A DNA stretch of 59,887 nucleotides, taken from contig CADBOF010000012.1 of NCBI GenBank assembly GCA_902796345.1, positions 1-59,887 on the forward strand, in the 5' to 3' direction. Source of the stretch: an uncultured Pseudomonadota bacterium. Lineage in GTDB: Bacteria; Pseudomonadota; Alphaproteobacteria; RUG11792. Shown here piece by piece: positions 1 through 59,887 of this stretch. Position numbers and translations under genes: made by a program. Each line of letters opens with the position of its first letter. The first letter of the stretch is position 1. Under the pieces are notes generated by a model. The model was not told the origin of the DNA and did no database searches. It saw only the letters and a program-made list of their open reading frames with translations.

Positions 1-82
1 GCGTGGCGGAATGGTAGACGCAACAGACTTAAAATCTGTCTCTGGCAACGGAATATCGGTTCAAGTCCGATCGCAGGTACCA
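1..82 (+). tRNA. tRNA-Leu (anticodon TAA), 5' end cut by window edge
   Basis: The anticodon stem pairs 23-27 with 35-39 around a seven-base loop whose anticodon TAA lies at 30-32, so the tRNA reads UUA/UUG. The long variable arm of a class II tRNA and an encoded CCA at 80-82 are present. The 3' acceptor strand predicts a 5' strand ending in GCG, which is exactly how the window starts, so about four bases of the tRNA lie outside the window. Confidence 0.93.
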
Positions 83-104
83 TATCAAATTAGAGGTATT
101 TGAA

Positions 105-299
105 ATGGCAAAATTGAAAACAAAAAGTAGTGCCAAAAAACGTTTTTCGTTTACTGGTTCAGGTCTTGTAAAAATGGGTCAGGCGTATAAACGTCATAAC
201 ATGCGTAAACGCAACAACAGAATGTTGCGGCAATCTCGTGGCACATGTTTGATGCATCCAAGCGATGCTAAAAAGGTATTAGCACATTATTTTAATTAG
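105..299 (+). CDS. rpmI: 50S ribosomal protein L35
   Basis: A small, very basic protein of 64 residues, the usual length for bL35, which sits in the large ribosomal subunit. The family pattern is visible: a Lys-rich N-terminus with SSAKKRF, then FTGSGLVKMGQAYKRH and an Arg/Asn-rich run. An AGAGG ribosome-binding site lies eight bases before the ATG. rplT follows after nine bases, the standard rpmI-rplT pair. infC, which often precedes this pair, is not in the window; a tRNA-Leu gene ends 22 bases upstream and may share its transcript. Confidence 0.97.
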   Translation: MAKLKTKSSAKKRFSFTGSGLVKMGQAYKRHNMRKRNNRMLRQSRGTCLMHPSDAKKVLAHYFN

Positions 300-308
300 T
301 GGAGAAAT

Positions 309-668
309 ATGTCTAGAGTCAAAAGAGGCGTAACTGCTCACGCCCGCCATAAGAAAGTGTTGAAATTGTCCCGTGGTTTCATGGGAAGGGCGTCGAAGTG
401 TTTTAGACCAGCAATTGAACGTTTAGAAAAATCTTGGCAGTATTCTTACCGGGATAGACGAGTTAAAAAACGAAATTTTCGCGCTTTGTGGATACAAAGA
501 ATAAATGCTTTTGTCCGCGGATCGGGAATGAAATATTCTACGTTTATTGATGGCTTGAAAAAATCGGGAGTTTTGGTTGACAGAAAAATGCTAGCGAAAT
601 TAGCCTTTGAGCAACCTGATGTTTTCCAAAATTTGGTGTCTGTTTCGAAAAAGTCCTTATCTCAGTAA
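309..668 (+). CDS. rplT: 50S ribosomal protein L20
   Basis: 119 residues, standard for bL20, which binds 23S rRNA early in assembly of the large subunit. Diagnostic pieces are [16 protein letters not shown] at the N-terminus, [18 protein letters not shown] near residue 48, and INAFVR followed by [23 protein letters not shown] motif precedes the ATG. Co-transcribed with rpmI and probably with the tRNA-Leu gene that starts eight bases after its stop. In other bacteria L20 can repress its own operon; no such leader can be judged here because upstream sequence is missing. Confidence 0.97.
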
Positions 669-675
669 GGCGAGT

Positions 676-760
676 GCGGTTGTGGTGGAACTGGTAGACA
701 CGCAGCTTTGAGGTGGCTGTGGAGAAATCCGTGTAAGTTCAAGTCTTATCAACCGCACCA
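676..760 (+). tRNA. tRNA-Leu (anticodon GAG)
   Basis: Acceptor strands GCGGTTG and CAACCGC pair perfectly and are followed by A and an encoded CCA. The anticodon stem CAGCT/GGCTG, with one T-G pair, encloses loop TTGAGGT, giving anticodon GAG for CUC/CUU. The D arm and a long variable arm fit a leucine tRNA. It is the second leucine tRNA gene in the first 800 bases, flanking rpmI-rplT on the other side. Confidence 0.95.
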
Positions 761-765
761 TTTTC

Positions 766-801
766 AATTGTTTGTTATTAGTGATAGTGGGTCAAACAAT
801 T
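766..801 (+). terminator. possible stem-loop after tRNA-Leu(GAG)
   Basis: A perfect nine-base inverted repeat (AATTGTTTG at 766-774, CAAACAATT at 793-801) with an 18-base loop lies six bases after the tRNA. No T-run follows, so it could be a processing or weak termination structure rather than a classic terminator. Confidence 0.35.
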
Positions 802-934
802 TGCAGGATGACGAATATTTTTTCAAAGAGAAATAAGTAAAAAAAGTAATAAATATTGTAAAAAGTTATAAAAGAAAAAGTGGAGTTTAGTGGTATCTTG
901 AATTGAGAGATGAGCGTTTTGCAAAAACAACGCT

Positions 935-1828
935 ATGTCAAAAGAAACGGCGTATTCACCAAAATATTTGAGTTTTATTTGCACATCAATACTTGCATGT
1001 TTTGCTGTAATGCTCTTAGCACTCGAACCATTAGATATATTTGTCGCGCTTGAAGGATATAATCTTAGTTACATAATTTTCCTGTACATTACAGGAGTAA
1101 ATATTAAAACGATTAAACGGTTATTGATGCAATCAATGCTTATATTTTCAATTATGGCGTTTGGAGTAAGTTTAATACAAACTAACACAGCAGACGAATT
1201 TGGGAAACTTTTAATTTTTATCGGAATACTTTTTAAATTAGGCGCTGTACCATTTCATTCATGGATTATAGATATATATAAACATTCCCCAATTGGAGTA
1301 ATTGCAGTGACTGACGGAGTGTTTAAAATCGTTTTAACGGCTATATTTGTAAGATTTGTATCAATTGCTCATATTAGATTTGAACCGTTAATACATACAT
1401 TGGGATACATATCTTTAACAATCGGGGCAATTTTAGCACTGCGTGAACATAATATAAAAAAATGGTTGGGATGCCTAAGTATAGGACATATTGGTGTGGT
1501 ATTGTGCGCAACTTCAATTGTCCAAACGAATTTATCTATAGCTGTGATAATTTACTTGCTCGCCTATGGTGCATGTGTAATATGTTTTGCATTTGTAAAA
1601 AATAACATACTTAAAATACTTATTTTATTCGCGATGCTTGGATTGCCTCCGTTTCATACTTTTTTTGCGAAGGTAAATTTAATTGAAGAATTATTAAAAC
1701 AAAATTGTATGTGTAATTTATCTGCTATTATTATTTATTTCGTAATAGAGTTAATATCGGCGATACGTTATATAAGATTTTTTTTAAAAACAAAGAATTT
1801 TGACAAAAATAAAATAATTATTTTATAG
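935..1828 (+). CDS. NuoN/ND2-like proton-pumping subunit of NADH dehydrogenase, N-terminally shortened
   Basis: A 297-residue polytopic membrane protein. Several stretches match antiporter-like complex I subunits, best NuoN: VALEGYNLS with the conserved glutamate, FKLGAVPFHSW with a lysine near residue 97, DGVFKI, an ALREHNIKKWLG loop before SIGHIG, and LGLPPFHTFFAKVNL near residue 240. NuoN is usually about 470-500 residues and has several more N-terminal helices. An in-frame stop at 911-913 shows that the missing part is not simply upstream. No other complex I gene is in the window. There is no clear ribosome-binding site. The stop overlaps the end of the convergent next gene by six bases. 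Family confident, exact subunit less so; it could also be a related Mrp- or hydrogenase-type subunit. Confidence 0.72.
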   Translation: MSKETAYSPKYLSFICTSILACFAVMLLALEPLDIFVALEGYNLSYIIFLYITGVNIKTIKRLLMQSMLIFSIMAFGVSLIQTNTADEFGKLLIFIGILFKLGAVPFHSWIIDIYKHSPIGVIAVTDGVFKIVLTAIFVRFVSIAHIRFEPLIHTLGYISLTIGAILALREHNIKKWLGCLSIGHIGVVLCATSIVQTNLSIAVIIYLLAYGACVICFAFVKNNILKILILFAMLGLPPFHTFFAKVNLIEELLKQNCMCNLSAIIIYFVIELISAIRYIRFFLKTKNFDKNKIIIL

Positions 1829-2683
1829 TATTTTTGTAACTTTCTCTCCAAAATTGCAAATTTCTTTTAGTATCGGAACTACTTCTTCAACTTTTTTATT
1901 ACTTAACACATTCTCCTCATCCATACATTCAAATACACACTCAGCGATTACCCTGCAATCATCAAAATATAACAAACATCTTGATGCATAATTTTCTGCA
2001 TAATCCTCAAATTGCTCAGGTTTCGGTGAAGAAATATTTTCTTCATTTTTTATTAAAAACAAAATCCTGTTTGTCATGCTGTCAAAGAAATTTTTAGACT
2101 GCTGTAAAAATGTTTTAAGTAAACCAAAAGCTTGTAAACCAATGGGTGTTTGCTGTTTTAATAGCATTTCCAATTTGAACACCATTTGTGTTAACGTGGG
2201 TAAAAATTTTTCAGAAAACTCCAAATAAACTTTATTAGATAAAAGATTTCCACATTTTTCCAAATCCTCTTTCATTTCTGTTATGTCTCTATTTCTAGCT
2301 TTTATCCAAAAATCCGCCATACCACCGTATCTGGTTTGTTTCGGTGCGGAACTTTTTTTAACAATAATTTTTGGGTGTATTTTAAATTTATCTGAAATTG
2401 TGTATTCTGGTTTGACATCGTTTGTGTTGTTTTTATATTCGAGTTCTTTGCTGTATTTTGGCTTAACTGTTTTTGTTTTATCTATTTTGACTTGTTTCAC
2501 TTTATTATCAATTTTGTTGTTTTTTTCTATTGTTGCCGGGTTGATGTTAATGCTTGGATTTTCCAACGAATTTTGTGACATATTGTTACTCTTATGATCT
2601 TCTGTATCACTGGTCATTGTTATCATCGTTAGTCCAATAACTGGTAAAGTAATACCCACCAAAAGTAAACTTATTCCTGTCAT
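1823..2683 (-). CDS. unknown protein with N-terminal membrane anchor
   Basis: I do not recognise this 286-residue protein. From the ATG at 2683 it begins with one hydrophobic helix (about residues 3-23), then a Lys/Asn/Ser-rich tether to about residue 105, then a mostly helical domain to the end with several cysteines near residues 230-255. The frame stays open upstream to a TTG at 2788 and an ATG at 2752, but these overlap the apparent terminator of rpsB-tsf. A likely promoter sits just before 2683, so I prefer the inner start. The topology suggests a domain held at the membrane by a flexible linker. Confidence 0.6.
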   Translation of the reverse strand: MTGISLLLVGITLPVIGLTMITMTSDTEDHKSNNMSQNSLENPSININPATIEKNNKIDNKVKQVKIDKTKTVKPKYSKELEYKNNTNDVKPEYTISDKFKIHPKIIVKKSSAPKQTRYGGMADFWIKARNRDITEMKEDLEKCGNLLSNKVYLEFSEKFLPTLTQMVFKLEMLLKQQTPIGLQAFGLLKTFLQQSKNFFDSMTNRILFLIKNEENISSPKPEQFEDYAENYASRCLLYFDDCRVIAECVFECMDEENVLSNKKVEEVVPILKEICNFGEKVTKIL

Positions 2684-2710
2684 AATGAAACCACTACAAT
2701 CTTTATTGTT

Positions 2711-2739
2711 AAAATAAATCAAATCTACATTAGTATCAA
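2711..2739 (-). promoter_or_regulatory. candidate sigma70-type promoter for the unknown anchored protein
   Basis: Read on the minus strand: TTGATA (2739-2734), a 17-base spacer, then TATTTT (2716-2711). The predicted start near 2704 leaves a leader of about 20 bases before the ATG at 2683. It lies directly downstream of the rpsB-tsf hairpin. Confidence 0.45.
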
Positions 2740-2776
2740 CTAGAAAATTCATCCCCGGTGCGAGAAGCCGGGAATG
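2740..2776 (-). terminator. Rho-independent terminator of rpsB-tsf
   Basis: On the minus strand CATTCCCGG pairs with CCGGGGATG over a nine-base loop, followed by AATTTTCT. The one imperfect position is a U-G pair in minus-strand RNA but a C-A mismatch in plus-strand RNA, which indicates function on the minus strand. It begins 28 bases after the tsf stop. Confidence 0.7.
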
Positions 2777-2803
2777 TTTAATTGTCAAAGTGTAATTTAT
2801 TGG

Positions 2804-3688
2804 TTAATTCCCGCCTAACATATAACGAGCGAACTTTTTTATTTTAAATTGCGTATTATTTTCTTTATTAAAATTCGCTAAGACCTGTGAAACGGTAAGT
2901 TTACTATCCTCAAAGTATAATTGATTTAGCATAACAACTTCCTCATAAAATCGCTTAACTCGACCTTCTGCTATTTTTTCAGATACGTCTGCAGGTTTAC
3001 CCATACTTATTGCTTGTTCTTTTGCTATTTCTTTTTCTTTATTCAGAACATCCTCAGGAACGTCTTCAGTCGATAAGAATTTTGGGTTGCTTGCTGCGAT
3101 ATGCATTGCGAGTTTTTTGCCAAAATTCCTGGCGTTTTCTTTGTCAAAATTAGTATCATTATTTTCAAGACAAACTATTACGCCGATTTTTCCCATTTTA
3201 GATCCTGGTACCACGGCGGTATGCGTGTAAGTTCCTATTACCCCTTTATCCACAGAGAAATTTTGTGAACGCTTGAATTGAATATTTTCTCCAATTATTG
3301 AAATCAAAAAGCTCAATTCGTCTTTGACCGAATGGCCACTGGTTTTAAAAGGTGCATTCAGTACGTTTTCTTGATCAACAGTGAGCGCTATTTCTGTAAC
3401 ATCTCGAACAAATGATTGAAATTTTTCATTTTTAGCAACGAAATCTGTTTCAGAGTTTATCTCTACTATTGATGCGTGCTTTAAATCATCTGACACATAA
3501 CAAGATACTAATCCGTCAGCTGTAGTACGGGAAGACTTTTTGGCTGCATCCATAAGTCCCTTTTTACGGAGATATTCTTCAGCCGCAGATAAATCCCCAT
3601 TTGTTTCATCGAGTGCTTTTTTACAATCTGTAAATCCCGCACTTGTCTTTAACCGTAGTTGTTTTATTAAATCTGCTGATACTGCCAT
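2804..3688 (-). CDS. tsf: translation elongation factor Ts
   Basis: 294 residues, typical for EF-Ts, which exchanges GDP for GTP on EF-Tu. The N-terminal UBA-like segment with LRLKTSAGFTDCKKAL and the TDFVAKNEKFQSF signature near residue 80 are clear, followed by the paired core repeats (HIAASNPKFL) and a short C-terminal piece. A GGAGG ribosome-binding site precedes the ATG. The start shares one base with the rpsB stop (TAATG), so translation of the two genes is probably coupled. The usual downstream partner pyrH is absent; transcription appears to end at the hairpin just after the gene. Confidence 0.97.
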   Translation of the reverse strand: MAVSADLIKQLRLKTSAGFTDCKKALDETNGDLSAAEEYLRKKGLMDAAKKSSRTTADGLVSCYVSDDLKHASIVEINSETDFVAKNEKFQSFVRDVTEIALTVDQENVLNAPFKTSGHSVKDELSFLISIIGENIQFKRSQNFSVDKGVIGTYTHTAVVPGSKMGKIGVIVCLENNDTNFDKENARNFGKKLAMHIAASNPKFLSTEDVPEDVLNKEKEIAKEQAISMGKPADVSEKIAEGRVKRFYEEVVMLNQLYFEDSKLTVSQVLANFNKENNTQFKIKKFARYMLGGN

Positions 3689-4635
3689 TATTCGTTTCCT
3701 CCCTTTTGTTCATTGCTTGTTTTGTTAGAAGATTTATTATCTGTAAATTTTTTTGCTCCGCTTTTTTTGTGAGACGTTTTTTTTTCTCCATCGGTGATTT
3801 TTGTACGAGGTTTGCGATTTTGAACTTTAGAGTTATTGGGGTCACGTTGTCTGCGTTGTTTCCTCATTCCATCGATCACATCCATATCAATAGGTTTATC
3901 AGAACTTCCTATATCAATGCCCGATTTAGCCAATCCCTGTTGTAATCCTTCAAGTACCGCATCTGAAAACAATTTACAATAGAGCTCTATCGCTTTTGTT
4001 GCATCGTCATTACCTGGAATCGGGAACGCTATACCGTCAGGATCAGAATCAGTATCAACAACGGCGACGATTGGAATACCAAGTTTTTTTGCTTCTTTTA
4101 CAGCGATATCCTCTCGTGTAACATCGATTACAACAAGCATATCGGGGCGACCGCCCATATTACGAATACCTCCAAGAGCAAGCGTTAACTTATCGAGATT
4201 TTTTTGCAACAGTTTGATTTCTTTTTTTGTCAAATTTCCAGGGTTCGCGATTTTTTCTTCAAGGGCTTTCATCTTTTTTATTGATTGACTTATCGTTTTC
4301 CAGTTCGTTAACATTCCGCCATACCACCGGTTATTAACGTAATACTGTCCACATTTTTCAGCTGCTTCTTTTACCAACTCAGAAGCTTGGTTTTTAGCAC
4401 CAACAAACAATATACGACCGTAATTTGATGTAACTTCACGTATTGCTTTCAATGCATTGATCAGCAATGGATAAGTTTTTGATAAATCAATTATGTGAAT
4501 TCCATTTCGCTTACCGAAAATATACGGTGCCATTTTTGGATTCCATTTGCGTGTTACATGCCCATAATGCATACCAACATCTAACATTTCTTGAAGTGAA
4601 ACTTTGTTTTGAAAATCTTTGTTTTGATCAGACAT
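3688..4635 (-). CDS. rpsB: 30S ribosomal protein S2 with lysine-rich C-terminal tail
   Basis: Small-subunit protein uS2. LQEMLDVGMHYGHVTRKWNPKM, the NRWYGGMLTNW block, GGRPDMLVVID and PIVAVVDTDSDPDGIAFPIPGNDD are all family signatures. I chose the ATG at 4635 because AAAGGA lies at the right distance; the open frame reaches 4671. At 315 residues it exceeds the usual length of about 240-260. The excess is a Lys/Ser/Asn-rich, probably disordered tail from about residue 255. Some alphaproteobacterial S2 proteins also carry extensions. Expressed from the promoter at 4740-4769 with a leader of about 100 bases, which could hold the S2 autoregulatory site known in other bacteria. Confidence 0.96.
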   Translation of the reverse strand: MSDQNKDFQNKVSLQEMLDVGMHYGHVTRKWNPKMAPYIFGKRNGIHIIDLSKTYPLLINALKAIREVTSNYGRILFVGAKNQASELVKEAAEKCGQYYVNNRWYGGMLTNWKTISQSIKKMKALEEKIANPGNLTKKEIKLLQKNLDKLTLALGGIRNMGGRPDMLVVIDVTREDIAVKEAKKLGIPIVAVVDTDSDPDGIAFPIPGNDDATKAIELYCKLFSDAVLEGLQQGLAKSGIDIGSSDKPIDMDVIDGMRKQRRQRDPNNSKVQNRKPRTKITDGEKKTSHKKSGAKKFTDNKSSNKTSNEQKGGNE

Positions 4636-4739
4636 AAATAAAAATCCTTTCCGATTACGATAAGTACACAAACCTATAGTCTTGCTTTACGCAAAACATC
4701 GGAAACAGGTTATGCACATAAAAACACCAAACATAACTT

Positions 4740-4769
4740 ATTATAGTCACATGTGCTAGCCTTTCTCAA
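4740..4769 (-). promoter_or_regulatory. promoter of rpsB-tsf
   Basis: On the minus strand TTGAGA (4769-4764), an 18-base spacer and a perfect TATAAT (4745-4740) form a good sigma70-type promoter pointing at rpsB. The predicted start near 4733 gives a leader of roughly 100 bases before the ATG at 4635. Confidence 0.65.
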
Positions 4770-4835
4770 CTTTGGTGTGTATTAGGTTCTACCGCTTTGC
4801 TATTATATACGTGTGTAAATCTAAACCGTTTTTTA

Positions 4836-5948
4836 ATGAACGTACTATTGTCAGTTATTGCATTTATTGTACTTTTAGCAATACTTGTTGGATTTCATGA
4901 ATGGGGACATTTGTCAGTTGCAAGAGCGAACGGAGTTTTTTGTGAAGTTTTTTCTTTTGGTATGGGACCCAAGATCTTTGAAAGAACAGACAAATATGGA
5001 ACAAAGTGGCGGATATCGCTTTTTCCAATCGGAGGTTACGTAAAAATGTTTGGTGATGCTGATGCGACAAGCGTAAGAGAAAGAATACCTGAAGGGTATA
5101 CAGAAGCTGATATGCAAAAAATGTCAGCTTTTCGAAAAACACCATGGCAAAGAATTTTAATAGCGTTTGGAGGTCCACTTGCTAATTTTGTTATGGCGAT
5201 TGTTCTGCTATTTGGTATTGGTGTTATAAAAGGTATTCCAGAACAATCAAATGAAATAACAGTAGTTTCTAAAAATTCATTAGCCTACAAATCGGGATTA
5301 AGAACGAAAGATAGAATAGTAAAAATAAATGATAAAAACATAAAATCATTTAAAGAACTTGCTCCCAAACTCAAAAAGGCAAAAGGAACTGATTACACGC
5401 TTACCGTGAACAGAGGAGGGCAAATAAAAACATTTAATGTAAAGATGTATACAGAATTCGCGGGAAAAATAACGCCAATTACGAAACTTGGTATTCGTTC
5501 AACAGGGTATAACTATGAACCAACAACAGTTATTAATGCGATCAAAATGGCATGCGTTAAAACATGGAATATAATCGCTGGTAATGTAACAGGTTTAGCA
5601 AAAATATTTAAAAGTAAGGAAAGCGTAGAAAATGTCGGAGGAATTATTTCAATATTTAATATGTCTGTAGAAGGTGCAGGTAACGGGTTAGCGTCTTTTG
5701 TAATGACGTTAGCACTGCTTTCTGCCATGTTAGGAGCAATGAATTTACTACCGATACCATGTTTGGATGGAGGTACTATTTTAATTAATGTAATCGAATG
5801 GATAAGGGGAAAATCACTTGGAGATAAAACAATAGAAACAATTTTTGCAATTGGTTTGTTTACTGTGGCGGGACTAATGCTACTAGGTTTATGGAATGAT
5901 ATAACCAATCTTTCGGTTTTCTCAAAAATCGCGAATATATTTAAGTAA
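4836..5948 (+). CDS. rseP: RseP-type site-2 zinc metalloprotease
   Basis: Intramembrane M50 protease that cleaves membrane-anchored regulators and signal-peptide remnants at the inner membrane. The zinc motif HEWGH lies in the first transmembrane helix, a PDZ-like domain follows (about residues 115-205), and the second zinc-site motif NLLPIPCLDGG sits in a late helix near residue 305. I start at the ATG at 4836 (370 residues) because it opens directly into the first helix; a TTG at 4797 in the same frame would add 13 hydrophilic residues. bamA follows after 15 bases. The usual alphaproteobacterial neighbours uppS, cdsA and dxr are absent between rpsB-tsf and this gene. Confidence 0.93.
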   Translation: MNVLLSVIAFIVLLAILVGFHEWGHLSVARANGVFCEVFSFGMGPKIFERTDKYGTKWRISLFPIGGYVKMFGDADATSVRERIPEGYTEADMQKMSAFRKTPWQRILIAFGGPLANFVMAIVLLFGIGVIKGIPEQSNEITVVSKNSLAYKSGLRTKDRIVKINDKNIKSFKELAPKLKKAKGTDYTLTVNRGGQIKTFNVKMYTEFAGKITPITKLGIRSTGYNYEPTTVINAIKMACVKTWNIIAGNVTGLAKIFKSKESVENVGGIISIFNMSVEGAGNGLASFVMTLALLSAMLGAMNLLPIPCLDGGTILINVIEWIRGKSLGDKTIETIFAIGLFTVAGLMLLGLWNDITNLSVFSKIANIFK

Positions 5949-5963
5949 CTAAGGAGTTATAAA

Positions 5964-8654
5964 ATGCAAAAGTTAAAAACAAAGGGGATTCTTACATTAC
6001 TAACATTAATTAACGGATTTTTAATAATTTTAGAAAAAACCGAAGCCCGTGTGATAACAAATATCGAAATAAAAGGTAATAAACGAATTTCCAAAGAAAC
6101 TATAAAAAATAAATTGGCAATAGAAGAAGGTGACGACGTTGATGATAATGATGCAAATAACGTTATTGAAGACTTATATAAATCCGGATTATTTAATGAT
6201 GTAAAAATTAACTTTTCTGGTTCAAAGATGATCATTAACGTAAATGAATCTCCAATTATTAATAAAATTTCAATTGAAGGGAGCAAAAAAATAGATAAAG
6301 ACAATCTAACTAGAATAAAACAAAGAGAAACTCTGTCTTTATCGAAAGTGAAAACATCACAAATGGAGCTATTACAAACGTATCAATCCAAAAATTTAGG
6401 GATGTATAACACAAGAGTTAATCCTAAAGTAATAAAACGAACAAATGACAATGTTGATTTGGTTTTTGAAATTGAAGAGCATCGCCCGGCAAAAATTTCA
6501 GAAATAGTTTTTATTGGAAACGAAAAAGTTTCGACGTCTGAATTGAGAGATGTTATTTCGTCACAACCGAAGCGATGGTATAGGTTTATGGTAAATGATG
6601 ATATCTATGATCCGGAAAGATTAGACTATGATAAAAGAATGATTGTTCAATACTATAAAGATCATGGGTTCGCACAAGCCATGGTTAAAAGTGCCAATGC
6701 AGAACTGACTCCAGACGGGCATGGAATTATAATTTCTTTCAATATATATGAAGGAGAACAGTTTAAATTTGGGGACGTTTCTATAAATTCGAATGTCAAA
6801 CGCGTTAATGAACAATCTTTGAATAAGAAAATAAAGTGTAAAACCGGGAAAAATTTTAATGCAACTTTTGTTAGACTCGATATGGCGACTATTTTAAATA
6901 ACATAAGCAAACAAGGTATTTCTGCTATCGACGTCGAACCACAATTTACTCCGGACATTAAAGCAAAAAAAATAAACGTACGCTACGACATAAAAGAGGG
7001 CGAAAAAAAGTATATATCGAAGATTATAATAACTGGAAATAATAAAACTCGAGATCATGTAATTTTACGAAAATTAATGTTCGAAGAAGGTGACGTATAC
7101 AATAAGGCTCTTGTATCGCTTAGCGAGAGCAATTTACAAGAAACTGGTTTTTTTAATATAGTTCGAATAGATACAATGCCAGATCCACTTTCACCGGACA
7201 AATGCATTGTGGTGGTTTTTGTTAACGATCAAAAAACAGGCAAACTGTCTTTTAGCGGAGGATACAATCAAATTGATGGACCAGTTGTTTCCCTTAGTTA
7301 TGGGGAAAGAAATTTCCTTGGGACAGGAAAATCGCTTGAACTTTCATTAAATTCGTCTAGAGAACAGACAGGAAAGGGATATGCATTTAAAAATGGAAAA
7401 TTAGAAAAACTCCAAAGGGAAAGCAAATTCGCCTTTTTGAATAATATAACTGCATCATTTACTGATCCGCATATGTTTAGTAGAGATATTGAGGGTACTT
7501 TATCTTTTTATAAATATTCTGCGTCTCCTCTTGATTCGTTTTCGGTCAAGAATATTGGAGGAGCTATTGGAATGGCGTACTCACTTACTCCTGGTTGGAC
7601 GCAAAGTTGGGAGTTGAGTGTGACAAGAAGACTTGTTGATGATATAGTTGCAAAGGTTTCACCAATAATAAAATATCAAATAGCTGTTGCTGAAAATAAT
7701 AGTTTTAGGCTAGATAAAAACGAAAAACACTACCAACATAAATTAACGCACACAATTGGATACTCAACACACGTTTACGATGGGATTCTAAGAGGAAATT
7801 ACTCCGTATCATTATCAACTGCGTTTATGTACAACACAAACAGTCAACAGATTGATCTTAAAAATATTTTGTCAGGTTCATATACGCGATCTCTTCCACA
7901 CAATATGATGTTAAAATGTCGAGCAACGTATGGCACATTAAATGCTATTGGCAATAAAGAAGTGAATGTAATTGACGGTTTTTCCAATTCAATTAACTCT
8001 GTAAGAGGATTCGATTCCAATAGTATTGGTGGTTGGGCAATGAGTGCTCGCGGTATTAATAAATCAAAGTTTGATAATCAGTATGTTTCTACATTATTTG
8101 TTGATGCAACTACAACAAAGATGTTTTTTAATGGAAGTGTTGAAGTATCTTTTCCTTTATATCTTTTGCCGGAAATGAATACAAGATTTTTTGTATTTGC
8201 TGATTGTGGATACTATTCGAAGCCAATCAATCCAGAAAGCAATGTTTTTAACAAAACAAAGTACAGTGCGAAAGATTTATATGAGTTTAAGAAAAAACAA
8301 TCCGATGAAAATAAAGCCGCATCAAAAGCTAATAGAGAAGCAAAGAAATTTAAGTTATCAGAACTTGAACCAACTGGCACGGAAGATGAAACAATCATTG
8401 CGTCGGATGGATCGTATAAAGAAAAAATGCCAAAAATGTTATGTAAGTTTGAACAAAATGACGACACATTTAACAACAGTACATTAATAGCGCATAAAGT
8501 TATTAATGAAAAAATAATGCGTGTAGCAGTTGGATTTGGTTTTTCGTTAATATTACCCATTGGTCCAGTTCGAATTGCTTTTGGATTTCCCATTCGTAAA
8601 GGGAAATTAGATGTAAGTAACACTGTCATTTTCGGGATGAACGCAACGTTTTAA
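5964..8654 (+). CDS. bamA: outer membrane protein assembly factor BamA
   Basis: Central Omp85 component that folds beta-barrel proteins into the outer membrane. A signal peptide (about 1-28) precedes five POTRA domains (about 29-430), each with the usual Gly-rich turn pattern, then a 16-strand barrel. The lid-loop signature VRGF lies at residues 679-682, and the last residue is phenylalanine as expected for a barrel protein. At 896 residues it is longer than most (about 760-810). The excess is a charged insertion at about residues 756-846, between late barrel strands, so probably a surface loop. A strong AAGGAG site precedes the ATG. Its stop overlaps that of convergent radC. skp, lpxD, fabZ and lpxA, often next in line, are missing here. 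Confidence 0.95.
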   Translation: MQKLKTKGILTLLTLINGFLIILEKTEARVITNIEIKGNKRISKETIKNKLAIEEGDDVDDNDANNVIEDLYKSGLFNDVKINFSGSKMIINVNESPIINKISIEGSKKIDKDNLTRIKQRETLSLSKVKTSQMELLQTYQSKNLGMYNTRVNPKVIKRTNDNVDLVFEIEEHRPAKISEIVFIGNEKVSTSELRDVISSQPKRWYRFMVNDDIYDPERLDYDKRMIVQYYKDHGFAQAMVKSANAELTPDGHGIIISFNIYEGEQFKFGDVSINSNVKRVNEQSLNKKIKCKTGKNFNATFVRLDMATILNNISKQGISAIDVEPQFTPDIKAKKINVRYDIKEGEKKYISKIIITGNNKTRDHVILRKLMFEEGDVYNKALVSLSESNLQETGFFNIVRIDTMPDPLSPDKCIVVVFVNDQKTGKLSFSGGYNQIDGPVVSLSYGERNFLGTGKSLELSLNSSREQTGKGYAFKNGKLEKLQRESKFAFLNNITASFTDPHMFSRDIEGTLSFYKYSASPLDSFSVKNIGGAIGMAYSLTPGWTQSWELSVTRRLVDDIVAKVSPIIKYQIAVAENNSFRLDKNEKHYQHKLTHTIGYSTHVYDGILRGNYSVSLSTAFMYNTNSQQIDLKNILSGSYTRSLPHNMMLKCRATYGTLNAIGNKEVNVIDGFSNSINSVRGFDSNSIGGWAMSARGINKSKFDNQYVSTLFVDATTTKMFFNGSVEVSFPLYLLPEMNTRFFVFADCGYYSKPINPESNVFNKTKYSAKDLYEFKKKQSDENKAASKANREAKKFKLSELEPTGTEDETIIASDGSYKEKMPKMLCKFEQNDDTFNNSTLIAHKVINEKIMRVAVGFGFSLILPIGPVRIAFGFPIRKGKLDVSNTVIFGMNATF

Positions 8655-9382
8655 TCGTTGTAAAGTGGCTCTTGGATTGCTTCTAATAATCCAAGAGCTT
8701 TGAATGATACATATTTTCCTCTTGCGACTATTATATGATCAATAAGTTTAATCTCCAAGGAGTTACATACATTAACAAGTTTATTTGTTACATACTGATC
8801 TTTCAAAGAAGGGGTTGGATCTCCGCTTGGATGGTTATGAACCATAATAATACCAGTAGCACCGATTTGTAAACAAAGCTTAACAATCTCTCTTGGATAA
8901 AATGATACCGAATTTACCGAACCGCGATGTAGTACTCTATCATCGATTACGTAATTTTTATTATTAAGATAAATAACACGAAATTCTTCGTATAAAAGAC
9001 TATTCATATGAAACTTCGCGTAATTAACCAAATCGTTAAAACAATTAATTACTGGAAGTGAATATAGTTGTGATCTTAAAGTTGCTTTTACCAACATATT
9101 TATTATTTTTAAAGCATTACAAACAGCAACTCCAACTCCTTCAATTTCTGATAACGAAGTAATTTCAGCGCTTAATATTCCATTTAAATTTTTAAATCTC
9201 TTGAGTAGTTGCTTTGCTAATTGTTTTGTGTCTTTACGTCTGAATATAAGAAACAACATCATTTCGACAATTTCATAATCAGCGAATTGTTCGTATCCGT
9301 TTTTGTACAATTTTTGCAATATTCGTTGTCTATGTCCGATATAGTGAGGTTTTGAATTTGTAACAGCACTACCGATTTTCAT
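8651..9382 (-). CDS. radC: RadC-family JAB/MPN-domain protein
   Basis: 243 residues. The N-terminal half carries a helix-hairpin-helix region (LSEIEGVGVAVCNALK, about 60-75) after the opening GHRQRILQKLYKNG. The C-terminal half is a JAMM-type metal site with HNHPSGDPTPS near residue 175 and an upstream glutamate, as in predicted metalloproteases. RadC was once linked to DNA repair, but its cellular role is not settled. Its ATG overlaps the dprA stop as ATGA, so the two are probably translated from one message. The pairing with dprA is common in bacteria and suggests DNA-related work. Confidence 0.92.
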   Translation of the reverse strand: MKIGSAVTNSKPHYIGHRQRILQKLYKNGYEQFADYEIVEMMLFLIFRRKDTKQLAKQLLKRFKNLNGILSAEITSLSEIEGVGVAVCNALKIINMLVKATLRSQLYSLPVINCFNDLVNYAKFHMNSLLYEEFRVIYLNNKNYVIDDRVLHRGSVNSVSFYPREIVKLCLQIGATGIIMVHNHPSGDPTPSLKDQYVTNKLVNVCNSLEIKLIDHIIVARGKYVSFKALGLLEAIQEPLYND

Positions 9383-10419
9383 ATTAAAACAATTTCATTG
9401 TTGTACGTTTTTGCAACTTTTCCTGACAGTTCAAGTTGTGAAACAACAGCTAACAGTTCAGATATTGCAATGTTAGTAACGTCGGCTAACACATCAATTG
9501 ATACAGGAATTGATGAAAGCTGTGTCAGTACGATGTTGGATACTTCGTCGAAGTCTCTATTTGAGTAATTTTGTGTTATATGTTGTTGTATTGATTTTTG
9601 TATCGTAGCGTTTGGTTTAATAATTTCCAAAACGTCCTGAGCCGTTTGTACAAGATTAGCTCCATTTTTTATAAGTAAATTTGAACCAAAGGATCTTGGA
9701 TCGAGTGGAGAACCTGGGACAACCATTAATTCACATCCCATATCCAACGCTAATTCTGCTGTGTTCATTGTTCCAGATTTTAAAGCTGCTTCTATAACTA
9801 CAATTCCACTAGAAATTGATACCAATAGTTTGTTACGTGCAAAAAACATCCCTTGATCTGGATTTCTCCCAGGTGGTACCTCAGTGATTGCAACGCCATT
9901 AGAACATATACTTTGAAATATTTTTGTGTTTTCTTGTGGATATATGTTATCCAGGCCGAACGGCAATACAGCAATTGCTTTACCATATTTTATAGCACTT
10001 GTAAGAGCACATGTATCAATTCCTCGAGCCATACCAGAAGCAATAGGGAAATATTCACTAAGTTGATCTGCAAATTTTTTTGCCACACTGTGCCCAGTAA
10101 TCGAAGCATTTCTTGCCCCAACAATTGATATTAAATTTTCATTAAGAAGACAATAATTACCAGAATAATATAGTATTGGTGGTGGTAATGTATAACTTTT
10201 CAGATGTTTAGGATATTTATCATCTATTGCTATTAATACGTTGCCTTTTGCTTTTTTATAAATTTTTTCTGCTTCACGTCTGTCAAATTGAAATTTTACA
10301 TGACGTAACGCATTTGTTGCATTTTTATAGAGATTTATTAATGTCCAAAAACTTTTTATGCCGACATTTTTTGTGTAGAATAATTGTATCCAATCTATAA
10401 CATCTTTTTCATTTACCAT
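9379..10419 (-). CDS. dprA: DNA-processing protein DprA (Smf)
   Basis: DprA protects incoming single-stranded DNA and loads RecA during transformation. The 346 residues show the extended Rossmann fold: ISIVGARNAS near residue 93, SGMARGID, AVLPFGLDNIYP, GRNPDQGMFFARN and VVIEAALKSGT. A C-terminal winged-helix-like segment follows from about residue 290. The ATG at 10419 lacks a strong ribosome-binding site. It is first in a two-gene unit with radC. No other competence gene is in the window, so in this genome it may serve recombination rather than uptake. Confidence 0.95.
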   Translation of the reverse strand: MVNEKDVIDWIQLFYTKNVGIKSFWTLINLYKNATNALRHVKFQFDRREAEKIYKKAKGNVLIAIDDKYPKHLKSYTLPPPILYYSGNYCLLNENLISIVGARNASITGHSVAKKFADQLSEYFPIASGMARGIDTCALTSAIKYGKAIAVLPFGLDNIYPQENTKIFQSICSNGVAITEVPPGRNPDQGMFFARNKLLVSISSGIVVIEAALKSGTMNTAELALDMGCELMVVPGSPLDPRSFGSNLLIKNGANLVQTAQDVLEIIKPNATIQKSIQQHITQNYSNRDFDEVSNIVLTQLSSIPVSIDVLADVTNIAISELLAVVSQLELSGKVAKTYNNEIVLI

Positions 10420-10685
10420 AAAAGTGTATTATTTTATTTTTTACAAGTCTAGTTGAACGACTGTTAAATAACAATTAACAAATTTTGTAAGACAAAGCTT
10501 TTTGTAATATAAATTTCCGTTCGTTATTAAATATAACGCCCGCAACTTCTTTTGTGAAAAATAAAAATTTTACGGTTAAATTTGTGTTTTGATAAATATG
10601 CTTATTTGAATTTTATAGACAGAAGCAACTAACAATTAAAAAAAACGATTAATAAAGCCAATCAAACTGAATTAAATTTAAATGA
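10420..10685. other. AT-rich gene-free spacer between dprA and HU
   Basis: Both flanking genes read leftward, so this spacer lies upstream of dprA and downstream of HU. I see no open frame of note, no RNA gene and no convincing promoter. The only structure near it is the inverted repeat at the end of the HU gene. Confidence 0.5.
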
Positions 10686-10736
10686 TGCGTCGCTTGCTAA
10701 AACGCAAGCGAACAAAAACTATTTTTTTGCGACGCA
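10686..10736 (-). terminator. nested inverted repeats at the HU gene end
   Basis: A perfect seven-base hairpin (10691-10697 with 10704-10710, six-base loop) lies just after the HU stop. An outer pair, TGCGTCGC at 10686-10693 and GCGACGCA at 10729-10736, shares bases with it and reaches into the last HU codons. The two foldings compete. On the minus strand the sequence after the hairpin is only weakly T-rich, so termination is likely but not proven. Confidence 0.5.
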
Positions 10737-11021
10737 GTCTTTAAGTTGTTTACCAGGTTTAAACTTTGGAACGAATGTTTCAGGAACAGAAACCTCTTCG
10801 CCTGTACGTGGGTTTCTAGCAACTGTTGCCGATCTTTTCGAAACAAAAAAATTACCAAAACCAATAAGTCTTATTTCTTTGCCTTCACATAAAAATTTTT
10901 CGATAGCTTTACAAAAAGAATTGAGAGCATTTTCGGTATCAATTTTGGGTAGCCCAGAAATAGCAGACATTTCGTTTACTAATTCTGCTTTTGAGATCTT
11001 TTCAGTATCCGATGTTGTCAT
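10719..11021 (-). CDS. HU-family DNA-binding protein
   Basis: A 100-residue nucleoid protein of the HU/IHF family, which bends and compacts DNA as a dimer. The start at 11021 is fixed by a GGAG ribosome-binding site seven bases upstream. After a short N-terminal extension (about eight residues) come the two helices, the LIGFGNF turn near residue 55, and the DNA-gripping arm with VARNPRTGEEV; it ends in KFKPGKQLKDCVAKK. The arm and C-terminus resemble HU more than IHF subunits. Single gene with its own upstream region, which contains a 14-base palindrome. Confidence 0.93.
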   Translation of the reverse strand: MTTSDTEKISKAELVNEMSAISGLPKIDTENALNSFCKAIEKFLCEGKEIRLIGFGNFFVSKRSATVARNPRTGEEVSVPETFVPKFKPGKQLKDCVAKK

Positions 11022-11479
11022 AATTTCTCCTTCACAAATATTTTTAAGTAATAGAGGAGGAAACTTATATTTATAACAATCCCCCTTCTTCGGAAAAACT
11101 AACATACAAATAACTGACAAATCAACAAACGTGTCTAAATGTTTAGATAAAAATGTAAATCAATCTTTATTTTATCTGCGTTTTTGCTTTGGGTGTAAAA
11201 TCCACTGAAAACGGTTTGTTCCTATCGATAACGTACTATCAACTTTTATTTATTTTCGTTTGGTGCCGTTTTTTTGTTGTACTGTTCGTACTGTTTATGT
11301 TTGCAAAGTTACTTCTCTTGTTGTATAGAAAAAACGATTTGATGAATTTTTGTCAAAATTCGTTAACAATTTGCTCAAAATTTATCATAAAATTTTAAAT
11401 TTATTTTAACAAAAAATATACAGCACTTTACGTTTTAAAACCATCTTATTCTGTTATCCAATGGGTTATACTTATTTTT
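11022..11479. other. gene-free region upstream of HU and of the Myb-like gene
   Basis: This divergent spacer must hold the promoters of both flanking genes. The clearest element is TCTAAATGTTTAGA at 11134-11147, two six-base arms around TG. A 69-codon frame inside (11189-11398) is composed almost only of Phe/Leu/Val with no start signal, and I do not call it a gene. No terminator or RNA is evident. Confidence 0.45.
11134..11147. promoter_or_regulatory. 14-base palindrome upstream of HU, possible operator
   Basis: TCTAAA-TG-TTTAGA is a perfect dyad about 115 bases upstream of the HU start codon. Its size fits a dimeric repressor site. The binding protein is unknown. Confidence 0.25.
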
Positions 11480-11974
11480 GTGAATAACCCGTCTTTAGTT
11501 ACTGAGTCAGTGGATAAAAAAACGGATTTGATTGCGCAACAAAACGAACGTAAAAAAGCGAGGACAAAAAAACGATGGAAGCAATCAGACTTAGTTGTGT
11601 TAAAGCGAGAATTTAATAATGGCACAAGGTTAAAAGTAATAGCAAAAATATTAAATCGAACAGAAACTTCAATAAATAAAGAATTATCAAGAAGCGGAAT
11701 TCGTTTACGACGAATAAAAAAAGGAGAACAATTGATAATAGAAAAAGTTAATTCTGATAACAAACAATCAGATAACTTATTGATTGTTATTGATTATTTA
11801 AAAACAAAAGACTATAACATAGCGCGCGACAAACCAAACGAAAATAATTGTAAAAATGCATTTTATCGATTAAACAATAAACCGATGTCGGCAACACGGT
11901 TGTTAGTTATTGCTAATAAGCATCGATTAGAAGACGGATTACCTGTTTTCCGTATAAAAGAACCTGAAAATTAG
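11480..11974 (+). CDS. putative DNA-binding protein with Myb/SANT-like helix-turn-helix
   Basis: A 164-residue basic protein with a GTG start. Residues about 31-78 (RWKQSDLVVLKREFNNG, then IAKILNRTETSINKELSRSGIRL) have the tryptophan, spacing and third helix of a Myb/SANT-like helix-turn-helix, a fold also used by the alphaproteobacterial regulator GcrA, although the sequence is not a clear GcrA. The C-terminal half (SATRLLVIANKHRLEDGLPVF) may be a second small helical domain. No clear ribosome-binding site. It lies 33 bases before rlpA on the same strand. Likely a regulator; target unknown. Confidence 0.6.
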   Translation: MNNPSLVTESVDKKTDLIAQQNERKKARTKKRWKQSDLVVLKREFNNGTRLKVIAKILNRTETSINKELSRSGIRLRRIKKGEQLIIEKVNSDNKQSDNLLIVIDYLKTKDYNIARDKPNENNCKNAFYRLNNKPMSATRLLVIANKHRLEDGLPVFRIKEPEN

Positions 11975-12007
11975 TTAATATCATAATATATTGAGCATGA
12001 GACTTGC

Positions 12008-12706
12008 ATGCATTTTATAAATAAAATATCAATAATCGTTGTGGGGGCGTTGTTATGTGGGTGTGGGGCTCACAAAACGTACACAGGCGGAACTAGTATT
12101 TCGTCTAGACCGTATTATTGCCGAGGAAGTTGGTATTATCCACAAAATTATTACGAATACGATAAAATCGGACTTGCATCGTGGTATGGAAACGATTTTG
12201 CAGGAAAACCAAAAGCAACAGGTTTAATATTTGATCCAAACGATTTCACTGCCGCTCACAGAACATTACCGCTTCCAACTGTAGTTAAAGTCACTAATCT
12301 TAGAAATGGACGTTCTATAATAATCGTTGTTGATGACAGAGGACCATACACATATGCAGGACGCATAATTGATTTATCTTATGCCACTGCAAAAGCTCTT
12401 GATTTGCATAGATATAGACCGTCACAAGTTAGAATTCAATCTTTACCAGAAGATAGTTTAAAATTATCAAACTATATAAAAAATCATTGCAAAAATCGAC
12501 GTGATCCATATGGCAGAACATGGACAGAACTTTATTATCAAGAAATTAGAAAAACAATGCCACGTACAAAGCATTTAAGAAAAAATGAATTACCACGTGT
12601 GCCATCAAAACTTAACGCAACAAAGCAACGCATTTTACAAAAACAACAAAAGAATCAACATGTACACTTGTGTAAAAGGTGTCGCAAGGCAATTGTTTAT
12701 GTCTGA
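12008..12706 (+). CDS. rlpA: RlpA-like lipoprotein (septal peptidoglycan factor)
   Basis: RlpA is an outer-membrane lipoprotein with a double-psi beta-barrel; in Pseudomonas it is a lytic transglycosylase for glycan strands without stem peptides. Here the signal peptide ends with a lipobox-like L-C-G-C (probable lipidated Cys19). The barrel shows ASWYG (57-61), AAHRTLP (82-88), VTNLRNGRS and DDRGPY (109-114). The family glutamate after the (A/T)-G pair is leucine here (Leu73), while His84 and Asp110 remain, so activity is in doubt. There is no SPOR domain; the tail from about 150 is basic. Its 3' end overlaps convergent tssF by ten bases. Confidence 0.85.
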   Translation: MHFINKISIIVVGALLCGCGAHKTYTGGTSISSRPYYCRGSWYYPQNYYEYDKIGLASWYGNDFAGKPKATGLIFDPNDFTAAHRTLPLPTVVKVTNLRNGRSIIIVVDDRGPYTYAGRIIDLSYATAKALDLHRYRPSQVRIQSLPEDSLKLSNYIKNHCKNRRDPYGRTWTELYYQEIRKTMPRTKHLRKNELPRVPSKLNATKQRILQKQQKNQHVHLCKRCRKAIVYV

Positions 12707-14373
12707 ACCGAAATATCTAAATCAACATAGCTATTAATAGGCTTGTTGTTTTGTAAATATCGTCTAATAACTTTAAATAACAGTGTTGCATATGGTGGCA
12801 ATCTTTTTTTGACATTTATTTTATATGTATATGCTTTTACAAATGAGCTACGAGCGTTTGCTATAATTCGTTTATTTGTTTCAATTAACTCAGTCGCAAC
12901 AATGTCATTAAGTATTGACTGAACAATGTTATTATATGCCCCAGAATTCATTGATGAAATATTACGTAATTTGTTAACAAATTGTCCTATGTTCGTTTTT
13001 GATAACTGTCCAAAAGCAAGTTGGTTAAATAAATTCCACATATCGCGTTTTGCAATATAAAACGGCTCTGTTATTTGTAGTATTAGCCTACCTTGCACAT
13101 CAGAAGACAACGCACCATCGGCCTGAACAGTTTTATCGATATTAATATTTCTGGGATTTATTTTGTTGAAGCATAACGTTTTTGCAAAAGCTACGTCCGC
13201 ATACGTATTTGACGGAGACAGATTTGTATCTACAAACGAAATATATGTCGAATTATCGTAATCAAATGGTTGTAGCCAATATACAGGGTTTGCAGTATTA
13301 TTAAGAGAACAGTAATCAAAGCTGAAATACTGAGGTACAATGTAATCTTCTTTCGTCATGCTGTCAATAAGGTGTACCTCTTTAATCGAATGAATAGCAA
13401 TATGCGGATTATCGTTTGATAGTAACAAATATCGTGATTTTGTATTGTCGAACCGAAAAGAATTAGTCATATAATTAAACAAATTAACAATTGGAACGGA
13501 ATTTATTTTTATAGCATTTTGGTTAAGCTTTATATCAACATCTGACAAACTTATACATATCGAAAAACGGTCAATATTTTTTAGGTTATTTTTTTGCATT
13601 GTTTTACTAACTCCAATTATCTTAAAAAACATGAATTTCTGCGGAAATAACAAAACTTCACGCAATAGGTGGAACGAATAATTTATAAATTTTGAAACTG
13701 GCACAGCCGTTTCATCTTCATTAAAACCGCAAAGTTCCAAACTATTTTGTAGGTCATATTGTTGTGAGTTAACAATCAATGTTATACGTGGCGTAGTCGC
13801 GAATAGTGATGCATAAATAGCAAAAGCGTTATCGCTCAATGAAGCATCAATATAGAACATCAAATGATCAATATGCATTTCTTCAACAGGGACGGACGTT
13901 GTTTTTATATCAATTCTCAGCTCTTTATATTTAGTTATAGACAATTTTACTATTTTAAGCGGATATATTGTTAGCGGATAAACTGTTTTGAATACGTAAC
14001 TATCGCTAGTTTCTTCGTTTGAAGCTTCTGATTGAATAACAGGAACCCATATTTTGGAATTACGAGGCAAAAAATCAAAATTAACACTGTCAAACTGTGC
14101 TACTGAACAAGGAGGAAATACGGAAGCAATTCCAGGATACAAACCTGTTAGTAAGTAATATGCTAAATGCTCTGCATTGTTGTCTATTTTTGTATTAAGT
14201 TGCGCAACCATAAACGCAAAAGACTCAATAATCCTCTCTGTATGCGGATCGTTAGAGCGATTGCCATTAAAATCGATCTTATCGGCAATGGTCGGATATT
14301 TTGAAGCAAATTTTTTACCTTGTTCTCTTAGAAAAACAATTTCTTCTTGATAGTGAGAAAGTATATCTTTCAT
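12697..14373 (-). CDS. tssF: type VI secretion baseplate subunit TssF
   Basis: 558 residues, slightly short for TssF (VasA/ImpG), which with TssK, TssG and TssE forms the baseplate of the type VI contractile injection system. The N-terminus is the best match: YQEEIVFLREQGKKFASKYP, then DPHTERIIESFAFMVAQLNTKID and LLTGLYPGIASVFPPCSVAQF. GGAG lies seven bases before the ATG. No other type VI gene (tssB, C, G, K, M or hcp) is within the window; the neighbours are rlpA and two secreted low-complexity proteins. The system must either be dispersed in this genome or be degraded. Confidence 0.82.
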   Translation of the reverse strand: MKDILSHYQEEIVFLREQGKKFASKYPTIADKIDFNGNRSNDPHTERIIESFAFMVAQLNTKIDNNAEHLAYYLLTGLYPGIASVFPPCSVAQFDSVNFDFLPRNSKIWVPVIQSEASNEETSDSYVFKTVYPLTIYPLKIVKLSITKYKELRIDIKTTSVPVEEMHIDHLMFYIDASLSDNAFAIYASLFATTPRITLIVNSQQYDLQNSLELCGFNEDETAVPVSKFINYSFHLLREVLLFPQKFMFFKIIGVSKTMQKNNLKNIDRFSICISLSDVDIKLNQNAIKINSVPIVNLFNYMTNSFRFDNTKSRYLLLSNDNPHIAIHSIKEVHLIDSMTKEDYIVPQYFSFDYCSLNNTANPVYWLQPFDYDNSTYISFVDTNLSPSNTYADVAFAKTLCFNKINPRNINIDKTVQADGALSSDVQGRLILQITEPFYIAKRDMWNLFNQLAFGQLSKTNIGQFVNKLRNISSMNSGAYNNIVQSILNDIVATELIETNKRIIANARSSFVKAYTYKINVKKRLPPYATLLFKVIRRYLQNNKPINSYVDLDISVQT

Positions 14374-14455
14374 AACACATCTCCATGATCTTTACTTAAT
14401 TTTAACAAAAAGTTCTTAAACTGCGAATATATGGCATTAAAAGTAAAAAATAATT

Positions 14456-15682
14456 ATGTTTAAATTTCTAATTAATTGTTTAATAAGCTTCGCCGTTATA
14501 TGTTTTTGTGAAATTTTTGAAATAGGTAATACTTCGCAACAAGTACAATCTGTTGAACAATCGCAGTCGATTGTTCAAGGTTCGAACATTCCACAACCTC
14601 CACCGCAACAAAACAACACTTCAACTAATGACATTAGTGGAATTCAACCAGATTCTGTTGTTGCGATAAGTCAACCGACAGCAGGAGGTGAGCCACAAGT
14701 TTTTTATACGGAAAAAGGTGCGGTTCCCGATAATTGGAAAGGGTGGTTTTACATAATGTCTGGGGCAGACTATATTAACTATATCCAAAACGGAACAATT
14801 GCGCAATTTAATAATGCACAACAATTTACTAATCAAGCCCATACGCAACATCAACGCGGAGCTATCGCGAACCCGCCACATTATACACCACCAAACGTGT
14901 CTCAACAGATAATTGGACGTCCGGGAGAATACAAACAATTTATACCTTCGCAGCAACTATCAAATAAACCTGTTTCTACAAATAGCTACACTACACCAAA
15001 TATTACTCAACAACCTGAAATTGCACAAACATTAATTAATCAACAATCGGTAAATGATCAACAACAAACAGTAATTCAGCAACCTACAGTTGCACAAAAG
15101 CAAACTATTATTCAACCTACTGCTATCACACAACTTTCCGCTATAGAATCGACACAACCAACAACTTCAGACATTTTAGTTAAAGAGATAACAGGAGGAG
15201 AAAAAGTTGAACAAGGCAAACCAGATAATGAAGTTCCAGAAGTACTTATACACGATGGAGCAGTTTACACATTAGCGAATTCAGTAGAAGTAACAAACAC
15301 GACAAATAACGAAAATACACAACATCAACAAACACCTCATGTATTATCACAACAAATACAACCAGCTATTACAATGTCCAATCAGTTAAATGCGAAGGAA
15401 CAACAAACAGATGTAGTACAATCACAACCTATGCGTAGTCAACCCGCAACACAACAATATGAACAACCCTCAAATGTAAATGAGCAAATTAATAACAATC
15501 AAATTAATAATAATCAACAAGAACAAATTGCTTATACTGTATACCCACAGATGGCAACCACATTACCTGCTCAAGAACAAGTAGTTGTAAACCAACAATC
15601 GTTGAATAATGGCAACGAAATTAACAATAGTGACAATATACTACCACAAGAAGTACAGCACAACAATAATAGTAATCTGTAA
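14456..15682 (+). CDS. secreted Gln/Asn-rich low-complexity protein
   Basis: I recognise no family. A signal-peptide-like start (about 1-20) leads into 390 residues dominated by Gln, Asn, Thr, Pro and Ser, with many QQ, NQ and QQP runs. The one stretch of ordinary composition is about residues 78-110 (FYTEKGAVPDNWKGWFYIMS), which may be a small folded module. Late repeats of NNQINNNQ type stand near residue 345. The next gene begins ten bases downstream with a strong AAGGAGG-type site, so the two form one unit, divergent from tssF. The composition suggests an extended or aggregation-prone secreted protein; surface, matrix or effector roles are all open. Confidence 0.65.
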   Translation: MFKFLINCLISFAVICFCEIFEIGNTSQQVQSVEQSQSIVQGSNIPQPPPQQNNTSTNDISGIQPDSVVAISQPTAGGEPQVFYTEKGAVPDNWKGWFYIMSGADYINYIQNGTIAQFNNAQQFTNQAHTQHQRGAIANPPHYTPPNVSQQIIGRPGEYKQFIPSQQLSNKPVSTNSYTTPNITQQPEIAQTLINQQSVNDQQQTVIQQPTVAQKQTIIQPTAITQLSAIESTQPTTSDILVKEITGGEKVEQGKPDNEVPEVLIHDGAVYTLANSVEVTNTTNNENTQHQQTPHVLSQQIQPAITMSNQLNAKEQQTDVVQSQPMRSQPATQQYEQPSNVNEQINNNQINNNQQEQIAYTVYPQMATTLPAQEQVVVNQQSLNNGNEINNSDNILPQEVQHNNNSNL

Positions 15683-15691
15683 GGAGGAATA

Positions 15692-16861
15692 ATGAAAGTT
15701 TGTGTACTGTTAGCAATATCATTGCTTGTTGTTTCATCAGCTGATGCTCTATTAACTGAAAATAAAGCAAATGAAATGGTAGAACAAGCAAAAAAACAAG
15801 CTATCGAAACAGCAACTCAGGAATTACAAGCTAAAATAAACGAACTCAATGCACAACACGAACAAGAAAAAAACACGCTACAAGCGGAATTAACAACTGC
15901 ACAGACAGAACAAAAAACATCAGCGGAAGAATTAAAAGCGTCTCAAGAAAACGCCCAAAAACTACAAGAAGAAATTAGCGAAAAAGATAAAACAATTGCT
16001 GAAAACAATCAAAAAATACAAGAATTACAAAGTAAAGTTGATAATATGTCTGGAATTCAAAGCCAACTTGAACAAAAAACAGTTGAGTTTGAGAATTTAA
16101 CTAAAACCTCTAACGAAGAAATTAATCGTATAAAAGAAGAAATGGATAAAAAAGTTAAAGAACTTGAAGAGCAAAAAAACACATTACAAACTCAGTCACA
16201 ACAGCAACTTAGCGAAACTACGTCAAGAAATGCGGAAGAACTTAATAGATTACGCAACGAGATGGAACAGCGAGTTCACGATTTAGAAGAACAGAAACGT
16301 ACATTACAATCTCAATCTCAACAACAAATAAGTGAAGCTAACTTAAGAAACAATGATGAAATCAATAGAATACGTACCGAATGTGATCAAAAAATAAAAA
16401 CTCTTGAAAATCAATCTCAACTTAAAGATGACACAATTAAATCTCATGAAGATACAATAAAAACGCAAAACGCCAAAATAGACGAATTACTAGCGATAGG
16501 ATCTGTATCTATTACTAGTACCGACAATACAGTAAATACAACTGAAATTATGTCTTTATTGGATTGCGCTTTGTTCGTGGGGCGAATGCAAAATTGGCAA
16601 GACACGAGCAATACTGGAAAATATTCAATTTCAGAACTGTCAAATATTGATTTTTACAAAACGTTATGGCGAGCTTTAAATGAAGTAACAGAAATACAAC
16701 AATGTAAATTACTTGAAATGTCTGCTTCAACTAGAAATAATTTAAATGAAATGGATTTTTATAAAACTTCAACTAGAGTTTTAAACGAAGTTATAAGCAA
16801 AAAACAAAAAAAGCTTAAAAATAAACAAGTTTTTTGGAAACAACTTCGTTCTGATAACTAG
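15692..16861 (+). CDS. secreted coiled-coil protein with internal repeats
   Basis: Unknown family. A signal peptide (MKVCVLLAISLLVVSSADA) is followed by a long Glu/Gln/Lys-rich coiled coil (about 25-265). Three copies of a 39-residue unit start near residues 141, 180 and 219, with the core LEEQK(N/R)TLQ(T/S)QSQQQ in the first two. The C-terminal part carries two units 35 residues apart, each starting DFYKT and containing (A/V)LNEV. AAGGAGG precedes the ATG. It shares a unit with the Gln/Asn-rich gene upstream. The architecture suggests a fibrous periplasmic or exported protein. Confidence 0.7.
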   Translation: MKVCVLLAISLLVVSSADALLTENKANEMVEQAKKQAIETATQELQAKINELNAQHEQEKNTLQAELTTAQTEQKTSAEELKASQENAQKLQEEISEKDKTIAENNQKIQELQSKVDNMSGIQSQLEQKTVEFENLTKTSNEEINRIKEEMDKKVKELEEQKNTLQTQSQQQLSETTSRNAEELNRLRNEMEQRVHDLEEQKRTLQSQSQQQISEANLRNNDEINRIRTECDQKIKTLENQSQLKDDTIKSHEDTIKTQNAKIDELLAIGSVSITSTDNTVNTTEIMSLLDCALFVGRMQNWQDTSNTGKYSISELSNIDFYKTLWRALNEVTEIQQCKLLEMSASTRNNLNEMDFYKTSTRVLNEVISKKQKKLKNKQVFWKQLRSDN

Positions 16862-17228
16862 TTTGCACGCACGTTCTTAAAATAGTAATAATAGTAATAT
16901 ACGACGTATGTTAAATTATTTAAATATTCATATATGTCTTTTATATTGAAAAGTTTAACAGCAAATCAATAAATACGCAAGATAAACACTGAATTCAAAT
17001 TATAGGAATAAAAAATATTGTAGTGTTATGTTTTTTGTCATTGATTTATTATTTAGTTTATAAAAAATAGATCTAAAAGAGTGATGATTCCTCAACAAAG
17101 GTTTGCTAATTTTTTTGTGCAAATTATATCACATATTTATGCAGGGAGCAAGTATTTCGATATATTTCTTAATATACAGCATTATAATACTGCAACACAA
17201 CGTCTTTTTATTTATGTGTCCAATTTTA
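16862..17228. other. gene-free convergent spacer before mutS
   Basis: The coiled-coil gene and mutS point towards each other here. The sequence is very AT-rich and holds no convincing hairpin with a T-run on either strand. A 60-codon frame at 17081-17263 runs into the antisense of mutS and has no supporting signal. Confidence 0.5.
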
Positions 17229-19643
17229 TTACGACTGTCCTAACAATTTCATTATATCGTTAGCACGTTTCAGAACATGCTTTGGAAAACCAGCAAGCGT
17301 TGCAATGTGTAAGCCAAACGATTTACTAGCGGTTCCTGATGTTATTTTATGTAAGAATATAACATCGTCACCGTTTTCAGAAACCTCAACTGTGTAAAAC
17401 TTTATATTGGGTATATTCTTTTTTACTTCGGTCAATTCATGATAATGTGTTGCAAATATCGTATTCGCATGAATATTATTTGCTAATTCTTCAGCTACAG
17501 CCCAAGCTATGGCAAGTCCATCTTGTGTTGATGTTCCTCTACCTACTTCATCCAAAATTACAAATGAGTTTGATGTCGCTTGATTTAAAATTGTTGCTGT
17601 CTCAAGCATTTCAACCATAAATGTTGATTTACCAGAAGCAATATCATCTGACGCACCAACTCGACTAAATATTCTATCAACTATAGGCAGGTTCGCAAAT
17701 TCTGCGGGGACATATGAGCCGATTTGAGCCATTATTAAGATCAATGCGTTTTGTCTCAAATATGTGCTTTTCCCGCCCATATTGGGTCCAGTAAGTAAAA
17801 TAAGCTCACTATTACTTTTGTAATCATTTTGGGTAAATTTATTTCCCAAATATTGTAATGACTGTTCGACAACTGGATGACGACCAGACTTTATTTCGAT
17901 ACAATTGTTTTTATTAAAAATAGGTCGTACATAATTTCGCTCATTTGCATTACGTGCAAACGATGTTATTACGTCAATAAACGAAATAGTGTTTGAAATG
18001 CGATGTAATAGATCATTGTAACTAGATATATAATTTATTAGTTCGTCAAAAATAAAAAGTTCGCGTTGCTTCGCGTTTACGTCAGCTGAGTATATTCTAT
18101 TCGCAACTTCTGACAATTCTTTTGTTGTATATCTGATACAGCTTCCAAGTGTTTGACGATGAATAAAATCAATTGGTACGCGATTTATATAAGTTGGAGT
18201 TATTTCTATAAAATACCCAAGAATACCATTATTTTTTATTTTTAATGTGGATATACCCGTTTCTGAAATATATCTATGCTGTAAGTTTTTTATAATTACT
18301 GCTCCGTTGTTAAGAAGATTGTTATACTCATCCAACACCCTATCATATCCATGGCATATAAAATTGCCATCCCTTGCAAGCAACGGCGGCGCATCAATAA
18401 TTGCCATTGATAATTTTTTCGTTATTTCGATAATTTTATTGTCATCAATAAAAAGATCTTTTAAGTTTTGTTTAAATATTTCGTTCATTTTTACAAAACT
18501 TTGCAACGCAATCTGCACTGCTTTAATATCTCTTGGTCCACACTTTCGCATTACAATTCTTGAAGTAGCTCGTTCTAAATCCGGAATTGTCTTTAAATAA
18601 TCCGATACTTGTTTTAAACAATGATGTGACTTAACAAAGAAATCAATATAGTTTAAGCGCGAATTTATCTGTTCTAGATCAAGAAGAGGCGCCTTGATCC
18701 ATCTTGCAAGCATTCTAGCCCCTTGAGTAGTACTAGTGGTATCAAGACACGACAAAAGTGTCCCATTACTCTCTCCAGATTGCGTAACGGTAAGCTCCAA
18801 ACTTTTTTGAGTAAAACTATCAAGCGACATATAATCACTTGTTGTCACATGTTTTGGAACATTCAGGCTTGTTGTATTTATATCCTTATAAACCGAAGAT
18901 ACGTAATCTATAATCATCGCTATAGCTTGCGTTACGTTCTGAGAATATTTACCAAAGGAATCAATAAAGCTAACTCCAAAAAATTTTGTTAACCTATCTG
19001 TAGCTATTTTAATATTATATTTTATACTCGGAAGTATGTGAACTATGTTTTTATATCTTTCTAATATTGACAACATTTGTTTGTTTGAACAAAAGGAATC
19101 GGAACAAATAATCTCTGCAGGACTAATCCTTGTGATACATGCCGAAACATCGTTACCTGGTAATTCTTCTACAAAAAACTCTCCGCTTGATATATCCGCA
19201 TATGCCAACGCCGTTTTATCTTTTTCTTGAACCATAGCAAGTAACCAGTTATTTTTATTTCCATTAAGCAATGCATCTTCAACAACTGTTCCACTAGAGA
19301 CTATTCTTGTAATATCTCTTGCAATAGGTCCTTTATTCCCACGCCGTTTTGATTCTTCAGGTGTTTCTTTTTGATCACATATAGCAATCCTGTATCCAAG
19401 TTTCACAAGTTTTGCCAAATACATTTCATGAGCATGCCAAGGAATTCCACACATTGGCATCGAGTGCCGATGTGTTAATACTAGCCCTAAAATTTTGGAG
19501 GCAATGACGGCATCTTCATTAAATAATTCATAAAAATCACCCAATCTATAAAACAGCAAACAGTCTGGATATTGCTTTTTAAAATAAAAATACTGTTCCT
19601 CCATTGGCGTTAATTTTGTTTCAGTTGTTTCTGAAAACGTCAT
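17229..19643 (-). CDS. mutS: DNA mismatch repair protein MutS
   Basis: MutS finds mismatches and recruits MutL. The mismatch-reading Phe-Tyr-Glu lies at residues 37-39 (DFYELF). The ATPase has the Walker A GPNMGGKST near 617-625, a Walker B ending in LDEVGRGTS near 694, and ATHYHEL. At 804 residues it is shorter than the usual 850-900 and ends soon after the ATPase, so the C-terminal dimer/tetramer segment is reduced. The ATG overlaps the ispH stop as ATGA, indicating translational coupling. mutL is not in the window. Confidence 0.97.
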   Translation of the reverse strand: MTFSETTETKLTPMEEQYFYFKKQYPDCLLFYRLGDFYELFNEDAVIASKILGLVLTHRHSMPMCGIPWHAHEMYLAKLVKLGYRIAICDQKETPEESKRRGNKGPIARDITRIVSSGTVVEDALLNGNKNNWLLAMVQEKDKTALAYADISSGEFFVEELPGNDVSACITRISPAEIICSDSFCSNKQMLSILERYKNIVHILPSIKYNIKIATDRLTKFFGVSFIDSFGKYSQNVTQAIAMIIDYVSSVYKDINTTSLNVPKHVTTSDYMSLDSFTQKSLELTVTQSGESNGTLLSCLDTTSTTQGARMLARWIKAPLLDLEQINSRLNYIDFFVKSHHCLKQVSDYLKTIPDLERATSRIVMRKCGPRDIKAVQIALQSFVKMNEIFKQNLKDLFIDDNKIIEITKKLSMAIIDAPPLLARDGNFICHGYDRVLDEYNNLLNNGAVIIKNLQHRYISETGISTLKIKNNGILGYFIEITPTYINRVPIDFIHRQTLGSCIRYTTKELSEVANRIYSADVNAKQRELFIFDELINYISSYNDLLHRISNTISFIDVITSFARNANERNYVRPIFNKNNCIEIKSGRHPVVEQSLQYLGNKFTQNDYKSNSELILLTGPNMGGKSTYLRQNALILIMAQIGSYVPAEFANLPIVDRIFSRVGASDDIASGKSTFMVEMLETATILNQATSNSFVILDEVGRGTSTQDGLAIAWAVAEELANNIHANTIFATHYHELTEVKKNIPNIKFYTVEVSENGDDVIFLHKITSGTASKSFGLHIATLAGFPKHVLKRANDIMKLLGQS

Positions 19644-20554
19644 GCGGTAACTCGTTGTTCTTCAATCTGTGGATAAATGATATATTCAATTCCTGCAAGG
19701 TTTTGTAACGAATTTTCAATATCTTTAATAATACATTCATCAATCGATGTGCTTGACACTAATGCAAAGCTATCAACTCCATTCAAAAGATCTTTTTGTA
19801 TTGATTCCACGCTATCAATACGTATTACATTCTTTATGTTATTTGCATTTCCACATTGCACGAGAGATACGGCATTTGCAGAATATGCAGAACCTAATAC
19901 GATGAGTAAATCAATTTTTGGAGCAATTTTCGCTATAACATTTTGTCTATCTAATGTTTCTTGGCATATATCATATTCAGAATTATTGCGACCATGTGCG
20001 ATTTCAGGAATTTTAATTTTTAAGTTATCAACAATCTTTTTTACATTATTAGGGAAAAGCGAAGTCTGTGTGAAATAAACGACTTTTTTATCTTCAAGAG
20101 ATGGCAACAAATCAACATCCATCTCATTATTGACAATATATACGTCGTCGTTATTTACAGAACCTAGCAATGTCGCTATTTGCTGATGTGATCTACTTCC
20201 TATGAGGATTATTGTATACCCTTCCTCCGCTTTGGCGACTATACAATCCTGTAATTCTTTTACTATTGGGCATGTTGCATCTATAACAGTTAATTGCTTT
20301 TCATCTGCTTTTTTTAGGATTTTTGGTGATATTCCACGAGATGAAAACATTATCGCTGATCCATCAGGAACATCATCAATTGAATGAGCTTTTATAACGC
20401 CTTTTGATAAAACGTTATCCATAAAAAGTTTGCTATGTACGATATCTTCAACTATATAAACAGATTTATACAGCTTCAAAACTTGCTCTACCATATTAAC
20501 AGTACGCTTGACACCGAAACAATACCCTCTTGGATGTAATAAATACCCGATCAT
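19640..20554 (-). CDS. ispH: 4-hydroxy-3-methylbut-2-enyl diphosphate reductase
   Basis: IspH is the last enzyme of the non-mevalonate pathway and reduces HMBPP to IPP and DMAPP with a 4Fe-4S cluster. The three cluster cysteines are visible in PRGYCFGV, DATCPIVKEL and DICQETLDRQ. I start at the ATG at 20554 because the family begins just before the first cysteine motif; the frame is open to a GTG at 20599. The 304 residues match the family. Downstream mutS overlaps by four bases; the anchored unknown gene lies 80 bases upstream on the same strand. Confidence 0.95.
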   Translation of the reverse strand: MIGYLLHPRGYCFGVKRTVNMVEQVLKLYKSVYIVEDIVHSKLFMDNVLSKGVIKAHSIDDVPDGSAIMFSSRGISPKILKKADEKQLTVIDATCPIVKELQDCIVAKAEEGYTIILIGSRSHQQIATLLGSVNNDDVYIVNNEMDVDLLPSLEDKKVVYFTQTSLFPNNVKKIVDNLKIKIPEIAHGRNNSEYDICQETLDRQNVIAKIAPKIDLLIVLGSAYSANAVSLVQCGNANNIKNVIRIDSVESIQKDLLNGVDSFALVSSTSIDECIIKDIENSLQNLAGIEYIIYPQIEEQRVTA

Positions 20555-20634
20555 TATTTTATGTATATAAGGTATATCTCTCACGTCATGATAACGCACA
20601 TTTTACCTAATGCTCAAGTTTAAGGCGAATTTGC

Positions 20635-21159
20635 TTATGCTTGGCGACCATAGGTTGATTGCCGTAAACTTTGTTGCAATGTCGGTAATTGATCGTTAGT
20701 GTTCAAAAATGAATTTACTGCAGGTTTTAATGTTTGTACGCTAGTTGTATCAGAAACATTATTCTGTTGTACTGCTTTTGTCTGAGCAGGTGCTTGATTT
20801 CCTGTTAAAATGCTTTGATTTGATAAAGATGTTTCAGAAGTTGGCATTCCCGAAGACGCACTTATTGGCATTGAATTTGGTGGCACATTCTGTATCGAGT
20901 TTGTAGCATTTGATTGAATTGCTTGTACTGAAGGTGATTTTAATAAACGATCTTCAGGAAAATTTGTTTGCAACATTTCGCACTTACCGTTTTCGCACTT
21001 GTTAAGTGTAACGGTTTTTTTGTCAAAGATATAAATACCGTTATTCTGTGTTGTTATAAGTTCATATCGATTTATATATTCTCCGTATGATAAAAACAGA
21101 ATGCATGATGTAATACCTGTAAGACAAAGTAATAACGTTATTTTTACGCTTCCAATCAT
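20635..21159 (-). CDS. unknown membrane-anchored protein with Ser/Gln/Asn-rich tail
   Basis: 174 residues, family unknown. One hydrophobic helix at about residues 4-24 is followed by a compact stretch with two cysteines (NKCENGKCEM, near residue 55), which could form a disulfide. From about residue 70 to the end the composition is Ser, Gln, Asn, Thr and Pro, probably disordered. The topology suggests a periplasmic protein tethered to the inner membrane. It is the first gene of a probable unit with ispH and mutS, and is divergent from the serine hydrolase. Confidence 0.6.
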   Translation of the reverse strand: MIGSVKITLLLCLTGITSCILFLSYGEYINRYELITTQNNGIYIFDKKTVTLNKCENGKCEMLQTNFPEDRLLKSPSVQAIQSNATNSIQNVPPNSMPISASSGMPTSETSLSNQSILTGNQAPAQTKAVQQNNVSDTTSVQTLKPAVNSFLNTNDQLPTLQQSLRQSTYGRQA

Positions 21160-21237
21160 CAAATTTGCTCTAAATTTGTCGGTTCATGGTACTATCATGT
21201 TAGGTTAATCATTAATAAATGTTTAATTTAGTTTAAT

Positions 21238-22944
21238 ATGAGAATTGTTTTTCGCACATTTGTTGCGATATCAATTGCAACTGTATTTATTCAAACATCA
21301 GTATTCGCCTTGATTTCAGACGACAAAGTGGAAGAAAGCTCTAAAAGGCTGGTAGAGATAATAGAGAAAGGATGTAAAGATCGAAATATTTTAGGTTGCG
21401 TTGTTGCAATAGTTCGTCACAATAAAATTGTATTGCTTAAACCGTTCGGTTACACAACAATCGATAAAACTGTTCCTATAACTGTAGATACAGTATTTCC
21501 TATATCATCAGTTTCAAAAAATATTACGGCTTTTCTTATTGGAGCTCTTGTTGATGATGGAGTAATTAAATTGGATGACAAAATTCGCAAATATGACAAA
21601 ACGTTTTTCATACATAGCGAAGAATTTTCAAAAAATCTTGAAATAAAAGACTTGATATGTCACGGAAGTGGATTCCCTAATTTTGCCGCGGACAGCCTTT
21701 GGAGTTGCGGATATTCGAAAAAACAGATAGTGGAAGCCTTTAAATACATAAAACAAATGCCTGGTGCTTTTAGAAGATACTACGCGTATCAAAATGTTTT
21801 CTTTGGGCTTGTTGGAGATGTTCTTGAAAAAGCAACTGGAGAAAAATACGAAGATTTGGTAAAAAAGTATTTATTTTCAAAAATGGACATCAAAAGCGCA
21901 TCAGCAATTCGTTTACGTTATGAAACATCGCGATGGGAACACATGAAGTACATGATGTCACGATTTAGTTATGATGTTAGTCGTCATGGTTTTTTTGCGA
22001 CAATCGGAACTTTTATAAGAGAAATATTTACATTCAAACCAATTAAGTCCGTTTCAAATTATTCTTACCTCAATGACGGATTGGTCGAAGTTCCAGATAT
22101 TGGTTTTTTTCAAATATACCCTGCTACTTCCGGTATTGCAATTTCTGGCAATGAGTTTGCTAAATGGTTGCAAATGATTTTATCAAAAGGTCAGTATAAT
22201 GGGAAAACAATAGTAAAACCTGATACTTTTCAAAAAATTGTTTCGCCAGTAGTGGATATGAAAAATACTAAACCAACAGACGAAACTTTTCCAATTGAAA
22301 GGTTTCCGCGAGAAAGCTTACATTACGGATTAGGTACATTTATTGCAAAATATGCTGACAACGGGAAAAACGCTAGAAATATTATCTTTCACATGGGGGG
22401 AGTGCGAGGTGCAAGCGCATTTTTCGTTATATGCCCTGAGGAAGATATAGGTATTGGGGTCATAAATAATGTAGGCGGAACAACAAATACACTCTTTGCT
22501 GAATACATGTGTAATAATTTCTTGGATTTGTGTTTTGACTTCTCTAAGAAAGATTGGGTATTAGCAGAGGCTAATCGCTTGCGACGAGTAAGTAAGTATA
22601 AATTCATAAATTTGGAAATGTGTTCTGAAAACCCAACACCATCAGCATCGCTTGACAGATATGAAGGAGTTTTTACAAGCGATATTTACGGAGATGTAAA
22701 GTTTTATAAAGAAAATGGGCGCCTAATTATGGATACTGGAATTAAGAAAACTGAGTTAACGCACGTTAATAAGGACATATTTTCATTTCCTATGCGTGCA
22801 ATACGATTGTGTTGGTATGATGCAAATGAATATGTTTCATTTGAGAAGGATGAAAAATCAAATTTTTGTTCGTGTAGAATTACTTGTTTCAAAGAAGGTG
22901 ACACAATATTTAAAAGGAAGGAGAAAATGAAAAATGCAAAATAA
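21238..22944 (+). CDS. beta-lactamase-fold serine hydrolase (AmpC/EstB/PBP-like)
   Basis: A 568-residue exported serine hydrolase of the class C beta-lactamase-like family. The signal peptide covers about 1-24. The catalytic SxxK is Ser91-Val-Ser-Lys94; YxN appears as Tyr-Gln-Asn in YAYQNVFFGL (about residue 185), and the third motif is HMGG near residue 387 in place of KTG. A C-terminal domain of about 120 residues resembles the lipocalin-like tail of such proteins. Family members include peptidases, esterases and penicillin-binding proteins; real beta-lactamase activity is not implied. Its last 11 bases overlap the chpT-like gene. Confidence 0.85.
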   Translation: MRIVFRTFVAISIATVFIQTSVFALISDDKVEESSKRLVEIIEKGCKDRNILGCVVAIVRHNKIVLLKPFGYTTIDKTVPITVDTVFPISSVSKNITAFLIGALVDDGVIKLDDKIRKYDKTFFIHSEEFSKNLEIKDLICHGSGFPNFAADSLWSCGYSKKQIVEAFKYIKQMPGAFRRYYAYQNVFFGLVGDVLEKATGEKYEDLVKKYLFSKMDIKSASAIRLRYETSRWEHMKYMMSRFSYDVSRHGFFATIGTFIREIFTFKPIKSVSNYSYLNDGLVEVPDIGFFQIYPATSGIAISGNEFAKWLQMILSKGQYNGKTIVKPDTFQKIVSPVVDMKNTKPTDETFPIERFPRESLHYGLGTFIAKYADNGKNARNIIFHMGGVRGASAFFVICPEEDIGIGVINNVGGTTNTLFAEYMCNNFLDLCFDFSKKDWVLAEANRLRRVSKYKFINLEMCSENPTPSASLDRYEGVFTSDIYGDVKFYKENGRLIMDTGIKKTELTHVNKDIFSFPMRAIRLCWYDANEYVSFEKDEKSNFCSCRITCFKEGDTIFKRKEKMKNAK

Positions 22945-23557
22945 TGCTGATGGGTTGCTGGTCGCTAGAATTTGTCACGATTTGAAGAACTGTTTATCTG
23001 TTATTGCTTTTTTTAAAGAAGATTTAATGGAAAACTCTGTTGATTTAAAAAACGGACTTGAAGAATTTATTAAAAGCGTAGACAATTTAAGTTTGCGACT
23101 TAGTTTTTTTCAAAATTTAGCAGTTGATGGAGCGCATATAGGTAATTTGTACGAAATGCTACAGCAAATGTGTGCCGGGCACGGTATAAATTTAGCATTT
23201 GACATTAACTCAGTTGATTTGGAACAAGACAGTATAGTTCAAAATGTTATTTGTGGTATTTTATACCTTATAATTGTTGATCTATTGAGAAACAAAAGTC
23301 CACACGAAATAATTACAGTGACAGACAAACAATTGGAAAATATAGTAATAACAATATCTAACATGTCGACCGAAGCGTTACCACGTGAAGTTTGGGACAT
23401 TACCGAAATAGAAGAAGTACAGGCAACTATTGTAAATGCTTTAGCTTTATATGTGAAAAAAATTATGAAACGTCACGGATATGTCACTAACATTTTTGAC
23501 GAACAAGATACTACAGGCGCTTCGAATGTTAAAATAATAATAAAGAAATTGTTTTAA
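22934..23557 (+). CDS. chpT: ChpT-like histidine phosphotransferase
   Basis: ChpT passes phosphate from the kinase CckA to CtrA and CpdR in the alphaproteobacterial cell-cycle relay. The phosphorylatable histidine is in RICHDLKNCLSVI near residue 15, matching the family's (L)CHDL motif in the first helix of the dimerisation bundle. The rest (about 90-207) resembles a degenerate histidine-kinase ATPase domain, as expected for ChpT. 207 residues is normal. The start at 22934 has GGAAGGAG upstream and overlaps the hydrolase gene by 11 bases. CckA and CtrA are not in the window. Confidence 0.78.
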   Translation: MQNNADGLLVARICHDLKNCLSVIAFFKEDLMENSVDLKNGLEEFIKSVDNLSLRLSFFQNLAVDGAHIGNLYEMLQQMCAGHGINLAFDINSVDLEQDSIVQNVICGILYLIIVDLLRNKSPHEIITVTDKQLENIVITISNMSTEALPREVWDITEIEEVQATIVNALALYVKKIMKRHGYVTNIFDEQDTTGASNVKIIIKKLF

Positions 23558-23581
23558 AAATTTTTTCGAGTATAAAAAGCT

Positions 23582-23998
23582 ATGGCAATGTATAAGGCAA
23601 AATTAGATTTTTCTACGATGCGAAGGACTTTACTAACAGCTTATCGCAAAAATGCGATGCGTTCGATGTGTACAAAGCAAAAACTAAAAAACGTTTCACT
23701 TGCGTTATTCAGTGAAAAAGCTTTAAAAAACAAATCTATTGATGAATATTTTTGTTCAAAAGTATTTAGTAGTGTATTTGCTAGCTTTGTAAAAAGGTAT
23801 TTAAGTGTTTGGGAAAAAATTGATAAAGTTAGCGGTCTTTACGAATTCGTTATTAACAATATTGAAAAAATACTGATAGATAGAGTTATGAAGACAACAA
23901 AATTTAATAAAAGCCATGCAGCACGCGTTTTGGGAATAAGCCGGAATACACTTAATTCAAAATTGAGATCGTTGAACTTACAAAGTTACGATAGATAA
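23582..23998 (+). CDS. Fis-type helix-turn-helix protein
   Basis: A basic 138-residue protein. Its C-terminal 45 residues (ILIDRVMKTTKFNKSHAARVLGISRNTLNSKLRSLNL) form a Fis/NtrC-type DNA-binding helix-turn-helix. The N-terminal 90 residues are unlike a receiver or AAA+ domain and are not recognised. It follows chpT by 24 bases and could be a cell-cycle or nucleoid regulator. Alternatives are a remnant of an NtrC-like activator or a stand-alone Fis. Weak ribosome-binding site. Confidence 0.72.
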   Translation: MAMYKAKLDFSTMRRTLLTAYRKNAMRSMCTKQKLKNVSLALFSEKALKNKSIDEYFCSKVFSSVFASFVKRYLSVWEKIDKVSGLYEFVINNIEKILIDRVMKTTKFNKSHAARVLGISRNTLNSKLRSLNLQSYDR

Positions 23999-24056
23999 AA
24001 TTGATTTCAGTACTCGCAAGAATACTTACGCATTAGAATGTTTGTTATTGGTTACA

Positions 24057-24848
24057 ATGAATTTTAAACAAAAACTTTTAATAAAAATAAAATTAAAACG
24101 TTATAGGTTTTACGTCTTATCTATTATTTGTGGCTCATTAGTTGCAATATTAGATATAACCAACAACAATTTTATGCCTGGATACAAAAAATGTGTAAAA
24201 AAGATTACTCTGCCAGTTAAAAAGTCAATGAATGAACTAGTGGGAAGTATCCGAGTAATTTTTAATACATGTAACGTAAACAACATACAACTATTATTAG
24301 AAAATAAAAACCTGAAAGCTCGAATCTTAGAGCTCGAAAACAAAAATAAAGAACTAATTAAACAATGTAAATACGAAAGGTTATCAAAGCGAATGACATT
24401 TCAAGTATTAGGATTTGAACAAAATATATTCAAATCTTCTTTACTTACAGAAGCAACAGACGAACTCAAGCCTGGATATGTTGCGACAACAATTGATGGA
24501 TTGGTTGGATTAGTAACCGACGTATCAAGTGGTATCGCTCAGATATTAACAATTACCGATAGGCGTTTTTCGGTTCCTGTAAAAACAAAATCTAATGTGC
24601 ATATTATTATGACTGGAAATGACTGTAATATGTTGACTGCGTCAGTAATACAACAAAGTAACAGATTTACAGCAAATATTAAAATTGGAGATGTTTTATA
24701 TACATCTGGCGAAGGAGGAATTTTCCCTTGTGGAATTCCAATTGCAAAAGTTACTAAAAATCGTCCTATAATTGTTGCACAGCCTATTGTTAATATAGAC
24801 CGTTTAGAATTTGTAAAAATTATGAAACCAACATTATCTATTGGATAG
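24057..24848 (+). CDS. mreC: rod shape-determining protein MreC
   Basis: MreC links cytoplasmic MreB to the periplasmic wall-elongation machinery. The 263 residues show a short basic cytoplasmic N-terminus, one membrane helix (about 15-36), a coiled coil (about 75-105, LLLENKNLKARILELENKN) and the double beta-barrel domain with DGLVGLVTDVSSG and LTITDRRFSVPV. The ATG at 24057 is preferred over a TTG at 24042. mreB, usually directly upstream, is replaced here by the Fis-like gene, and mreD does not follow. Confidence 0.88.
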   Translation: MNFKQKLLIKIKLKRYRFYVLSIICGSLVAILDITNNNFMPGYKKCVKKITLPVKKSMNELVGSIRVIFNTCNVNNIQLLLENKNLKARILELENKNKELIKQCKYERLSKRMTFQVLGFEQNIFKSSLLTEATDELKPGYVATTIDGLVGLVTDVSSGIAQILTITDRRFSVPVKTKSNVHIIMTGNDCNMLTASVIQQSNRFTANIKIGDVLYTSGEGGIFPCGIPIAKVTKNRPIIVAQPIVNIDRLEFVKIMKPTLSIG

Positions 24849-24875
24849 TTGTTTTTTTTATGAATTTGATATAAT
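24849..24875 (+). promoter_or_regulatory. candidate promoter of the frame-split gene
   Basis: A perfect TATAAT at 24870-24875 with TTGTTT at 24849-24854, 15 bases apart, directly after the mreC stop. The spacer is shorter than the optimal 17. The start would be near 24882, thirty bases before the ATG at 24912. Confidence 0.45.
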
Positions 24876-25008
24876 GCCACGTAGGTTATCAAAACTTACT
24901 ACCTGACACTTATGATAATTGCTATGACACTCTTGCTTGGAGTAATAGGCGCTGTTGTCGTAACATCTAGCAACGATACAAGTTCATTCTCTCCCCTACC
25001 ATACAACT

Positions 25009-25230
25009 TTGAACACAGTCACAAGCATTACTACTCCTCTAGAACCAGCAGGATCTAAAGGAAAGACACTTGAACCTTCTGTTATTTTGAAGAACAAAAT
25101 TGAAGAAGACAAAAAAGCTGACACGAAACTAACAGTTACTTCTAAAACTGGAACAGGAGTTTCAATTCAACCACCACCTCCTCCGCCTCAGGTCGTGTCG
25201 CCAGATGTAAAAAACATTGGCTATTGTTAA
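25009..25230 (+). CDS. fragment 2 of the frame-split gene (Pro-rich segment)
   Basis: 73 codons with a TTG at the left edge and no ribosome-binding site; the frame is open from 24964. It contains a Lys/Thr-rich region and a run of six prolines before the stop at 25228. Best read as an internal piece of the split gene, not an independent gene. Confidence 0.35.
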   Translation: MNTVTSITTPLEPAGSKGKTLEPSVILKNKIEEDKKADTKLTVTSKTGTGVSIQPPPPPPQVVSPDVKNIGYC

Positions 25231-25436
25231 TAGGAAAACACAAAACATCTAAATCAGGTTCTTTTTTAGAAGGTGAGCCTGCATTCAAGTCTTTACAAGA
25301 AGAGCTTATGTACAAGAAGAATAATTTAAAAAAAATGTCAACCGTTGGAACAGATGACAATAAAGAAGTTGATAAGGCAAAAACATCAGAGTTAGGAATC
25401 AATATAAAGGATTTACTTAATGCTAAAAAATGTTAA
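25224..25436 (+). CDS. fragment 3 of the frame-split gene
   Basis: 70 codons, Lys/Glu-rich and helical, ending INIKDLLNAKKC, where the A6 run at 25425 interrupts it. The TTG start overlaps the previous stop and has no supporting signal. Confidence 0.35.
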   Translation: MLIGKHKTSKSGSFLEGEPAFKSLQEELMYKKNNLKKMSTVGTDDNKEVDKAKTSELGINIKDLLNAKKC

Positions 25437-25686
25437 AGAAATTAAAAACGTTGACCAAAAAATTAAATATAAAAACGACACAGGACAAATAATTGATATT
25501 GACGAAAATAATGTCAATACGATATATGAGGATATTGTCCTTGAAATTCAAAAATTAGAAAAGAATGCGGATCCAAATAACGCAGGAAGACTAAAATATT
25601 TGAAGACAATCGAAGGTTATATAGAGAAAGATTATAAAGGAAAGTTACCTAACAAAATTTTTATAAAATCTAAACTGAAAAAATAG
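25420..25686 (+). CDS. fragment 4 of the frame-split gene, first repeat module
   Basis: 88 codons with an ATG at 25420 inside the previous frame. It carries IDIDENN, then YEDIVLEIQKLEKN, KYLKTIEGYIEKDY and PNKIF. The same order of elements recurs in the next fragment, which shows an internal duplication. It could be translated alone, but there is no good ribosome-binding site. Confidence 0.42.
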   Translation: MLKNVKEIKNVDQKIKYKNDTGQIIDIDENNVNTIYEDIVLEIQKLEKNADPNNAGRLKYLKTIEGYIEKDYKGKLPNKIFIKSKLKK

Positions 25687-25688
25687 AT

Positions 25689-26021
25689 TTGGTCAAATGT
25701 ATAAACAACAATAAAGCTAAAGGGAACTCTAAAAAAGATAATAAAAATAACCCATTTCTTAATTTGTTAAAAAAACAAAAAGCAATAAACTCAAAAACTA
25801 ACTATGTTGGAGTTGATGACAAAAAAATCAATATTGACGAAAATAATTGTAAAAATTTCTATGATCAATTTAAAAAGAAAATTGCAGAACTAGGAAACAA
25901 AAACAATAGGACGCAAGAAGAAGCGAAACTACTTAAAAAACTTGCCACTCAAGTAATGTGGTTAGAAAAAGATTTTCCAGAATTAAAGAAAAACATTTTC
26001 GAAGTGAAAAAGATTTTATGA
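25689..26021 (+). CDS. fragment 5 of the frame-split gene, second repeat module
   Basis: 110 codons from a TTG three bases after the previous stop. INIDENN, YDQFKKKIAELGNKN, LLKKLATQVMWLEKDFPE and KKNIF align with the module in fragment 4. It ends 71 bases before the end of convergent rsmD. Confidence 0.42.
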   Translation: MVKCINNNKAKGNSKKDNKNNPFLNLLKKQKAINSKTNYVGVDDKKINIDENNCKNFYDQFKKKIAELGNKNNRTQEEAKLLKKLATQVMWLEKDFPELKKNIFEVKKIL

Positions 26022-26092
26022 CAAAAAAAATATATAAATATATAACCGTAGCGAAAATTGCTATTAGTTTTACTTTTAGAAAACCACAGAGA

Positions 26093-26659
26093 TTAATTGT
26101 TTATAAAAAAGAAAACTTTTTTATCACCTGAGGGTGATAGTGTGTAATTTGGTTTCAGATCATTTAAAAGTGCGTTACTGTCAGTTTCAGCCAAGATAAT
26201 TAAATTTTTTTCTTTAAACATTTCTGTCATTTTGATAATTTGATTTTTTAAAACATCGGTTTTTTGGTATGGCGGGTCTAGTATTACTAAAACATTTCGA
26301 TCAAACTTAGAATATAATTTGTTAATCCTATACTTAGTAACATCAGCTCTTAATATTAAACATTTATTCTTTAAACAAAGGTTTACAACATTTTGTTGGA
26401 CTATATTATAAGCAAAATGGTTTTGTTCAAAAAAAACAGCAAACGGAGAACCCAAAGATAAAGCTTCTATACCAAGAGCTCCAGAACCAGCAAATGCATC
26501 AATTACAGCCCATTGCGAAAAATCCATATTAAAACGATGTATTAAACAATTAAACATTGCTTCTTTCACGGCGTCAGAGGTTGGTCGCGTCGTAGAAATA
26601 TTTGGCAATTCTATTACTCTGTGTTTTAGGTTTCCGAATATGACGCGTCCTTTATGCAT
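26093..26659 (-). CDS. rsmD: 16S rRNA (guanine-966-N2)-methyltransferase RsmD
   Basis: RsmD methylates G966 of 16S rRNA using S-adenosylmethionine. The SAM site is DAFAGSGALGIEAL (about residues 50-63) and the catalytic motif is LDPPYQ near residue 128; RPTSDAVKEAMFNCL near residue 25 is also typical. I start at the ATG at 26659 (188 residues), where the family begins (HKGRVIFGNLKHR); the frame is open to 26710. The start overlaps the der stop by eight bases, so it is co-transcribed with der, bamB and the YfgM-like gene. Confidence 0.92.
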   Translation of the reverse strand: MHKGRVIFGNLKHRVIELPNISTTRPTSDAVKEAMFNCLIHRFNMDFSQWAVIDAFAGSGALGIEALSLGSPFAVFFEQNHFAYNIVQQNVVNLCLKNKCLILRADVTKYRINKLYSKFDRNVLVILDPPYQKTDVLKNQIIKMTEMFKEKNLIILAETDSNALLNDLKPNYTLSPSGDKKVFFFINN

Positions 26660-28025
26660 GCTTCTTTTTGGAGTTTTGTGATTTAAAAACAAATCGTACA
26701 ACAATATCATTCAAATTAAAATGTTGTTTAAAGTGATTTTGAATAAAACGTTCTTTGTCGTCTCTCATTTCTTGTAATCTTGAAACAAAAATTAAAAACG
26801 TAGGCGGTGTCTCTCCTATCTGAGTTACATATTTCAACTTAAATTTCATTGATGCACTTTTCATGACATCTGTATCATTTATAATTTGTAACCACCTATT
26901 AAGCTTTGATGTGTTTATTTTAATTCTGTGACGTTCATATGTTTTGACGACCAAATCAATAAGTTTATTTAAATTATCTTTATTCACAGCTGATATAAAA
27001 ATAAACGGAACATCCTTATGTTGAGCCAAACTATGCTGGATATTATATACAAGGTCTTTTGGTTTTGAATTCTTTTTAAATTTAGTCTTGTCGTACTTGT
27101 TAAATGCAAGTATCAATGCTCGTCCATCATTTAAAACGTTTGATGCTAAAGTTAGATCTTGTTTTTCTAACACTCCATGTTCAACAGTTGTAGCATCTAT
27201 AAGCAACACAACAACATCAGCATGCCGATAAGAACGCAATGTACTTGTGACAGAGATCTTTTCTAACTTATCAGTTATTTTTGCTTTACGTCGTACTCCT
27301 GGCGTGTCTATCAATTTTAAGTTTGTACCATTATAGGTAAAGTCAAACGCAGAACTTTCGCGAGTTAACCCAGGAAAATCTGCAACAAGCTGTTTGTCTG
27401 TTCCTAACAATGCGTTTGTTAGAGTGGATTTACCAACATTGGGGCGACCTATAAAAGCTAATTTTATAAAATTCTTTTGACGCATTTCTTCAGTTGAAAT
27501 CAATTGTTCAGGAATATGTTTGTACACACAATCTAGCAACTCGTTAATGCCAATGTCATGTTCTGCTGATATCGCTATAGTATTTTTAAAACCAAGAGTC
27601 ACAGCATCAACATAAGCTTGTTCCTTAACTGTGCCTTCTGTTTTATTTACAGCCATTATTATATTTTTTCCTGATTTTCTTAAAATATCTGCTGTTTTAA
27701 AATCATTTGTGCTTAAACCAGCAATACCATCTGTGACAAATATAATTAAATCAGAATTTTCTATAACGGTCTTGATTTTTTCATTAATGGCGTTCATTAA
27801 TTCCGGCTTGTTATCACATTCGGCATAATCAAACATTCCCGGAGAATCGGTAAGCGTCACTATCTTATCAAATATGGTTATCGTTTTTTCTTTGGCATCT
27901 CTTGTGACTCCCTGGCGATTGTATGTAAGAGCATTTTTTGCACGCACAATTCTGTTGAACAATGTAGATTTGCCTACATTTGTTCTTCCCATCAAAGCTA
28001 TTTTAAAAAAACTATCCGATTGCAT
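26652..28025 (-). CDS. der: ribosome-assembly GTPase Der (EngA)
   Basis: Der has two tandem GTPase domains and a KH-like C-terminus and matures the 50S subunit. P-loops GRTNVGKST (near residue 14) and GRPNVGKST (near 200), DSPG and DTPG switches, and NKTE and NKYD base-recognition motifs are all present. The C-terminal KH-like part includes TPPTFLIFVSR. I start at the ATG at 28025, twelve bases after AAGGAG; an ATG four codons earlier touches that site and is unlikely. 457 residues is normal. The start overlaps the bamB end by 14 bases. Confidence 0.95.
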   Translation of the reverse strand: MQSDSFFKIALMGRTNVGKSTLFNRIVRAKNALTYNRQGVTRDAKEKTITIFDKIVTLTDSPGMFDYAECDNKPELMNAINEKIKTVIENSDLIIFVTDGIAGLSTNDFKTADILRKSGKNIIMAVNKTEGTVKEQAYVDAVTLGFKNTIAISAEHDIGINELLDCVYKHIPEQLISTEEMRQKNFIKLAFIGRPNVGKSTLTNALLGTDKQLVADFPGLTRESSAFDFTYNGTNLKLIDTPGVRRKAKITDKLEKISVTSTLRSYRHADVVVLLIDATTVEHGVLEKQDLTLASNVLNDGRALILAFNKYDKTKFKKNSKPKDLVYNIQHSLAQHKDVPFIFISAVNKDNLNKLIDLVVKTYERHRIKINTSKLNRWLQIINDTDVMKSASMKFKLKYVTQIGETPPTFLIFVSRLQEMRDDKERFIQNHFKQHFNLNDIVVRFVFKSQNSKKKHA

Positions 28026-29304
28026 ATATCCATCCATCTCCTTGAGCATACATTGTATCGCCAACTATTACAGGAGTGTCCATATACCAAACTTTGTCTA
28101 AATAAATTTGATCTAAGAATTTTCCAGTTGATGTGTCGTATTTGAATATATGCCCCAGTTCGCTGAAAATCCAAACTTGGTTATTTACTATCATAGGGCC
28201 GAACCATGTACATTTTTTAAACTTACGACCTTTTTGTATTAATTTTTGATAATCATTAATGTGCCATTTTATATTTCCATCCTTAAGAGATATACATAAT
28301 AAATCCATATCTGAAAGCAAAAATAACCAATCTTTATTTACTATAGCTGGTTGTGACATTGTCCCGATATCCTTAGACCATATACGAATTCCTGTTTGAG
28401 CATCAAATAATGACATGGTTGAAAAAGAATTTACGACAAACACTTTATCATCTATGACAATAGGTGACGCAGATATGTGTAACAATGAAGCGCTACCGCT
28501 CCGGACTATAGATTTTGGAACTAATACTTCGTACCAATTAACAGAACCATCTGCAAGTTTTAAGGACACCACATCACCATTCGAATACACACATATAATG
28601 TTTCCTTTATAAATTGCCGGAGTACCTAACATTGAAATGGACATTTGTTCCTTGTCCGTTGCATACGTCCATAAAATATTTCCTGTACTTGCTTCTAGAG
28701 CATATGTTCTGTTTGAAGCTGTTGTTACAATCAACTTTCCAGAAATGTAAACCGGGGTACTTTTTACAATATCATCTAAAGTCTTTTTCCAAAGTATTTT
28801 ACGTGATGAAATATCAAAAGCAATTACGTCTGAAGTATTTGAAGCTATATATATAATTGACTTATTATTGGTAATTCCGCCCGAAAATGTTCCAAACGGA
28901 ACTTGTTTTGCAACTTTCGACGCCCATAACCGCTTACCAGTATATCTATCAAGGCAATATAACTTTCCTCTACCGTTCATTGCGTATATGCAACTGTCTA
29001 CCACCAAAATATTGGATACAATTGGATCGTCTCCTACGTCTTTCCTCCATTTAATACTTGGCTTTTGTGATAGGTTATTATTTCTAGATAAATGATTAGC
29101 ATCGCCATAAATTTTAGTTAATTCATTTGTATTTGACTGATTTGGTAGAATAACGGGAGTATTTTTTAAGCCATTTGCTACATCAAATTCCGTATAAGTA
29201 ATTCCATCTATATTTTCACGTTCGCCTTCTAACAGTATTTTTTTGCTACATCCACCTAAAATAAACAGAAAACATAAACATATTTTTAATAATTTTTTAC
29301 TCAT
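28012..29304 (-). CDS. bamB: outer membrane assembly lipoprotein BamB
   Basis: BamB is the beta-propeller lipoprotein of the BAM complex. The signal peptide ends in L-G-G-Cys19, a standard lipobox. From about residue 85 there are repeated PQQ-like blades, each with a (Y/L)ALD-x-x-(T/S)G-x-(I/R)-x-W type turn: YCLDRYTGKRLW, YALEASTGNILW, SLFDAQTGIRIW. 430 residues is slightly long. The gene order YfgM-like, bamB, der is widely conserved in proteobacteria and supports the assignment. It works with the BamA of this window. Confidence 0.93.
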   Translation of the reverse strand: MSKKLLKICLCFLFILGGCSKKILLEGERENIDGITYTEFDVANGLKNTPVILPNQSNTNELTKIYGDANHLSRNNNLSQKPSIKWRKDVGDDPIVSNILVVDSCIYAMNGRGKLYCLDRYTGKRLWASKVAKQVPFGTFSGGITNNKSIIYIASNTSDVIAFDISSRKILWKKTLDDIVKSTPVYISGKLIVTTASNRTYALEASTGNILWTYATDKEQMSISMLGTPAIYKGNIICVYSNGDVVSLKLADGSVNWYEVLVPKSIVRSGSASLLHISASPIVIDDKVFVVNSFSTMSLFDAQTGIRIWSKDIGTMSQPAIVNKDWLFLLSDMDLLCISLKDGNIKWHINDYQKLIQKGRKFKKCTWFGPMIVNNQVWIFSELGHIFKYDTSTGKFLDQIYLDKVWYMDTPVIVGDTMYAQGDGWIYAIG

Positions 29305-29317
29305 TAATTGGCTCCAG

Positions 29318-30046
29318 TTACGCTAAGTTTTGCTGATTAATATATTGAAGAATTTCTCTAGTACGTTCCAACATGCCATCAGGTATACCTTCAGTTTTTG
29401 CCAAATTGGAAAATGTTTGATGGGCACTTTTGAAGTTTTTTTGTTTTATGTAACAATATCCAAGCGTCTCAAGAGCTAAAAAATTCCATTTTTTTCCAAC
29501 AAAATTTGTTGAAAGCTCTTTTATAAATTCAGGTAATTTTTTCTCTATTTCATTATCGCTGAGCAAATCAAAAGATGCGTTGATGCTATATATGTAAGCT
29601 AGATCTCGTAAAATCTGCGGAGCCTTGTTGTTTTTATATATTGAAATGTATTGTTCAATGGCTTTTTTGTCATTTTTTTCATGCAACATTGCGGCATATT
29701 CAAGTTTTGACAATGTTGAATAAGTGTTTTTATCGTTTTTTCCAATTTCACGAAAATTGGCAAGTGCTTCATCAACATTACCCGCACTTAGTTTATTTTG
29801 AGCAAGAGTAAACTGTGCCGATATTGCTTCATTTTCGGCAAGAACACGTTTTTGCCAAAACGAACGACCAAATACCCCCAAAAGGCCAACAACAACAATT
29901 GTAGATAGCAATTTTCCATATTTATTCCAAAGTTTTTGATAATTTTCCTTTCTTATTTCTTCTTCTATACTATCAATAAAACTATCATAAACCGGTTTCG
30001 TTTCTTTATCTTGTCCACGATTAAAGTTATCATTATAACTTGACAT
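29318..30046 (-). CDS. YfgM-like membrane-anchored TPR protein
   Basis: 242 residues: a charged cytoplasmic N-terminus (EEEIRKENYQKLWNKYGKL), one membrane helix (about 47-62), then a periplasmic helical-repeat domain with TPR-like pairs (AQNKLSAGNVDEALANF, ALETLGYCYIKQKNFKSAHQTF). YfgM in enterobacteria is an ancillary subunit near the SecYEG translocon working with periplasmic chaperones. The place directly before bamB is typical. The start has only a weak AAAAG site. First gene of the four-gene unit ending in rsmD. Confidence 0.83.
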   Translation of the reverse strand: MSSYNDNFNRGQDKETKPVYDSFIDSIEEEIRKENYQKLWNKYGKLLSTIVVVGLLGVFGRSFWQKRVLAENEAISAQFTLAQNKLSAGNVDEALANFREIGKNDKNTYSTLSKLEYAAMLHEKNDKKAIEQYISIYKNNKAPQILRDLAYIYSINASFDLLSDNEIEKKLPEFIKELSTNFVGKKWNFLALETLGYCYIKQKNFKSAHQTFSNLAKTEGIPDGMLERTREILQYINQQNLA

Positions 30047-30344
30047 ACTTTTAACGTTTTAATTTTTCACACGTATAGAATACACCAACATTTCTAACAC
30101 ACAGAAAAATACCGTGTGGTAATTATGAAACATTCAATTACATGTACAAAAAATATCTTTATTGTTTTGAATGTCTGGTGCTACTTTGATTTAACAAAGT
30201 ATTAATATTTAAAATATTTTGTCGATATAACGAACAAAACGTTTAACACAAAATTTACTTTTGTATTAATCGCTTTTATTTGTTAAACATCGTGTAGGGT
30301 AAATTCTGTCTTGCGGAATTTAATAAATATTTAACGGAATTCAA

Positions 30345-33300
30345 ATGAAAAACCGATTAATTTTGTTTAGTAGCGTTATGTACAGCGCGCTGTTATCAAC
30401 GATTGATACATCAAGTGCTATGAGAACGATAATAAATAACGCCAATCTTATAATTAAAACTGAACGCGATGAGACAATTATAAACAACAGACATTGTAAA
30501 ATAACGACAGGAAAAATTAATGCATCCATTACCAACAAAAATGCGGAAGCTATTTTAGAAATATTGGGAGAAAACGCACATGCAGAAATAATTAACAATG
30601 AGTCAGGAACTGTTGAACAAAGCACAGGAACTGTAAATGAAGTAACAAATAATGACATCTATAATCAAACCGGAGGTACCGTTAATCAAGTTACAAATAC
30701 AGGTGAATACAATATTAATAATACAAACATAATAGATAAAATAATAAACAATAACGATAATGCCGTCTTTAATATTAAGGGCGAAGAAACATGTATCCCT
30801 CAAATAACAAACGAAGCAGGAACAGTAAATCATATTGAAGGTGCGGTTACCAATGTTAATAACTGCGCTAAAGACGATGATCCTCAACCGGCATATAACC
30901 AAAGCGGAGGAACTATAGAGGAAATAAAAAATGATGGTGATTATATATATAAAGGAGGAGCTGTAAATAAATTTACTCAGGCAGGGAGTAAAGCTTCATT
31001 TGCTGTTGTTGATAACGCTGAATTTGAACTAAAAGGTGATAACGTTATCGCAAATGGTGCAATCGTTTTGGGAACTTCAGGGGAAGGCGCAACTAAAGGT
31101 GCACTAACTATAAATAACGGAGCCGAAAACAAAGCAAAAATAATAACTAACGCTAATTCCACTTTAACAGTAAACGAAGGTTCTGCATTAACAGCTTTGG
31201 TTGGAACAAATGTTATGACTGGCTCAACAATTGAAACATATGGGACGACACGTTTCGAAGGAATTGATAACGATACCGAAAACGTTGTTACATTAGCAGG
31301 AACTGTTGAGGTATCTGATGGTGGAACAGCTAACATTATTAGTGTCAACGAAGCTGATGGGCTTGGCGAAGACGACAAGACGCACGCGACATTAATACAA
31401 ACTGGCGGAACATCAAATATAAATGCATTTGTGACACTTGGTGAAAATACAAATGTAACTGGAGGAACTGTTAATGCCAAAGGTGATATAGAATTACACG
31501 GAAATATGACGACAGGCGACAATAACGCAACATTTAATCTTACAGGTCATGATTCAATTTTGCACATAAAAGGAGGTACAACAGAACTTAATGGTGGAAA
31601 TAACTTAGATAAAGTAAATTGGGAAGGCAATGTATTCCTTGATGGTGGAAAATTAATTCTCAAAAACATAGTTGATGATAGTGCAATAAACACAACAAAG
31701 GTAAATAAAACTGGTTATTTAACTGCACAAAGCGGTGAATTATTTATACAAGGCGATACCGTACTTTTAAATGGTGGTGACATAATACGTGACAGTGTCG
31801 ATCTAACAATTGAAGGAAACGTTGAAGTTCAAGAAAACGGAACAATGTATGTTTCTGGAGACGACGATATTAACGGCAAAATGTCAGTCAATGGCGGAAA
31901 TTTACATTTAGAAGATATTACAACGGATGAAAATAAATACGTAGAAGCAAATGCAGGAATTTTAAAAGTAAGAGAAGGCAGTACGTTAACGTTGAATAAC
32001 GATAACGATCAAATCAGTTACAATGTGGACTTAAATCTTGCTGGAAATTTAATAATCGATAATAATAACAAAACTGGAGTGACACTTAACAACATAGGAA
32101 CAGACTCTGGTGATAATTGGGATGCAAGTATTGAGCTTAAAAAAGGAATTCTAACATTAGAAAATGTATTAAAATCGACAAATAACGTTTCAAAATATAA
32201 CCAATCAGGTGGAGAATTGCGACTGTTTCAAACATCTTTAACACTCAACGCTGGAGCCAAACTAAACGGCGGAACTATCAACTTTGGGCTTACTCCTCAG
32301 GAAGATGATCCTAACGAAGGAGGTGGTGGAGGTACCATTACTTTCGATGATGGTGGCAATGGTCTCCTTCACTCATCTCCGGTGATGTTACACGCCCCCA
32401 TAAGACGAATTAAAGATATTGAAGCTAAAAAACTGAAAGCTGAAAACACCGGAATGCTAAGAGCAGATCCAAACCCTATAAGACTTCGTGCAGATCAAAA
32501 TTCAAGTGATGTGACAATAAGTAACGGTGAAGATAACAACGCAAAAGTTTTTGCTATTCCAAATAATCTTGAGTTCACAACAGAATCTACAATAAATATA
32601 TGCGGTACAAAAGCAGAAACTGGAAAACCTACAACCTTTACGTTCAATGAAGGTTCTCATATGGACGTAGGAACAATTTCTGTTGGAGATGATAATGGTA
32701 ATGGAAACATTGTTTATACTGCAGACAATGTAATTATTAACAAGGATGTAGCAATTGCAATAAAAAATAATACAGAATTTAATGTTGATGGTGCAACAAC
32801 ACGAATTACATTTAATACAGATAATCCAAAAGCACAATTTGACGGGACAATAAATCAATCAGATGGTACTGTTGCAATACTTGGCACTGGTGAAAAAAAT
32901 GGAACGTTAAAATCAACTGGAGGTGTATTAGAAATAGGTAACGGAATAACAGAAACTTCTGTAACACTTAACAACAGTGACGATAAAATATCCGGTAATT
33001 GTTATGTACAAGTTGCACCAAACACAACATTTGATTTTTCAGAAAACAAAGTTGAAACAGTGGTTGGAAACAAAGGCACAATAAACGTAACCGACGGAAA
33101 TATATCAGCTCCAATTAAAAGTGAAAGTGGTGTTGACGAATTGACTGGCACAACTAATATTTATGGAAATACAATAAATGTAGCTACAATAAGTCAAGAG
33201 ACAATAAATATTAAAGATGAGGCTCAATTTAGCACAACAGCTGATATAAAAACTAAAACATTAAATTTTGGAACAAATAGTTCTATCGATATTAAAAATT

Positions 33301-35255
33301 CAAGTATAATATCGAACACGATGACTAACGTTAACACAAATGAATACAAACTTGATAACGCAAATTTATTTTTGAAAGAGCAGTCGTCTGATATTAACGG
33401 AGAAATTATTACTTCAGGAGATAAAGTAATTTTATATATAAATGATATGAAGTTCAACGACTGCGTTAATGTAACGCCCGGATGTAACACGTATCTTGTC
33501 AGTGGGCAAATAGGAGCCGTAACAATTCCATGGGGTGCAAGGCTTACCGCAGCAAGTTCAGGAAGCGCTGCGACAAAAGATGATGTGGCAAATGCTGGTG
33601 CCGACACTAACAAATCAGGAAAACTAATCGTTGAAAAAGACGACCAAGTTGATGGAGACTTAGTACTTAATGATGCCGAAATTGAAATACAGAATAAAAC
33701 AATTGTATTTCATGAAAAACCAACACTTGAGGCTTATCTGAGTGGGCAACATAGTCCATCAGCTGAAGTGCCTGGACCATATTTCCAGAGAACAGGAAAT
33801 GGTAAATTAATTTTAAATAATTCAAATATAACAATTCCAAGCATTGATCTTTTACAAACAATGGAAAATATTGTTTTCATAGGATCGTCAAGTTTAAATG
33901 TAGGGGCTGGGACTATCAATAATTTTAAATTTACTAACACATTCAACACGTTAGATGACGAATATGGAAATTATGAAATCAAAGATAGTGCGACATTTGG
34001 CTCAGACACATCAAATAAAGTTGATTTCAATATTGATATGTATGCACGAAGCAACGAAGATAAAAAATATGATTCCTTTGGAAGCGGTACAGCAAAATTA
34101 ATTGCTGGTAATGGCACCGACGCAGTTATAAACATTTCGAACTGGACACTACACGACACAATATTCGGAAATGACGCGCCTATTGACGAACATATTTCAA
34201 TGCAGATATTTAAATTTGGAAGTATACAAGAAGGACATAAATTTACTTTTACTGCATCAGATAAAGAAGTTCTAACGCCAATTGGTTATTACAAACTTAA
34301 CTCAAAAGGAGACGGTCTGTATAGTTTTGACTTAACTCGGTATAATCCTGGCGTCTTTAGAGGGCAAATTGTAACTACAGCACAACTTCAGAACCAATTG
34401 ACCATTAATAACACGGTTTTTGACCATATTATGAGTAATGACAATAATTGCGATTGTTATCCTGAAAATAAAAACGTAACTAAAAATCGTTATGTATGGG
34501 CAAAGTTATATGGTGGGAAAGAGGAACTACATTTAAACCAAAATTTTGATGTTAATAGCAAAGCATATGGCTTAATCTTTGGTTTTGATTTCAATCCAGT
34601 TTTGAAGAATGATTTGACTCTTATTCCATCCATTTTTATGGCATACAACCATGCAAAACAAAAATATAACGATAATTATAGTTCACACCAAGAAGGAGGT
34701 CAATTCGGTTTTTCATCAATGCTATCAAGTGGACAGATGAAATTCGGAGCAATTGTATACGGAGGATATTACACGAACAAAATGGCAATGCCAGATAATA
34801 TAACCGATAAAGCAAATAATTGGTTTGGCGGAGCTTCTTTTAGAGGTGTATATGATATATGCGTTTCACAAAATGTAACTATACAACCTAACATTTCGGT
34901 CAATTGTAACAGCTTCGGAGCTACAGATTGGAAAACTGATTTTGGAAGTATGGGTATGAAACTAAATACACTTGAAGGTATAAGCATTACCCCTGGTGTA
35001 AACGTAATTCTACAAACATCGATGCTTAATTTAAGTTGCTCCGTTCAGTATGTACACGCTTTTGATAAAGGCGTAAGTGGCAAAGCTGGGAACGTTAAGT
35101 TACCAGAACTTAAATTGAAAAAGGGACATATGCAATACAGTGTAGGAATACAAGGCAATTTTTCAAAAAATTTCTCTGGCAATTTACTTGCAACAATGAA
35201 CAGTCTCGGAAAATCAGGTTTTGGCGTTCAAGCAGGAATTAGTTATAAATTTTAA
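30345..35255 (+). CDS. large autotransporter adhesin-like protein
   Basis: A type V secreted protein of 1636 residues. A signal peptide (about 1-26) precedes a long Asn/Thr/Gly-rich passenger with beta-helix repeats; two early repeats share N-Q-(T/S)-GGT and the ending (V/I)xN. At about residues 656-720 the pattern breaks into a Gly-rich and Arg/Lys-rich segment with LRAD twice, which could be a hinge or processing site. The final 250 residues (from about 1384, VWAKLYGG) form the autotransporter barrel and end in phenylalanine. BamA and TamB, both encoded here, are the expected assembly factors. It stands alone between two minus-strand units and ends at a clear terminator. Passenger function unknown; adhesion to or interaction with the host is an inference. 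Confidence 0.88.
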   Translation: MKNRLILFSSVMYSALLSTIDTSSAMRTIINNANLIIKTERDETIINNRHCKITTGKINASITNKNAEAILEILGENAHAEIINNESGTVEQSTGTVNEVTNNDIYNQTGGTVNQVTNTGEYNINNTNIIDKIINNNDNAVFNIKGEETCIPQITNEAGTVNHIEGAVTNVNNCAKDDDPQPAYNQSGGTIEEIKNDGDYIYKGGAVNKFTQAGSKASFAVVDNAEFELKGDNVIANGAIVLGTSGEGATKGALTINNGAENKAKIITNANSTLTVNEGSALTALVGTNVMTGSTIETYGTTRFEGIDNDTENVVTLAGTVEVSDGGTANIISVNEADGLGEDDKTHATLIQTGGTSNINAFVTLGENTNVTGGTVNAKGDIELHGNMTTGDNNATFNLTGHDSILHIKGGTTELNGGNNLDKVNWEGNVFLDGGKLILKNIVDDSAINTTKVNKTGYLTAQSGELFIQGDTVLLNGGDIIRDSVDLTIEGNVEVQENGTMYVSGDDDINGKMSVNGGNLHLEDITTDENKYVEANAGILKVREGSTLTLNNDNDQISYNVDLNLAGNLIIDNNNKTGVTLNNIGTDSGDNWDASIELKKGILTLENVLKSTNNVSKYNQSGGELRLFQTSLTLNAGAKLNGGTINFGLTPQEDDPNEGGGGGTITFDDGGNGLLHSSPVMLHAPIRRIKDIEAKKLKAENTGMLRADPNPIRLRADQNSSDVTISNGEDNNAKVFAIPNNLEFTTESTINICGTKAETGKPTTFTFNEGSHMDVGTISVGDDNGNGNIVYTADNVIINKDVAIAIKNNTEFNVDGATTRITFNTDNPKAQFDGTINQSDGTVAILGTGEKNGTLKSTGGVLEIGNGITETSVTLNNSDDKISGNCYVQVAPNTTFDFSENKVETVVGNKGTINVTDGNISAPIKSESGVDELTGTTNIYGNTINVATISQETINIKDEAQFSTTADIKTKTLNFGTNSSIDIKNSSIISNTMTNVNTNEYKLDNANLFLKEQSSDINGEIITSGDKVILYINDMKFNDCVNVTPGCNTYLVSGQIGAVTIPWGARLTAASSGSAATKDDVANAGADTNKSGKLIVEKDDQVDGDLVLNDAEIEIQNKTIVFHEKPTLEAYLSGQHSPSAEVPGPYFQRTGNGKLILNNSNITIPSIDLLQTMENIVFIGSSSLNVGAGTINNFKFTNTFNTLDDEYGNYEIKDSATFGSDTSNKVDFNIDMYARSNEDKKYDSFGSGTAKLIAGNGTDAVINISNWTLHDTIFGNDAPIDEHISMQIFKFGSIQEGHKFTFTASDKEVLTPIGYYKLNSKGDGLYSFDLTRYNPGVFRGQIVTTAQLQNQLTINNTVFDHIMSNDNNCDCYPENKNVTKNRYVWAKLYGGKEELHLNQNFDVNSKAYGLIFGFDFNPVLKNDLTLIPSIFMAYNHAKQKYNDNYSSHQEGGQFGFSSMLSSGQMKFGAIVYGGYYTNKMAMPDNITDKANNWFGGASFRGVYDICVSQNVTIQPNISVNCNSFGATDWKTDFGSMGMKLNTLEGISITPGVNVILQTSMLNLSCSVQYVHAFDKGVSGKAGNVKLPELKLKKGHMQYSVGIQGNFSKNFSGNLLATMNSLGKSGFGVQAGISYKF

Positions 35256-35289
35256 GCAATATTTCAAAGACGTTAGAAAAATCTATATA

Positions 35290-35325
35290 ATGGCAGAGGT
35301 TGTTGCTCCTCCGCCATTTTTATTT
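35290..35325 (+). terminator. Rho-independent terminator of the autotransporter gene
   Basis: ATGGCAGAGG (35290-35299) pairs with CCTCCGCCAT (35308-35317) with one mismatch over an eight-base loop, followed by TTTTATTT. It lies 34 bases after the stop and may also limit read-through from ftsW on the other strand. Confidence 0.8.
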
Positions 35326-35344
35326 ATAAATAACAACAAGCTTT

Positions 35345-36463
35345 TTATAGTTTATCTGTTTTAAGAGCGCTGTTTTTTGTGAGAGCTAACATAAAGCCGA
35401 TACATATCGCAGATGAAAGCATAGAACTACAACCGTAACTTATAAATTGTAAAGTCATTCCTTTTGTAGGAATTAAATGCAAAGCGCTACATATATTAAT
35501 TGACGTTTGTATGAATATTTGAATAGATAGTCCAAATACCGCAGAAAAGCAAAACATATTTGATGCAGATAACGCCTTCAATATCGAGCGGATAACTAAC
35601 ACAGCAAACAACAATATAACAGCGACACATGCGAAAAAACCAAATTCTTCACCTATTACTGAAAAAACAAAGTCTGAGTGACAATCAGGAATTGTCATTT
35701 TTACAGTTCCTTCGCCCGGTCCTGTACCAAATAAACCACCATTTTTGAAAGCATGTAAAGAACGTTCAATTTGATATAAATCATTATCTTCGGTATTTGG
35801 AAAAATGAACCTATTTATACGATCGGCAAAGTGAGGTAAGGCAAAGTATAAACCAGCAAGTGATGTAATACCAACAACCATTGCAGAAACGATCATTGTA
35901 ATTGACAACCCAGATATGAACAACTGAGCAAACCAAGTTGACAGTAAAATAACAGTCATGCCTATGTCGGGTTGTTTTAGTAACAGAGGAATTACAATAA
36001 TTATGCTTATAACAGAGTAAAGTATTCCCTTAAATCTAGGTTCTTTATACTGTATCGAAAGCAACCAGGCAGTTGTTATACTCAAAATCGGCTTTAAAAA
36101 TTCTGATGGCTGAAGTGAAAAACCAAATACATCAAGCCATCGTTTTGCTCCTTTAATTTCAGAACCAAATAGCAATGTACACAAAATTAGAAAAACACAA
36201 CCGAAGTATCCGACAATTGACAATACGCGTATATATTTGGGACTTAATACAGATAGGAAAACGATAATCGCTAAAACGACAGGCAGTATTGTAATATGTT
36301 GTTTTACAAAGTAAAATGGTTGTAGTCCTAGTTTTATTGCAATAGCGGGCGTTGACGCAATACTTACCCAAATTCCTGCGCTTATAATCAATAAGACCGT
36401 CCCAAGAAGAGGCTGATCAATTGATATTAACCATCTCCTAATTGCGCTAGTACCTTTACCCAT
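35345..36463 (-). CDS. ftsW: FtsW, septal peptidoglycan polymerase (SEDS family)
   Basis: FtsW polymerises septal glycan from lipid II together with FtsI. 372 residues with about ten membrane helices. Family blocks are GAKRWLDVFGFSLQPSEFLKP, the GTGPGEGTVK loop and PDCHSDFVFSVIGEEFG, which contains the acidic residue of the SEDS active site. The GEGTVK type of loop fits FtsW better than RodA, and the place after murD agrees. It starts five bases after the murD stop with no ribosome-binding site of its own, so it is probably translated by coupling. murG and murC do not follow. Confidence 0.92.
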   Translation of the reverse strand: MGKGTSAIRRWLISIDQPLLGTVLLIISAGIWVSIASTPAIAIKLGLQPFYFVKQHITILPVVLAIIVFLSVLSPKYIRVLSIVGYFGCVFLILCTLLFGSEIKGAKRWLDVFGFSLQPSEFLKPILSITTAWLLSIQYKEPRFKGILYSVISIIIVIPLLLKQPDIGMTVILLSTWFAQLFISGLSITMIVSAMVVGITSLAGLYFALPHFADRINRFIFPNTEDNDLYQIERSLHAFKNGGLFGTGPGEGTVKMTIPDCHSDFVFSVIGEEFGFFACVAVILLFAVLVIRSILKALSASNMFCFSAVFGLSIQIFIQTSINICSALHLIPTKGMTLQFISYGCSSMLSSAICIGFMLALTKNSALKTDKL

Positions 36464-36468
36464 AAAAA

Positions 36469-37788
36469 CTACTGTAGTTCGTTAACCAACTGTACAAATA
36501 TATTACCCCTGTGTTCAAAGCTTTTAAATTGGTCAAAACTTGCGCACATAGGAGACAACAACACAACTGTTGCTCCTAATTCATTTCTTGCATCACGATA
36601 CGCACTACGTACAGCCGCGTCCATTGTTTTACAAACCTCAACCGTTTTTATGCTTTTAAATATATTACTAAACTCATCCGTTGCTTCTCCAAACAGATAT
36701 ATTTTTTCTATTCCATCAATATATTTTCCGATATAAGGCATAGGATCGATATGTTTACTGCGACCTCCAACGAGCCAAAATATTTTATAACCTGTAAATG
36801 TAGCTAATGCAGGAGCTGACGATGTTGGGTTAGTAGCTTTGCTATCATCTACAAACAAGACGTCGCCTATTTTCCTTACTACATTCATGCGATGAGGCAA
36901 TGGATCAAATGTTGTAATCCCATGAGTAATTTTTTCAGGAGAAACGCCAATTTTAGAACACACGGCATACGCAAACAAAACATTTTGTGCATTATGTTTG
37001 CCAACAAGATTTGGCAAATTTGATATATCTAAAACAGCTGTATCGTTTTTAACCAAAACATTATTTTCGACATAGTAATCTGCTGTTGCGTCTTTATATA
37101 GAGAAACAGTTATTACATTTTTTTTCCCTTTATATTTATTAATGGTGTACTTATCATCACATGAAACTATTTTGCATTTCGAAAAATCAAGTATTTTATG
37201 TTTAGCCTCTATATAATTTTCGAAAGAACCATGAAAATCTAAGTGATCTGGTTCTATATTTAGAAGTCCTCCAATTTCAAAATCCAGTAATTTTGAACTA
37301 GTCAATTCATACGAAGACATTTCAAATATATAATACTCTGGATTAATATACTGCAATGTATCGAAGTATGGTATTCCTATATTTCCACCAAGTTTGACTG
37401 AAATTCCTGCTGTTCTTAAAATGTTATAAATTAATGATACTGTCGTTGATTTTCCGTTAGTGCCAGTAATTCCTATAATTTTAGCGTTTGGATTATATAT
37501 TTTAAATATATCAAAAGTTGAATATATGGGTTTTTCATTAAAAATTGCATCATCGACTATTTGATGCCTGTTATGAGGCATTATGTGCACTGATGGACTT
37601 TTAACAACAATATCAATTTCATTCCAATTGATATAAGTTACATGATTTGGAATAGTTAGAGCGTCATTATCATCGTATACGTAAACGTTGTGACCTTTTT
37701 TTGTTAAAAACGAAGCAACAGATTTTCCCGAAATACCATAACCTACAACTAATATATTTGTTTCGTTTTTTAGTATGTTTCTATCCAT
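36469..37788 (-). CDS. murD: UDP-N-acetylmuramoylalanine-D-glutamate ligase
   Basis: MurD adds D-glutamate to UDP-MurNAc-L-Ala using ATP. An N-terminal Rossmann-like domain (VVGYGISGKSVASFL) is followed by the ATP site GITGTNGKST (near residue 110), the central-domain segment NIEPDHLDFHGS, and the C-terminal ligase domain with DDSKATNPTSSAPAL and LSPMCASFDQF. 439 residues is normal. Its first eight bases overlap the ruvC end. Neighbour ftsW is a classic partner in the dcw cluster, while ruvC upstream is not. Confidence 0.96.
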   Translation of the reverse strand: MDRNILKNETNILVVGYGISGKSVASFLTKKGHNVYVYDDNDALTIPNHVTYINWNEIDIVVKSPSVHIMPHNRHQIVDDAIFNEKPIYSTFDIFKIYNPNAKIIGITGTNGKSTTVSLIYNILRTAGISVKLGGNIGIPYFDTLQYINPEYYIFEMSSYELTSSKLLDFEIGGLLNIEPDHLDFHGSFENYIEAKHKILDFSKCKIVSCDDKYTINKYKGKKNVITVSLYKDATADYYVENNVLVKNDTAVLDISNLPNLVGKHNAQNVLFAYAVCSKIGVSPEKITHGITTFDPLPHRMNVVRKIGDVLFVDDSKATNPTSSAPALATFTGYKIFWLVGGRSKHIDPMPYIGKYIDGIEKIYLFGEATDEFSNIFKSIKTVEVCKTMDAAVRSAYRDARNELGATVVLLSPMCASFDQFKSFEHRGNIFVQLVNELQ

Positions 37789-38332
37789 ACTTGCACTCCA
37801 CTATTGGTAATTTGTTTTTTTCTTTTTCTTCTTGTATCGCCAAACATAGTGCAATAGCTAATGCATCACTTGCATCTGCAGTTTTTGGGAAGTGGTTTTC
37901 TGACGTGCTAAATTTTAAAATGCTTTGTACAGCTTCTTTTACCAAAATTTTGTTTCCGTGCCCTTTTCCTGTAACCGTTTTTTTTATTTCGTTAGGAGTG
38001 AACTCAACACACATATGTCCAGATTGAGCGATAGCTAGAAATGCTGCAGTCCTTGCCATTATCAACTTTTCACTAGTTGCCGGATTTATATTTACAAATA
38101 CTTTTTCAATTGAAATTTTATCAGGTCTAAACATTTTTATTAAACTGAAAATCGAATTGTAAATAAAAATCAGCCTACTTCCAAGAGGATCGTTAGTTTC
38201 TGTTTTTAATATGCCACATTCGATGAATTTATATTTGAATGACCGAGAGCACTCAATTATTCCCCATCCAGTATTTCCAAGACCTGGATCTATTCCCAGA
38301 ATGGTAATTTTATTACTAATCGATGGGAACAA
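37781..38332 (-). CDS. ruvC: Holliday junction resolvase RuvC
   Basis: RuvC cuts four-way DNA junctions. The acidic active-site positions are seen in GIDPGLGNTGW (near residue 14), SIEKVF (near 75) and TADASDALAIALC (near 150); VTGKGHGNK is also typical. The start is TTG at 38332, supported by GGAG seven bases upstream and by the lack of an ATG before the first motif. 183 residues is normal. ruvA and ruvB are not nearby. The gene heads a ruvC-murD-ftsW unit with tight overlaps. Confidence 0.95.
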   Translation of the reverse strand: MFPSISNKITILGIDPGLGNTGWGIIECSRSFKYKFIECGILKTETNDPLGSRLIFIYNSIFSLIKMFRPDKISIEKVFVNINPATSEKLIMARTAAFLAIAQSGHMCVEFTPNEIKKTVTGKGHGNKILVKEAVQSILKFSTSENHFPKTADASDALAIALCLAIQEEKEKNKLPIVECKYG

Positions 38333-38405
38333 TGGATAACTCCAATAATTTTAATATCCTTATATACGATTAACATCGTAACACATTACTATTCAAAATT
38401 CAAAA

Positions 38406-39731
38406 CTAAGCGTTATACGACTTTTTAAGTACTATAGAACTCAAAAAAAATCTTTTCAAATAGTTACTTGTTGTCTTCACTTTAATTGTTGTTGGAGCAA
38501 TTCCATTTAAAAAGTTCTTATAATCTTGCAAAATTTCTATAGCTTTACTAACCTGTTTTTTATACATGATATCCAAGTTATGGCACGCAAGGTTTCGTAC
38601 ATTCTTTAATGTTTCAGAAATGTCGTCTATTTTAGTCAATAAAGAAATTTTATTATTATTCAACTGTACAAATTCTTGGTTAGTAAGTATATCTTTGCCG
38701 TCCACATTATTTAACACACTCAGAATTATTGACTTCATATCAATCTCGTTTAGACTTTCAATACAAACTTTGACGAAATCTTTATAATCGGTTCCAACTT
38801 TCTCACTTAGCAGATTTAAATCATTAATAATAGCCCCATGCGAAATCAAAACATTTTCAACAGCTGTTGTCACGTTCCAATTTTCAACCTTAAACTTCGC
38901 TTCAGAGAAGTTTTTTTCGAAAAATTGTTTTAATAAGTATCGCTCTGAACCCATAATAACAGCCATTACTAATGTGAACAAAGTCTCAAACTGTAACTTC
39001 TCAATATCGAAGTCTTTGGAATCGAGTTTGTCACAATAATTTTTCAAGTATTTTTCTTTAGATCTAATTTTTAACGACAATTCTACATATTCATCAAAGA
39101 CATTTGCATTGAAACATTGGGTACGTATAGCGAATTCATTATAAGCTTCTGCGAATGTTTGAATATTATCGGAATTCTTACAGTTGTCAAAATTTTCTTT
39201 AAGTTTTATGCGAAACCATTCTAAATTATCCTGTAAATCTTTAACGTCCTGTGCAAAAACGTCAACGTCTTTTTGTAACTCCGGAATAGCCTTTTTTATA
39301 GTTTTAGTAAAAGTTTCAATTTTTATTTTATTTAATGCTGTACATAAATCTTCGTGGTGATCAGACAAATTTTTTGAGATATCAAATATAGATCGAATAA
39401 CTGATTTTTGCTTTAAAGCTCCAGTCAAGTCTGGTTCGCCGTCTTTAACTGTCAATCCGTCGATGATTTTGTTATATAACGTCCAAAAAGGAGTATATCG
39501 AAATTCATGCAACCTAATTTTAAAAACCCCGGCTGTCAAGTCGTCATGTTCAGATTTTAAGTTTTTTTGTTCTGCTTCAAGAGCTTTACCTCTTTCGTGT
39601 AAACAGCCTAGGTCATACCACATCTTCGCACGTCCTCGATCATATGTTTTGTCATTGTGAGATTGTGGCATCGAGACGACACAAAGAACACTTAAAGATA
39701 GACCAATCAACACAAGCGGCAAATTAACCAT
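38406..39731 (-). CDS. unknown exported or anchored helical protein
   Basis: I recognise no family in these 441 residues. From the ATG at 39731 it opens with a signal-peptide-like or anchor helix (about 2-20), followed by an almost wholly alpha-helical charged body with coiled-coil-like heptads (about 40-60, 110-190 and 360-420) and five or so cysteines. The frame is open to a GTG at 39767. Flanked by ruvC and an MFS gene on the same strand, with 73 bases to ruvC. Possibly a secreted effector or a periplasmic structural protein; nothing in the sequence decides. Confidence 0.6.
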   Translation of the reverse strand: MVNLPLVLIGLSLSVLCVVSMPQSHNDKTYDRGRAKMWYDLGCLHERGKALEAEQKNLKSEHDDLTAGVFKIRLHEFRYTPFWTLYNKIIDGLTVKDGEPDLTGALKQKSVIRSIFDISKNLSDHHEDLCTALNKIKIETFTKTIKKAIPELQKDVDVFAQDVKDLQDNLEWFRIKLKENFDNCKNSDNIQTFAEAYNEFAIRTQCFNANVFDEYVELSLKIRSKEKYLKNYCDKLDSKDFDIEKLQFETLFTLVMAVIMGSERYLLKQFFEKNFSEAKFKVENWNVTTAVENVLISHGAIINDLNLLSEKVGTDYKDFVKVCIESLNEIDMKSIILSVLNNVDGKDILTNQEFVQLNNNKISLLTKIDDISETLKNVRNLACHNLDIMYKKQVSKAIEILQDYKNFLNGIAPTTIKVKTTSNYLKRFFLSSIVLKKSYNA

Positions 39732-39812
39732 ATCGCACCACAGATGATTTTTTAAAAATTGTGCCACAAAAAAAATTTCTCGTCAACGTCTTCTGTCATA
39801 TCTATATATGTC

Positions 39813-40991
39813 TTATTTTAAATATCTTTGTGTGTATAAAAGAACGCTTATTGATGTAAAACCAACAATACTACCATATATAAAAGCCGTATTTATACCA
39901 AAATAATCTGACACAAGACCTGCTATATTATTCGCAATTACCATGGAACAAGATGAAATAAGCGAATATAAACCAAATCCAGTGCCTCTTAAATGTTTAG
40001 GGACGTAGTCCGAAATTAGACCAGCAAAAATAATATCTGTAATGCCTTCGTGAGCTCCCCATAAAACTGTACCTACAAATATCATTGCAAGATTTGGAGC
40101 AAGCCCTATTGATAGATGAGATATGCAAAATAATATAAGCCCAAGCAATAGTAATTTTTTACGATCCATACGATCTGATTTATGACCTATCGGGTAAGCA
40201 ACCGTAGCTGATACAAGACTATAAAGTAAAGGAAACGAGGTTCCATAAGCAGGATTAAGGCCAAAATTATTACACGCATGTAAGCATATGAAAGATTCGC
40301 CAAATTTCCCTAACATGAAGAACACAACAACAGTCATTAATATCCAAAACTTTGCTCCCAAGGCTTTTATATCCCTTATTTTTAGTTGATTAACAGTTGT
40401 TCCTGCCGGCTCTTTATTAATTTGCTTTTCTTTTATTAAAAAAATAACAACAAGTGTTGCAATTGCAGCGGGCAATCCCATTATTAGGAAAACTGTACGA
40501 TAACCGTTACCTGTTATATGCATCAAAGCAATTCCCATTATTGCCCCGATTGTTGATCCTACCAACGCTAAACTCTGCCGTAAACCGTAGCATTCACCTT
40601 TTATTTCTTTTGGAGCGTTATCGCTTATCAATGCGTCACGTGGTGCCGCTTGTAGCCCGTTTCCGAGTCTGTCTATGGCTCTAGCAAGAAAAACCTGTAC
40701 ATATGTATGCGAAAAAGCTAATATCGGTTTTGAAATTGTCAAAAATATAAAACCTATTAATATAAAAACTTTCCTTCGTCTAAAAAAATCGCTTAGTACT
40801 CCTGAAAATGTTCTTGTAAAATAAGCTAACCCTTCAACAACGGATTCTAATAAACCTATTGATGCGACAGATGCACCTAAAACATTTGTTAAGTACAACG
40901 CTGATAACGAAAATATTGAACACGTTGCACAGTTTATGAGGAACGACGCTATTCCCATAGCCCAAATCGTTCTTGGGACTGACTTAATCAT
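39813..40991 (-). CDS. major facilitator superfamily transporter (copy 1)
   Basis: A 12-helix MFS carrier of 392 residues. The loop after helix 2 has SGVLSDFFRRRKV, a variant of the MFS G-x-x-x-D-R/K motif, and RAIDRLGNGLQAAPRDALISD near residue 95 is the strongest family block. The second half repeats the loop motif as GHKSDRMDRKKLLL. Start ATG at 40991; an upstream TTG is less likely. A related carrier is encoded at 46471-47676. The substrate is not predictable; drug, sugar or siderophore export or uptake are all possible. Confidence 0.85.
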   Translation of the reverse strand: MIKSVPRTIWAMGIASFLINCATCSIFSLSALYLTNVLGASVASIGLLESVVEGLAYFTRTFSGVLSDFFRRRKVFILIGFIFLTISKPILAFSHTYVQVFLARAIDRLGNGLQAAPRDALISDNAPKEIKGECYGLRQSLALVGSTIGAIMGIALMHITGNGYRTVFLIMGLPAAIATLVVIFLIKEKQINKEPAGTTVNQLKIRDIKALGAKFWILMTVVVFFMLGKFGESFICLHACNNFGLNPAYGTSFPLLYSLVSATVAYPIGHKSDRMDRKKLLLLGLILFCISHLSIGLAPNLAMIFVGTVLWGAHEGITDIIFAGLISDYVPKHLRGTGFGLYSLISSCSMVIANNIAGLVSDYFGINTAFIYGSIVGFTSISVLLYTQRYLK

Positions 40992-41103
40992 AAAAAACAA
41001 TTCATCCGCGAATTAAAACTTAAAACATTTCAGCGGAAATAATCACGGCAGTGAGTACAGATATATTGTAGCACGCTAAATACATCTGGGCATCCTGAGG
41101 GCG

Positions 41104-41955
41104 TCATTTTTTCAAATAATTCAGCAATAATCCAAGTTTGTTTTTTAATTCCTTACGCGATACCACCATATCTATTAGCCCATGTTTTAACAAAAATTCA
41201 GAACGCTGAAAACCTTCAGGCAAAGTTTTTTTTATTGTTTTTTCTATAACTCTCGCTCCGGCAAAACCTATTAAAGCTCCTGGTTCTGCTATGTGAACAT
41301 CCCCAAGCGTTGCAAATGACGCTAAAACTCCTCCGGTTGTTGGATTTGTAAATACATTTATGTAAGCGAGTCCTGCTTCTTTCAAATTACAAATAGCGGC
41401 AGTAGTGCCTGCCATCTGAGATAGGGATAACATTCCTTCTTGCATCCTTGCTCCGCCTGACGCCGTAAAGCTTATAAGTGGAACTTTTCTTTCTATAGCA
41501 GTATCCACGGCTTTTACAAAAGATTGACCAATACAACGTCCCATTGATCCCCCCATAAAGGCAAAATCCATTATAAAAACAACTGATGGATTATGCTCTA
41601 TTTCTCCATAAGCAATTACTGCCGCATCATATAAGCCAGTTTTTTCCCTTGCTTCTTTTATTCTGTCCGTGTATTTTTTAACGTCTTTAAATTTTAGTGG
41701 ATCTTCAGTCACCTTTACCAAAGGAAATTCTTGATATTTGTTATTATCAAATAATGTTTTTAATCGATCTTTTGCTGACATTTTGAAATGATAATTACAT
41801 TCGCTACAAATAAGTAAGTTTGCTTTTAATTCTTCTGAATATACAACTTTCTCACACTCCGGGCATTTAGCCCAGAGATCTTCCTTTACGGAGGAATTTC
41901 TCCCTCCTATAAATGTTTTTATTTTCGGGACTGCAACGTCTGTTATCCAACTCAC
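41104..41955 (-). CDS. accD: acetyl-CoA carboxylase carboxyltransferase subunit beta
   Basis: AccD with AccA transfers carboxyl from biotin-AccB to acetyl-CoA, the first step of fatty acid synthesis. The N-terminal zinc ribbon is CPEC...CSEC (about residues 26-48). The carboxyltransferase core has SFTASGGARMQEG, NPTTGGVLASFA and GFAGARVIE. I start at the GTG at 41955 because GGAG lies seven bases before it and the family opens with (N/S)W(I/L)T; a TTG at 41997 lies in the upstream gene. 283 residues is normal. It starts five bases after the RND pump stop; the ribosome-binding site overlaps that stop. Confidence 0.95.
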   Translation of the reverse strand: MSWITDVAVPKIKTFIGGRNSSVKEDLWAKCPECEKVVYSEELKANLLICSECNYHFKMSAKDRLKTLFDNNKYQEFPLVKVTEDPLKFKDVKKYTDRIKEAREKTGLYDAAVIAYGEIEHNPSVVFIMDFAFMGGSMGRCIGQSFVKAVDTAIERKVPLISFTASGGARMQEGMLSLSQMAGTTAAICNLKEAGLAYINVFTNPTTGGVLASFATLGDVHIAEPGALIGFAGARVIEKTIKKTLPEGFQRSEFLLKHGLIDMVVSRKELKNKLGLLLNYLKK

Positions 41956-41959
41956 CTTT

Positions 41960-44900
41960 TTACTCCAATACAAGTTTTCTACGACGGAACTTTGCAAAGA
42001 ATATGTAAATTATTGGCAAAACGAAAACCGTAAATAACGTTCCGATACTCATTCCTCCAACAATTACAACACCAAGAGGACGCCGTATTTCACATCCGGC
42101 GCCCTTTGCTAAAGCTAGGGGCAATGAACCTAAAACCATAGCGAGAGTTGTCATTAATATTGGTCTCAACCGCCTATTAGCAGCAATCGTTATTGCATCA
42201 TGAGCACTTTTCCCGGAATCCATTTGTTTATTGGCAAAGTCAACCATTAATATACCGTGCTTTGTTATTAAACCTATAAGAGTGAGGAATCCTATGTTTG
42301 AAAACATATTTATAGTTCCTTGTGGTAAAAATTTCAAAGAAATTACTCCGCCAACAAGTGCAAGAGGTACGGTGAACATTATCACAAAAGGATCACGCCA
42401 ACTTTCGAACTGAGCGGCCATAACAAGGTATATAAAACTTAAGGCTAATATAAAGATAAGCATCATTGTGTCACTTTCTGTAAGGAATTTTTTGGTATCT
42501 CCTATAAACTCAATGAAAACGTCGTCAGGTAACGTATCTTTGGCAATTTTTTGAACACGCTCTATTCCTTCTCCAAGTGAAACATCAGGTTGCAATAAAG
42601 TTAAAACAGTGTTAGCTCTAGCTCTGTTATATCTATAAATAGACACAGGACCTGAACGTGGAGTGACGTTAATAAGTTCTGGCAATGGAATTAAAACATC
42701 TTCTCCCCCATTTGTTCTAGACCAAGCTTTTGCAAAAATACCGTCCAACTGACTTGGGGCTCTTTTAAACTCGTCATTTATTTGTACTTTAACATCGTAC
42801 GTTTTGCCATCTTTCTTAAACCGTGTTGCAACAGCTCCTTGCAAAAGTCCGGATATTGTATCGGAAATATCTCGTGGATCTAAATTCATTGCCGAAGCCT
42901 TATCTCTTAAAACCTCAACTATATAATCTTCTGCTTCATTACGAGCTGTCGTTCGAATGCTAGATGCTATATTGTTAGTATATATAGACCGTATAAGATT
43001 ATCCGTAATTTCTCTCAGTTCTCTGTGTGACTTGTTTCCTCGAACGACAAACGAAACTATTCTAGACGAATCGTCGTTTATTCCGCTTCCTGCAGATACT
43101 CGTACATCGATACCTGGAATGTATGGAATTTTATCGTTGATTTGTTTTACGATGTCATTTGTGGATCTATTCGACCTTTCATGAAGTAAAGCAACTCCAT
43201 CAAACGACGGATTTGTAATATCGTACTGTCTATTTTTTATTTCCGGAATTTTGCTTAATATTTTGTCTAATTCATCAACATATTTTTGAGTGAATGCAAG
43301 TGTTGCCGTCTGAGGACCATGTCCATCGAACCTAAGCATCTGAACATCCTGGTACGGTAACTGCTCTCTTGGCATAAAGTAATAAACGGAATACCCAAAC
43401 AATGAAAAGATAACAGCCCAAGTTGTAACTTTCGTCTTATGAGACAAAGCCCAATCAAGTGAACGACTATACCCCCGCTCAATTGAATTTATTACACTCG
43501 AAAAATCAAATATGTTTGCTAAAACCCTAAATACTTTCGGCATTTTGTTTCTGCGTTCAAGTTCTTCTTTTTCTGAAACCAACATCCTTGAGCACATCAT
43601 TGGAGACAAAGTTAAAGCTATAAAACCAGACAACAAAACGGCCCCTGCAAGTGTTATTGAAAACTCAGATAACATTTTACCTGTAAGCCCTTTGGCTAAG
43701 GCCACTGGGGCGTATACAGCACACAATGTTAATGTCATAGCAATAACAGCAAAACTTACTTCGTTTGTGCCCTCAATAGCTGCCCTTACGGGCTTTTTGC
43801 CACCTTCTATAAATTTGTATGTGTTTTCTAAGATAACAATTGCGTCATCTACAACAAGACCTATAGCCAAAACCATTGCCATAAGTGTCATACTATTTAT
43901 TGTGAAATTACACAAATACATTATGAATAACGCGCCAATAAGAGAAATTGGCACAGTAATTAATGGAATTATAGATGCTCTTAGTGAACGTAAGAATATA
44001 AATACAACGAAAACGACAAGTAGTATTGCTTCAAATATGGTTCGTACGACTTCGTTAAGTGAACGTTCAATAAACGTCGTTGTATCGTAAGCTACTAATA
44101 ATTTAATTCCATCCGCCAACCTTTTCTGAAGTTCTGTATGAGCTTTTTTGACATCGTGGGCAATTTGTATTGGGTTAGCCGATGATTGAGCAATAACTGA
44201 CAAGCTAACAACCTTTTGACCATTAAACCTTGATAAAACACGTTTGTTACTTTTATCAAGTTTTGCTTCTCCAACATCTTTTAATTTTATTATTTTCCCT
44301 TGTTTATTTGTAATCGGCAGTTCATTAAATTCTTCAGGATCTTGCAAATCTGCAACCGTTGTTATCACGTATTCACGATTTTTGTTAACAAATTTGCCGG
44401 CAGGCCATTCGACATTCTGTTTTTTTAATGCATTCATTACGTCAACAACAGTGAATTTATAAAATGCTAATTTTTGAGGATTAAGACGAATTGCCATTTG
44501 ATAGTCGCCAGCTCCATAGACGTCAATACGCGCAACGCCTGGAACAGCTTCTAGAACGTGACTTATTTCGCTTTTCGCATAAGAATATAATTCGCTTTCG
44601 TTCATATTGTCACTTATTAGAGCCAAGGACAAGATTGATTTTTCTCCAGAACCCGCCTTAGTTAGAATTGGAGACTGAGCTGCATCCGGAAATCTATCAT
44701 CCCATTTACTCAATCGATCTCTTATATCGTTTGCGACAGAATCGATGTCTCTAGTTTCTGATATTTCCATTGTTACTTCGCTATTTTCGCTGTCACTTTT
44801 TGACTCAATCGTTTCAATTCCTTCAATTCCCGCTACAGCTTCCTCAACTATTTTTGTAACCTGGTTTTCCATAATTTCAGGACCAGCTCCGTAGTAATTT

Positions 44901-45046
44901 ATTTTCACTGTTATTCGATTTTTAGACATTTTCGGATATTGCTGTACAGCCATCCGATTACCAGTAACCAATCCAAGTAAAACAACTATTAGTGTTAAAA
45001 CCCACGCAAAAACAGGTCGTTTAATACAAAACTCTGATAATTTCAT
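41960..45046 (-). CDS. RND multidrug efflux pump, inner-membrane subunit (AcrB/HAE-1 type)
   Basis: A proton-driven trimeric exporter of 1028 residues, standard for the family. Proton-relay residues are visible: the Asp pair in GLVVDDAIVILENTYK (near residue 405) and the lysine of GLITKHGILMVDFANKQ (near 935). Two long periplasmic loops and twelve helices are evident. The opening KLSEFCIKRPVFAWVLTLIVVLLG is typical. It follows the adaptor gene by five bases. No TolC-like outer-membrane channel is encoded beside it. Substrates cannot be inferred. Confidence 0.95.
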   Translation of the reverse strand: MKLSEFCIKRPVFAWVLTLIVVLLGLVTGNRMAVQQYPKMSKNRITVKINYYGAGPEIMENQVTKIVEEAVAGIEGIETIESKSDSENSEVTMEISETRDIDSVANDIRDRLSKWDDRFPDAAQSPILTKAGSGEKSILSLALISDNMNESELYSYAKSEISHVLEAVPGVARIDVYGAGDYQMAIRLNPQKLAFYKFTVVDVMNALKKQNVEWPAGKFVNKNREYVITTVADLQDPEEFNELPITNKQGKIIKLKDVGEAKLDKSNKRVLSRFNGQKVVSLSVIAQSSANPIQIAHDVKKAHTELQKRLADGIKLLVAYDTTTFIERSLNEVVRTIFEAILLVVFVVFIFLRSLRASIIPLITVPISLIGALFIMYLCNFTINSMTLMAMVLAIGLVVDDAIVILENTYKFIEGGKKPVRAAIEGTNEVSFAVIAMTLTLCAVYAPVALAKGLTGKMLSEFSITLAGAVLLSGFIALTLSPMMCSRMLVSEKEELERRNKMPKVFRVLANIFDFSSVINSIERGYSRSLDWALSHKTKVTTWAVIFSLFGYSVYYFMPREQLPYQDVQMLRFDGHGPQTATLAFTQKYVDELDKILSKIPEIKNRQYDITNPSFDGVALLHERSNRSTNDIVKQINDKIPYIPGIDVRVSAGSGINDDSSRIVSFVVRGNKSHRELREITDNLIRSIYTNNIASSIRTTARNEAEDYIVEVLRDKASAMNLDPRDISDTISGLLQGAVATRFKKDGKTYDVKVQINDEFKRAPSQLDGIFAKAWSRTNGGEDVLIPLPELINVTPRSGPVSIYRYNRARANTVLTLLQPDVSLGEGIERVQKIAKDTLPDDVFIEFIGDTKKFLTESDTMMLIFILALSFIYLVMAAQFESWRDPFVIMFTVPLALVGGVISLKFLPQGTINMFSNIGFLTLIGLITKHGILMVDFANKQMDSGKSAHDAITIAANRRLRPILMTTLAMVLGSLPLALAKGAGCEIRRPLGVVIVGGMSIGTLFTVFVLPIIYIFFAKFRRRKLVLE

Positions 45047-45051
45047 AAAAA

Positions 45052-46341
45052 TTACCTCGCACTATTTTGTGCTTCGTCAATAGCTGATTTTGCAACGTCT
45101 GTTGGAGATTTGATAACAGATCCGCCATCAACCGATGATTCATTCAGTATTTTCGTCTTAGCGCCGTCCGTCAATCGCAATTGCCCCGAAACAACAACTA
45201 TCTCTCCCTCAGTCAGACCGGCAACTATCTCAACTCCTGTTTCATTTTTAGTACCTGTTATTACTTTGCGACGATATGCTTGTCCCTTTTTATCTATTAT
45301 CCAAACGAATTCGTGTTGCCCTTCTCGATCTAAACATTCATCATCAACAACAATAACTCCGTCTTTTTCTCCAGTAACCAATTTCACATTAACGAACATG
45401 CCATGTTTAAGCAAATTACCGTCGTTAGGAATTATAGCCCTTACCAATATACTGTGATTTTTAGTATCAACTTCAGAATCAATTGCATCAACAGAACCAG
45501 AAAAAACCTTATCAGGATATGCTTCAAGAGTAACGTCAACGGGTTGCCCCGTTGCGACATCGTTCATAAATCGAGCGGGAACCATAAATTCAACCTTCAT
45601 TTTTGAATTATCAACTATGTTTACAAGTTCTGTTTGTTGTTGAATTATATTTCCGGGATGTGTCGAACCTTTTAAAATTCCTATTTTGCCAGAAAATGGC
45701 GCTTTTATTGTTGCTTTTGATAATTGGTGTCTTGCATTATCCAACTGTGCAAGAGCTATCTTCATTTGAGCTTCAGACTCTTTATAGCTTTTTTGTGCTC
45801 CCGCCTTTTGCTGATAAAGAGTTTTATTACGGTCTGTTTCTTCTTTTCGTAGCGCGTACTCAGCGGCCCAACGATCTACTTCCGCTTGAAGTGCAGTATC
45901 TTCAAATTTAATAAGCACAGATCCTTCTTCAACATCGGAGCCTTCTGTAAATAATATTTCTTTAATTTTCCCAGTAATCTCTGATTTTATAACAACCTCT
46001 TTATTAGCTTTTAGAGAACCTATAGAAGAAATTTCTCTCATAGTTTTTGTCGCAACTAATTTTTTTGCTTCGACAGGAATGAATTTATCCTGTTGTATGA
46101 GCATTGGACCAGCATTTTTTTGTACTACAAAGCGACATATGTCAATGACATTTCCTTTAAGTAGATGCCATCCCATAGGTACTACTATTAAAAAACCAAT
46201 AACGATGCCAAGTAACTTCATATTGGATTTTAAACCATCTTCTTTATGTTCAGACCAATATAAACCTTTATTATCGCTTGTAATAAAACCTTTCCAGAAT
46301 ACAATACATGTTTTAATTAGTCTAGATATAATTTTAACCAT
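45052..46341 (-). CDS. RND efflux periplasmic adaptor with unusual N-terminal module
   Basis: The membrane-fusion partner of the RND pump downstream, 429 residues. After a membrane helix (about 42-62) comes the lipoyl domain (GKIKEILFTEGSDVEEGSVLIKFED), a helical hairpin (about 165-215, KEETDRNKTLYQQKAGAQKS), the second lipoyl half (IKAPFSGKIGILKGSTHPGNI) and the beta-barrel/membrane-proximal parts. The first 40 residues carry IKTCIVFWKGFITSDNK, nearly repeated in the small protein at 54601-54912. Start ATG at 46341; two more starts lie upstream in frame. Confidence 0.92.
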   Translation of the reverse strand: MVKIISRLIKTCIVFWKGFITSDNKGLYWSEHKEDGLKSNMKLLGIVIGFLIVVPMGWHLLKGNVIDICRFVVQKNAGPMLIQQDKFIPVEAKKLVATKTMREISSIGSLKANKEVVIKSEITGKIKEILFTEGSDVEEGSVLIKFEDTALQAEVDRWAAEYALRKEETDRNKTLYQQKAGAQKSYKESEAQMKIALAQLDNARHQLSKATIKAPFSGKIGILKGSTHPGNIIQQQTELVNIVDNSKMKVEFMVPARFMNDVATGQPVDVTLEAYPDKVFSGSVDAIDSEVDTKNHSILVRAIIPNDGNLLKHGMFVNVKLVTGEKDGVIVVDDECLDREGQHEFVWIIDKKGQAYRRKVITGTKNETGVEIVAGLTEGEIVVVSGQLRLTDGAKTKILNESSVDGGSVIKSPTDVAKSAIDEAQNSAR

Positions 46342-46470
46342 TAATACACACCAGCATGGTCTCATACCGTACATTCTACCACATGCAATTTGTATTAGAG
46401 ATAAATTAAGTTGTCAAAGGATGTCAAAACAACAAAGATTGTAAATATTTTGTTAAAAACATAATCAACG

Positions 46471-47676
46471 TCACTTATGAAAATATCTCCATTTCACCAA
46501 ATAACAAATTGAGAAAAAGCATGTTACAAGCCCCATTACAAATGGTGCAGATTGTATTGATACACCAAGTAATTTATTAAATAACGAACCACATGAACCT
46601 GCAATTACGTTTGTGGCTAGTAGAGTTGTACCGACAGTGCCGTAATATAAGGCAAACGCTGTTCCGATCAATTCTTTTGGAGCAATTTTTGCAATGATCG
46701 ATGATAATAAACTATGTGTTATTCCCATATGCAACCCGCTGAATATGTACACCATTATTACTGTGCTACGTGTTTCAGCGTAAATCCCAAAGATATCAGC
46801 AATGAAGAGCACAACAATTCCAAACAGTAAAACAGCATATTTATCGAATTTGTCTGACAATTTGCCTGCTGGAAAAGCGATAGCAATTATGCATAGTTCG
46901 TATAATGCCATATATCTTGGAAGTGCGCCCAATGCGTCCGGATGCAAAACGGATCTTGCCTTTAATGTAATAAAGCCTTCGGAAAATCTATTGAGCATTA
47001 TAAAAACAACTAAACCTAAAAATTTCCAATATTCTTTTGGTAAAAATTTTATGTAAGACAACTTCCATGCTGGTCGTGTTTGTACCTTTTTTTGAGGCTT
47101 ATCACGGTATTCAACTTTTTTACGCAAAATGTAAAAAGCAACTATCGTTGGAATACATGCAAGAATAAATACAACTCTAAACTGTCCTTTGAATTGATTG
47201 ATAAGTACTGCAGTTATTAATGAACCTGTTAGTGTTCCTGTCATGTTCGTGGTATATCGTAATGAATATACAGCTCCTTTTTTATCAGTAATTTCAGAAA
47301 ATATTGCATCAACTGGTGCATGTCGTAGCCCTTTTGCTAGTCTATCAACCGATTTTGCAATAACGGCAAATAATACACTGCTAGACAGTGCAAGTAAAAC
47401 CTTACTTACTATTGTTGATATAGTTCCAGTATACAATATATTTATTTTTCGTTTAAATATATCAATAAGAAAGCCCGCACAAAGTTTTGATATAAATGAA
47501 AAGAAAACTGCAATACCTTCAATGCATCCGAATTGTTTTGTCGATCCATGTAATTGCTCCACTATATAGATGGGTAAGAGACTATACACCATTGATGATG
47601 CCATTCCCCAACAGAAGTACATCAACGACAACCAAATAATTGTATTGCTTATTTTTTTGCAAAACCGGATTGCCAT
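46471..47676 (-). CDS. major facilitator superfamily transporter (copy 2)
   Basis: 401 residues, 12 predicted helices. KSVDRLAKGLRHAPVDAIFSE corresponds to AIDRLGNGLQAAPRDALISD of the carrier at 39813-40991, and the loops CAGFLIDIFKRKINIL and GKLSDKFDKYAVLL also correspond, so the two are distant paralogues. They enclose the adaptor, RND pump and accD genes, all on the same strand. ATG start at 47676. Substrate unknown. Confidence 0.85.
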   Translation of the reverse strand: MAIRFCKKISNTIIWLSLMYFCWGMASSMVYSLLPIYIVEQLHGSTKQFGCIEGIAVFFSFISKLCAGFLIDIFKRKINILYTGTISTIVSKVLLALSSSVLFAVIAKSVDRLAKGLRHAPVDAIFSEITDKKGAVYSLRYTTNMTGTLTGSLITAVLINQFKGQFRVVFILACIPTIVAFYILRKKVEYRDKPQKKVQTRPAWKLSYIKFLPKEYWKFLGLVVFIMLNRFSEGFITLKARSVLHPDALGALPRYMALYELCIIAIAFPAGKLSDKFDKYAVLLFGIVVLFIADIFGIYAETRSTVIMVYIFSGLHMGITHSLLSSIIAKIAPKELIGTAFALYYGTVGTTLLATNVIAGSCGSLFNKLLGVSIQSAPFVMGLVTCFFSICYLVKWRYFHK

Positions 47677-47882
47677 ATATTAAACTCGGTCGCATTCATG
47701 TTTCACAGGTTTATAATAGCCGATGCAAGTAATCAATACGGATGACTTTTATTAAATCTCTATTAACAATCAACATGTACACTAAATTTGTGTGTATGCG
47801 ATTGTGCTATGGGCTACTAAATAACCGGTTTCGTTAACAGTGTGGTAAACTGACAATCGACATTGAAGGAAAAAATTAACGA

Positions 47883-48428
47883 ATGATAGTTTCGTTTGTG
47901 TCTCTTCCTGGACGTTATGCAAAGGCGTTATTTGAAATTGGAAAAGAAAGGAATATTTTAAACGAATTATCTGACAACTTTAAGAAATTTGTCGATTTCG
48001 TTTCTCAAAATAAAAATGTTTTCGCTCAATATACAAAACGTAACGACTTTAAGGATATTTGCAGAGTTGTCGGAAATATTCTCTCACTAAACAATATTTT
48101 TGTTTCATTCGTGAATGTGCTAATTGAGAATGGTAGAATATCTTTAATAAAAAACATATCTAGTATTTTTAATAAAGCAGTGCTGAAAGAGCGAAATGAA
48201 CGAAATATTACGGTTTATAGTTCTTTTGAATTTGATAACGAACAAAAACATGAACTTGGAAAAAATGTACAAAGACTTTTTAGTGAAAAAATAATAACCA
48301 AATATAACACTGACCCGAATATATTAACGGGGCTTGTTATAAAAACAAACGGAATAATGATTGATGCGTCAGGTAAAGGGATTATACAACAACTGGATAA
48401 ATATTTGAAGGCAACGGAGATATTATGA
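47883..48428 (+). CDS. atpH: ATP synthase F1 subunit delta
   Basis: Delta is the peripheral-stalk cap joining F1 to the b subunits. 181 residues, normal length. Recognisable parts are [14 protein letters not shown] at the N-terminus, NRNI-like [14 protein letters not shown] in the middle and the end [30 protein letters not shown]. It heads the cluster; AAGGAAA precedes the ATG. Its TGA overlaps the atpA ATG (ATGA). Confidence 0.93.
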
Positions 48429-49987
48429 ACAACAAAGTATTGGAAATATCAAAAATTCTTAAAGAGAGGATAGAGGGGTTTGAACCACAGGTTGAAGTAT
48501 CAGAAACGGGATCTGTGTTAACCGTAGGAGATGGAATAGCAAGAATTTATGGGCTTGATAATGCAAAATCAGGCGAATGGGTTGATATAGTTTCTTCTCA
48601 AACGGGAAAAACGATAAAAGGTATAGTAACAAACCTTGAAACGGATAATGTTGGTGTAATCCTCTTTGGAGACGATAGCTTTGTCAAAGAAGGAGATACT
48701 GTTAAAAGAACGAATAAAATAGTCAATGTTAATGTCGGCATGGGTTTATTGGGTCGTGTTGTTAACGCTCTAGGTCAGCCCATAGATTCAAATCGACCTA
48801 TAGAAGGGGAGTTAGTTCCATATAACGTTGAAAATCCGGCACCTGGTATTCGCGATCGAAAAACAATAAATGAACCACTTTTTACTGGCATAAGAATTAT
48901 AGACGCGTTATTTCCTATTGGTCGAGGGCAAAGAGAATTAATTATTGGGGATAGACAGACCGGCAAAAGTGCTATAGCCGTCGATACAATAATAAATCAG
49001 AAAAAATATAACGATAATTCGAATGAAAAAGATAAAGTGTATTGTATATATGTCGCTATAGGACAAAAAAGATCAACGGTTGCCCGGTTAGTAAAAACAC
49101 TAGAGGAACACGGGGCAATGTCATATACAATAGTTGTTGCCGCTACAGCTTCTGATACTGTTGCCATGCAGTACATAGCTCCATACACAGCTTGTGCCAT
49201 GGGGGAGTATTTTAGAGATAACGGTATGCACGCTCTTATTGTTTACGATGATTTGTCGAAACATGCCGTTGCGTACAGGCAGATTTCTCTGCTGTTAAGA
49301 AGACCGCCAGGGCGTGAAGCGTATCCAGGAGATATTTTTTATTTACATTCTAGACTTCTTGAACGTGCTGCCAAGTTGTCTGATGAAAAAGGTGGCGGAT
49401 CTCTTACGGCATTACCTCTTATCGAGACTCAAGCAGGGGATGTTGCTGCATATATTCCAACAAACGTGATATCCATCACAGATGGTCAGCTATTTTTAGA
49501 AAACGATCTTTTTTATAAAGGAATTAGACCGGCAATAAATATTGGCGTTTCTGTAAGCCGTGTAGGTTCAGCGGCTCAGACGAAGGCTATGAAATCGGTG
49601 TCGGGTGATATAAAGATTCAAATGGCACAATACAACGAACTCGCGTCATTTTCACAATTTGGTAGCGATATAGATGCATCAACAAAAGAAGCTCTTAGTA
49701 ATGGCGAAAAACTTTTAGAAATACTAAAACAGAAACAATATTCGCCACTAAAAAATGCTGAACACGTAATTATACTATACGCCGCGATGAACGGTTATTT
49801 AAAAAATATTTCAGTATCAAAAGTTAAAAAATTTGAAAGTGACTTACTTTCATCGATTAATAACACAGATATCGTTGGAAAAATAGAAAAAGAAAAAGTG
49901 TTAACTAATGAGATAAAAAGCGATCTAGTATCATTTTTAGATAAATTTTTGAAGGAATGGCTAGTCCTAAATAAGGAAAACGTCTGA
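48425..49987 (+). CDS. atpA: ATP synthase F1 subunit alpha
   Basis: 520 residues, slightly longer than the usual 502-512. The P-loop variant GDRQTGKSA stands near residue 170, and the arginine-finger region [16 protein letters not shown] near 375. Alpha holds the non-catalytic nucleotide and supplies the arginine to the beta site. GGAG lies five bases before the ATG. It overlaps atpH by four bases and atpG by one. An extra run of charged residues near 195-203 ([11 protein letters not shown]) is an insertion relative to most alphas. Confidence 0.97.
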
Positions 49988-50838
49988 TGGAAAATATTCA
50001 GAGCATTCGTTCACGGATAAATACAGTTCAAAACATACAAAAAGCAGCCACAGCAATGAAGCTTATTTCTACAATAAAGTTAGCAAAACTTAATGCCATC
50101 TTGGTTGGAGAAATAAAGGACGCAATAAATGTCTTATCAAATATGTTAGCGATCGTTGCAGGCGAAGCAATATATAACAACGAATTTGATAAATCTCATT
50201 GGTTATTAAAAAAAACTGGGAAAAGCCTGTTAATAGTTTTGTCAACGGATCAAGGATTTTGTGGTTCTTTTAAGCAGTCAATTTTAAACACAGCTGAAAA
50301 ATTTGTATCAGAGTATGATGACATGTATTTAGAAATTTTTGGGAAAAAGATCGGTAATTTAAATCCAAATGTTGCAGACATTAGTACGACAAGAACAATA
50401 AGTTCTCGGGATAATATTGAAGATTTTGCACGCATTCTACAGCAAATTACATTGGAGTACGTAAAAAAGTTCAATGTAACAAATGTTTATGTAATAAGTG
50501 GGGAATATATTAATGCAATGACTCAATTACCACGTTGTTTAAAATTATTTCCATTAAAAATAAAAGACGCCACAACTTTTAGCAAAACAGATTTTAATAT
50601 ATCAAAAACAGAATTATTCGATTGGTTATTTGAGAAATATTTGTATTCGCTATGTTATAATATTGTCTATGAACATTTACAAGCGGAAATGTCTGTGAGG
50701 GTTTTTTCGATGGATAAAACTGTAAGAAACGCAGACGATATGTGGAAAGATTTAACATTATTGTATAACAGAACACGTCAAGCAAAGATCACGCAAGAGC
50801 TGACGGAAATAGTGGCAAGCGTTGAATGTATTAGGTAA
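49987..50838 (+). CDS. atpG: ATP synthase F1 subunit gamma
   Basis: Gamma is the rotating central shaft. 283 residues. The N-terminal helix (IRSRINTVQNIQKAATAMKLISTIKL) and the C-terminal helix (DLTLLYNRTRQAKITQELTEIVASVE) are strongly conserved, with the Rossmann-like middle STDQGFCGSFKQSI near residue 82. The start overlaps the atpA stop by one base (TGATG). atpD follows after 20 bases. Confidence 0.96.
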   Translation: MENIQSIRSRINTVQNIQKAATAMKLISTIKLAKLNAILVGEIKDAINVLSNMLAIVAGEAIYNNEFDKSHWLLKKTGKSLLIVLSTDQGFCGSFKQSILNTAEKFVSEYDDMYLEIFGKKIGNLNPNVADISTTRTISSRDNIEDFARILQQITLEYVKKFNVTNVYVISGEYINAMTQLPRCLKLFPLKIKDATTFSKTDFNISKTELFDWLFEKYLYSLCYNIVYEHLQAEMSVRVFSMDKTVRNADDMWKDLTLLYNRTRQAKITQELTEIVASVECIR

Positions 50839-50846
50839 AGGTATAA

Positions 50847-52304
<1,458 letters not shown>

Positions 52305-52341
52305 TATAATATAAATATATAGGATAAATTCGCCATCTGCG

Positions 52342-54525
52342 ATGAAAATTTCTGTCGTTTTATCTATAGGATGGCGTGTTTTTTTATTCATATTATTAGT
52401 AATACTTGGTGCTGGGATCTATTGGTATTACAATCCATTATCTATTAATTTACAAATCATTCCTTATGGTTCTTTGAGAGTACAATACAAATTATTTGAC
52501 AACAAAATAATAATTGATAATTTTGTAATAAATAAAAATAAAATCTATATATCTCCAATCGCAATTCCTTTGACTGCGGAGCGAATACCAAGAATTTGTG
52601 TAAGAAACAACAACGAATACATAATAATAAAAAATTTAAGACCTTTGGCAATTAAAAATAATTACATAGAAATAGAATTAAAAAACTTTGATTTACACAA
52701 GTTTTTAAAAAAAAGAGCATTAAAAGGTGTGACAGTAACAACGAACGCAAGCGTTATTCTACTAGATAATAAACAGTTTGGGCTTGATGTGCAACATTTA
52801 TTAATAAAAAATACGCCCGTAGGAGATATAAAAACACAATTTAATTACTATAAAAACAATTTAAATATGAGGATTGAACTGCAAAAATATAATCATAAAT
52901 TGCAATGCACTGGGTTAGTCGATTTAGGCAAAGAAAAAAAATGGAATTTGAAATTAATAGCACAAAATACAGCAAACATAAAAAAACTAAAAATCAAAGA
53001 TATCGAATATACAGCTGATATTAAATATTATATAAGCTGGTGTCACTGGTTTAATGATGAAAAGTTATTATTAAAAGTTACATCAGATAATACAAATATT
53101 CATACTGTCCAAACTAAAAACATCATTTTAGGGAATATAAATATTGACGCCTCATGTTTAAACAACCAAATTAATGGCATTCTACAATTATCAAAATTTA
53201 GACATTTAATATCATGTTTCGGCACTTTACGATCGGATAGCTTCGATTTGAATATAAAACCAAACAATCCCATTAATATTAAAGATTTCATATTTATGAA
53301 TAATCTTGTCGCGAATGGTGTTATCGAATATGGTTTACATGCAAAACGATTGAATGGGCGCAATAATTTCACGGGATATACAAACATTGTAAATTGTGAT
53401 ATACGAAATGTAAAAAATAATGTTTTAATAAAAAACATTATAGGAAATTTTAAACTTAACAATAATACACTATTTCTTGAAAATTTGACAGCAGAACTTT
53501 TTAATTTTGTAAAGGGTAAGGTATGTGCCAATGGAAAACTGAATATTGATGATTTCAACATCAAGGCACAAATACAAATGCCTAACGGGGAGCTTCATAA
53601 TGTTCCTTACGCGAAATCTGGTATTTCACTAGATATACAAATTGATGGCTCTTTAAAAAAGAACCTTAATGCTAATGGTGAAATTAAATTGACTAACGCA
53701 TCTGTCGATATAACTCCAATAATTAGTAGTTCAATGACTGCAACGGATATAACAAAAAATATTTTTGGCACAACATCGCCTAATCAAACAAAATTAAATA
53801 AAATTACTTTACCAATAAATACAAATATTAAGGTTACCGTTGCTCCACAGATAACAATAAACGGTACTGATTTAACAAGTACATGGAAAGGTGGGGGATA
53901 TTTTAAATCTGAAGCAGGTAAACCAATTACGTGGAATATAAAACTTAACGCGATCTGTGGAAAATATGAAATTCTAAAAAAGAAGATAAAATTGTATTCA
54001 GGGGAAATATTATCAACTCACCTACTTCCAAACTACTATAAAATAAGCCTTACTGCACAAAAAAAAATTGATAGTAAAAATTATGTCGGAATTAAGTTTA
54101 CGCAATACAATGACAATACAGACATAGTTTTTTTTTCAAACACGATGCGTAATAAACAAAGCATTTTATCATTATTTTTATTTAACAAAGAAAGCACAGA
54201 ACTTACAATATCGGAAGCGTATTCATTAGGACTACTTATACAAGATATTATTGCAGGAAATGAAAACATAATAGCAAAATTAAATAAATTATTCAAAATC
54301 GATACATTTGAAATTAAACATAACGATACTGGAACAAGCGAATACAATTCTGTTGTTCTTGGAAAGAAATTTGGTAAATGGAATTTCAATTTTGAACAAG
54401 GAAAAGACTTAGATACGACAAAACTTTCCATGAATAGAAGAGTGAAAAAACAAACAAAAATCGAATTTGGTTTGTCGAAAAGTGAAGGTTTGGAAGGTGG
54501 AATAAGCTGGAGTAAACGTTACTAG
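52342..54525 (+). CDS. tamB: TamB-like envelope protein (translocation/lipid transport), short form
   Basis: TamB spans from the inner to the outer membrane and is implicated in phospholipid transport and barrel assembly. The N-terminus has one membrane helix (about 10-30). A long beta-rich Asn/Lys/Ile body follows, and the last 150 residues match the TamB C-terminal domain: a SILSLFLFNKESTEL-type box, then LFKIDTFEIKHND, VVLGKKFGKWNFNFEQG and a terminal SWSKRY. At 727 residues it is much shorter than the usual 1200 or more, so the groove would be short. No TamA is in the window; BamA could be the partner. Confidence 0.78.
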   Translation: MKISVVLSIGWRVFLFILLVILGAGIYWYYNPLSINLQIIPYGSLRVQYKLFDNKIIIDNFVINKNKIYISPIAIPLTAERIPRICVRNNNEYIIIKNLRPLAIKNNYIEIELKNFDLHKFLKKRALKGVTVTTNASVILLDNKQFGLDVQHLLIKNTPVGDIKTQFNYYKNNLNMRIELQKYNHKLQCTGLVDLGKEKKWNLKLIAQNTANIKKLKIKDIEYTADIKYYISWCHWFNDEKLLLKVTSDNTNIHTVQTKNIILGNINIDASCLNNQINGILQLSKFRHLISCFGTLRSDSFDLNIKPNNPINIKDFIFMNNLVANGVIEYGLHAKRLNGRNNFTGYTNIVNCDIRNVKNNVLIKNIIGNFKLNNNTLFLENLTAELFNFVKGKVCANGKLNIDDFNIKAQIQMPNGELHNVPYAKSGISLDIQIDGSLKKNLNANGEIKLTNASVDITPIISSSMTATDITKNIFGTTSPNQTKLNKITLPINTNIKVTVAPQITINGTDLTSTWKGGGYFKSEAGKPITWNIKLNAICGKYEILKKKIKLYSGEILSTHLLPNYYKISLTAQKKIDSKNYVGIKFTQYNDNTDIVFFSNTMRNKQSILSLFLFNKESTELTISEAYSLGLLIQDIIAGNENIIAKLNKLFKIDTFEIKHNDTGTSEYNSVVLGKKFGKWNFNFEQGKDLDTTKLSMNRRVKKQTKIEFGLSKSEGLEGGISWSKRY

Positions 54526-54600
54526 CTGTTCTAAAAGGCAAAATGGTTATACAATGAGCGTAAGATAGATATGTTATTAACATAACTTTAGGTTGTTGTT

Positions 54601-54912
54601 GTGTATAATGAGCTTTTATTAATAATTAAAGCGTGTGTTGAGTTTTGGAAAGGTTTTTTTGCAAGCGATAATAAATCAGAATATATGCGTAAAAAAGATG
54701 CCATTGGACCGATTTTAATGCTCATATTTAGCGTACTTATTTTCTGCTTGATAGTTTATTCGGTCATAAAGCTTTTAACTGGAACTCCAGAAACTTCTGC
54801 TACCTCAAATAGCGTAGTACCAATAATTGCGGAAAAAACCCAAACAATTCCTATAGACGGCAAAAATATAGTATGTAATGTCAAGATTGAGCTGGTTGTT
54901 CCAAAAAATTAA
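54601..54912 (+). CDS. small membrane protein sharing the N-terminal module of the RND adaptor
   Basis: 103 residues with a GTG start. Residues about 8-24 (IIKACVEFWKGFFASDNK) match IKTCIVFWKGFITSDNK of the adaptor encoded at 45052-46341. A membrane helix follows at a similar distance (about 37-58), then a short periplasmic tail ending in a beta-like stretch (NIVCNVKIELVVPKN). There is no lipoyl or hairpin domain, and nothing adaptor-like remains downstream. Either a truncated, diverged adaptor copy or a separate protein using the same targeting or docking module. Confidence 0.6.
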   Translation: MYNELLLIIKACVEFWKGFFASDNKSEYMRKKDAIGPILMLIFSVLIFCLIVYSVIKLLTGTPETSATSNSVVPIIAEKTQTIPIDGKNIVCNVKIELVVPKN

Positions 54913-55358
54913 TTTTTTAAGAACTTATAATTACAAAATTAATCAATATAAAAAATATATTAACAAAATGTAGTTTATCAAATGCCGATTTTTCTGGCAA
55001 TCCTCTTGCTCCTTCTTGAGGGCGCGTGCACAATCGTAAATATTGTTATGCACAATATGTGCCAAAATTTTCAGATTATTTTGAGCCTTGTAGTAGCTTT
55101 GTTGATATAAAACTTTATGTCGTGAGACCTCTGTAAAAGATTACACATTATAGAGGAAATTATACGACATAGTTTGAGGGATAATATTTATTTGCGTTAG
55201 CATAGTTTACTTTTATGCGTTATTGACTATTTTGTTAAAACAAAGAAATTTGTCAAAACAAAGAAAGATTTCAAAGCACAAAATTAACTAAAAAATAATT
55301 ATCTAATTAGGATCATATTATTAACAACTATGTTAGCAACATCTTTGAAAATCGCAAT
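54913..55358. other. gene-free stretch with a long imperfect hairpin
   Basis: No credible gene in either direction. The main feature is the inverted repeat at 55109-55177 (separate entry). A pair of near-identical AAAACAAAGAAA blocks lies near 55233-55265. A slightly less AT-rich patch near 54990-55030 may be a decayed gene, but I could not identify it. Confidence 0.45.
55109..55177. repeat. long imperfect inverted repeat, possible structured RNA or element remnant
   Basis: TATGTCGT (55116-55123) pairs with ACGACATA (55164-55171). The stem can be extended outward with AAACT/AGTTT, taking in a two-base bulge, and there is an inner pair CCTCT (55128-55132) with AGAGG (55152-55156) around a 19-base loop. 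No T-run follows on either strand. It could be a small RNA, a palindromic element or a terminal-repeat relic. Confidence 0.45.
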
Positions 55359-55682
55359 ATGATATCGAAATGTCATATATTTTCATATAAAGAATATTTG
55401 AAAACAAATTTTAAAAAAAGGTTATGCAAACTGTTTTTATGTATTATCGTAATATTTAACCCGATTTTCGCGCAGTCGACAACTGTATCAGATAATGATC
55501 AATTAAATAGCAGTCAACAACAATCAGATCAATTTGATACCGGAATAAATGTTCGTTGTGCATGTGAAAAAGATGCTGAACCGCGTCAATGGAAAGAAAT
55601 AAACCTAACTATTCAACAGTACAATAATATATTTTCTATAATTGGGTTACCTCCGGAACAAGTTCCAATTTTTCATCGTTAA
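55359..55682 (+). CDS. small secreted protein of unknown family
   Basis: 107 residues. A basic N-terminus and a hydrophobic core (about 20-38, ending FNPIFAQS) look like a signal peptide. The mature part has a Ser/Gln/Asp-rich stretch, then a paired-cysteine CAC motif (near residue 67) and a C-terminal segment (QWKEINLTIQQYNNIFSIIG). No clear ribosome-binding site. It ends 69 bases before the end of the convergent M23 peptidase gene. Function unknown. Confidence 0.55.
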   Translation: MISKCHIFSYKEYLKTNFKKRLCKLFLCIIVIFNPIFAQSTTVSDNDQLNSSQQQSDQFDTGINVRCACEKDAEPRQWKEINLTIQQYNNIFSIIGLPPEQVPIFHR

Positions 55683-55751
55683 CGAATCAAGTCGAGAATT
55701 TTTTCTGTAGTAAAGATTTTCAAAAATTCTTCCCCACCACCAGGATTTTGA

Positions 55752-57179
55752 TTATATTGTCTTTTTAAATAAATTAAACCTTACGAGATCTTTACCAGTA
55801 AGCTTTTGTGGAGGTTGTGGTACGAAAGCCAAAGGATTTACAAATTTATTACCACGCATAACTTCGTAATGTAAGTGAATTCCAGTTGCATAACCTGTAC
55901 TACCAATGTACCCAATGGTATCTCCTTTACTTACTAACTGTCCAGGTTGAACTAAAAGACGAGATAAATGTGCGTAAGCAGTGCTATAACCTCCAGAATG
56001 GTTTATTTTAATATATTTTCCATACCCTCTGTGCCTGCATGCCATTACAACGGTACCCGAAGCCGTAGCTCGTATAGGAGTACCTAACGGTGCTGAAAAA
56101 TCTACTCCAGTATGCATTTTTCCACGTCCACTTATTGGATGATATCTATAACCAAAATGTGACGTAATCTTATTGTACGAGAGAGGTTTTATAAACATTG
56201 AACCTCCTTTTTTGGAACCTAGAACCGTACCATTTTCGTCAACATATTTCATAGAACCGTCGATTGAAAATTTGTAAACCTTTTTAAGCTTCCCGTCAAC
56301 AGAAGCGACTACAGCCAATAGATTACTATCTACGACGTTTCCTAACTCGTCACAATGTTGTTCATATTTCAAATCAAGTTTAACTGGTGTCTTTAATCTA
56401 CTGAATCCAACAACATGACTTAAAGCCTTTGTTGCGTCATTCGCGATTGATTTTTGAACGCCACATTTTTGTAACGAAGATGCTGTTGACCTAGGAATCA
56501 CCGAACTAGAAATCTTTTTAACAATCCGTTTCAATGGCACCGTTACTTTTTTTGATGTAAAATGACCATTGTTTTTTTCCACAATTATTTTAAATCTTTT
56601 ATCTGGTCTGAACATCAAACGTCTTAAGATTGTTGCATCACTTTTGTCTGTCTCTATAAATATCTGTAGTCCTGGTTTTATTTTCTTTAAACGAAAAACT
56701 CTTGATACAGCTACAGACGCACTATAAATATCTGATTTGTTTATACCTAAATTCGCTAAAACCTTAGCTAGGGTATCACCTTTTCCAAGAGTTACAACTT
56801 CGTTAGTGCTAGCAATTGTGCAATCATCCGTTAAAAGTTCATCTTCATAGTCCCATTCTTCGTCTTCGTCAAATTCAGTATCTGTATATTGAGTATCTGT
56901 GTTTTCTGTGTCAATATTATCATTAACTTTATTTTTAAAATCAGTAACAGCATTTTCCGCAACAGAATTTTCTGATGTAACACTTTCATTAGTATTATCA
57001 TGTAAATATCGTGCCAAGGAAATACAAACAGCAGATACTATTAAACAAAAAGAAATTAAATTACTATTTTTACAAAAACGCTTGGAATGTGAAACGGAAC
57101 AAATGTTATTTAAATCATCATTCGGTAATCCTTTTTTTTGCGACAATTCTGTACTTTTGCAACTTTGAACTTCGTTCAT
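55752..57179 (-). CDS. M23-family murein endopeptidase with membrane anchor
   Basis: A peptidoglycan DD-endopeptidase-like protein of 475 residues. A membrane helix at about 40-57 is followed by an acidic tether (about 85-125, rich in Asp, Glu and Thr), a LysM/OapA-like module (VTLGKGDTLAKVLANLGI, near 130), a linker domain and the M23 domain. Zinc ligands are visible as HTGVD (near 380) and the HLHYEV motif (near 455). The architecture resembles MepM. The ATG at 57179 is preferred over an open frame reaching 57329, because the longer version would run through the divergent promoter region. Confidence 0.88.
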   Translation of the reverse strand: MNEVQSCKSTELSQKKGLPNDDLNNICSVSHSKRFCKNSNLISFCLIVSAVCISLARYLHDNTNESVTSENSVAENAVTDFKNKVNDNIDTENTDTQYTDTEFDEDEEWDYEDELLTDDCTIASTNEVVTLGKGDTLAKVLANLGINKSDIYSASVAVSRVFRLKKIKPGLQIFIETDKSDATILRRLMFRPDKRFKIIVEKNNGHFTSKKVTVPLKRIVKKISSSVIPRSTASSLQKCGVQKSIANDATKALSHVVGFSRLKTPVKLDLKYEQHCDELGNVVDSNLLAVVASVDGKLKKVYKFSIDGSMKYVDENGTVLGSKKGGSMFIKPLSYNKITSHFGYRYHPISGRGKMHTGVDFSAPLGTPIRATASGTVVMACRHRGYGKYIKINHSGGYSTAYAHLSRLLVQPGQLVSKGDTIGYIGSTGYATGIHLHYEVMRGNKFVNPLAFVPQPPQKLTGKDLVRFNLFKKTI

Positions 57180-57230
57180 TATCACACATTCCCCATGTAT
57201 ACATGTTGGAGTGTAACAATTCTTTTGTTG

Positions 57231-57260
57231 TTGCGTCAACAAAAAATTTAAGCGTATAAC
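57231..57260 (+). promoter_or_regulatory. candidate promoter of hppA
   Basis: TTGCGT (57231-57236), an 18-base spacer and TATAAC (57255-57260) point towards hppA, with a leader of about 80 bases. The -10 element overlaps the palindrome at 57253-57271. Confidence 0.4.
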
Positions 57261-57271
57261 AATATTATACG
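57253..57271. promoter_or_regulatory. palindrome in the hppA/M23 divergent region, possible operator
   Basis: CGTATAA and TTATACG form a perfect seven-base dyad around CAATA. It covers the candidate -10 of hppA and contains a minus-strand TATAAT, so a bound dimer could control both genes. No regulator is identified. Confidence 0.4.
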
Positions 57272-57347
57272 TTCTGAATTTTAAAAAATTCGTCAATTTT
57301 CGTACTATGATAATAGGTGTTTTAGTCAAAATCTTAGGAAATGAACT

Positions 57348-59435
57348 ATGTGTTCAGGAACGGATTGTCTAGTATTGCTATGTGGAATACTGGCTATCGC
57401 TTTCGCTTTGTATAAAATAAAAAGCGTATTCAGCCAACCATGTGGCAATGAACGTATGCGAGAAATTGCTAGCGCTATTCAAATAGGAGCAAAAGCGTAT
57501 CTTAATCGTCAATATGGAACAATAGCTATTGTTGGCGTTGTTATTGTCGCTGTTTTATCATTTTTTTTGTCATTCTACGTAACTCTTGGTTTCGTGCTAG
57601 GGGCGGTACTATCTGGTGTTGCTGGATATATTGGAATGAACGTTTCGGTTCGTGCTAATGTCAGAACAACTGAAGCGGCTCGCACGTCGTTAGCTAAAGC
57701 TCTTGGTGTGGCATTTGACGCAGGATCAATTACTGGTATGCTCGTTGTAGGTTTAGGATTGCTCGGTGTCGGATGTTATTACTTGATACTGCAATCTACC
57801 AATTTAAGTGCTCGACTTATAACTGAGGCTTTGGTTGCCTTCAGCTTTGGAGCATCTCTTATTTCTATATTCGCAAGACTTGGCGGAGGAATATTTACAA
57901 AAGGCGCAGATGTTGGAGCAGACCTCGCTGGTAAAGTCGAATCGACAATTCCAGAGGATGATCCTCGAAATCCAGGAGTTATTGCAGATAACGTTGGAGA
58001 TAACGTAGGAGACTGTGCTGGTATGGCGGCAGATTTATTTGAAACCTACGCTGTAACAATAGTAGCGTCAATGGTTCTTGCCAGTATTTACTTCTCAGAT
58101 GCGACAAAAACAACAATGATGATGTACCCGTTGGCTCTGAGCGCTGTATGTATTATTGGTTCGATAGTAGGTACATATTTCGTTCGTCTAGATAGTTCAA
58201 AGAAAATAATGAAAGCTTTGTACAAAGGGCTAATTGCGTCCGGAGCTGTTTCGTCTCTGTTAATTTATTTACTTACAATTTCGATGTTTAAAGGTTTGAA
58301 TTCTCAAATCAATAGCATATATGGAGCAACATTTACGTCTGCTGACTTATTAAAATGTTGTTTTGTTGGCATTGCTGTTACAGGATTACTTGTTTGGATT
58401 ACAGAGTACTATACATCAACGGCATATCGTCCTGTACGCTCGATTGCTAAAGCGTCTGAAACAGGACATGGAACAAATGTTATTCAGGGATTGGCTGTTT
58501 CAATGGAAGCAACTGCTTTACCTGCACTTGTTATTTGTGCAGGAATAATTGGTTCATACTTATCAGCCGGTCTTTTTGGTGTGGCTATCGCTGCAACAAC
58601 AATGCTGGCGTTTGCTGGAATAATTGTTGCGCTCGATGCTTATGGTCCTGTAACAGATAATGCTGGCGGTATCGCCGAAATGGCAGAACTTCCTGGTGAC
58701 GTTAGAGAAATTACAGATGCCTTGGATGCTGTTGGAAATACAACAAAAGCTGTGACAAAGGGGTACGCTATAGGTTCGGCAGGACTTGCAGCTTTAGTAT
58801 TATTTGCAACTTATGTTGAAGATCTAAAACATTATTTTCCAATGTTACAAATAGAGTTCAATCTTCAAAGTCCGTATGTTCTTATAGGTTTGCTGTTTGG
58901 CGGAATGTTGCCTTACTTATTTAGTTCGTTTGGAATGACAGCAGTAGGTAGAGCGGGTGGTGCAGTTGTTGTTGAAGTTCGCAGACAATTTAAGGAAATA
59001 AAAGGTATTTTGACTGGAGAAACCAAACCAGATTACAAAACTGCGGTTGATTTGTTAACAAAAGCTGCGATAAAAGAAATGATAATACCATCAATACTTC
59101 CTTTAATTGCGCCAATATTTGTATATGCAGTTGTATATTGCTTAGAGGGGCAAAAAGAAGCCTTTTCGGCTCTTGGTGCAACACTTATAGGAACAATTGT
59201 TACAGGTATATTCGTCGCATTATCAATGACCTCCGGAGGAGGAGCGTGGGATAACGCCAAAAAATACATAGAAGAAGGTAATTTTGGAGGAAAAGGTTCA
59301 GATGCGCACAAAGCCGCAGTCACTGGTGATACAGTAGGCGATCCGTATAAAGATACGGCTGGTCCAGCAATTAATCCGATGATAAAAATAATAAATATAG
59401 TTGCATTACTTCTTCTTGCGAGCCTTGCAAGATAA
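57348..59435 (+). CDS. hppA: membrane H+-translocating pyrophosphatase
   Basis: Pumps protons (or Na+ in some relatives) using pyrophosphate hydrolysis at the inner membrane. 695 residues with about 16 helices. The substrate site is [20 protein letters not shown] followed by [20 protein letters not shown] (about residues 180-225), mirrored by [18 protein letters not shown] near the C-terminus. [15 protein letters not shown] has lysine where K+-dependent enzymes carry alanine, which points to the K+-independent H+-pumping class. AGGA lies eight bases before the ATG. It divides the energy budget with the F-type ATPase in this window. Confidence 0.96.
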
Positions 59436-59450
59436 ACTTAATACGAAGTT

Positions 59451-59490
59451 CCCCATCCCACTAACTCTGGTGGGTGGGGTATAATGAAAA
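59451..59490 (+). terminator. hairpin terminator after hppA
   Basis: CCCCA-T-CCCAC (59451-59461) pairs with GTGGGTGGGG (59470-59479) with a single bulged T, a strong GC stem in very AT-rich DNA 15 bases after the stop. The following sequence (TATAATGAAAAATTT) is only partly T-rich, so termination efficiency is uncertain. Confidence 0.65.
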
Positions 59491-59697
59491 ATTTGTATAT
59501 TATTTATATTCTGTAAATAACTTTTCGTAAAATTTATTTTTTAAACAGCAGATTTTCTAAGTAGACACAATCTATAACAAATAGTCTGTAACGCACGGAA
59601 ACGCAATCAACATATACGACAGTTTAAAAATTTTTTTTACTAGGGGTTCGAAAAACTGCATCCTTTTTTTGTCTCTCAATGTGTTGATAAATTGTGT

Positions 59698-59703
59698 TAT
59701 AAT
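59698..59703 (+). promoter_or_regulatory. candidate -10 box of the tRNA-Tyr/tRNA-Gly unit
   Basis: A perfect TATAAT stands 23 bases before tRNA-Tyr. No good -35 hexamer lies 16-18 bases upstream. The rest of 59491-59697 shows no gene. Confidence 0.4.
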
Positions 59704-59726
59704 TTTTTCAAAGGTCGGTAGTGACC

Positions 59727-59812
59727 GGAAGGGTGGCCGAGTGGTTAAAGGCAACAGACTGTAAATCTGTCGGCGTTAGCCTACGCAAGTTCGAATCTTG
59801 CCCCTTCCACCA
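59727..59812 (+). tRNA. tRNA-Tyr (anticodon GTA)
   Basis: Acceptor strands GGAAGGG and CCCTTCC pair and are followed by A and an encoded CCA. The anticodon loop CTGTAAA gives GTA. A long variable arm marks a class II tRNA, as expected for bacterial tyrosine tRNA. Confidence 0.96.
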
Positions 59813-59814
59813 TT

Positions 59815-59887
59815 GCGGGTGTAGCTTAATGGTAAAGCCCCAGCCTTCCAAGCTGGTTACGTGAGTTCGATTCTCATCACCCGCTCC
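59815..59887 (+). tRNA. tRNA-Gly (anticodon TCC), last base beyond window
   Basis: Acceptor GCGGGTG pairs with CACCCGC; stem CCAGC/GCTGG encloses loop CTTCCAA with anticodon TCC. The window ends after the CC of the encoded CCA. It lies two bases after tRNA-Tyr. In many proteobacteria this pair is followed by tRNA-Thr and tuf, which may lie just outside. Confidence 0.95.

Follow-up and report, generated by a model that had tools for sequence, protein, structure and literature searches.

In the window, by which we mean the whole 59,887-nucleotide stretch of DNA analyzed here, the gene at 24912-26021 is probably a pseudogene of very recent origin, derived from an orphan gene that evolves fast and is confined to the genus. 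A related rumen bacterium retains an intact copy, so that the gene is most likely newly dying rather than rescued by slippage. The host genome is AT-rich and small (747 kb, a 43-contig draft, 97% complete). The gene is spread over five open segments (Table 1) whose starts are 0, 1, 0, 1 and 0 modulo 3, the alternation that an earlier note on this DNA had described.

The same-genus rumen MAG RUG12940 (contig CACZTP010000005.1; hereafter G002) carries an intact 396-aa ORF at the same position between mreC and rsmD, with the same layout, in which a hydrophobic N-terminus precedes a proline-rich stretch and a Lys-rich half. A frameshift-aware alignment to this ORF spans all five segments with 152 of 346 residues identical (44%), and against the G002 protein each segment scores z 5.1-25.0 when read in its own frame and z -1.3 to 0.8, which is no match, in the other two. 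Since the alignment runs through the five segments, they form one gene with four frame breaks. This was the earlier note's reading, and the comparison with related genomes that it proposed finds the frame of G002 continuous at the same place. As is typical of a pseudogene, the frame is broken along most of the gene when set against an intact ortholog. Synteny with G002 extends over 47 kb, in which the orphan is the only broken gene.

Table 1. Positions in the window of the segments of the broken gene, the frame switches between them and the neighboring features.
Feature	Position	Strand	Description
Segment 1	24912-24986	+	Frame 0; start codon and hydrophobic N-terminus MIIAMTLLLGVIGAVVV; matches the G002 ortholog
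Segment 2	25009-25230	+	Frame 1; proline-rich (PPPPPP)
Segment 3	25224-25436	+	Frame 0; A8 at 25328-25335 inside, unbroken
Segment 4	25420-25686	+	Frame 1; copy 1 of a ~60-residue repeat module
Segment 5	25689-26021	+	Frame 0; repeat copy 2 and natural C-terminus; A7 runs at 25769 and 25821 unbroken
Switch 1	24968-25025	+	Frame 0 to 1; credible interval without an A-run of at least 6
Switch 2	25209-25227	+	Frame 1 to 0; A6 at 25209-25214 at interval edge; best score at 25221
Switch 3	25421-25433	+	Frame 0 to 1; A6 at 25425-25430 within
Switch 4	25671-25683	+	Frame 1 to 0; A6 at 25678-25683 within; frame-1 TAG stop immediately after
mreC	24042-24848		Pfam MreC; upstream neighbor of the broken gene
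rsmD-like gene	26093-26710	opposite	Pfam Cons_hypoth95; downstream neighbor
TATAAT	24870-24875	+	In the 63-base gap between mreC and the broken gene
Terminator-like stem-loop	26121-26140	+	Downstream of the gene; 1 found, 0.6 expected by chance

No homolog beyond G002 was found among the 35 family genomes searched, which include the other genus-mate (G001) and 32 others, nor among phage records and viral contigs. In G001, mreC is followed instead by what we take, by eye, to be an smpB-like gene. Two further kinds of candidate were rejected, as the match in a genome of the same class (G036) comprises only 31 low-complexity residues and the apparent paralogs in the own genome are low-complexity DNA matches of ~40 bases. 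The broken gene appears to be a dispensable, fast-evolving orphan restricted to the genus. The TATAAT motif that had been assigned to it is indeed present upstream, yet it went unscored in the promoter scan because it has no -35 box match; in G002 a promoter-like site is present in the equivalent gap between mreC and the gene. Two other proteins of the window have no Pfam match: a 1642-residue ORF (30327-35252, + strand) with 64% identity to its G002 counterpart, and a 207-residue protein (22934-23557, + strand) upstream of a Fis-like gene, which is kept in all three genus members.

The switch intervals are 1% intervals obtained from homology and codon usage combined. The earlier note had placed switches 2, 3 and 4 on runs of exactly six A. 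The three runs are located where it said, and those at switches 3 and 4 lie within the intervals, but in the case of switch 2 the A6 sits at the interval edge and scores 6-8 bits below the best point. The observation that a longer A-run causes no break also stands, in the form of the A8 inside segment 3. For three random intervals with the lengths of switches 2-4, the probability that all hold an A/T run of at least six is only ~0.0008, and switches 2-4 are therefore associated with A-runs. Two or three breaks are plausibly tied to such runs, which are hotspots for replication indels and for RNA polymerase alike; the association fits indel mutation as well as slippage. Up to three of the seven A6 runs of the broken gene are located at breaks, while its A8 and both A7 runs remain in frame. 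At the equivalent positions in G002, an A-run is present in continuous frame for switch 4 and absent for switches 2 and 3.

The disruption relative to G002 is gene-specific according to both a gene survey and counts of A-runs. We compared 568 kb of this genome (G000) with 712 kb of G002, and the 440 matched ORFs (144,593 codons) contain one other real frameshift, in comEC at an A8 run, and no convincing internal stop in any real gene; the stops encountered are start-proximal or lie within non-gene frames. One more hit of the survey (L106/L035) was discarded, since its ORF did not resemble a real gene, and the reverse comparison yielded two candidates in G002. On the coding strand of 340 intact genes, 657 A6, 261 A7 and 94 A8 runs are all unbroken, so that none of 657 A6 runs is broken there, compared with up to three of seven in the orphan. 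The orphan thus has an intact homolog in G002 and four breaks, and other genes are free of such breaks. Homopolymer sequencing error, which the earlier note had listed as a competing explanation, is disfavored by these counts as a genome-wide effect: a type of read that miscounts A6 would break many more genes, and therefore only a local artefact is conceivable.

Such a local artefact of sequencing, assembly or strain mixing, with the gene intact in the cells and the breaks introduced in the consensus at this place, is unlikely, though it ranks next after recent decay, which fits everything with the fewest assumptions. The draft state of the assembly would allow it, strains assembled together may differ in a gene that evolves fast, and four breaks combined with a full codon signal and no nonsense change have the look of an artefact. 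Likewise, according to Antonov et al. (PMC3711429), most singleton frameshifts validated by BLAST should be sequencing errors. Nevertheless, all other genes in the 47 kb of synteny are intact, homopolymer-error-prone reads would have broken many of the A6, A7 and A8 runs counted above, and switch 1 lies off any homopolymer of six or more. Two side observations emerged from the survey. The comEC gene (Pfam Competence; about L034:1518-3357, G000:C2) is split over two frames at the A8 run L034:2640-2647 and is whole in G002; owing to its single indel at a longer tract, it is a better candidate for slippage rescue than the orphan, or else reflects decay of natural transformation. Conversely, a G000 protein of ~1590 residues (L083:13063-17838) aligns with G002 in two different frames near L105:8162-8168, and L105:5847-8857 (G002:C8) is a possible broken large gene in G002.

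The earlier note favored expression by poly-A slippage in an AT-rich endosymbiont. In this scenario, RNA polymerase slippage at the A6 runs would restore the frame in part of the transcripts and keep the gene alive, which on our analysis is extremely unlikely. It would suit a small, AT-rich genome, an A6 within the credible interval of three of the four switches and segments without internal stops, and it is established at long poly-A runs in aphid and ant endosymbionts, where 12-50% of transcripts are corrected (review PMC5009743). However, in both E. coli and Buchnera the frequency of slippage grows exponentially as tracts lengthen (PMC5574713). With E. coli RNA polymerase, frame rescue is undetectable when a run is shorter than seven T or eight A, and rescue by deletion did not occur on any A-run examined (PMC6260861). 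The longest homopolymers at the switches are A6, where rescue would call for about 8-9 or more A/T at every break; switch 1 has no A-run, switch 2 is only loosely tied to one, and the longer A7 and A8 runs of the same gene are unbroken. To restore the frame, a single transcript would have to undergo four corrections, some of each sign, whose yields multiply to almost nothing. Furthermore, conservation of the breaks between species under purifying selection, as expected of a rescued gene, is not seen: the frame is continuous in G002, the one other species found to carry the gene. The Blochmannia genes that were counted intact have a single indel in a tract (PMC3017870). As far as PMC3017870 and PMC4389277 relay them, the rescued genes of Buchnera and Blochmannia (Tamas et al., 2008; Wernegreen et al., 2010) share with the present case a small AT-rich genome and frame breaks at A-runs without nonsense changes; they differ in having a single indel at a long tract of an otherwise conserved gene, in contrast to four breaks, at A6 at most and one of them without an A-run, in an orphan absent from nearly all relatives. 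Insect-type endosymbiosis is itself unsupported, the same-genus genomes being rumen MAGs.

Ribosomal frameshifting, programmed or incidental, is just as improbable as slippage. It would read through the switches, and the A6 at switch 2 indeed forms an in-frame A_AAA_AAC heptamer in register for the required -1 direction, similar to the A_AAA_AAN heptamers of dnaX-type frameshifting. Yet such heptamers are ordinary in this genome, as the 340 intact genes hold 79 in-frame A_AAA_AAC and 502 other A_AAA_AAN (581 in total). The other three switches carry no known site, and no stimulatory RNA structure was found downstream of the three A6 sites, where folds are no stronger than those of shuffled sequences (z 0.06, 0.78 and 1.06). 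Unlike dnaX-type systems, the arrangement thus has a heptamer at one site only, lacks a downstream structure and is not conserved; three further switches are left unexplained, and G002 does without frameshifting altogether.

The segments could also be translated separately into short proteins by overlapping or coupled starts, at the TTG codons that open segments 2, 3 and 5 and the ATG that opens segment 4. This is very unlikely, albeit somewhat less so than either form of recoding. Each segment does have a start codon near the preceding stop, and the repeat modules of segments 4 and 5 could fold alone. On the other hand, three of the four restarts would rely on TTG, a codon that such a base composition often yields by chance; the other segments would lose their link to the hydrophobic N-terminus, and the split is not conserved in G002. 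All in all, there is a slight chance that the gene still works, and hardly any that the five segments give rise to a functional exported or membrane-anchored product via low-level recoding, slippage or separate translation. If alive, it would have more splits than any working bacterial gene described so far, and the A-runs at its splits would be shorter. Rescue of its frames would mean that productive slippage does not, as is held, require A-runs of about eight or more; the current evidence gives no reason to believe in it.

Recent decay, which the earlier note had mentioned as a competing explanation, turns out to be the best fit, given four breaks relative to the intact G002 ORF and no internal stops. 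Replication slippage is common at A6 runs. We propose that small indels broke the frame four times in this lineage, two or three of them arising at A6 runs by replication slippage. With the frame broken, translation from 24912 should end after 48 codons. The protein would no longer be made, and constraint would have been lost in this lineage. No stop is present inside the segments, where about 55 would be expected per neutral substitution per site, which dates the breaks to within the last ~0.054 substitutions per site (95%, Poisson). The synonymous distance to G002 is above 1, near saturation. Codon log-odds are as high in the segments (0.11-0.25 nats per codon) as in intact neighbors (0.12-0.24). 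The pN/pS ratio with G002 is 0.53, which places the gene among the fastest of its neighbors (0.12-0.52), a value derived from two sequences only and not assignable to a branch; it indicates constraint during the greater part of the gene's past, and present-day constraint is possible. Two features are mildly unusual for free decay, namely the strict alternation of shift signs (chance about 1/8) and the occurrence of four indels without a nonsense change (roughly 0.15 on assumed indel:substitution ratios). Four breaks without stops are the indel pattern of an A-rich gene before nonsense changes accumulate. With recent bacterial pseudogenes (the clusters and singletons of PMC3711429) the gene shares indel-type breakage in one genome only, an intact homolog nearby and the lack of a conserved shift site. 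Nothing essential distinguishes it from them, its four breaks without nonsense marking an early stage. If it is decaying, an orphan gene has been caught in the first moments of its loss together with an intact sister copy, which is useful for timing gene death in small-genome gut bacteria.

The product that the gene encoded had ~370 residues; its N-terminus was hydrophobic, one stretch was rich in proline, and the C-terminal half, rich in Lys and Asn, was built of two repeat modules. This layout makes a membrane-anchored or exported protein likely. Searches of Pfam, NCBIfam, PHROGs and PDB sequences gave nothing above curated cut-offs, only weak coiled-coil-like matches at chance level, and the predicted model of the two modules (mean pLDDT 70) had no PDB fold match at E <= 0.001. 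The two modules, each of ~60 residues, are mutually related (z about 6) and are predicted to consist of a strand pair with two to three helices; the first, as predicted on the G002 ortholog, is a compact strand-pair-plus-helices unit (pLDDT 76-91). In this genome, the DNA that codes for IDENN (ATTGACGAAAATAAT) is identical in both modules (25496-25516 and 25828-25850 of the window). The G002 modules differ at this motif, and the sharing hints at local exchange between the repeats.
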